Virus record (IMG/VR): IMGVR_UViG_3300021356_000132 | Location: 1 to 27,154 of that record | DNA: 27,154 bases | Direction: 5' to 3' (one strand) | Source of the DNA: a virus | Shown here: one piece after another, positions 1 to 27,154 of the stretch | Position numbering within the stretch: position 1 is the first letter of the stretch | Layout: every line of letters starts with the position of its first letter | Program-made: the position numbers and the translations under genes | The notes under the pieces: model-generated | What the model was told of the DNA's origin: nothing | What the model saw: the letters and a program-made list of their open reading frames with translations, nothing else | Database searches by the model: none

Positions 1-611
1 GTCGATATAACAATCGGTGAGCTTGTGTTCTTATCAACTCCACCTTGTATTGTATAAATGTCGTTTTCATCACAGCCATAATCTATAAAGTCACCTTTCA
101 TTTGGTGTACTAGAGAAATAGTTGGTACGATAATAAGTGTTCGATGTCCAAATGCTTGGAAGTAATGTTGTTGGATAAGATAAATGATTAACGACTTACC
201 AGATGAAGTCGGTGATAAACTGAGCGATCGCCTTTTGCGTAAAGCATTCAGTACATATTCTGTTTGATAATCACGAGGCTTAAATTTGCAATTAATTTCT
301 TCTGCTAATTGCGTTGGATAATCATCATCAAATTCTTCATCTAATCCAATGTGGTCTGGTGCAGATAAGAAATATCCGCGGTCGTCGCAAAACTTTTTAA
401 TATGTGGGTAAAGACCAACATAGATAATTGGTCGCATTGGTTGAAATAATCTTATAATTCCGTCCCATACTCTATTTTTATAAGCAGGAACAAATTGATA
501 ACCTTCTGGCCTGAAACTAAATTGCTCAGCCAATTCCATAAGTGTGCCGCTATCTGCAACAACTTTCATGTGGACCGAATTGATAGGCTCGAGGGTTATC
601 TGTTCACTCAT
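1..611 (-). CDS. uvsW: UvsW-like DNA/RNA helicase, N-terminal part (3' end beyond window)
   Basis: This is the first 203 codons of a superfamily 2 helicase that runs off the left edge. In T4, UvsW unwinds R-loops and branched DNA and drives branch migration, which shuts off origin replication and helps recombination-dependent replication. Visible motifs are a PRDYQ Q-motif-like patch at about residues 112-116, a Walker A box (SPTSSGKS, about 133-140) and a motif Ia-like VPT at about 161-163. The first ~100 residues form the small N-terminal domain typical of UvsW. The ATG at 611-609 overlaps the TGA of the 82-aa gene upstream (ATGA), so translation is probably coupled. The position just behind uvsY matches T4-like gene order. 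The helicase C-terminal domain is outside the window. Confidence 0.88.
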   Translation of the reverse strand, partial: MSEQITLEPINSVHMKVVADSGTLMELAEQFSFRPEGYQFVPAYKNRVWDGIIRLFQPMRPIIYVGLYPHIKKFCDDRGYFLSAPDHIGLDEEFDDDYPTQLAEEINCKFKPRDYQTEYVLNALRKRRSLSLSPTSSGKSLIIYLIQQHYFQAFGHRTLIIVPTISLVHQMKGDFIDYGCDENDIYTIQGGVDKNTSSPIVIS

Positions 612-856
612 AATTTAATTGCTAATACTAACAATATTGCTGTCAATAATATATTTGTAAAGAATATACCAATAGCTAAAATTGTATGGTACCAAATCCA
701 CCTTGTCTTGTATGCATTTTCAATTGTAATTTCTTCTGGGTCAACATCATCTTTCATTACATCGATGACTTTTTTTTCTTTTTCTTGAGCTTCTTCGAAT
801 TGTCGATTGGCTTCGTTCTGCCAACCCCATTCTAAAAACTTATCCCACCAATTCAT
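608..856 (-). CDS. 82-aa protein with one C-terminal membrane segment (unknown function)
   Basis: I do not recognise a function. The N-terminal half is charged and looks helical (EEAQEKEKK around residues 21-29). The last ~27 residues form one strongly hydrophobic segment (about residues 54-81), so this is probably a tail-anchored or single-pass inner membrane protein. It starts at 856 on the last base of the uvsY stop and its own stop overlaps the uvsW start. It therefore sits in a tight uvsY-82 aa-uvsW operon, where T4 also carries small uvsY.-1/.-2 type genes. No sequence link to those T4 proteins is claimed. Confidence 0.8.
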   Translation of the reverse strand: MNWWDKFLEWGWQNEANRQFEEAQEKEKKVIDVMKDDVDPEEITIENAYKTRWIWYHTILAIGIFFTNILLTAILLVLAIKL

Positions 857-1293
857 TAATAATCACCAGCTTGGAATTTCAAAATATCAATCATATTTTT
901 AACTATAAAATTTCTGCTATGTATTGTACGAACGATATTTTCAAGGTAGTCTGCATTAGCTGAATGATAGTCAATGGTCAAACTCAATTTAATAATATCT
1001 TTGTCGCTCTGTATATATTTATCGACCTCGTTACGCAATACTTTTTTCTGATATGGCTTCCAGCCTTGCTCTTTTAAATCTTCTTCAGCCATTGAGCCAT
1101 CGTAATACTCACGCTTAAGAGCTTCAAGTTGTTTATAATCGGCTTTTAATTTTTTGACGCGAAGTACTTCTTTGTAATAAAGATTGTAGTACTTGCTGTG
1201 TAGTACGGGAATCTTTTTAGATTCTCCAACTAAATTTGTTTCGTCGATAGGAGCATCTTGTGCCCACATTTGACTTATATCATTCGTATCCAT
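856..1293 (-). CDS. uvsY: UvsY-like recombination mediator
   Basis: The 145-aa length fits T4 UvsY (137 aa). UvsY is a hexameric mediator that helps UvsX displace gp32 from single-stranded DNA. The best match is the C terminus: the stretch SRNFIVKNMIDILKFQAG corresponds to the conserved UvsY ending (SRGFAIKHIQDMRAFEAG in T4). The middle region has the same run of lysine-rich helices and a YYDG turn near residue 64 (YYSG in T4). uvsX, gp32 and gp41 lie in the same window, so all its known partners are present. A consensus sigma70 promoter sits about 30 bp upstream (1324-1352). Confidence 0.88.
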   Translation of the reverse strand: MDTNDISQMWAQDAPIDETNLVGESKKIPVLHSKYYNLYYKEVLRVKKLKADYKQLEALKREYYDGSMAEEDLKEQGWKPYQKKVLRNEVDKYIQSDKDIIKLSLTIDYHSANADYLENIVRTIHSRNFIVKNMIDILKFQAGDY

Positions 1294-1323
1294 AGCAAAA
1301 CTCGTTGTTAATAATAAATGTAT

Positions 1324-1352
1324 ATTATAACAGGTATTGTGCGGTTTGTCAA
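1324..1352 (-). promoter_or_regulatory. sigma70-type promoter for uvsY operon, overlapping upstream stop codon
   Basis: On the minus strand TTGACA (1352-1347) is followed after exactly 17 bp by TATAAT (1329-1324). The TGA inside the -35 box is the stop codon of the tail-tube-like gene upstream, so promoter and coding end are superimposed. Both hexamers match consensus perfectly. Confidence 0.85.
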
Positions 1353-1837
1353 CCTAATTTTTTAATATCAAATGCATCGTATCTCATAGTCACTGTAGCT
1401 TCTGGATAGATAACATCTTGGTTTGATAAGTCTAAACTCACTGGAGTTAAACCAATCGGCATTGCATTTAAATATGTAACTTCAAGATTTGGTTGTTTGT
1501 GAGAGTTTAATATCAGTACTGATATATCTGATGTATCGCCATCAGCACTATCTTTTAGTTCGTCATATTGGTCCAATGAATCTGGAGAACCAATACCTTT
1601 TAACCAATCATAAATTTCTCTATAGTTCTTCATATCTTCATCAATAATAAATGTCAAATCTAAATCAGCATATGCTAAATGGTCACCTACTGAATAGTAA
1701 GCACGCAAAGGCGTATCAGTTTTAGCAGCGTTTGTGGTAACAGATGGCAACAGAATTTTATTAGAGAAAAATTCTACATTCGGTAATCGTTTGAAGATTA
1801 TTTTAAATCCTGCGCTCGATAAATAGTTATTAATCAT
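1349..1837 (-). CDS. tail-tube-fold virion protein (gp19/gp54-like)
   Basis: This 162-aa protein has the size of a T4 tail tube monomer (gp19, 163 aa). It resembles the tail-tube or tube-initiator-like structural proteins of marine T4-like phages: an early LPNVEFF...LPSV stretch, then a ...GDHLAYADLDLTF.IDED...Y.EIYDWLKG pattern at about residues 51-81, and a beta-rich end (ATVTMRYDAF). Tail tube proteins stack as hexameric rings inside the contractile sheath; gp48/gp54 cap the baseplate with the same fold. A perfect TATAAATA late promoter about 30 nt upstream supports a virion role. I cannot decide between gp19 itself, gp54 or a paralogue. Confidence 0.6.
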   Translation of the reverse strand: MINNYLSSAGFKIIFKRLPNVEFFSNKILLPSVTTNAAKTDTPLRAYYSVGDHLAYADLDLTFIIDEDMKNYREIYDWLKGIGSPDSLDQYDELKDSADGDTSDISVLILNSHKQPNLEVTYLNAMPIGLTPVSLDLSNQDVIYPEATVTMRYDAFDIKKLG

Positions 1838-1867
1838 ACAATAAATTCCAATGATTGTTTATTATAC

Positions 1868-1875
1868 TATTTATA
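1868..1875 (-). promoter_or_regulatory. T4-type late promoter
   Basis: A perfect TATAAATA octamer on the minus strand (1875-1868). Transcription should start near 1862, giving a ~25-nt leader before the ATG at 1837 of the tail-tube-like gene. Confidence 0.8.
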
Positions 1876-1891
1876 CGAGGCGAACTATATA

Positions 1892-2605
1892 ATGTTTTCA
1901 AAACCCAACAACCTTACCTTCGAGCTAGACACAGCTGATTTATCTATTAATCACATAAGCGAGCTTTATAAAACATTTTTCCAAACACGAGATTACGACT
2001 GGTGGTATGAGATTTTACCAGAGGATGTTGTAGTTGACATCGGTGCAAATATTGGAATGTTTTCAGCCAAAGCTTTAGACGCTGGTGCCAAAAAAGTTTT
2101 TATGATTGAGCCAAATCGTAATTTACTTAAAACTGCTATTAAAAATTGCTCTGAAACTTACATCGGCCAAATGCAACATGAACTTCCAAAACTTATGCCT
2201 ATCTGTGCAGCTATGGGAAAAACTGAAGTTGACCTTAGTGGCTGTTATGGAAAACCTGCAGAAGGCACAAAAATTATGTCTTTAATGGAACTCATTGACT
2301 ATAACGACATTGACCATATTGATTATCTCAAGGTATCAGCTAATGGTGCTGAGTTCAATATACTACATGAAGATAATTTAGATTTTCTTGGTACGCAAGT
2401 AAGATTTATTGCGGTGAGAGTTCATTGGGAAGCTTTCTATGGTAGCGATCAACGCTTTGAAAACTGGAGAGATACTGTTGTTAAACCATTTATTGATATG
2501 GGTAGAGTTTATTTACAAGACAACAGTAACTTTGATAAGATGTTTGCAAAAAACTGGAGAGAAACTCTCCCCAGGTCATTTATGCTTTATATTAAAAATT
2601 GGTAG
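1892..2605 (+). CDS. FkbM-family methyltransferase
   Basis: This 237-aa S-adenosylmethionine-dependent methyltransferase resembles the FkbM family, which mostly O-methylates sugars and other small molecules. Motif I is clear (VVVDIGANIGMFS, about residues 46-58), followed by the acidic ribose-binding residue in FMIEPN (E73). The family block LMELIDYNDIDHIDYLKVSANGAE ends near residue 154. The usual KIDVEGAE core reads KVSANGAE here, so an acidic residue is replaced by serine, which may change substrate or activity. It is the only plus-strand gene in the first 8 kb and ends 2 bp from the stop of the convergent gene, like an inserted cargo gene. The start is the ATG at 1892 behind a GAGG box. 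The substrate is unknown; host or phage glycans are a guess. Confidence 0.78.
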   Translation: MFSKPNNLTFELDTADLSINHISELYKTFFQTRDYDWWYEILPEDVVVDIGANIGMFSAKALDAGAKKVFMIEPNRNLLKTAIKNCSETYIGQMQHELPKLMPICAAMGKTEVDLSGCYGKPAEGTKIMSLMELIDYNDIDHIDYLKVSANGAEFNILHEDNLDFLGTQVRFIAVRVHWEAFYGSDQRFENWRDTVVKPFIDMGRVYLQDNSNFDKMFAKNWRETLPRSFMLYIKNW

Positions 2606-2607
2606 AA

Positions 2608-2769
2608 TTACCAGTTGTGAACAACGTTAGCCATAATAAAGAAACAAGTTAAGAAGTTAACTCCAACTATAAGTGTTCTTAATAATGCAACGTAGTTGTC
2701 ATAAGGCTCAGTCTTGTCGTCAGAAAAACCACCTAGAGCATATTTCCAAATAGTCCAGAGCTTATTCAT
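2608..2769 (-). CDS. 53-aa membrane mini-protein
   Basis: Unknown function. I place the start at the ATG at 2769, which overlaps the stop of the preceding gene (TAA at 2764-2762), rather than at an upstream in-frame ATG (2838) that would lie inside that gene. The protein has a polar N-terminal part and one hydrophobic segment at about residues 31-50 (LRTLIVGVNFLTCFFIMANV), ending in HNW. It is the last gene of the minus-strand topoisomerase operon and meets the methyltransferase gene tail to tail. Confidence 0.65.
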   Translation of the reverse strand: MNKLWTIWKYALGGFSDDKTEPYDNYVALLRTLIVGVNFLTCFFIMANVVHNW

Positions 2770-2941
2770 ATTGGTGTACGAAAGTTTTGTCTGTGTCAAT
2801 TCCTGCTGTATAACATGCTTTGCAGAATTGTCCTGCACCTTCTACATATCCATATCGCATATCAATATGAGTATCTTTAGTGTATTCAGTTTCAATGCCA
2901 CACATGTTGCATGTATCTTTTTCAGTATTATTGGTATTCAT
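2762..2941 (-). CDS. 59-aa zinc-ribbon-like mini-protein
   Basis: A short gene with two CxxC knuckles, C11-N-M-C14 and C40-K-A-C43, spaced as in a treble-clef or zinc-ribbon fold. It therefore probably binds one zinc ion. Its ATG at 2941 lies 14 bp inside the end of the GIY-YIG-like gene and its own stop overlaps the next start, the overlap pattern seen in the rest of this operon. Such mini-ribbons in phages are often nucleic-acid or protein adaptors, but no specific job can be read here. Confidence 0.72.
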   Translation of the reverse strand: MNTNNTEKDTCNMCGIETEYTKDTHIDMRYGYVEGAGQFCKACYTAGIDTDKTFVHQYE

Positions 2942-3647
2942 TTTGTGCTGCCTCTATAAAAAAGTCTAATGTATCTTCTGTTGAACCAAAGTCCGCAATA
3001 ATATATTCGCCTTCAGCTCCGGCTGGAGTAGTTTCAAGCTCTGGATATTCTTTTTGCCATAATTCAAATAACTGTTCCATGGATAGGCCCTTAACTCCTT
3101 TTCTACTAAAGTTTACTTTCAATGTAGCCTCAGGCCCATCGACAGTGTAGTTAACATGAAAATTATATTCTGTACCAGCTAATCGTTTTGTTTGATATAC
3201 AGTGCCAGCTGAATTTGTTGTAGTTGCCGTAGTTACTTGTTCAAGCTCAGGATGTGACGCCCAGAATTTTTTCTCTTCGGCTACTGGGTTGATTTGCTCT
3301 TTTTTCCATTCGTCATGCAAACTTGATAGAGTTTGTTTAACCCACAGGTCATCGTACATTCCTTTAATTTTATTTAGCTTCGGTTCGAGTACATTGATTC
3401 TCTGAGATTCTGTCGCAGCTTGAACAGCTTCAATAGCATCACGGCCTTCAGTAAACCTTTCTAGATTTCTGCCGATAATGATAAGGTCGTCAATATTAAC
3501 ATCTTTATCTTTAAGATGGTCGAGGCATCTGTTTTTAACACCTTTGCCATCGTATATTGGCTTTATAGTGTTATCAAATTTTCCGTTTGGATAATAACCA
3601 TACTGGTAATATCCAAGTGTTTTCATAAACTCTGCTGAGTATTTCAT
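2928..3647 (-). CDS. GIY-YIG (LEM-3-like) nuclease-like protein
   Basis: This 239-aa protein has an N-terminal region resembling the LEM-3/COG3680 branch of GIY-YIG nucleases: a tyrosine-rich YYQYGYY strand at about residues 13-19, then IYDGKGVKNRCLDHL at about 31-45. In that family the second pattern normally reads YIGKGxxNRxxxHL. The glycine of YIG is D here (YDGKG), so catalysis is uncertain. The C-terminal ~130 residues are of no family I know. It directly follows gp52, the setting where T4 relatives often carry free-standing homing endonucleases. It could instead be a resident phage protein using the fold for binding. Confidence 0.5.
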   Translation of the reverse strand: MKYSAEFMKTLGYYQYGYYPNGKFDNTIKPIYDGKGVKNRCLDHLKDKDVNIDDLIIIGRNLERFTEGRDAIEAVQAATESQRINVLEPKLNKIKGMYDDLWVKQTLSSLHDEWKKEQINPVAEEKKFWASHPELEQVTTATTTNSAGTVYQTKRLAGTEYNFHVNYTVDGPEATLKVNFSRKGVKGLSMEQLFELWQKEYPELETTPAGAEGEYIIADFGSTEDTLDFFIEAAQNEYQ

Positions 3648-3657
3648 AGTATCTCCA

Positions 3658-5007
3658 TTATATAAGTTTTAAATCACTCAAGAATTGCTTTTTAGGAGTT
3701 GCTTTATTCCAAAAATCCAAGTCCTTTTCAGCTTGCTTGATTTGTTTTTCCAAATTCAGAATCTCTTCTGATGTCAAATTAGAAAATGGTATTGCTAATA
3801 GTCGGTCGACCAGAGCTGTTGCTTCTGGTATGATATTTTTAATGTCATCGCCGATTTGCTTTTTGTTCTTATTTTTAAATGTGATTTTATCGTCAAGTAC
3901 AAGTTGGATAAACTCCATCTTAATTTGTAGCCATATTTTTGCTGCTTCAAATGTTGCAAGGTTCTTATCGATACGCTTCTGCAATACGCCGAAACGATAA
4001 TCACAAAAGTCTTTTACCAACTCACGCACATCATCGTACTCTCGTAATTTACCATCTTGGTCAATCACAGTACAATTCTGGCTGAGTACTTTTGATAGCT
4101 TAAACTTAGAAATTATTTTAGCATCATTCCATTTTGCTGATGATGCAAGCTTGAGTTTAACTGTAAACTTGAAGCCACTCTTATCACAAAGGTCTTCGTA
4201 GGATACTATATCACCGTCGTCCTCAAGTTTATCTAATACCTTTACGTACCCTTCTCTGTCTAGTCCATAGGGTACTTCAGTGATTGTAAGTTGTGTCTTA
4301 GATGTCTTCTCATAAACACCAAATACGGTATATCGCTTAGGCTCGAGTGGGTCTTGTTCAACTGTGCCATCGAACTCTGGGAATTTTACCTTAATAGTAT
4401 CTGGAGCAATTTTATTTGTTCGTAAATATTCAGCACAAGCTTCAGCTAAACTTTCTGGACAATGTGGTAGAATATTTGTAGCAAAACCAGTCGCAATACC
4501 CTTAGTGCCATTTGCTAATACTAATGGGATAACTGGTAAGTAATGAGCAGGTGGCTCATGCTCTGGGTCCTCATGTACTGGACTCAAATCTACATCTTTA
4601 ATGTACTTATTAAAATTATCATGTAGTCGAGTATAGACATAACGAGGGGCACCGGCGTCTTGGATTAGTCTTGTACCAAAGGAGCCTCGGCCTTCAACTA
4701 AGCAAATGTTGTTATTCCAAGTCGCGGCCATGAGCTGACCAGAACCGGCGGCGCTCCCCTCGCCATGATTGTAGCCGTAGTCTGATATAATACCAGAAAC
4801 AGCGGAAACTTTTTTGAAATCTCTTTTTGTGTTTTGAATGCTGGAGTATAAGTAAAACCTTTGTACAGGTTTGAGTCCGTCAATCATATTTGGAATCGCA
4901 CGGTTTTCAACGGTGTACATTGCAAATGATTTCCACTCTCTCGCAGCAACATTTGACAATGGGTAATATTGGTTACCATCATTAATATAGTTTGTTAAAT
5001 CACTCAT
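3658..5007 (-). CDS. 52: DNA topoisomerase II medium subunit (gp52-like)
   Basis: This 449-aa protein is the breakage-reunion (GyrA/ParC-like) subunit of the T4-type topoisomerase. The winged-helix region carries IDGLKPVQR (residues 42-50), SAVSGIISDYGYNHGEGS (68-85) and the active-site stretch APRYVYTRL. By alignment with the RY pair of GyrA, Y123 should be the tyrosine that attacks DNA. A charged coiled-coil region fills about residues 330-440, as expected. Its ATG overlaps the TGA of gp39 (ATGA at 5007-5004), keeping the two subunits coupled. T4 gp52 is of similar length (about 440 aa). In T4 the enzyme supports origin firing. Confidence 0.95.
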   Translation of the reverse strand: MSDLTNYINDGNQYYPLSNVAAREWKSFAMYTVENRAIPNMIDGLKPVQRFYLYSSIQNTKRDFKKVSAVSGIISDYGYNHGEGSAAGSGQLMAATWNNNICLVEGRGSFGTRLIQDAGAPRYVYTRLHDNFNKYIKDVDLSPVHEDPEHEPPAHYLPVIPLVLANGTKGIATGFATNILPHCPESLAEACAEYLRTNKIAPDTIKVKFPEFDGTVEQDPLEPKRYTVFGVYEKTSKTQLTITEVPYGLDREGYVKVLDKLEDDGDIVSYEDLCDKSGFKFTVKLKLASSAKWNDAKIISKFKLSKVLSQNCTVIDQDGKLREYDDVRELVKDFCDYRFGVLQKRIDKNLATFEAAKIWLQIKMEFIQLVLDDKITFKNKNKKQIGDDIKNIIPEATALVDRLLAIPFSNLTSEEILNLEKQIKQAEKDLDFWNKATPKKQFLSDLKLI

Positions 5008-6836
5008 GCGAACATAAACTCCTTTCTTAAATTACTATCTTTACCAAACATCATTTGGAAAAGTCCGGCATCGTCTACTGAAACAGTATCGTACCTTGGT
5101 TGGTTAATTATAACATCATATTCTTCTTCTGTCAACGAACCAAGCCCTTTGATGTAACGATGTTTCCAATTACCATTTTTCTGCTTGAACTCAGATGCGT
5201 CTTCGTAAGTATAGAACCACTCAACTTTATCTTTAAATGTAGATATCATAATTGGAGTACGAGTAATTTTTACTCTGTGCTCAGTAAGTAGTCGTGGCCA
5301 GAACTTATAAAAGAATGCAATCAACAGTGGACTGATGTGACCAATACCATCGTGGTCGGCATCAGTTAATGTAGCAATATGTTTATATGATATATTGTCA
5401 ACACTGTCTGGATCGTTGATGTCAAGTCCTAGTACGGCCACCAATTCAGATAGCTCTTTGTTCTTTAAAACATCTGCAGGTTTCATATCCCAAGTGTTCA
5501 TAATAACACCACGCAATGGGAATGCTCCAACCTTGTTTGGGTCCCTTACCTTTAATAAGAATCCCATAGCTGAGTCACCCTCAACAATCTTCAATGTAGC
5601 ATCATCTTTATTTGCAGCAATATGTTTTGCAACTTTGACTTTACGTAATTTCTTTTGAGCCATTGTTGCAGCACGTTTGTCAGCTGCCATTTTCTTAGCA
5701 AGTTGAGCTTCGATGATTGGGTCAATGATAACTGGGGTATTCAGTATCTTACGAGCAAGGAAATTATAATCCTTTATGTCACATGTTTCTAAGTGAGCTC
5801 TAACCTCAGCGAGAGAGTTAGTTAATCTCTCTTTTGTTTGTGAGTCAAATTTTGGATTCACAAAGTTTCTTGCGAACATTACGAATGTAAGTCCACCTTT
5901 AATAGTTGTCTTTGCAACTTCAATTTTATGTTTACGTTTGATAAGCGTAATCAGCTCATCAACAGTGTTGTTAACAAGATGCTCTACATAGATTCCACCT
6001 TGTCGTGTGTTAACACCGTTTATATAAGAGGTAGTTCTAAATCCATCTTCAGATGGTGCAAAGAAGAATGACAGATTGTCACTCTTGTCAATAACTGTAT
6101 CTTCACTATATTGTAAAGCATATTTCTTTAAATCATTTATTGCTATTCTTTTGTTGTTAAGCGAGAAACGAATTTCTGGAAACGACATCGATAAAGATAT
6201 AAGTCTGTCTTCCAACAAATCCAACGTGCATAAAGCTTGTAACGAATCAACCTCAAATAAGCTGAAGTCTGGGCTGAAAGAAACTTCCGTTCCACTTCCT
6301 GCTCTTTTCTTTTGTTTGACATTTATTGTATTGCCCCCGTCTGTACATGTTACTTCTAGTAAATTGCCACCAGACCAAGTTTTACCTTGGAATGATGTAG
6401 ATAAAAAGTTGGTTGCTGCTGAACCAACACCGTTAGTACCAATAGTCACCCTTTCATCATCAAACGAAGTACCAGCATTGACTCTTGTCCAAGCTGCAAC
6501 TGGTCTTTGTATATTTTTGCCTGATTGCTCATCGTGGATTTTATCGTGAGGAATACCACGGCCATTGTCAGTTACTGTAATTGTATTTGTTGCTTCGTTA
6601 ACAGTAACATTAATTTTGTTTGCCTTTTTAAAATTAGTACGAATAGCTTCGTCGATAGCATTATCCAAAATCTCATCAATCATCTTGGTGAGAGCAGGAA
6701 CATACTCTACAGCTTTCCATTCGCCTAATACAAAACGCTCAATGGACTCTTTAGAGCTTGAGCCCATGTACATACCGATACGCTCTCGAACATGTTGTCG
6801 AGCCGTCAGTATTCTAAATTCTTCTTGTTTTGCCAT
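5004..6836 (-). CDS. 39: DNA topoisomerase II large subunit, ATPase plus TOPRIM in one chain (gp39/gp60-like)
   Basis: A 610-aa GyrB-like subunit. The GHKL ATPase is complete: MIDEILDNAIDEA (52-64), DNGRGIP (90-96) and GTNGVGS (133-139). The transducer region follows, then a TOPRIM domain with EGDSA (419-423) and DADHDG (492-497), whose acidic residues bind the metal used with gp52 Tyr123. In T4 this polypeptide is split into gene 39 and gene 60 by a homing-endonuclease insertion, with a ribosome bypass in gene 60; here a single frame runs through without a gap. Its start abuts the stop of the upstream 164-aa gene. Confidence 0.95.
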   Translation of the reverse strand: MAKQEEFRILTARQHVRERIGMYMGSSSKESIERFVLGEWKAVEYVPALTKMIDEILDNAIDEAIRTNFKKANKINVTVNEATNTITVTDNGRGIPHDKIHDEQSGKNIQRPVAAWTRVNAGTSFDDERVTIGTNGVGSAATNFLSTSFQGKTWSGGNLLEVTCTDGGNTINVKQKKRAGSGTEVSFSPDFSLFEVDSLQALCTLDLLEDRLISLSMSFPEIRFSLNNKRIAINDLKKYALQYSEDTVIDKSDNLSFFFAPSEDGFRTTSYINGVNTRQGGIYVEHLVNNTVDELITLIKRKHKIEVAKTTIKGGLTFVMFARNFVNPKFDSQTKERLTNSLAEVRAHLETCDIKDYNFLARKILNTPVIIDPIIEAQLAKKMAADKRAATMAQKKLRKVKVAKHIAANKDDATLKIVEGDSAMGFLLKVRDPNKVGAFPLRGVIMNTWDMKPADVLKNKELSELVAVLGLDINDPDSVDNISYKHIATLTDADHDGIGHISPLLIAFFYKFWPRLLTEHRVKITRTPIMISTFKDKVEWFYTYEDASEFKQKNGNWKHRYIKGLGSLTEEEYDVIINQPRYDTVSVDDAGLFQMMFGKDSNLRKEFMFA

Positions 6837-7330
6837 TAAGCAGCCTCACGAGTGTTTAACCACTCTGTTAGTTCGTCATTGCTATGACAGAAATCTCCGT
6901 CTTCCATAAGAAACTCAACAGAGTAGTTCTCACGGTCCATATAGCCTTCGCCCATAGTCCAAGTCTCGATTTTCTCGAGAATCTCTTTACGCATCCAACC
7001 ATCTTCACGATTGTCAGTGACTTTCATGAAAGTTGGAGTTTCGCCCATAAGCGAAAACTCAGTAATAGTTTCCCAGTCTTCGCAGACTTTCTCGTTGAAG
7101 TCAACAACTTCCACAACAGTGATGTACTCACGAGTGTGGTCATTATTAGTTGTGATGTGAGGTGAAACAGCATTAACCACCGCATCCATATCAACATCCG
7201 CACCACAGTTAGGCAATACATAAGTAGAGCCACCCTTAGGCTTCCAACCATCTGGGCATCGACCCTGGCCATCCCAGTCCCAAGCCGCATAGTTTTCGAG
7301 ATATTGTGTGTGGATTACTAATTTTTTCAT
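6836..7330 (-). CDS. 164-aa conserved phage protein of unknown function
   Basis: I recognise no domain. I chose the ATG at 7330, 7 nt behind an AAAAGGT ribosome site, over an in-frame ATG at 7348 that belongs to a leader motif shared with other genes. The protein begins MKKLVIHTQYLENYAAWDWD, is rich in aromatic and acidic residues, has two cysteines near its start and one near its end, and has no membrane segment. It is the first gene of the topoisomerase operon and is driven by a consensus promoter at 7366-7394, so it should be made early together with gp39 and gp52. Confidence 0.75.
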   Translation of the reverse strand: MKKLVIHTQYLENYAAWDWDGQGRCPDGWKPKGGSTYVLPNCGADVDMDAVVNAVSPHITTNNDHTREYITVVEVVDFNEKVCEDWETITEFSLMGETPTFMKVTDNREDGWMRKEILEKIETWTMGEGYMDRENYSVEFLMEDGDFCHSNDELTEWLNTREAA

Positions 7331-7365
7331 GTTGTTTACCTTTTCCATTAATTTAATATGAGACT

Positions 7366-7394
7366 ATTGTAACACGTTCTTTTCGATTTGTCAA
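7366..7394 (-). promoter_or_regulatory. sigma70-type promoter for topoisomerase operon
   Basis: On the minus strand TTGACA (7394-7389) and TACAAT (7371-7366) are separated by exactly 17 bp. An A/G-rich run precedes the -35. The leader AAATTAATGGAAAAGG downstream is shared with the promoters at 8916 and 9901. Confidence 0.88.
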
Positions 7395-7428
7395 CCCTTT
7401 TTGGTAAAAAAGTTGAAACAATTTCAAA

Positions 7429-7638
7429 TTAGCCAAAGCCAGGGATTGCTCCAAAAGTCTCAGTGAGATGCTCTTGGGCATCTCGTATTTCAAATAAGTC
7501 AACCTTAAGCTCAGATAGCATAGCAAGAGTTTCTTTTGAGAAATGCTCTTTACCAAGATGCTTGTTAAGAGTTAGCATAGCTGCCTCTGCATCTCGGATT
7601 GCTTCAACCTTTGCTTCAATGTTTTTAACTACGTCCAT
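7429..7638 (-). CDS. 69-aa helical protein, unknown function
   Basis: The start is the ATG at 7638, preceded by a good GAGGAG ribosome site; an upstream in-frame ATG at 7746 would lie within the neighbouring gene. The protein is probably all-helical with heptad-like spacing (MDVVKNIEAKVEAIRDAEAA) and a proline-glycine end. It overlaps the end of the 55-aa gene by 14 bp and is last in a three-gene minus-strand unit. No family recognised. Confidence 0.65.
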   Translation of the reverse strand: MDVVKNIEAKVEAIRDAEAAMLTLNKHLGKEHFSKETLAMLSELKVDLFEIRDAQEHLTETFGAIPGFG

Positions 7639-7792
7639 TTTTGAACTCCTCAGTCCATGCTGTAAAAATTTCAAATGCTTCGGCTTTACTGAGCCCAAAC
7701 ATATCTTGTAGAGCTTTAGGAGCACCGAACATGTTAATTGTTCCACTTGCTCTTAAGTCATCTAATACTTTAAAATACTCTTCTAACTTCAT
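7625..7792 (-). CDS. 55-aa protein, unknown function
   Basis: The start is the ATG at 7792 behind GAGGAAC. Upstream extension is possible in frame but lacks a ribosome site and would run into promoter-proximal sequence. The product (MKLEEYFKVLDDLRASG...) has amphipathic helices and the pattern ...LQDMFGLSKAEAFEIFTAWTEEF, reminiscent of a small helix-turn-helix or UBA-like bundle, but this is only an impression. Middle gene of the three-gene unit from the promoter at 8053-8081. Confidence 0.65.
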   Translation of the reverse strand: MKLEEYFKVLDDLRASGTINMFGAPKALQDMFGLSKAEAFEIFTAWTEEFKNGRS

Positions 7793-7838
7793 TTTTGTTC
7801 CTCGTACGCGTACATGTATATATAAGGTACATTCATTT

Positions 7839-8018
7839 TTAAGAGATTTTGAGGAAACAGTGGCTTCCATTTCTGAAGAAAGCACCAACTTCGTCGAATC
7901 CCATTAGAACACATCCATCAAGTGGGTCAGTACCAGTTTCGTATTCCACGAGCTCAAACCCTGCAGGAATAGAACCAGTAAAGGTGTTCATGTTGATTTC
8001 AATAATTTCAGTTTTCAT
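7839..8018 (-). CDS. 59-aa protein, unknown function
   Basis: A short frame from the ATG at 8018 to the TAA at 7841-7839, first gene after the minus-strand promoter at 8053-8081, behind an AGAGAG ribosome site. The composition is mixed (MKTEIIEINMNTFTG...) with two cysteines (C36, C54) and no membrane segment. Its promoter position, normal codon use and ribosome site argue that it is real. No family recognised. Confidence 0.62.
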   Translation of the reverse strand: MKTEIIEINMNTFTGSIPAGFELVEYETGTDPLDGCVLMGFDEVGAFFRNGSHCFLKIS

Positions 8019-8052
8019 CTAAAAAATCTCTCTTGTTTGATTTGATGGTACC

Positions 8053-8081
8053 ATTCTAACACAACAATTCCAAATTGTCAA
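8053..8081 (-). promoter_or_regulatory. sigma70-type promoter, minus strand arm of divergent pair
   Basis: TTGACA (8081-8076), 17 bp, TAGAAT (8058-8053), with TG placed as an extended -10 (GTGTTAGAAT). It faces away from the promoter at 8159, about 80 bp off, so this is the switch point between the minus-strand and plus-strand transcription blocks. Confidence 0.85.
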
Positions 8082-8158
8082 CAACTTTTTTCATTTATTT
8101 TTATATTATTTTAGAATATACATATAACCAATGGTTCTAATCAATTTGCAGAAAAAGG

Positions 8159-8187
8159 TTGACAACAACTACAAACTGTGTTAGAAT
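8159..8187 (+). promoter_or_regulatory. sigma70-type promoter for thyX
   Basis: TTGACA (8159-8164), 17 bp, TAGAAT (8182-8187), with the same GTGTTAGAAT extended -10 as its divergent partner. The thyX ATG lies 38 bp downstream behind AAAGGAAA. Confidence 0.87.
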
Positions 8188-8224
8188 CCTCTTATCAACT
8201 TTAATGGTATAAAGGAAATACAAT

Positions 8225-8896
8225 ATGAAAGTAAAACTTATCTCCCACTCACAAGCTCCAGACTTCAATGAGTCAGCTCTTGATTTAGTAGCTTATTGTG
8301 CACGGGTAAGTAACCCATCTAATCAGAATAATAAAGAAACGAGTGAAAAGCTTGTTAAGTACCTTATTAAACATAAACATTGGTCACCCTTAGAAATGGT
8401 GTCAGCATGTTTAGAAATTGAAACAACTCGTGATATTGCTCGTCAAATCTTACGACATAGGTCATTCTCATTCCAAGAGTTCAGCCAACGATATGCAGAC
8501 CCTACTGACGATTTATCTTTTGAAATACGAGAAGCTCGTTTACAAGACCCTAAGAATAGACAAAATTCTATGAGTATAGATAAAGACAACGAGCAACAGA
8601 GGCGAATCGCTGAAGAATGGCGAATGAGGCAGATGTCGCACGTACGAGAAGTCAAAGAACTATACAAATGGGCGATAGATAAAGGTATCGCTAAGGAGCA
8701 GGCACGTGCAATACTTCCAGAGGGAAACACCATCAGTCGTATGTATGTTAATGGTACCCTTCGTAGTTGGATTCATTTTATTGAGCTACGTAGTGGCAAT
8801 GGTACTCAACTTGAACACATGGAAATCGCAAGAGAATGTGCAAGAGTAATTGCGAACATTTTCCCTTTAGCTAACGACTATATTGAAAATAATTAA
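8225..8896 (+). CDS. thyX: flavin-dependent thymidylate synthase ThyX
   Basis: This 223-aa enzyme makes dTMP from dUMP with FAD, NADPH and methylenetetrahydrofolate, supplying thymidine for phage DNA. The family signature RHRxxSxxxxSxR is exact at residues 77-89 (R77, H78, R79, S82, S87, R89). The N-terminal ...HWSPLEMVSACLEI... (about 52-65) and C-terminal ...RSWIHFIELR... (about 180-190) stretches also fit ThyX. Length is normal for the family. It starts with an ATG behind AAAGGAAA, from its own consensus promoter. T4 itself uses the unrelated ThyA (td); ThyX is the common choice in marine T4-like phages. Confidence 0.96.
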   Translation: MKVKLISHSQAPDFNESALDLVAYCARVSNPSNQNNKETSEKLVKYLIKHKHWSPLEMVSACLEIETTRDIARQILRHRSFSFQEFSQRYADPTDDLSFEIREARLQDPKNRQNSMSIDKDNEQQRRIAEEWRMRQMSHVREVKELYKWAIDKGIAKEQARAILPEGNTISRMYVNGTLRSWIHFIELRSGNGTQLEHMEIARECARVIANIFPLANDYIENN

Positions 8897-8915
8897 ACTT
8901 TTTTCACAAAAAGGG

Positions 8916-8944
8916 TTGACAAACGATACAAAACCATGTACAAT
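8916..8944 (+). promoter_or_regulatory. sigma70-type promoter
   Basis: TTGACA (8916-8921), 17 bp, TACAAT (8939-8944), followed by the shared leader AAATTAATGGAAAAAGG. It drives the accessory genes from 8977 on. Confidence 0.88.
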
Positions 8945-8976
8945 AGACCTATAAATTAATGGAAAAAGGAAATACT

Positions 8977-9282
8977 ATGAGAAACGACATGATTGAAAAA
9001 GGTGACACAGTACTATTCAAACTGAATGGCGACCGATGCAGAGCATTTATACAAGAGCTTAGCATTGATAGCATGAAAGTTAAAGTAATTGAGAAAAACT
9101 TCGAAAGAAGCCTTTGGGGTGACTTTGAAGAATTTGAAATGGTCATCAACGAATCTGAGTTTGATAGTGTTGAACTTGAAATTTGGGCTGATGGTAGAGG
9201 CTGTGACAACTCTGCAATCGGTGTGAGCGGATGCCACGAACCATGGAAATGGGTGTGGATTGAATCTTCTCAAGTAGCTTAA
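8977..9282 (+). CDS. 101-aa protein, unknown function
   Basis: I start it at the ATG at 8977; an in-frame ATG at 8959 lies in the leader motif shared by several promoters and overlaps the ribosome site. The product begins MRNDMIEKGDTVLFKLNG, a small beta-barrel-like opening (KGDTVLF...CRAFIQEL...MKVKVIE), which could suit an SH3- or KOW-like fold. The C-terminal part is rich in W, C and acidic residues. Function not recognised. Confidence 0.72.
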   Translation: MRNDMIEKGDTVLFKLNGDRCRAFIQELSIDSMKVKVIEKNFERSLWGDFEEFEMVINESEFDSVELEIWADGRGCDNSAIGVSGCHEPWKWVWIESSQVA

Positions 9283-9299
9283 GGAAAAGGAGAAAAAAA

Positions 9300-9491
9300 A
9301 TGAGCTGTTTACATAATGATATGATACTCGAAAATATGGCTGACGAAGTATCTGAAATGACAAATGCTGAAATTGCGTTTGAACTCGGCCAACCGTGGAG
9401 GGCATTAGCACTAAGGTCTAATGCGAGAGAGCAACTAATCGAAGAGTTAGTTAATCAGAGGCTTGACCTCATAGGAGGGCCTCATGGTTGA
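9300..9491 (+). CDS. 63-aa helical protein, unknown function
   Basis: The ATG at 9300 follows a strong AAGGAAAAGGAG ribosome site. The product is acidic and helical (NDMILENMADEVSEM..., then REQLIEELVNQRL), without membrane segments. Its last 8 bases overlap the start of the next gene, which fits a translationally coupled accessory operon. No family recognised. Confidence 0.65.
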   Translation: MSCLHNDMILENMADEVSEMTNAEIAFELGQPWRALALRSNAREQLIEELVNQRLDLIGGPHG

Positions 9492-9648
9492 TTATTACAA
9501 AGAATTTGGTTTGAAGGAAGATGCATCTGAAGCAGAAATTAGAGCTGCAGTAGGAGCACCTTCCAACGAAGAAGAAGACACCTGTATGTGCGGTGAATTA
9601 TTATCTAATTGTGAGGACGCATACACTCACATGACTCACGGAGTTTAA
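9484..9648 (+). CDS. 54-aa mini-protein with a truncated J-domain-like N terminus
   Basis: A short frame from the ATG at 9484 (ribosome site AGGAGGG at 9473-9479) to TAA at 9646-9648. Residues 3-22 (DYYKEFGLKEDASEAEIRAA) closely resemble the start of a DnaJ J-domain, which typically reads DYYxxLGVxxDASxxEIKxAY. The chain then stops being J-like: there is no HPD tripeptide, which J-domains need to stimulate DnaK ATPase. The C-terminal part carries CMCGE and one more cysteine plus histidines (C34, C36, C43, H49, H52), a possible metal site. A true J-protein function is therefore unlikely. Confidence 0.6.
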   Translation: MVDYYKEFGLKEDASEAEIRAAVGAPSNEEEDTCMCGELLSNCEDAYTHMTHGV

Positions 9649-9649
9649 T

Positions 9650-9862
9650 ATGAAAGAGAAATTTATTGAAGCAGCAAAAGATGCTGGATTTGGAATAGCA
9701 CTTGTTGCTGGAATTGGAGCCACATTCGCTGGGCTCATCTTCGCTATGGAAGCTGTAAACATGACAAAAGATAGCATCAGGTTAATGATTGCTACTCCTT
9801 TGTTCATTTATTTTTGTTGGGCATTTGGTGGATTAACTAGGTCTATTCTTAAAAGAGACTAA
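9650..9862 (+). CDS. 70-aa two-pass membrane protein
   Basis: Two hydrophobic segments are visible at about residues 13-35 (FGIALVAGIGATFAGLIFAME) and 44-62 (RLMIATPLFIYFCWAFGG), joined by a short polar loop, with a basic C-terminal tail (RSILKRD). It starts one base after the stop of the 54-aa gene. The size and shape would suit a holin-like or superinfection-type membrane protein, but nothing specific supports either. Confidence 0.7.
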   Translation: MKEKFIEAAKDAGFGIALVAGIGATFAGLIFAMEAVNMTKDSIRLMIATPLFIYFCWAFGGLTRSILKRD

Positions 9863-9900
9863 AAGTTATATCCTTATTCCAAAAAATTATAACAAAAAGG

Positions 9901-9929
9901 TTGACAAATACAAAACAACCGGTTATAAT
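9901..9929 (+). promoter_or_regulatory. sigma70-type promoter with shared leader
   Basis: TTGACA (9901-9906), 17 bp, TATAAT (9924-9929): fully consensus. The leader repeats AAATTAATGGAAAAGG. Here the ATG in the leader (9945) opens a 7-codon frame (MEKETIL) whose TGA overlaps the real start at 9965. Confidence 0.9.
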
Positions 9930-9964
9930 AGTACTCATAAATTAATGGAAAAGGAAACTATATT

Positions 9965-10300
9965 ATGAATTATAAAGTGAAAGAAAGCTACACAAACGGT
10001 GGCACATCTCTACAAGGTTACATGACAGCATCTTACGATGCTCTCGTGGAAGCATTCGGCGAACCTCAATACACTGAAACATCAGGCGACGGAAAAGTCG
10101 ATGTTGAGTGGAATCTTAAAATCACAGAGCCAGACTTTGGCGAAGAGCACGAAGTTACCATTTATAATTGGAAAGATTATGATGGTGGTCTTACAGCTCG
10201 AACTCAGCAAGACTATAACTGGCACATTGGTGGTAGGTCTACTTTGGTAAGTGTTTACATCAAAGAAGCTTTCGAAGAGCTTATGGCGGAGGTAGCATAA
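9965..10300 (+). CDS. 111-aa protein, unknown function
   Basis: First gene behind the promoter at 9901. The N-terminal half has a conserved-looking phage pattern: TSLQGYMTASYDALVEAFGEP (about residues 14-34), then DGKVDVEWNLKI and VTIYNWKDYD, ending WHIGGRS. It looks like a compact alpha/beta protein without membrane or metal motifs. I have a vague memory of similar small proteins in many tailed phages but know no function. Its last base is the first base of the next ATG. Confidence 0.72.
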   Translation: MNYKVKESYTNGGTSLQGYMTASYDALVEAFGEPQYTETSGDGKVDVEWNLKITEPDFGEEHEVTIYNWKDYDGGLTARTQQDYNWHIGGRSTLVSVYIKEAFEELMAEVA

Positions 10301-10539
10301 TGTCAAAAGCAAGTTATAACGCTGTAATGAAAGAGCTCAAAGCTATTAAAAAGCAAATGGATAAAGATGCCAAGAAAGCTCAATTTAAAGCTATGAAAGA
10401 AGCAGCAAAAAACGAACGTGCTGCAGACAATTTGGCTCGTGACAAAAAGCCATTCGACCTTTACTATAACGAAGACTCGTTTAACCCAGCTCTTGAGATT
10501 GGGTACGAAAGCAAACCAGGATTTAGCGACACTTATTAA
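10300..10539 (+). CDS. 79-aa lysine-rich helical protein, unknown function
   Basis: The first ~50 residues are a highly charged, lysine- and alanine-rich helix (MKELKAIKKQMDKDAKKAQF, then more of the same), likely a coiled coil or nucleic-acid-contacting helix. The tail is aromatic and acidic (FDLYYNEDSF). It overlaps both neighbours by one base, so it is embedded in the operon. No family recognised. Confidence 0.68.
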   Translation: MSKASYNAVMKELKAIKKQMDKDAKKAQFKAMKEAAKNERAADNLARDKKPFDLYYNEDSFNPALEIGYESKPGFSDTY

Positions 10540-10679
10540 TGGACATAATTCTTTATTTTCTAATATCAGCATTCTTTATTGTATTAGGAATTAAAATTAT
10601 CATTGTGGGACTAGAGTTTATGTACAAATATGCATTCACGATTTTTACTTTAGTCCTTTTAATTGCACTTCTTGCATAG
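10539..10679 (+). CDS. 46-aa two-pass membrane peptide
   Basis: The ATG at 10539 uses the last A of the preceding stop. Nearly the whole chain is hydrophobic: about residues 2-25 and 31-46, with a single FMYKY break at the turn. It is probably a small inner-membrane peptide. The codon frame is clean and it fills the gap between its neighbours exactly, which is the main argument for it being real. Confidence 0.6.
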   Translation: MDIILYFLISAFFIVLGIKIIIVGLEFMYKYAFTIFTLVLLIALLA

Positions 10680-10688
10680 GAATATATA

Positions 10689-11111
10689 ATGATTGTAAGT
10701 ATGACTGGACCACGAGGTGGTAAAATTTCTTTGGATTTACATGGGATGGCTTTATTAGCAACTCAGTCGTTTGCTAAACAATTAAAAGTTGACAGACTTA
10801 AATCACACATTGAAGTGCGATTCCATCATAAAGCTTTTATTGATGGTACTGCTGAAGGTTATTGTGAAGCTGTCGACAATCGAAACTTTATTATCGATGT
10901 CGCTCTTTATGGTAATTGGATGGCAACATTAGCTCACGAAATGGTGCATGTAAAACAATTTGCACGAAATGAGCTTGACTCGGCTCTTACTGTATGGAAA
11001 GGTAAGGACCACACAAAAACAGAGTATTGGGATGCCCCTTGGGAAAAAGAAGCCCGACGCTTACAGAACAAAATGGTAATAACATTCGAAAAGGAGTTAA
11101 ACGAAGAATGA
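10689..11111 (+). CDS. zinc metallopeptidase-like (SprT-like) protein
   Basis: This 140-aa protein has a zincin active site: H83-E84-M-V-H87, then a downstream YWDAPWEKEAR stretch (about residues 113-123) whose acidic residues can give the third zinc ligand. The same arrangement (HExxH, then W.G......Y...PWE.EA) is common in small phage and bacterial SprT-like proteins. Host SprT-type proteases act on DNA-protein crosslinks, but the phage substrate is unknown. There is no signal peptide, so it should act in the cytoplasm. Its stop overlaps the next ATG (ATGA). Confidence 0.72.
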   Translation: MIVSMTGPRGGKISLDLHGMALLATQSFAKQLKVDRLKSHIEVRFHHKAFIDGTAEGYCEAVDNRNFIIDVALYGNWMATLAHEMVHVKQFARNELDSALTVWKGKDHTKTEYWDAPWEKEARRLQNKMVITFEKELNEE

Positions 11112-11332
11112 CTATCGAAGAGTATTACAAAAAATTAGAACAACACGATTGGTTTTACAATTATAGTGACGACCATCGTGTATGGCTACGAGGAGTTGAA
11201 GAACGTAAAGAGCTTCAAGCCTTATGCCAAGAGAATGATGTATTGACAAAAATGTATGGTCAATATGCAGTTTATATGGACAATCCAAGAGAACTAAGGA
11301 AGCCGTTAATAGAAGATTACATGCCGGTATAG
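11108..11332 (+). CDS. 74-aa protein, unknown function, ends inside tRNA-Thr
   Basis: The start is the ATG at 11108, overlapping the stop of the metallopeptidase-like gene. The product (MTIEEYYKKLEQHDWFYNYS...) is charged, aromatic and probably helical. The opening and the DHRVWLRG stretch are typical of small marine phage proteins, with no function known to me. The last three codons and the stop (TAG at 11330-11332) are the first ten bases of the tRNA-Thr gene, so the coding end and the tRNA acceptor stem share DNA. Confidence 0.7.
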   Translation: MTIEEYYKKLEQHDWFYNYSDDHRVWLRGVEERKELQALCQENDVLTKMYGQYAVYMDNPRELRKPLIEDYMPV

Positions 11333-11398
11333 CTCAGCAGGTAGAGCAGTTGCCTTGTAAGCATCAGGTCGGGAGTTCGATTCTCTCTGCCGGCACCA
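11323..11398 (+). tRNA. tRNA-Thr (UGU)
   Basis: The cloverleaf folds as acceptor GCCGGTA/TGCCGGC, D-stem GCTC/GAGC, anticodon loop CTTGTAA (anticodon TGT) and T-loop TTCGATT, with encoded CCA. The anticodon stem has one T-T mismatch. It reads ACA codons. Confidence 0.92.
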
Positions 11399-11404
11399 AC
11401 AATT

Positions 11405-11481
11405 CGGCCCATAGCTCAATTGGATAGAGCAACAGCCTTCTAAGCTGTAGGTTCCAGGTTCGAGTCCTGGTGGGTCGGCCA
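11405..11481 (+). tRNA. tRNA-Arg (UCU)
   Basis: Acceptor CGGCCCA/TGGGTCG, D-stem GCTC/GAGC, anticodon stem ACAGC/GCTGT with loop CTTCTAA (TCT), T-loop TTCGAGT, discriminator G and encoded CCA. It reads AGA, a codon common in these AT-rich genes. Confidence 0.94.
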
Positions 11482-11487
11482 AATAAA

Positions 11488-11574
11488 GCCTCGGTGGTGG
11501 AATTGGTAGACACAAGGGACTTAAAATCCCTCGACCATTAGGTCATGCCGGTTCAAGTCCGGCTCGAGGTACCA
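11488..11574 (+). tRNA. tRNA-Leu (UAA)
   Basis: An 87-nt class II tRNA with a long variable arm. Acceptor GCCTCGG/TCGAGGT, anticodon loop CTTAAAA (TAA) between GGGA and TCCC, T-loop TTCAAGT and encoded CCA. Confidence 0.93.
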
Positions 11575-11578
11575 ACTT

Positions 11579-11653
11579 GGGATAGTAGCTCAGTGGTAGA
11601 GCAGTTGGCTTTTAACCAATTGGTCGAAGGTTCGAATCCTTCCTGTCCCACCA
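11579..11653 (+). tRNA. tRNA-Lys (UUU)
   Basis: Acceptor GGGATAG/CTGTCCC, D-stem GCTC/GAGC, anticodon loop CTTTTAA (TTT), T-stem GAAGG/CCTTC, discriminator A and encoded CCA. Confidence 0.93.
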
Positions 11654-11670
11654 AACAGAAGGAAATGGAA

Positions 11671-11853
11671 ATGAGTAAAGACAGAATTCCATTAAAGGGC
11701 GGAGACGAATTTGACGTTCTTACAAAAGCTCGTAAGATGTATAAATATTTAGAAAGGTCAAAGGTCGCTAAAAAAATTAAGCGTAAATATAACAAAAGGT
11801 TTAGGAAACATGGAAAAAATGAAATTCAATCCGGTAGCCAAGAACTTGAATAA
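11671..11853 (+). CDS. 60-aa basic protein, unknown function
   Basis: The start is the ATG at 11671, 7 nt behind AGAAGGA; the ATG at 11665 is too close to that site. The opening SKDRIPLKGGDEFDVLTKAR is a pattern I associate with small proteins of marine phages. The C-terminal half is very basic (KIKRKYNKRFRKHGK), suggesting RNA or DNA contact. It lies between tRNA-Lys and tRNA-Ala and is read with them. Confidence 0.7.
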   Translation: MSKDRIPLKGGDEFDVLTKARKMYKYLERSKVAKKIKRKYNKRFRKHGKNEIQSGSQELE

Positions 11854-11938
11854 GTTCAATAAACCTGTTACGCATACTGACCGCAAGAAGGCGATGAAAA
11901 AAGGTTATGTAAAACATCGTGGGGCTGTAGCGCAGTAG
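11810..11938 (+). CDS. 42-aa basic mini-protein, ends inside tRNA-Ala
   Basis: The frame runs from the ATG at 11810 (or the in-frame ATG at 11819) to TAG at 11936-11938. The sequence MKFNPVAKNLNKFNKP.THTDRKKA...GYVKHR resembles a short, lysine-rich protein seen in many T4-like marine phages. It overlaps the preceding gene by 44 bp in another frame and its last 18 bases are the 5' part of tRNA-Ala, so it is squeezed between two other genes. Function unknown; the basic charge suggests nucleic-acid or ribosome binding. Confidence 0.6.
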   Translation: MEKMKFNPVAKNLNKFNKPVTHTDRKKAMKKGYVKHRGAVAQ

Positions 11939-11996
11939 GGAGAGCATCTGCTTTGCAAGCAGAAGGTCGCTGGTTCGATTCCAGTCAGCTCCACCA
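11921..11996 (+). tRNA. tRNA-Ala (UGC)
   Basis: Acceptor GGGGCTG/CAGCTCC, anticodon stem TCTGC/GCAGA with loop TTTGCAA (TGC), T-loop TTCGATT, discriminator A and encoded CCA. Its first 18 bases also encode the end of the 42-aa protein. Confidence 0.94.
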
Positions 11997-12008
11997 TTTG
12001 GATATATT

Positions 12009-12146
12009 ATGAAAAAAGAAGAAAGGTACGAAGGCATTCCACTAGAAAATTATGACGATGGTAATTTTTCCAAAGGTTTAATTTGGGGACTGTCAATTTC
12101 AATTCCGTTGTGGGCTCTCATTATTTTATTAGTTAAATCTCTATGA
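12009..12146 (+). CDS. 45-aa single-pass membrane peptide
   Basis: The ATG at 12009 follows tRNA-Ala by 12 bp without an obvious ribosome site. The N-terminal half is charged and hydrophilic (MKKEERYEGIPLENYDDG) and the C-terminal half (about residues 24-43) is one membrane helix. Its TGA overlaps the ATG of the phosphomannomutase gene, which supports it as a real coupled gene. Confidence 0.62.
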   Translation: MKKEERYEGIPLENYDDGNFSKGLIWGLSISIPLWALIILLVKSL

Positions 12147-12865
12147 AACCAAGAGCTTATATTTTTGATGTCGATGGTACATTAACACCATCTCGTGGAG
12201 TAATGGCTCCAGAGTTTAAAGAAACATTTTTAAAATTTGTAAAAGCAAATCCTGTTTATCTCATTACAGGTTCTGATAAGCCAAAAACATTTGAACAAGT
12301 TGGTTTTGAAATATACGATGCTTGTCAAGCTGTGTATCAATGTAATGGTGCAGAAGTATGGAAAGGTAGCCGACGTATTAAATCAAGTGATTGGAAACCT
12401 TCTTACGAAATTAAACAATTTTTAAAAAATCAAGTACATCACTCTCGTTACCCAATTAAAACAAGTAATCATGTAGAAGTTCGCACAGGTATGATTAATT
12501 TAAGTACTATAGGCCGTGATTGCTCAAGAGAGCAACGAGAAGAATATTATAAATGGGACCAAGTAAATAAAGAAAGAGAAGTCTTTTGTAAAGTAATTGA
12601 AAAACAATTTTCAGATTTACAGTGTTCAGTAGGTGGTCAAATCTCTATTGATATATACCCAAAAGGAACAAATAAAAGCATTATAGCTAATGATTTACAT
12701 GAAGAATATGAGCTATATTTCTTTGGTGATAAATGCCATCATGGTGGAAATGACTATCCACTTAAAATGATTATTGAACTTGGTCAGTATGGTAAAGCTT
12801 TTAATGTTAGCAATTGGATGCAAACAAAAGAATTACTAGAATTAGAGGAAAAAACTTATGAGTAA
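12143..12865 (+). CDS. eukaryotic-type phosphomannomutase (HAD superfamily)
   Basis: This 240-aa protein closely follows the PMM1/PMM2 family, which interconverts mannose-6-phosphate and mannose-1-phosphate for GDP-mannose synthesis. The HAD nucleophile and acid/base are in FDVDGTLT (D9, D11). The cap substrate-binding pattern VEVRTGMINLSTIGRDCS (111-128) parallels FIEFRNGMLNVSPIGRSCS of human PMM2. VGGQISIDIYPKG (163-175) and FFGDKCHHGGND (193-204) supply the Mg-binding and closing motifs. Length equals the family norm (about 245 aa). This type is otherwise mainly eukaryotic; bacteria usually use the unrelated ManB/AlgC enzymes. It may feed sugar nucleotides for glycosylation or alter host surface sugars (inference). 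Confidence 0.93.
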   Translation: MKPRAYIFDVDGTLTPSRGVMAPEFKETFLKFVKANPVYLITGSDKPKTFEQVGFEIYDACQAVYQCNGAEVWKGSRRIKSSDWKPSYEIKQFLKNQVHHSRYPIKTSNHVEVRTGMINLSTIGRDCSREQREEYYKWDQVNKEREVFCKVIEKQFSDLQCSVGGQISIDIYPKGTNKSIIANDLHEEYELYFFGDKCHHGGNDYPLKMIIELGQYGKAFNVSNWMQTKELLELEEKTYE

Positions 12866-13028
12866 ATATAGAATTACTTACAATCATGAAATCAAAGACG
12901 GCGTCGTTTTAGAAGTGGTTGGAACAAAAGAACGAGAAGAAGATGGCAGAATGTATATTCGCCGTATTGATGGTATTATTGTCGATATGCCAGTTGCCAA
13001 TATTACTGAAGAGGTTGAAATAACTTAA
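12858..13028 (+). CDS. 56-aa beta-rich protein, unknown function
   Basis: The ATG at 12858 overlaps the end of the phosphomannomutase gene by 8 bp, and its stop shares one base with the next ATG. The short chain looks like a small beta-sheet (ITYNHEIKDGVVLEVVGTKE..., MYIRRIDGIIVDMPV). No motif recognised. The double overlap and reading frame continuity are the support for it. Confidence 0.62.
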   Translation: MSKYRITYNHEIKDGVVLEVVGTKEREEDGRMYIRRIDGIIVDMPVANITEEVEIT

Positions 13029-13324
13029 TGATTCGTAGTGAAAAGGGTGAGAGAAAGATTGATTGGTATGTCAAATGGGCAGCATCATTCTTTGTACTAT
13101 CAGCTATTATTTTCCGTTCATCAGGCTCAGAATATCATTTATTAGATTTATATTTTAGTTTTATTGGTATTGGATTATGGATGTGGGTCTCGATTATGTG
13201 GGAAGACCGAGCACTGATACTTTTAAACGGAGTCGGATGGTCATTCTTAGCTGTGGGTATTATGAAAGACCACGGACAATTTTGGATTAATTTTTGGCAA
13301 AACATATTAGGGTTGACAAATTAA
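13028..13324 (+). CDS. DUF6552-like membrane protein, copy 1
   Basis: This 98-aa protein starts with DWYVKWAAS (about residues 12-20) and has three likely membrane helices (about 18-35, 41-60, 62-80), with the mid-protein pattern W...IMWEDRALIL. The same frame of motifs (DWYVKWAA, then W...MAWSDRAIMI) occurs in the gene at 13485, so the two are paralogues. This WxVKWxA...W.DRAIM pattern recalls small phage and bacterial DUF6552 proteins of unknown role. Its final codons contain the -35 box of the next promoter. Confidence 0.68.
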   Translation: MIRSEKGERKIDWYVKWAASFFVLSAIIFRSSGSEYHLLDLYFSFIGIGLWMWVSIMWEDRALILLNGVGWSFLAVGIMKDHGQFWINFWQNILGLTN

Positions 13325-13341
13325 GATTAACGTGTTATAAT
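13313..13341 (+). promoter_or_regulatory. sigma70-type promoter for tRNA-Arg(ACG) and downstream genes
   Basis: TTGACA (13313-13318), 17 bp, TATAAT (13336-13341) with TG of an extended -10 at 13333-13334. The -35 box lies in the last codons of the copy-1 membrane gene. Transcription should start near 13348, about 45 nt before the tRNA. Confidence 0.9.
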
Positions 13342-13393
13342 AACACAAATTGTTTCATTAAATGTACAATGTGTATTTTAAGAAACAAAGCAT

Positions 13394-13470
13394 CTCTTCT
13401 TAGCTCAGTTGGATAGAGCGTCTGGCTACGAACCAGAAGGTCGGGAGTTCGAATCTCTCAGAGGAGGCCA
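13394..13470 (+). tRNA. tRNA-Arg (ACG)
   Basis: Acceptor CTCTTCT/AGAGGAG, D-stem GCTC/GAGC, anticodon stem TCTGG/CCAGA with loop CTACGAA (ACG), T-loop TTCGAAT, discriminator G and encoded CCA. A34 needs host TadA editing to inosine to read CGN codons. It stands apart from the other five tRNAs behind its own promoter. Confidence 0.94.
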
Positions 13471-13484
13471 ATTTAGAGTATATT

Positions 13485-13859
13485 ATGGAAAGTTCACAAG
13501 AAGAAATTAAGCAACTTGTAAGCGAAAGTAAAGCAAGAAGTCTTGCAGCTGAACTTTCCAAAGAAAGAAAGCGATTAAGAGAAGAACTCGCTGAGTTGCA
13601 AAGTGAGGTGGAAGACCTAACACCTACTACGCCTACAGGTACACCAGACTGGTATGTCAAATGGGCAGCAACCATTTTAGGTGTTGCAGGAGTATTTTTA
13701 ATAAGTGCTAATGCAACAGTAACAGGTCAGATTGCATATTTACTTGCAAGTTGTTGTTGGGTATTCGTAGGAATGGCCTGGAGCGATCGAGCTATTATGA
13801 TTGGCTCAAGTATCAGCGGAACAGCAGTTGCAATGAATTTAGTAACAAATTTAACTTAA
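13485..13859 (+). CDS. DUF6552-like membrane protein, copy 2, with coiled-coil N terminus
   Basis: A 124-aa paralogue of the gene at 13028, sharing DWYVKWAA (about residues 53-60) and ...VGMAWSDRAIMIG (about 95-107), with three hydrophobic segments. It differs by an added ~50-residue N-terminal coiled coil (SQEEIKQLVSESKARSLAAE, continuing to about residue 45) that ends in a threonine/proline linker (TPTTPTGTP). This would project a helical rod into the cytoplasm. It starts 14 bp behind tRNA-Arg(ACG). Confidence 0.68.
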   Translation: MESSQEEIKQLVSESKARSLAAELSKERKRLREELAELQSEVEDLTPTTPTGTPDWYVKWAATILGVAGVFLISANATVTGQIAYLLASCCWVFVGMAWSDRAIMIGSSISGTAVAMNLVTNLT

Positions 13860-13869
13860 GGAATATATT

Positions 13870-14133
13870 ATGGAACAAACTGAAAAAGGTAAATTGCTAG
13901 AAGCATTAAAGAAAGGTACAGTAACAGTATCATTTCGTAAAATTGACACAGGAGAATTAAGAGTCATGCCATGCACTCTCAATCCCGTGGTATTGGAAGC
14001 AAACGGTGTAACAACCAAAGTAAATGTAACAGGTACAGATACTGAAGCTTTTCCAGTATGGTCATTAGACAAAGACGCATGGCGATCATTTAGATTAGAT
14101 ACCGTAGAAGGTTGGGAGGTATTAGGTGAGTAG
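13870..14133 (+). CDS. small SH3-like (WYL_2/DUF2693-type) protein
   Basis: This 87-aa protein shows a TVTVSFRKIDTGELRVMPCTLN opening (about residues 17-38; first ten and last ten residues typical) and a closing VWSLDKDAWRSFRLDTVEGW (64-83). That combination is characteristic of the phage family once called DUF2693 and now described as an Sm/SH3-like barrel. Such barrels in phages may bind nucleic acid or protein, and no function is proven. An insertion of about 15 residues separates the two halves. Normal ribosome spacing; the end overlaps the next gene. Confidence 0.66.
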   Translation: MEQTEKGKLLEALKKGTVTVSFRKIDTGELRVMPCTLNPVVLEANGVTTKVNVTGTDTEAFPVWSLDKDAWRSFRLDTVEGWEVLGE

Positions 14134-14332
14134 AACAAGTTCAATTCGTAAAGAAGCTGTGGGTGGAAACAATAACTCAGGCTCAGGTGGACCAGACACA
14201 ATGTTTGTTGTTGACCTAATTGAAAACGGAAAAGTGGTAGAATCCCGTAAGCTACCAGGTAAAAGCAAATCATATGCAAATGATGTTGCAGAAAACTGGG
14301 AATCTGGATTGATTCAGCTGTTAATTGACTGA
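14126..14332 (+). CDS. 68-aa protein, unknown function (GTG start)
   Basis: It starts with GTG at 14126, well placed 6 nt behind GGGAGG and overlapping the previous stop. After a glycine/serine/asparagine-rich N-terminal arm (about residues 13-23) comes a conserved-looking stretch, MFVVDLIENGKVVESRKLPGKS, followed by YANDVAENWESGLIQL. I associate that stretch with small proteins of T4-like cyanophages, but no function is known to me. The flexible arm suggests a binding or tether protein. Confidence 0.68.
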   Translation: MSRTSSIRKEAVGGNNNSGSGGPDTMFVVDLIENGKVVESRKLPGKSKSYANDVAENWESGLIQLLID

Positions 14333-14341
14333 TAAATACTA

Positions 14342-14515
14342 ATGAGATTATTTGAGTATAACTATAAAACCGCTCGCATATTTTCAGAGCGTCCTTACGG
14401 ATATAAACGTTATATAGTTGACTGGGGCGATGGTAGAGAAACTATGTATAGTGGACTCTGGTATAAGCTCGATAAAGTAAGAGACTTAGTTAAAAAACAA
14501 GTAGACAAACAATAA
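14342..14515 (+). CDS. 57-aa basic protein, unknown function
   Basis: A short frame from the ATG at 14342 to the TAA at 14513-14515, which shares its last base with the next ATG. The sequence has a beta-like core (KRYIVDWGDGRETMYSGLWY, residues 22-41) reminiscent of a PKD-like WGDG turn, and ends in a basic helix (VRDLVKKQVDKQ). No ribosome site of good strength is seen. It is the first gene of the tail-fibre block. Confidence 0.6.
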   Translation: MRLFEYNYKTARIFSERPYGYKRYIVDWGDGRETMYSGLWYKLDKVRDLVKKQVDKQ

Positions 14516-15054
14516 TGTATTTTGCAGCCAACACAATATCAGGTCGTATTGATAGCCAACTCGAAGGCTTGACCGATGATACTATCGAGACTTTTGGCGA
14601 TTGGAATATTTCCAATACAAATTTCTATGTAGTCAGAATACCAGATGGTGACGACCTCACTAACGAAACTAAATGGTGGGACTTTACTGCTAACACAGTA
14701 ATGGATAAAACTGAAGTTAGTTTAACATATTCACATCCACATACAGAAGCAGATTTCTTTTCAAATACAACAGTCGAAGGTATTACAGACCCAGAAAGTG
14801 GAATGCCACCAGTTATTGGAAGAGCAGATGCATCCGACGAACCAACACTTGTATTATTTAATGACTATGACATCATAAGCGTACCTGCTAATACCTCAGT
14901 GACCATCTCAGACATTCCAACAGAAGATACTTATATATGGGTTAATGGTCAATCAGTTAATACTGCACCAACACTCACAGTCACCTGCCCATCATCTGTA
15001 GAGATTGATGCGCCTAAATATTATCGTAAAGATATAGATATCAAGGTAAGTTAG
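14515..15054 (+). CDS. putative tail-fibre-associated structural protein
   Basis: This 179-aa protein is rich in T, D, N and aromatic residues, with repeated short beta-strand patterns and few charged helices, which suits a virion fibre or adhesin-like protein. A C-terminal segment (VTISDIPTEDTYIWVNGQSV, about residues 128-147) looks like an Ig-like or carbohydrate-binding beta sandwich. It stops directly before the S74 fibre gene and is most likely part of the same fibre or spike. No specific T4 counterpart is recognised. Confidence 0.55.
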   Translation: MYFAANTISGRIDSQLEGLTDDTIETFGDWNISNTNFYVVRIPDGDDLTNETKWWDFTANTVMDKTEVSLTYSHPHTEADFFSNTTVEGITDPESGMPPVIGRADASDEPTLVLFNDYDIISVPANTSVTISDIPTEDTYIWVNGQSVNTAPTLTVTCPSSVEIDAPKYYRKDIDIKVS

Positions 15055-15735
15055 ATGCCATCAACAAGGTCAGGAAATCCACAATATTATTCAGAGCTCC
15101 AGCAATACTATGGCGGAACTAATCCTATCTATAATTCAGAATATCGAAGCCGAGATGGTTCATGGGCTTGGGGTTCTATGTCAGATAGTAATTCCCATAG
15201 AGTTCGTGGTCGACCAAGATTTAATCAAAGACCTGGTCCAGAACGTATTCAGTTTTGGTTCTATTCAAGTGGATGGTATATTCGCTTTAATCCAACGCTT
15301 CCACCATATACAACAACAGATTATGGTCGTCCAATAGGAACTTCAACATACTATTATGGTAATTCTACATCTACAGGTTATCCATCACAATTTTCAAGTG
15401 TTTGGTCAACATCAAACGTAATGAGATGGTTTGGTGGAACAAGATACTACTTTATGCAAGCTCATAACGGAGTGAGTGGATATAGAACAACTCTTGGATA
15501 TTATTGGATTATCTGGTCAGACCAAAGACTTAAAACAAATATCAAATATGTTGGTGATGTCAAAGGACACAGAACATATACTTGGGAATGGAACGAACTT
15601 GCAAATTCTCTTGGTGTAAGAGGAATCTCGTCTGGAGTATTAGCTCAAGAAGTCAAAGAATATATGCCAGAGGCAGTCGTTATGAATTCAAATGGATATT
15701 ATCAAGTTAATTACAGGATGCTAGGATTAAGATGA
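15055..15735 (+). CDS. tail fibre/spike with C-terminal peptidase S74 chaperone domain
   Basis: This 226-aa protein has an N-terminal ~150 residues that are Y/G/S/T/R-rich, low in lysine and strongly beta-like (fibre or collar type). Residues 155-226 are an intramolecular chaperone of the endosialidase type (peptidase S74): SDQRLKTNI at 155-163, then YTWEWN, GVLAQEV (194-200) and a closing YYQVNYRML. In this family the domain trimerises the fibre and cuts itself off just before the Ser of SD (S155 here) using a Ser/Lys pair (likely S155 and K160). The mature fibre would then be only ~154 residues. Its stop overlaps the next ATG. Confidence 0.85.
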   Translation: MPSTRSGNPQYYSELQQYYGGTNPIYNSEYRSRDGSWAWGSMSDSNSHRVRGRPRFNQRPGPERIQFWFYSSGWYIRFNPTLPPYTTTDYGRPIGTSTYYYGNSTSTGYPSQFSSVWSTSNVMRWFGGTRYYFMQAHNGVSGYRTTLGYYWIIWSDQRLKTNIKYVGDVKGHRTYTWEWNELANSLGVRGISSGVLAQEVKEYMPEAVVMNSNGYYQVNYRMLGLR

Positions 15736-16004
15736 GCGAAGAAATTTGGACACCTAATTTAGTTACAATGCCATCAGGTATTGAAGTACAACCACTTTCT
15801 GATAACGACCCGAGTGAGAACACGGTATTAGAATGTTTGGAAAAAGCAAAACAACAATGGCTATCAGAAAATCCTGGTAGTACAGAAATGGGATGGGATT
15901 TAATCTCAGACCTAGAACGTGATACCTACGTCGAGCAACAGATGGTAGATGCAGGATTCACTAAATCATTTTTACCATCTGGTCACGTGAATTGGGAATT
16001 ATAA
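15732..16004 (+). CDS. 90-aa tail-fibre-block protein, unknown function
   Basis: It starts with ATGA overlap to the fibre gene. The product (MSEEIWTPNLVTMPSG...) has an acidic middle and a helix of the type ENTVLECLEKAKQQWLSENP, ending in aromatic residues. The coupling to the fibre gene suggests a fibre chaperone or attachment protein, but no family match is seen. Confidence 0.6.
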   Translation: MSEEIWTPNLVTMPSGIEVQPLSDNDPSENTVLECLEKAKQQWLSENPGSTEMGWDLISDLERDTYVEQQMVDAGFTKSFLPSGHVNWEL

Positions 16005-16005
16005 T

Positions 16006-16269
16006 ATGAACTATAAAGGACACAATGTCGAAGTACTAACAGACATTAAAAAGAAAATTATTGATGAAGCAACCAAACCATTTGATGCATATAACGAAGG
16101 ACCATTTAAAACTTCGTTAAGCAAAATGGAAGGTGTGTTCAGAAAAGAAGTTGTTTCGTATAGAGTTAAAGATGGTTACCTTTATAAAGAAACAGCAATC
16201 AGAGATTTTTCCGATGGTGATTATCACGACACTGTCAAAATTGAAACTCTACACTCAGTAGAGAAGTAA
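16006..16269 (+). CDS. 87-aa protein, unknown function
   Basis: It begins just after the preceding stop (TAATATG). A mixed alpha/beta product with lysine-rich helices in the first half (VLTDIKKKIIDEATKPF) and strands in the second (RVKDGYLYKETAIRDF). It is the last plus-strand gene before the bidirectional terminator at 16273-16294. No family recognised. Confidence 0.6.
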   Translation: MNYKGHNVEVLTDIKKKIIDEATKPFDAYNEGPFKTSLSKMEGVFRKEVVSYRVKDGYLYKETAIRDFSDGDYHDTVKIETLHSVEK

Positions 16270-16272
16270 AGC

Positions 16273-16294
16273 AAAGGGACTATAAAGTCCCTTT
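16273..16294. terminator. bidirectional hairpin between convergent genes
   Basis: AAAGGGACT, loop ATAA, AGTCCCTTT: a perfect 9-bp stem, with an A/T flank on both sides. It lies between the plus-strand 87-aa gene and the minus-strand zinc-ribbon gene, so it can serve both. Confidence 0.8.
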
Positions 16295-16297
16295 ATC

Positions 16298-16438
16298 TTA
16301 ATACTGTAAGTACTTATCAGTTAGTACAACATGGTTAGCACATTTATTACATAAAGTTTTTAAACGTATCCGAACCATGTGTAGCACCGGATATTTCTTT
16401 TTGCATTGCGAACAGGTCGATTTTACTTCTTCGTCCAT
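16298..16438 (-). CDS. 46-aa zinc-ribbon mini-protein
   Basis: A short minus-strand gene with C9-S-Q-C12 and C30-N-K-C33, a classic two-knuckle zinc ribbon, followed by a basic/hydrophobic tail. It starts 16 bp inside the end of the EF-hand gene and stops 4 bp from the terminator. It is the second four-cysteine mini-protein in this window (the other is at 2762-2941), though the two are not alike outside the cysteines. Zinc ribbons of this size often bind nucleic acid or RNA polymerase; no function can be assigned. Confidence 0.66.
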   Translation of the reverse strand: MDEEVKSTCSQCKKKYPVLHMVRIRLKTLCNKCANHVVLTDKYLQY

Positions 16439-16749
16439 GCTTGCGCACCAAAGAATGCAGCAACAATACCAGCAACAGCAATAAAATATACTCCTGCCAT
16501 ATCACCTAAAATATCAGCTGCCTTTTCGTAACCAACCATGTTTGAGCCAATTACTAAGACAGGATATGCTAGCATTCCATACAATGAAAACCAAGCCATC
16601 TTACGTTGAGCATCTCGCATTGCGTCTGCATCTTCAAGTTCTTTTCTTTTAAACTCGAGATACATATCGTGCTCAACTTTAGAGACCTTTCCGTCTCCGT
16701 TAGTATCAGCCGGGTGATGTTCACTTACTTTCTTTTCTTCATCAGACAT
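16423..16749 (-). CDS. EF-hand membrane protein
   Basis: I start it at the ATG at 16749, overlapping the stop of the gene upstream (16742); an in-frame ATG at 16791 lies within that gene. The 108-aa product has one canonical calcium loop, DTNGDGKVSKVE (D15, N17, D19, E26), then a highly charged helix (about residues 31-50) and two membrane helices (about 52-74 and 82-104). EF-hand-plus-membrane proteins of this form occur in marine T4-like phages; a lysis or membrane-regulation role is only inferred. The late promoter at 16996-17003 drives it. Confidence 0.7.
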   Translation of the reverse strand: MSDEEKKVSEHHPADTNGDGKVSKVEHDMYLEFKRKELEDADAMRDAQRKMAWFSLYGMLAYPVLVIGSNMVGYEKAADILGDMAGVYFIAVAGIVAAFFGAQAWTKK

Positions 16750-16948
16750 TTTCAGATTTCCACAAAGTCCAAGCACCATAGAGTAATCCACCCCATGCTA
16801 CTAATTCTATAATTCCACCGAAGAGAAGATATCCACCACAGACAGCAATGATTAAACCGCCATCCCAAGATGTTCTTTCTCCGACTCTATCCAATACCCA
16901 GTCTTTAATTAAATTAACTGAGCCTTTTAACATATCTAAATTTAGCAT
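16742..16948 (-). CDS. 68-aa small membrane protein (holin-like?)
   Basis: It starts at the ATG at 16948, behind GGAGAA. An amphipathic N terminus (LKGSVNLIKDWVLDRVGERTS) precedes two adjacent hydrophobic stretches at about residues 30-47 and 50-64, with a WKSEN end. The compact two-helix shape and late expression recall phage holins or their partners, but no lysozyme or spanin is visible in this window. First gene of the minus-strand membrane cluster. Confidence 0.65.
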   Translation of the reverse strand: MLNLDMLKGSVNLIKDWVLDRVGERTSWDGGLIIAVCGGYLLFGGIIELVAWGGLLYGAWTLWKSENV

Positions 16949-16995
16949 ACAAATTCTCCTTTTATTTTTATTTCAAATAAGCATGACTATACAAC

Positions 16996-17003
16996 TATTT
17001 ATA
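16996..17003 (-). promoter_or_regulatory. T4-type late promoter, minus arm of overlapping pair
   Basis: TATAAATA on the minus strand (17003-16996), sharing four bases with the plus-strand octamer. Transcription near 16990 leads into the 68-aa membrane gene with a leader of about 42 nt. Confidence 0.75.
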
Positions 17004-17007
17004 AATA
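17000..17007 (+). promoter_or_regulatory. T4-type late promoter for heme oxygenase and bilin reductase
   Basis: TATAAATA at 17000-17007; together with the minus-strand copy it forms the 12-bp palindrome TATTTATAAATA. Transcription should start near 17013, about 31 nt before the heme oxygenase ATG. Confidence 0.78.
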
Positions 17008-17043
17008 AACTTTGTGAAAACCAGATAATATAATGGAGTGGTC

Positions 17044-17655
17044 ATGTCAAACAATCTTAAAGCCTTAACAAAAGAGCATCACGATAACGCAGAAAGAACA
17101 GAATTTGCAGATATGTTATTGAGTGGTAATATCCCACCAAGACTATATCAACAATATCTAGCTGCACAATTAGCAAATTATTCAGCACTTGAAAGCGCAG
17201 TTTCTATACCAATTGAACTTGAATCTATTTTTAGGTCAACACAAATCGAAGACGATTTAATTGAACTTGAAAACATGTACGATTTAGAAGAAGTTGAGGA
17301 ACCACTTAAAAGTGTAGTTGAATATCAAAAGCACATTGACGTACTCTACGAAGACGAAAACAATACTGGACTGTTAGCACATTTATATGTAAGACATTTC
17401 GGTGATGCCCATGGTGGTCAAATTATTAAGAAACATGTTCCTGGTAGTGGAGCAATGTATGAGTTTGACGATCGCAAAGGCCTGATCGCTGGAGTAAGAG
17501 AATTACTTGATGACAGTATGGCTGATGAAGCTAAAATTTGTTTTGAATTCGCAGAGCGTATGTTCTTTGAACTTATAGAACTCTATCACGATAATCCAGA
17601 AGATTATGATAGTAGTGAAACCATCTTAGCAGAACTAAACCAATTCGACGAATGA
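17044..17655 (+). CDS. ho1: heme oxygenase
   Basis: This 203-aa enzyme opens heme to biliverdin IXalpha, iron and CO using reduced ferredoxin. The N terminus LKALTKEHHDNAE gives the proximal heme ligand (H13, the counterpart of human HO-1 His25). The distal-helix signature is GDAHGGQ (120-126), the family's GDLSGGQ. AHLYVRHFGD before it also fits. I use the ATG at 17044, 5 nt behind GGAG, not the GTG at 17038. It is coupled to the bilin reductase gene (ATGA at 17652-17655) and has its own late promoter. Cyanophages carry related ho1 genes. Confidence 0.93.
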   Translation: MSNNLKALTKEHHDNAERTEFADMLLSGNIPPRLYQQYLAAQLANYSALESAVSIPIELESIFRSTQIEDDLIELENMYDLEEVEEPLKSVVEYQKHIDVLYEDENNTGLLAHLYVRHFGDAHGGQIIKKHVPGSGAMYEFDDRKGLIAGVRELLDDSMADEAKICFEFAERMFFELIELYHDNPEDYDSSETILAELNQFDE

Positions 17656-18341
17656 TAGAATCAGAATTATTTGATAAGTTGAGAAACTTGTCAGGCGAGT
17701 TAAGGCGCTTATTTAGCTCTCACATGCAAGAAGTTGAGAATCCAAAACATGTCGCAGACCTTGAAGGTTGGAGTGATTATTTTTGGGAAAGCGATACCAT
17801 ACGAAAAGCTCATTTAAAAACAATAGAACCTGTGGGTAAAAACAAACTTTGGTTGATGCACATCAATATATTTCCAAGAGAGAATATTGATTTACCTATA
17901 TTTGGTTTAGATATTGTAGCTAATCCGAAAAAAATCTCAGGGTGTTTCTGTGACTATTCTCCTATTACTGGTGGTCACCACCCTTATCTAGATAAATTTA
18001 GTTACGAGACTGAGGGGTTAACATGGACCCGAGCTAGAGTCATGCCTGATTGGGCTATGGAAATCTTCAGTCCTAATATTGTTGGTGCAGGTAGTATTCG
18101 CGAAGGTGAAGAAACAGAACAACTTTGTAGTATGGCTCACAATCTTGCATCGTTTTATTGTATGGAAATGAATAATCCAACCTATGCTAAAGACAAAGAA
18201 CTCAACACACTTGAAGCACAAAACAAATATTGTCGTAATCAGAAAATGAATAAAATGCTACACAGCTCTATTCTTGCAATGGGAATATCTGAAGAGCGTA
18301 AAGACCAATATGTAGAGAATGTTTTATTTGAAGAAGTATAA
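17652..18341 (+). CDS. ferredoxin-dependent bilin reductase (PcyA/PcyX-like)
   Basis: This 229-aa member of the FDBR family takes biliverdin from the upstream heme oxygenase to a phycobilin. Core motif: WLMHINIFP...DLPIFGLDIVA...CDYSP at about residues 67-104. By alignment, H70 matches PcyA His88 and D87 matches Asp105, both needed for proton transfer. The C-terminal EAQNKYCRNQ...ENVLFEEV also follows PcyA (HYCQQQ...SQVLFDV). PcyA Glu76, which steers exovinyl reduction, is K56 here (HLK instead of HLE). This suggests a product other than phycocyanobilin, as in the phage PcyX group that makes phycoerythrobilin. It is closer to PcyA/PcyX than to cyanophage PebS. Confidence 0.9.
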   Translation: MIESELFDKLRNLSGELRRLFSSHMQEVENPKHVADLEGWSDYFWESDTIRKAHLKTIEPVGKNKLWLMHINIFPRENIDLPIFGLDIVANPKKISGCFCDYSPITGGHHPYLDKFSYETEGLTWTRARVMPDWAMEIFSPNIVGAGSIREGEETEQLCSMAHNLASFYCMEMNNPTYAKDKELNTLEAQNKYCRNQKMNKMLHSSILAMGISEERKDQYVENVLFEEV

Positions 18342-18483
18342 CTTTTGTCTAAGTATTTCCAACCATTATAGTAAACCTTAACAAAACTTTAATATAAAAA
18401 TAGGTCTAGCTGTTATATATAATTGTGTTACCAAGAGTAACAAACCAAAATTTATACCCCCACAGTTAAAAGGAACAACAAAC

Positions 18484-18720
18484 ATGAGAAACTTTGTAGT
18501 AGCAGTTAGTTTACTGTCAGCTGGATTTGTGTCCACAGCAACCGCAGAACCAAAAGATTATGTAGCAAGAATGAATGACGAAGGTCTATATTGCGCAAGA
18601 GTAGAAACAGTAGGAATCAATGGCTTAAAACAGCGTAAAACACGATGCCGAACATTAGAGCAATGGGAAGCAAAAGGTTATGTTGTTGATTTGAGCAAGG
18701 ACCCATCAGAGGTAGAATAA
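18484..18720 (+). CDS. 78-aa secreted protein with signal peptide
   Basis: The N terminus MRNFVVAVSLLSAGFVSTATA is a clear Sec signal peptide, with likely cleavage after A21 or A22 (ATA-E). The mature ~57 residues are basic with two cysteines (about C37 and C55) set in YCARVETVGINGLKQRKTRC, then RTLEQWEAKGY. They could form one disulfide in the periplasm. The C..RVET...G...R..RC.T...W pattern recalls small exported proteins of alphaproteobacteria, hinting at a host-derived gene. It follows the bilin genes after a 142-bp gap and has an AAAAGGA ribosome site. Confidence 0.72.
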   Translation: MRNFVVAVSLLSAGFVSTATAEPKDYVARMNDEGLYCARVETVGINGLKQRKTRCRTLEQWEAKGYVVDLSKDPSEVE

Positions 18721-18950
18721 TGAATATTAAAGCTGTTTGTTATGGCTTTCTTGCAATTAGTTTTTTCGTTATGAGTATGGTCGGATTTCTTTCACCAGTA
18801 ATTTGGCCAGACCTTTACACACCGTTTCATTACCCAGGCTATGGATACGGAAGCTTTCCGTTAGTACAACATCATGTTGAGATGTGCACTTTCGAAGAGT
18901 TTATTATGGACCCTTTGCTTTGCGAAGAACAAGAACTATTTATTGTATAA
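18720..18950 (+). CDS. 76-aa protein with N-terminal membrane segment
   Basis: Its ATG uses the last base of the preceding stop. Residues 5-27 form one hydrophobic segment (AVCYGFLAISFFVMSMVGFL), either a signal anchor or an uncleaved signal. The rest is aromatic/proline-rich (PFHYPGYGYGSFP), then acidic with two cysteines (C56, C68). It is probably exported or anchored facing the periplasm, together with the 78-aa signal-peptide protein. No family recognised. The stop lies inside the late promoter octamer at 18946. Confidence 0.66.
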   Translation: MNIKAVCYGFLAISFFVMSMVGFLSPVIWPDLYTPFHYPGYGYGSFPLVQHHVEMCTFEEFIMDPLLCEEQELFIV

Positions 18951-18953
18951 ATA
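18946..18953 (+). promoter_or_regulatory. T4-type late promoter upstream of a non-coding stretch
   Basis: TATAAATA at 18946-18953, overlapping the TAA of the 76-aa gene. The expected start is near 18959, exactly where a small hairpin (AGAGC, 7-nt loop, GCTCT; 18959-18975) begins. No open frame of useful size follows before the terminator at 19085-19116. Confidence 0.68.
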
Positions 18954-19053
18954 ACAGAAGAGCAGTCACCGCTCTAACAACTAAGAGTAATTATATCACG
19001 GTTAAGCAAATTACCTGACTACATTATTAAGCTCTTGGTACTAAAAATAATGG

Positions 19054-19082
19054 TTGACAAACGCGGTTAAACGTGTTATAAT
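19054..19082 (+). promoter_or_regulatory. consensus extended -10 promoter abutting a terminator
   Basis: TTGACA (19054-19059), 17 bp, TATAAT (19077-19082), with TG at 19074-19075. The predicted start (about 19088-19090) lies within the left arm of the terminator hairpin that follows. Confidence 0.88.
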
Positions 19083-19084
19083 AT

Positions 19085-19116
19085 ATGGGCTTATTGGGAA
19101 ATAGGCCCATTTTTTT
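19085..19116 (+). terminator. strong intrinsic terminator
   Basis: An 11-bp stem (ATGGGCTTATT / AATAGGCCCAT, one G-T pair), GGGA loop, then seven T (19110-19116). It would stop late transcripts from 18946 and any transcript from the promoter at 19054. Confidence 0.9.
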
Positions 19117-19140
19117 ATCCACAAAAATATTAAAAACATG

Positions 19141-19169
19141 TTGACAATGCATTGCTTTTAGTATACAAT
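19141..19169 (+). promoter_or_regulatory. sigma70-type promoter for gp33 and replication genes
   Basis: TTGACA (19141-19146), 17 bp, TACAAT (19164-19169). It starts 25 bp after the terminator and lies 12 bp before the gp33 ATG, so the leader is very short. Confidence 0.85.
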
Positions 19170-19180
19170 AACAGGAAATT

Positions 19181-19459
19181 ATGACAAAAAAACAAAAACC
19201 AGGAGATAGTGATATGTCCGTTGTCGCACTGACACCAGATAAGATACACCATGAAATTTCTTCTAAATTATCAAAGGGCGTACCATATATTGACGCTCTT
19301 GTAGATTTCGCAGAAAAGAACAACTTAGAAATAGAAACCATAGCTCAAATTGTAAAGAAAAGCTCAATCCTTAAAGAAAAGATTAAGACAGAAGCTATTG
19401 GTTTGAGAATGGTTAAACAAGAAGAACCAAATTTAGACGATATTGTAAAGAAAATTTAA
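19181..19459 (+). CDS. 33: late transcription co-activator gp33-like
   Basis: This 92-aa protein fits T4 gp33 (112 aa), which bridges RNA polymerase and the sliding clamp for late transcription. The region GVPYIDALVDFAEKNNLEIE (about residues 33-52), then QIVKKSSILKEKIKTEAIG, parallels gp33 (MSYLEATTAFLEENSIPE, then GIIEKIQSEAID) and the cyanophage versions. Its place directly before gp59 and gp32 is the T4 order 33-59-32. The TATAAATA promoters elsewhere in this window are the expected targets of the gp33/gp55 system. Confidence 0.75.
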   Translation: MTKKQKPGDSDMSVVALTPDKIHHEISSKLSKGVPYIDALVDFAEKNNLEIETIAQIVKKSSILKEKIKTEAIGLRMVKQEEPNLDDIVKKI

Positions 19460-20044
19460 ATGCTCGCTGACTCTGGATTTGAAACATACATTAAATATCT
19501 AGCACTAAAAAAGCATTTCACAACTGATGGCTATGATTATCATAAATACAATGGTAAAGTCAGAGCTTCAATAGAAACTTTTCGTACTAGACCTGATGCA
19601 TATAGTTTTGCAAAGTTATCAAAAAGAGACGATGTTATTAACTTTATGCTCGCAAATTTTATAAATAATCCGAATATCTGGATTAGGCAATTACTCGACT
19701 TTGAGGCCCAAGACAGATATAACGACTGGAGGAAAAAGCAAGAGTCATTGACTTACACTTTTAAATCCGAGCTGAAAAATCTTCAAGAAGATTGGACAGC
19801 AAACTTTATATCAAGAGATGGTCAACATCCTTACATTATGACTCAGTATAGTCAGAAGAAGATTTCATTAGAGACCTTCACCATTCTAACTCATACTGCC
19901 AATATTTTTGATTATTGGGGTGAAAAAATTGTTGACAAAATTATCTCACATGATATAATACGACTATCTAGAAAGTATAAACCCTTTCTAGTATATGATG
20001 AACGGAAGTTTAAGGACATATTACGTGACCACTTCCAATTGTAA
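19460..20044 (+). CDS. 59: helicase loader gp59-like
   Basis: This 194-aa protein corresponds to T4 gp59 (217 aa), which binds fork DNA and gp32 and loads the gp41 helicase. The N-terminal pattern YIKYLALKKHF...YDYHKYNGKVRAS...R.DAYSFAKLSK (about residues 10-55) matches the family (T4: YKLYLMIKQHM...YDVIKYNWCMRVS). A helical C-terminal half with ISLETFTILTHTANIFD follows (T4: ISFETFILLDSFLNIID). It starts right behind the gp33 stop. A promoter for gp32 is embedded in its last third (19932-19959). Confidence 0.86.
   Translation: MLADSGFETYIKYLALKKHFTTDGYDYHKYNGKVRASIETFRTRPDAYSFAKLSKRDDVINFMLANFINNPNIWIRQLLDFEAQDRYNDWRKKQESLTYTFKSELKNLQEDWTANFISRDGQHPYIMTQYSQKKISLETFTILTHTANIFDYWGEKIVDKIISHDIIRLSRKYKPFLVYDERKFKDILRDHFQL
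19932..19959 (+). promoter_or_regulatory. internal promoter for gene 32
   Basis: TTGACA (19932-19937), 16 bp, TATAAT (19954-19959) with an extended TG at 19951-19952, inside the gp59 coding region, about 115 bp upstream of the gp32 ATG. T4 also transcribes gene 32 from promoters of its own. Confidence 0.72.
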
Positions 20045-20082
20045 TATTACGCTATATAACGCTATACAAGGAGAAAACTATT

Positions 20083-21018
20083 ATGGCAACTACAAACTTT
20101 GCTTCGCTTAAGAAGAATCGTACGAAGTCACTCGACGCGCTAAACGCACAGCTCGATAAGATTTCAACTAAATCATACCAAGACCCAAACGAGGGTAAAT
20201 TCTGGAAACCAACAAGAGATAAAGCTGGTAACGGCTTTGCGATTATTCGTTTCCTACCTGCTCCAAATAATGAGGAGATGCCTTTCGTAAGAATTTGGGA
20301 CCACGGGTTCCAAGGACCTACAGGGTTGTGGTATATCGAAAACAGCTTGACTACTATCAACCAAGACGACCCAGTATCTGAATACAACTCTAAGTTGTGG
20401 AATTCTGGCGTTGATGCTGATAAAGACCAAGCTCGTAAACAAAAGCGTAGATTGAAGTATACTTCAAATATCTATGTTGTCAAAGACCCAGCAAACCCAG
20501 AAAACGAAGGGAAGGTCTTTATGTACTCATTCGGTAAAAAGATTTTTGATAAGTTAAACGACTTGATGAATCCTACCTTTGAAGATGAAGAACCAGTAAA
20601 TCCATTCGACCTATGGGAAGGTGCTAATTTCAGACTGAAAATTCGTAAGTTCGAGGGTTACCCAAACTATGACAAATCTGAATTTGATGCACCATCACCG
20701 CTATTAGATGATGATGAAGCACTTGAAGGTGTATGGAATCAAGAGCATTCTCTACAAGCACTTGTAGAGCCTTCTAACTTTAAATCATACGATGAACTCA
20801 AGCAAAAACTCTACAGAGTTCTTGACCTTGCTAATGAAACTCAAGAGGTTTCAGCACCATCACCGTATGAGGCAGAAGATATACAAGAAGATGGACTTGA
20901 TATTTCAAGCACAATCAAAGAAGCTGCACCAGCTCCAGTAGCTGCGGCAGAAACTGCATCAGAAGTAGATGATGACGACGATGACCTTTCAATTTTCAAA
21001 GAGCTCGCTCGTAACTAA
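20083..21018 (+). CDS. 32: single-stranded DNA-binding protein gp32-like, without zinc cysteines
   Basis: This 311-aa protein binds ssDNA cooperatively during replication and recombination. N-terminal basic arm (SLKKNRTKSLDAL, 8-20), an OB core with FWKPTRDKAGNGFAIIRFLP (40-59), YTSNIYVVKDPANPENEGKV (126-145) and YSFGKKIFDKLNDLM, then an acidic C-terminal tail (DDDDDDLSIF) that binds gp59, UvsY and others. T4 gp32 holds zinc with His64, Cys77, Cys87 and Cys90. Here the whole protein has no cysteine: the CPVC of T4 reads DPVS at 96-99. The His (H74 region) remains. Ribosome site AAGGAG, strong. Confidence 0.96.
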   Translation: MATTNFASLKKNRTKSLDALNAQLDKISTKSYQDPNEGKFWKPTRDKAGNGFAIIRFLPAPNNEEMPFVRIWDHGFQGPTGLWYIENSLTTINQDDPVSEYNSKLWNSGVDADKDQARKQKRRLKYTSNIYVVKDPANPENEGKVFMYSFGKKIFDKLNDLMNPTFEDEEPVNPFDLWEGANFRLKIRKFEGYPNYDKSEFDAPSPLLDDDEALEGVWNQEHSLQALVEPSNFKSYDELKQKLYRVLDLANETQEVSAPSPYEAEDIQEDGLDISSTIKEAAPAPVAAAETASEVDDDDDDLSIFKELARN

Positions 21019-21024
21019 TCTAAG

Positions 21025-21046
21025 GTGGGGGCTCTCGGGTCCCCAT
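21025..21046 (+). other. RNA hairpin behind gene 32
   Basis: GTGGGGG, loop CTCTCGGG, TCCCCAT: a 7-bp GC-rich stem with G-T ends, immediately after the gp32 stop and 17 bp before the next ATG. It lacks a T-run, so I read it as a 3' stabiliser or weak attenuator, not a full terminator. Confidence 0.6.
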
Positions 21047-21062
21047 ATTTATAGGAGAAAGT

Positions 21063-21347
21063 ATGTCAATTAAACAAACAATCGACATGTCAAATTTTGA
21101 CTTCGGCTTTACGGCCATGACAGAAGATGAGTTGTCTGTCGTACAAGAAACTAAAGCTCAAGCAGAGTCTGCGTCAGCATCAGCTGAAGAGGCTTCTCAA
21201 AGAGCTCAAATTATGTACGAGGCAATTATTCCATTGTTAAATAATCTCAAAGCGAATCCAGAAAAAGATTATATCTACTGGCCAAACCGCTATGAGAAAC
21301 TTGACGCTTTTGCAGATAAACTACATCAAATACTTAGCGGAGAATAA
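21063..21347 (+). CDS. 94-aa protein between gp32 and UvsX, unknown function
   Basis: The opening IDMSNFDFGFTAMTEDEL (7-24) is a conserved-looking acidic motif, and the end YIYWPNRYEKLDAFADKLHQIL (70-91) is also distinctive. Between them is an alanine/glutamate-rich helix (AQAESASASAEEASQRAQIM) that is probably a coiled coil. The same kind of small gene is found between gp32 and uvsX in many marine T4-like phages, which hints at a part in recombination or replication. Function unknown. Ribosome site AGGAGAAA. Confidence 0.7.
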   Translation: MSIKQTIDMSNFDFGFTAMTEDELSVVQETKAQAESASASAEEASQRAQIMYEAIIPLLNNLKANPEKDYIYWPNRYEKLDAFADKLHQILSGE

Positions 21348-21349
21348 TT

Positions 21350-22423
21350 ATGAGTCTACTTGACAAAATGTTGAAGGCGGGTTCAGTCAAAGGGTCGACT
21401 GTCCTATCAAAAAGTTCCTTCTTTAATACCAAAGACCCAATACAAACAGAACTACCAATTGTGAATATCGCATTCTGCGGTTCTCTCAATGGTGGTTTAC
21501 TTCCAGGTTTAACTGTAGTAGCTGGTGAATCAAAGAGCTTCAAAACTCTTTTAGGCCTCTATTGCATGAAAGCTTATTTAAACAAATATCCAGATGGTGT
21601 TGCAATCTTATATGATTCTGAGTATGGTATTACTCCAGAATATCTTGAAAGCTACAACATTGATACTGACCGTGTTATTCACGTTCCAATCGAAGACGTC
21701 GAGCAATTAAAGTTTGACTGCACAAATCGCTTGAACGAGATTGACAAAGGAGATAAAGTCTTTATAATGATTGACTCTATTGGTAACCTTGCTTCTCGTA
21801 AAGAAGTTGATGATGCCTTAAATGAGAAATCAGTTGCTGATATGACGAGAGCAAAACAGCTTAAATCATTATTCAGAATTGTTACGCCTAAGCTGACAGG
21901 TAAAGATATTCCGATGATTGCTATCAACCACACTTATAAAGAAATTGGTCTGTTCCCTAAGAACATCGTTTCAGGTGGTACTGGTATTTACTATTCAGCA
22001 AACCAAATCTTTATCATTTCTAAATCTCAACAGAAAGAAGGTACTGACCTTGCAGGGTTTAAGTTCACTATTAATATTGAGAAATCTAGGTATGTTAAAG
22101 AAAAAGCTAAACTACCATTTACTGTACTTTATGACACAGGTATCCAAAAGTATTCAAGTCTGTTTGACCTAGCACTTGAATCTGGTCACTTGACAAAAGC
22201 AAATCAAGGGTGGTATAATTTAGTTAACATGGACACGGGTGAAATCATTGACCCTAAGCGTAGACTGAAAGATATTGAACAAGACAATGAGTTCTTTGAA
22301 GGACTTATTGCTGACCCAAGGTTTAACGAATACGTTGAGAAAAAATTCAAATTAACTACATTAGAAATGGGAGATGCTGAAGATGATAGAGAAGACGATA
22401 CTATCGAATCTGATACTGAATGA
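21350..22423 (+). CDS. uvsX: UvsX recombinase (RecA-like)
   Basis: This 357-aa strand-exchange protein forms filaments on ssDNA, pairs homologues and starts recombination-dependent replication with UvsY, gp32 and gp41, all in this window. Walker A: AGESKSFKT (58-66). Walker B: VFIMID (137-142). The segment VSGGTGIYYSANQIFIIS (about 204-221) is the RecA/UvsX L2-side region. The C-terminal end is acidic (DAEDDREDDTIESDTE). The last 41 bp overlap the start of gp41 in another frame. T4 UvsX is about 390 aa, so this is a slightly short version. Confidence 0.96.
   Translation: MSLLDKMLKAGSVKGSTVLSKSSFFNTKDPIQTELPIVNIAFCGSLNGGLLPGLTVVAGESKSFKTLLGLYCMKAYLNKYPDGVAILYDSEYGITPEYLESYNIDTDRVIHVPIEDVEQLKFDCTNRLNEIDKGDKVFIMIDSIGNLASRKEVDDALNEKSVADMTRAKQLKSLFRIVTPKLTGKDIPMIAINHTYKEIGLFPKNIVSGGTGIYYSANQIFIISKSQQKEGTDLAGFKFTINIEKSRYVKEKAKLPFTVLYDTGIQKYSSLFDLALESGHLTKANQGWYNLVNMDTGEIIDPKRRLKDIEQDNEFFEGLIADPRFNEYVEKKFKLTTLEMGDAEDDREDDTIESDTE
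21741..21768 (+). promoter_or_regulatory. possible internal promoter in uvsX (1)
   Basis: TTGACA (21741-21746), 16 bp, TATAAT (21763-21768), within the Walker B coding region. Both hexamers are consensus, but it could be chance; the only genes it could feed are the end of uvsX and gp41. Confidence 0.4.
22190..22219 (+). promoter_or_regulatory. possible internal promoter for gene 41
   Basis: TTGACA (22190-22195), 18 bp, TATAAT (22214-22219) with an extended TG at 22211-22212, about 165 bp upstream of the gp41 ATG within uvsX. Confidence 0.5.
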
Positions 22424-23828
22424 GGAATATAGCCGAAAGGTTTATCCTTATCTCAAAGATGATTATTTCGAAGATATCTCTTATCGTAAAATCTTTAATT
22501 CTGTCACTGAATATGTAGAGCAATACAAAGAGCCTCCCACCATAGAGGCTCTTAAGCTCTCACTTGAAAAGCGTAAAGACTTAAACGAAGATACTTATAA
22601 CACTATTCAAGAGCTATTGGGTGAGTTTGAGATTGACAAAACAACCAACCCTCAGTTCTTGCTTGACGAGACTGAAAAGTTTTGCCAAGACAAAGATTTG
22701 TACAATAGTATTCGTAAGAGTATTCTTATACTTGATGGCCAAGATGGTCAAAATGATAAAGGTAGCATTCCAAAATTACTATCCGATAGTTTGGGCATTA
22801 GCTTTGACTCAAGCGTCGGTCACGACTTTTTAAATGACTATGAAGATCGTTACGAACATTACCACAGAAAAGAAGAGCGGATTCCGTTTGACATTGATAT
22901 TCTAAACAAAATTACCAAAGGTGGTTTACCTCGTAAATCAATGACAGTATTACTTGCTACGACGGGTGGTGGTAAATCATTACTCAAATGTCACATGGCA
23001 GCTAATCATCTGATGTATGGTAAAAATGTTCTCTATATTACTATGGAAATGGCAGAAGAAGAAATCGGCCGACGTATTGATGCGAACATTATGGATATTA
23101 CAATGGACGAAGTCAATGAGATTCCAAGAGATGTTTATGAAAAAAGACTCAACAGATACAAAACTAAAACCACTGGTAAACTTGTTATTAAAGAGTATCC
23201 TACTGGTTCTGTGCATTCTGGTCACTTTAGACACTTACTAAATGAGCTTGAACAGAAGAAAAACTTTAAGCCTGATGTGATATTCCTTGACTATCTTAAC
23301 ATTTGTGCTTCATCTCGTGTAAGAGGTGCTGCAGCATCAAGTAGTTATAACCTTGTTAAGAGTATTGCTGAAGAGGTTCGTGGTCTTGCGATGGAGTTTA
23401 ACTGTGCACTTGTAACATCATCTCAGTTCAACCGTGATGGTTACGGCAACTCTGATGTTGACCTTACAAATACATCTGAATCTATGGGTATTACTCATAC
23501 TGCTGACTGTATTCTTGGTCTAGTAACATCTGAACAACTTGACGAACTCGGACAACTCATGCTCAAACAATTAAAGAATCGTTGGGGTGACATCAGTTGG
23601 TATCGTAGGTTCTTGGTTGGTATTGATAGAGCAAAGATGAAAATCTATGAGCTTGAAGAAAGCGCTCAAAACAATATTAACATGGACGACAGCTCGGGCG
23701 GTAGCTCTGGAAAAAAGACGAAGAGCTATGACGATGACGGACCAGTGTTCGATAAAACAGACATCGGTCAGCGTTTAGGTAGCAAAGGTAAGAGAAAAGG
23801 TGTTTTCAACGACGTTCAATTAATTTGA
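22383..23828 (+). CDS. 41: replicative DNA helicase gp41-like (DnaB family)
   Basis: This 481-aa hexameric fork helicase works with the gp61 primase (not in this window) and is loaded by gp59. The N terminus MIEKTILSNLILNEEYSRKVYPYL matches T4 gp41 (MVEIILSHLIFDQAYFSKVWPYM in part), which is why I use the ATG at 22383 and not 22374. Walker A is ATTGGGKS (about 192-199), followed by NVLYITMEMAEEEIGRRIDANIMD (family core, in part) and VIFLDYLNIC as Walker B. A low-complexity linker (DDSSGGSSGKKTKS) precedes a basic tail. It overlaps uvsX by 41 bp. Confidence 0.95.
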   Translation: MIEKTILSNLILNEEYSRKVYPYLKDDYFEDISYRKIFNSVTEYVEQYKEPPTIEALKLSLEKRKDLNEDTYNTIQELLGEFEIDKTTNPQFLLDETEKFCQDKDLYNSIRKSILILDGQDGQNDKGSIPKLLSDSLGISFDSSVGHDFLNDYEDRYEHYHRKEERIPFDIDILNKITKGGLPRKSMTVLLATTGGGKSLLKCHMAANHLMYGKNVLYITMEMAEEEIGRRIDANIMDITMDEVNEIPRDVYEKRLNRYKTKTTGKLVIKEYPTGSVHSGHFRHLLNELEQKKNFKPDVIFLDYLNICASSRVRGAAASSSYNLVKSIAEEVRGLAMEFNCALVTSSQFNRDGYGNSDVDLTNTSESMGITHTADCILGLVTSEQLDELGQLMLKQLKNRWGDISWYRRFLVGIDRAKMKIYELEESAQNNINMDDSSGGSSGKKTKSYDDDGPVFDKTDIGQRLGSKGKRKGVFNDVQLI

Positions 23829-23832
23829 TTTT

Positions 23833-23840
23833 TATAAATA
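23833..23840 (+). promoter_or_regulatory. T4-type late promoter for nuclease-like/ligase-like module
   Basis: TATAAATA at 23833-23840, just after the gp41 stop. The expected start is near 23846, giving a ~26-nt leader with AAAGG before the ATG at 23872. Confidence 0.8.
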
Positions 23841-23871
23841 ACTGAAACACCACATTTTTGACAAAGGTATT

Positions 23872-25518
23872 ATGAAAAGTTTTAGTTCATTTCAAAAAGA
23901 CAAAACACAAAAAGAAGACGGCCCTTGCTGGAAATCTCACAAACAAGTGGGAATGAAAAAGAAGGGCAATAAACTTGTTCCTAATTGTGTTCCTAAAGAA
24001 AGTGTTGATTTAGGATTTAAAGCTTTTTTAGGTGAAGCACCTATTGATGTACCATCTTTTAGTGGAGACGAAGAATCATTTGCTTTAGAAGTTTTATCTA
24101 AAATCAGCGATGGTATTTCAACTATCGATGCTGCGATTGAGCTCGATAATCGTCCAGGTAAAACTAATACTAAAAAGCTTGGTCTCTTCGCTATCATGGA
24201 AGGCAATAAACGAGTTAAATGGGCAACACTAGCAAGACAAATTATTGCTGATACTGATGATTTAGAAGAAGGTCCTTCTCCAGCTGCTGACAGAATGGAC
24301 AAAGACATTACAATTAAACATAAAGATATGAGTAGATATATCTATGTTAATTGTAGACCTAGTGGAAAAGCAGGTCAAGCAGGTGATGACCCTAACGAAT
24401 TAATGACAGCTGCTTTATGTCTTAAATCAAGATTAAAAGCACCAAATACAGTTGAAGAAATGGACGAGCTTATTGCTTTCTGTAAACAAGAAGCTGACTC
24501 TGGTAATGTTGTGGGTGCAACAGATGGTCAAAAAGCAAGTTTAGATGGACAAGATTATGTTAATCTTTGTCAAGCAGTATCGGCTGCATTAGCTATTCAT
24601 GCTAAGGGTTATGGTAACTCAGATAAAGTATATCTTACAGGCCAATCTTGGGACGATGATGTTAGACAATTCCAAATTACAAAATATGGAATGAAAGACT
24701 TTAATAGTTCTGATTTTATTTGTAAGAAAAGAGCTAACTTCATTGGTATATCTCTTAAAAAGAAAAAGAGAATCACAGAACCAGACCCAACACTTATCAA
24801 TACTTCATTTAGAACACTTTTCCAAGATACTTCATTTAGAACAATGATGACACAGCTCGATAGAGCATGTGCTGCATTTTATATTAAAGTTATTAGAGAA
24901 GCAGGTCGTAATCCTGCTAAATGGAAAGTACCACCTGCTGTAGCTAAAGATATTCAGAAAAATAGAACAAAATTAAATATCAGAACTTGGAAAAGATTTG
25001 TTCAGCGTCTTCCAAATGATTTAATCAATGCTCAACTTAAAGTTGCTGGTAATGCCAACTTGTTTAAAAAGATGTTCGACATTGTTATGAAGAACAAAGA
25101 CTTAATGGCGAACCAATTAATTAATTTGATATTTAAATCAGATTTAGCAACATTAAAACGAGTCAATTTTGATTTTGCTCTTGTTACAGGTATTGGTGAT
25201 TATGGTCCTCGTAAAGGTGTAGATATTTCACCTGGCGAATACAAAGACATCGAAACAACATCAGTTAAATTAAATTCTTTATTAAAGGATAAAGGTGTAG
25301 GGTTTAGAAAAACACCAGATGCAGTTCAAGCATTTGATGAAGGTGCGACAGCTGCTATGTTAAAGTTTGATTTAATGATTGGTGATTTACCAGTATGTCA
25401 TATCGAATTAAGATATAAAGGCAACTTTAGAGCTGCACCATCTTTCCTAGCAAGAATGACAGACGAATTTAAAGCAGAGTTTGAGGATAAAATAATTAGC
25501 AATGGAAACGTCACATGA
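23872..25518 (+). CDS. putative PD-(D/E)XK-nuclease-like late protein
   Basis: A 548-aa late protein. Residues 172-186 (DDPNELMTAALCLKS) look like the first helix of a PD-(D/E)XK nuclease with a conserved Glu (E176). D281 (SSDF) and the strand IGISLKKKK (291-299) follow, which would give the E...D...(S/E)xK core with K296 as catalytic lysine. A second acidic-basic strand occurs near the C terminus (HIELRYKGNF, about 523-532). The N-terminal ~60 residues are separate: a basic segment with GPCWKSH..VGMKKKGNK, then AFLGE|APID at 51-58, which fits an LxE cleavage site of a gp21-type prohead protease. Assignment rests on motif reading, not on a search; an unknown structural protein is the alternative. 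Confidence 0.45.
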   Translation: MKSFSSFQKDKTQKEDGPCWKSHKQVGMKKKGNKLVPNCVPKESVDLGFKAFLGEAPIDVPSFSGDEESFALEVLSKISDGISTIDAAIELDNRPGKTNTKKLGLFAIMEGNKRVKWATLARQIIADTDDLEEGPSPAADRMDKDITIKHKDMSRYIYVNCRPSGKAGQAGDDPNELMTAALCLKSRLKAPNTVEEMDELIAFCKQEADSGNVVGATDGQKASLDGQDYVNLCQAVSAALAIHAKGYGNSDKVYLTGQSWDDDVRQFQITKYGMKDFNSSDFICKKRANFIGISLKKKKRITEPDPTLINTSFRTLFQDTSFRTMMTQLDRACAAFYIKVIREAGRNPAKWKVPPAVAKDIQKNRTKLNIRTWKRFVQRLPNDLINAQLKVAGNANLFKKMFDIVMKNKDLMANQLINLIFKSDLATLKRVNFDFALVTGIGDYGPRKGVDISPGEYKDIETTSVKLNSLLKDKGVGFRKTPDAVQAFDEGATAAMLKFDLMIGDLPVCHIELRYKGNFRAAPSFLARMTDEFKAEFEDKIISNGNVT

Positions 25519-26750
25519 TAAGATTTAAGTCATATTTAGAAGAAGCCGCTGGAGCTAATCTTCACATGACACATTTAGAAGATGCTGTCTTAGATGGTGG
25601 AGTTAATGGAACGCGTAATGTATTCCAATATCTTCAAGCACTTCGTGATATGCTTGGTGGTAATACAAAAGCACCAGTTAAAATTTCAGTTAAATGGGAT
25701 GGCGCTCCTGCAATCTTTGCAGGTACTGACCCATCGGATGGCAAATTCTTTGTTGCTAAAAAAGGAGTATTTAACAAGACTCCAAAACTATATAAAACAA
25801 ACGCAGAAATAGATAATGACCTAAGCGGAGATTTAGGAGCTAAATTTAAAGTAGCTCTTGCAGAATTCTCTAAGCTTGGTATTGAAGGAGTAGTGCAAGG
25901 TGATTTCTTATATACGAACGACGATCTCAAAACAGAAAATATTGATGGAGAACCGCATATTACTTTCCATCCTAATACCATTGTTTACGCGATACCTAAA
26001 GACTCAGACCTCGGTAAACAAATTGAACGATCCAAAATCGGTGTGGTTTGGCACACAACGTACCGAGGAGCAACTCTTGACTCAATGCAAGCAAGTTTTG
26101 GAAAGGCGATATCAACAAAACTTAAAGAAATACCAACGGTCTGGCATGTAGATGCTGTATTTAAAGACCAATCTGGTAGAGTAACATTTACAGCAGCAGA
26201 AACAAAGTCATTTAATAAATTATTATCAGATGCTGGTCGTATATTTAGAACTATTAAGCCATACGCATTAAACGAATTAAAAGACAACGAAGAACTCAAT
26301 AAAAGAATTAATACATTCATTAATAAGAAAGTACGAGAAAATTCTCGTATTCAAAACGTTCCTGCAGCGATCAAAGATATGCAGAAATTCATTAATGAAT
26401 ATTATCAAAAAGAAATAGACAAGGTTAAATCACAAGCGGCTAAAGACAGAAAAGCTGCAGTGCGTGACGGAGTCTTAAAATATTTTGCTAAAGGTAATCT
26501 CAAAGAAGTAACCAAAGTATTTACCCTATATAATTTATTAGTAGATGCAAAAATGATAGTCATTGCTAAATTAAATTATAGTGATGGATTAAGAACATTA
26601 CTTAAAACAGCAGATGGATTTGAAGTAACAGGACAAGAAGGGTTTGTTGCTATTGACCATCTTGGTCGTAATGCTTTAAAACTTGTCGACAGATTAAACT
26701 TCAGCAAAGCAAACTTTAGTACTGAATATATTAAAGGGTGGCAGAAATAA
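25515..26750 (+). CDS. putative ligase-like nucleotidyltransferase (DUF6267-type)
   Basis: This 411-aa protein is of the kind I know from T4-like marine phages as DUF6267. Its spacing of motifs follows covalent nucleotidyltransferases (DNA/RNA ligases): motif I K60-W-D-G63, motif III-like GDFLY (129-133), IIIa-like TIVYAI (155-160), motif IV-like EGFV (375-378) and motif V-like ALKLVDR (387-393). K60 would carry the AMP. A helical insert fills about 250-340. The N terminus MIRFKSYLEE|AAG resembles T4 capsid-targeting leaders (MKTYQEFIAE|A) cut by gp21. It overlaps the nuclease-like gene by 4 bp (ATGA), so the two are co-made late. Activity is inferred. Confidence 0.6.
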   Translation: MIRFKSYLEEAAGANLHMTHLEDAVLDGGVNGTRNVFQYLQALRDMLGGNTKAPVKISVKWDGAPAIFAGTDPSDGKFFVAKKGVFNKTPKLYKTNAEIDNDLSGDLGAKFKVALAEFSKLGIEGVVQGDFLYTNDDLKTENIDGEPHITFHPNTIVYAIPKDSDLGKQIERSKIGVVWHTTYRGATLDSMQASFGKAISTKLKEIPTVWHVDAVFKDQSGRVTFTAAETKSFNKLLSDAGRIFRTIKPYALNELKDNEELNKRINTFINKKVRENSRIQNVPAAIKDMQKFINEYYQKEIDKVKSQAAKDRKAAVRDGVLKYFAKGNLKEVTKVFTLYNLLVDAKMIVIAKLNYSDGLRTLLKTADGFEVTGQEGFVAIDHLGRNALKLVDRLNFSKANFSTEYIKGWQK

Positions 26751-26775
26751 ATAAAATATAATGAGGTGATTGTAC

Positions 26776-26985
26776 ATGCCTACAAAATTAAAACCAAGTC
26801 AGGTGGTTAAAGACAGAAATACTGGCAAACTAAATACACAACATTTTTATATCAAACAGACTCCACAAAAAGAGTTATTTGAATATATCAATAATAAATC
26901 TGGTAAACCAAAAATAAAACAAAAGTGTTTAAATGAGTTAGCCAGACGCAAAATTAAGATTCAATGGGTTAATCCAACAGAATAG
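26776..26985 (+). CDS. 69-aa basic protein, conserved in marine T4-like phages
   Basis: The start is the ATG at 26776 behind GAGGTGA; a TTG six bases upstream is unlikely. The sequence MPTKLKPSQVVKDRNTGKLN and the later HFYIKQTPQKELFEYINN and LARRKIKIQWV are patterns I recall from many marine T4-like genomes. It is very basic, probably a small helical nucleic-acid-associated protein, and is placed just behind the ligase-like gene with a 25-bp gap. Function unknown. Confidence 0.72.
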   Translation: MPTKLKPSQVVKDRNTGKLNTQHFYIKQTPQKELFEYINNKSGKPKIKQKCLNELARRKIKIQWVNPTE

Positions 26986-27024
26986 ACATATCAAATTTTA
27001 TTATGAAATCAATGACCTTAATGA

Positions 27025-27053
27025 TTGACAAACATAGCAAAATAGTATATAAT
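27025..27053 (+). promoter_or_regulatory. sigma70-type promoter
   Basis: TTGACA (27025-27030), 17 bp, TATAAT (27048-27053). The ATG of the last gene lies 23 bp on, behind AGGAGAA. Confidence 0.88.
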
Positions 27054-27075
27054 AACTTTTTATCATAGGAGAATT

Positions 27076-27154
27076 ATGAAATGGGACGAATACAGGACCG
27101 AGGTCACGACGGTGGAAACATTTGGCGATGGCAAACAATTGAAAAATATGTCCG
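27076..27154 (+). CDS. start of an unknown gene, cut by window edge
   Basis: Only 26 codons are visible (MKWDEYRTEVTTVETFGDGK...). The strong promoter at 27025 and the AGGAGAA ribosome site support a real, early-type gene. Nothing can be said about function from this fragment. Confidence 0.65.
   Translation, partial: MKWDEYRTEVTTVETFGDGKQLKNMS

Follow-up and report, generated by a model that had tools for sequence, protein, structure and literature searches.

A lysine-variant, PcyX-related bilin reductase paired with heme oxygenase behind a late-type promoter element in T4-like phages that are apparently not cyanophages

Bilin genes of phages are generally put down to light harvesting in cyanobacteria, and a T4-like phage stretch in which such genes follow a late-type promoter element raises the question of what heme breakdown would do for a phage late in infection. 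The stretch analysed here in full, called the window, is the 27,154 bases of IMGVR_UViG_3300021356_000132, a linear virus fragment according to its record, which encodes a gp39/gp52-type topoisomerase, tail tube, ThyX, six tRNAs, gp59, gp32, UvsX and gp41 (Table 1). The window also encodes two adjoining proteins that are both DUF6552 (13028-13324 and 13485-13859).

Table 1. Features of the window at and downstream of the bilin gene pair.
Feature	Position	Strand	Remarks
Palindrome TATTTATAAATA, with T4-late-type TATAAATA on each strand	16996-17007		between divergent genes; conserved in 63/77 relatives
Heme oxygenase (HO), 203 aa	17044-17655	+	PF01126, E=3.8e-21; PDB heme oxygenases
Ferredoxin-dependent bilin reductase (FDBR), Lys56 type, 229 aa	17652-18341	+	PF05996, E=2.1e-20
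Small protein with signal-peptide-like N-terminus	18484-18720	+	equivalent position in 21 relatives
Small membrane-type protein	18720-18950	+	equivalent position in 26 relatives
Sigma-70-type promoter, perfect (TTGACA-17-TATAAT)	19054-19082	+	ahead of replication block
Terminator-like hairpin with T run	19085-19110	+	separates bilin genes from replication block
Second sigma-70-type promoter, 11/12 match	19141-19169	+	ahead of replication block
Conserved protein of ~92 aa	19181-19459	+	opens replication block; 68/84 relatives
gp59-like helicase loader	19460-20044	+	PHROG 269, E=5.6e-51; 3' of pair in 79/84 relatives
gp32-like single-strand DNA-binding protein	20083-21018	+	top-scoring isolates: Sinorhizobium phages phiM7/M12/M19
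UvsX recombinase	21350-22423	+	within 21350-23828
gp41 helicase	22374-23828	+	within 21350-23828

The pair encodes a heme oxygenase and a ferredoxin-dependent bilin reductase. HO scores 76.3 bits against the PF01126 cut-off of 23, matches solved heme oxygenases in the PDB, and has a proximal-type His13 and the distal-helix motif GDxxGG (G120-D121-x-x-G124-G125), all invariant in 37 relatives; its start is taken as the ATG at 17044, an alternative GTG at 17038 adding 2 aa. FDBR scores 73.8 bits against the PF05996 cut-off of 31, and its closest solved structure by sequence is PcyX EBK42635 (PDB 5owg, E=1.1e-29), followed by PcyA. An AlphaFold2 model of FDBR (pLDDT 91.5, pTM 0.90) matches the structures of PcyA, PcyX, PebB, PebA and PebS. 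The genes overlap by 4 nt (ATGA) downstream of TATAAATA, which bears out the preliminary description of an overlapping oxygenase and reductase pair behind one element. The residue equivalences proposed there are likewise correct by alignment: K56, H70 and D87 of FDBR correspond to Glu76, His88 and Asp105 of PcyA.

IMG/VR searches yielded loci with reductases 42-98% identical to that of the window, and the counts given here use deduplicated sequences (83 Lys-type, 62 PcyX-type, and 66 cyanobacterial/cyanophage PcyA-type). At PcyA positions 76, 88 and 105, every Lys-type reductase has Lys-His-Asp (83/83), every PcyX-type reductase Asp-His-Asp (62/62), and every PcyA-type reductase Glu-His-Asp (66/66). 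HO is found on the same contig in 76 of the 83 Lys-type relatives; 63 of these 76 have it adjoining FDBR (-35 to +11 nt), and most of the seven relatives that do not show HO end at a contig edge. Pairwise dN/dS in the near clade is 0.06-0.12 for FDBR and 0.06-0.09 for HO; therefore, both proteins are maintained by strong purifying selection. A search of plasmids for FDBR gave zero matches, and a scan of genome contigs gave cyanobacterial loci and a few mislabelled or phage contigs. A contig titled Bifidobacterium breve MAG (L175) groups with cyanobacterial PcyA; this contig and another titled Nonlabens xiamenensis (L197) look misassigned. A Bacteroidota host suggested by the latter was rejected, the contig being T4-like cyanophage sequence with a Glu-type pcyA in a flavobacterial assembly. 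In the single-cell virus Marine virus AG-345-L05 (L089/L094), HO (96.7 kb) and a PebS-like reductase (34.2 kb) are widely separated within one genome.

The relation of the window reductase to known families was addressed with a maximum-likelihood tree of 78 sequences; these did not include PcyA of Alphaproteobacteria (AX) or of the freshwater phage CB_2, which earlier trees place close to PcyX (PMC10151467, PMC11480375). A clade with 100/100 support unites the Lys family with PcyX, apart from PcyA (Glu) and from PebA/PebB/PebS, and PcyX is a 100/100 subclade of its own inside this joint clade. Approximately unbiased (AU) tests rejected placement of the window sequence in the cyanobacterial/cyanophage PcyA clade (p-AU 0.0008) and a group of PcyX and PcyA without the Lys family (p-AU 0.0025), while a single clade of all Lys sequences, sister to PcyX, was not rejected (p-AU 0.47). 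Two changes at residue 56 suffice on the tree. The likeness to the PcyX group claimed at the outset thus stands in that PcyX is the closest relative, but membership does not, because the Asp of PcyX at the PcyA-Glu76 position is an invariant Lys and PcyX forms its own clade; the sequences favour regarding PcyX as a sister group, and the window FDBR as a PcyX-related variant rather than PcyX itself. The tree asked for in the same description places the window enzyme outside both cyanobacterial PcyA and PebS.

Comparison with characterised systems leads to the same distinctions. PcyX (phycoerythrobilin synthase; EBK42635, 5owg; Pelagibacter phage Mosig) is likewise encoded by a phage gene directly 3' of HO and has a fold and catalytic His-Asp pair in common with the Lys-type FDBR, but it is 26-30% identical to the Lys family and carries Asp (Asp55), not Lys, where PcyA has Glu76. 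PcyA of cyanobacteria, cyanophages and CB_2 is also an FDBR with the His88 and Asp105 equivalents, but all PcyA sampled have Glu76 where the window FDBR has Lys56. PebS of cyanophage P-SSM2, with ho1, is similarly part of a phage gene pair leading from heme to bilin, but it has VND at the three positions, the His being missing, and lies on a distant branch; the Peb references have N at the PcyA-His88 position, whereas His70 is kept in the window enzyme, in agreement with the original statement that it is not PebS-like.

The PcyX-type and Lys-type pairs also differ in their surroundings. The Lys-type pair lies upstream of gp59-gp32 (gp59 follows it in 79 of the 84 unique loci, usually along with gp32, uvsX and gp41), whereas the PcyX-type pair is followed by gp13 (72 matches), as in Mosig, where it adjoins the neck, terminase and sheath genes among other late structural genes. 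Thus, the two variants occupy different, lineage-fixed sites. In Mosig, a ferritin-fold protein annotated as rubrerythrin (MT647606, 107716-108141) is encoded between gp32 and a gp59-like region, close to the site of the bilin genes in the window lineage.

FDBRs are common in T4-like cyanophages, some of which also carry heme oxygenase, and so an ordinary cyanophage with a pcyA or PebS gene had to be considered. The tree and the AU tests are against it, and Photo_RC (PF00124; psbA/psbD) was absent from seven larger Lys-type relatives totalling 608 kb (one measures 194.6 kb) and from Mosig, with P-SSM2 positive as a control; no photosynthesis genes were recognised in the 27-kb window fragment itself, and the phage can still be described as one without visible photosynthesis genes, as it was initially, within these sequences. 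For the gp41 and gp32 of the window and the major capsid protein of the 194.6-kb relative, the phages of Sinorhizobium, Caulobacter, Stenotrophomonas, OM43 and cyanobacteria are at much the same distance, non-cyanobacterial phages being slightly ahead of cyanobacterial ones for gp32 and the major capsid protein; gp39 of the window is closest to Vibrio T4-like phages. The T4-type topoisomerase genes and the two-piece alpha-type tmRNA of relatives also argue against a cyanophage. By these comparisons the window phage appears not to be a cyanophage: that reading is largely refuted, and is hardly credible.

The host of the window phage is most likely a proteobacterial heterotroph. The closest isolates for gp41, gp32 and major capsid are Melnitz (OM43), phiM12 (Sinorhizobium) and Cr30 (Caulobacter), although no FDBR-bearing match was found among these phages. 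A permuted two-piece tmRNA is encoded in 10 of the 83 Lys-type loci, all on deeper branches and mostly just upstream of HO (L286, L293, L301, L330, L331, L338, L339, L340 and L341; downstream in L309); the PcyX-type (62) and Glu-type (66) loci have none, and neither does the window. The encoded tags include ANTNAAPKALALAA and ANDNVAPSGYALAA; in Rfam, two of the tmRNAs are alpha_tmRNA, and the best match of L301 within the clan is beta_tmRNA. Although typical of Alphaproteobacteria, two-piece tmRNA occurs in other lineages too, and Melnitz also has one, of an alpha-like kind (PMC9004378); it is therefore a lead to the host and not proof, consistent with probably alphaproteobacterial hosts for the deep branches. 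Of the host prediction called for earlier, the tRNA part was run and was not diagnostic, the tRNA genes of the window matching phages of many bacteria at 70-94%.

The sequence TATAAATA is the late promoter element of T4. It lies ahead of HO at 17000-17007 (+) and, inside the palindrome TATTTATAAATA, at 16996-17003 (-), the palindrome lying 44 nt upstream of the HO ATG. Since the window is AT-rich, with 3.2 matches to TATAAATA expected by chance, the element could be a chance match, the pair being expressed early with the replication genes. The 8-mer alone is indeed weak evidence (8 matches in the window, a number that 1 of 100 shuffles reached), but its conservation appears to make it strong: in 63 of 77 relatives TATAAATA lies no more than 150 nt from the start of HO, mostly as TATTTATAAATA 43-65 nt before it, and the position and palindrome are kept down to ~50% protein identity, the deepest lineages being without the palindrome. 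By contrast, TATAAATA is found upstream of gp59 in 0 of 79 relatives and upstream of uvsX in 0 of 59. The next block has sigma-70 promoters of its own, and in the window also a terminator-like hairpin; in 56 of 68 loci the gene that begins the replication block is preceded by a 12/12 sigma-70 promoter, compared with 0 of 68 in shuffled sequence. A terminator scan of the relatives that accepted exact stems only (no G-T pairs) gave no matches. As expected of a late signal, TATAAATA also occurs 31 nt upstream of the tail-tube gene of the window (1868-1875, minus strand). An FkbM-type methyltransferase gene (1892-2605) is divergent from the tail-tube gene. Early expression from a chance element is accordingly given very little weight. 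Because TATAAATA precedes HO while the replication block opens with a sigma-70 promoter, late expression of the pair is well supported and strongly suggested by the sequence, in keeping with the late-type control first claimed, although timing itself would be read here from promoter sequence.

The genomes of relatives offer clues to purpose. Genes of 5-aminolevulinate synthase (alaS; TIGR01821, 570 bits for G006 against a cut-off of 339) are present in four relatives (G001, G011, G006, and G002, where the gene is cut off), directly 3' of nrdB in G001, G011 and G002. A glutaredoxin-like N-terminus was noted with the nrdB-alaS site of these last three, and some relatives have a serine hydroxymethyltransferase gene. 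In G001, alaS lies at 75 kb (74637-75668, L392; the other alaS entries are L393, L394 and L395) and FDBR at 45 kb. A three-gene cassette with adjoining alaS was ruled out by this location ~30 kb away, after nrdB. The hemO-FDBR(-alaS) theme is known from pelagiphage Mosig and metagenomes (PMC11480375); the hemO-pcyA/X-alaS cassettes described there resemble the present loci in the HO and FDBR pair, with alaS elsewhere in several Lys-type genomes, but differ in having alaS inside the cassette or nearby and in belonging to contigs placed with pelagiphages by gp13. Some relatives of the window phage may thus feed the heme pathway as well as drain it.

Genes of iron handling recur in these phages. 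An A-type Fe-S carrier (IscA/SufA-like) is encoded on the opposite strand upstream of HO in 30 of 84 loci (L038:6853-7173 and 29 others), and the 194.6-kb relative has a Dps-like ferritin (L366:7339-7770); both fit iron handling. In 40 of the 84 loci, a Class 3 lipase gene lies nearby on the strand opposite to the pair (L343:1930-2694 and 39 others). No ferredoxin gene was detected in 12 Lys-type relatives, and so the host must supply the electrons; Mosig has a ferredoxin gene. Neither phytochrome (PHY) nor phycobilisome-type globin was detected in the larger Lys-type relatives, and the genes beside the pair include no conserved bilin-binding partner.

The cassette is on balance probably a two-enzyme system of heme breakdown and bilin formation, carried by a T4-like aquatic phage of a non-cyanobacterial host for late clearance of heme and biliverdin. 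Late in infection, TATAAATA would drive HO and FDBR from a single message; HO, judging from its family and conserved residues, would open heme to biliverdin, iron and CO; and the Lys56-type FDBR, with host ferredoxin and its His70/Asp87 pair, would reduce biliverdin to a phycobilin. Coupled late removal of heme and biliverdin would free iron and clear the product that slows heme oxygenase, and in lineages with alaS by nrdB the phage may first raise the supply of heme and later drain it. Clearance with iron release is favoured in view of the recurring genes of iron handling and the lack of any visible user of the bilin. The synthesis of heme implied by alaS is, however, awkward for a purpose of iron scavenging alone.

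Since heme would also be built up in some lineages, a wanted bilin product stays a serious rival, although it is considered doubtful: a phycobilin made late may serve as a chromophore, antioxidant or light filter in a host bacteriophytochrome, in the virion or in protection of the cell, with alaS adding flux at the start of the pathway. HO alone would already free iron, yet strong purifying selection retains a true bilin reductase in every pair, and in E. coli a related phage PcyA furnished the chromophore of a working phytochrome (PMC11480375). On the other hand, PHY, phycobilisome-type globin and photosystem genes were not found in the larger relatives, zero bilin-binding partners are conserved beside the pair, and alaS of G001 is far from the pair and has no TATAAATA just upstream.

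We know of no characterised precedent for Lys at the PcyA-Glu76 position, and Lys56 could change or abolish the product of FDBR. Glu76 of PcyA is tied to reduction of the 18-vinyl group and formation of phycocyanobilin (PCB), and one pre-PcyA without it made PPhiB and phycoerythrobilin (PEB) (PMC10151467). Phycocyanobilin is therefore an unlikely product of the window enzyme, which lacks this Glu; PEB, as for PcyX, is the best guess as the likelier product, and PPhiB or dihydrobiliverdin is possible. A more radical explanation, that catalysis has been lost or changed so that FDBR is a biliverdin-binding partner or forms a two-electron product only, would account for replacement of the proton-relay Glu of PcyA by Lys in every member, and the link of Glu76 to PCB formation could be taken the same way (PMC10151467). 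It is considered improbable, in that dN/dS is low and the His/Asp pair, reported to be critical in PcyX, is invariant. Ledermann 2018 also reportedly states that the residue of PcyX at the Glu76 site is non-catalytic, which counts against lost or changed catalysis.

Earlier work has described pelagiphage pairs of hemO and PcyX, cassettes with linked alaS, and a heterotroph-phage host (PMC11480375; Mosig). The Lys clade, its fixed site at gp59 and the contrast of late and early promoters are new as far as could be found, no description of them having been located in the open-access literature. A conserved, large family in phages of non-phototrophs, with a distinct active-site residue and late-type control, implies that the light-harvesting explanation is not general, and the series of Glu, Asp and Lys at one site provides a well-defined set of enzymes for the study of FDBR product choice. 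What phages gain from heme breakdown is an old question that is now testable by timing and deletion. A bolder proposal, put forward tentatively and judged rather unlikely, is that the Lys56 FDBRs are a separate functional family with its own product or regiochemistry, deployed late in non-photosynthetic bacteria within a phage control of the whole heme pathway in which alaS acts early and HO and FDBR late; if true, the bilin or the freed iron would serve the virion or the lysis stage and not light harvesting.
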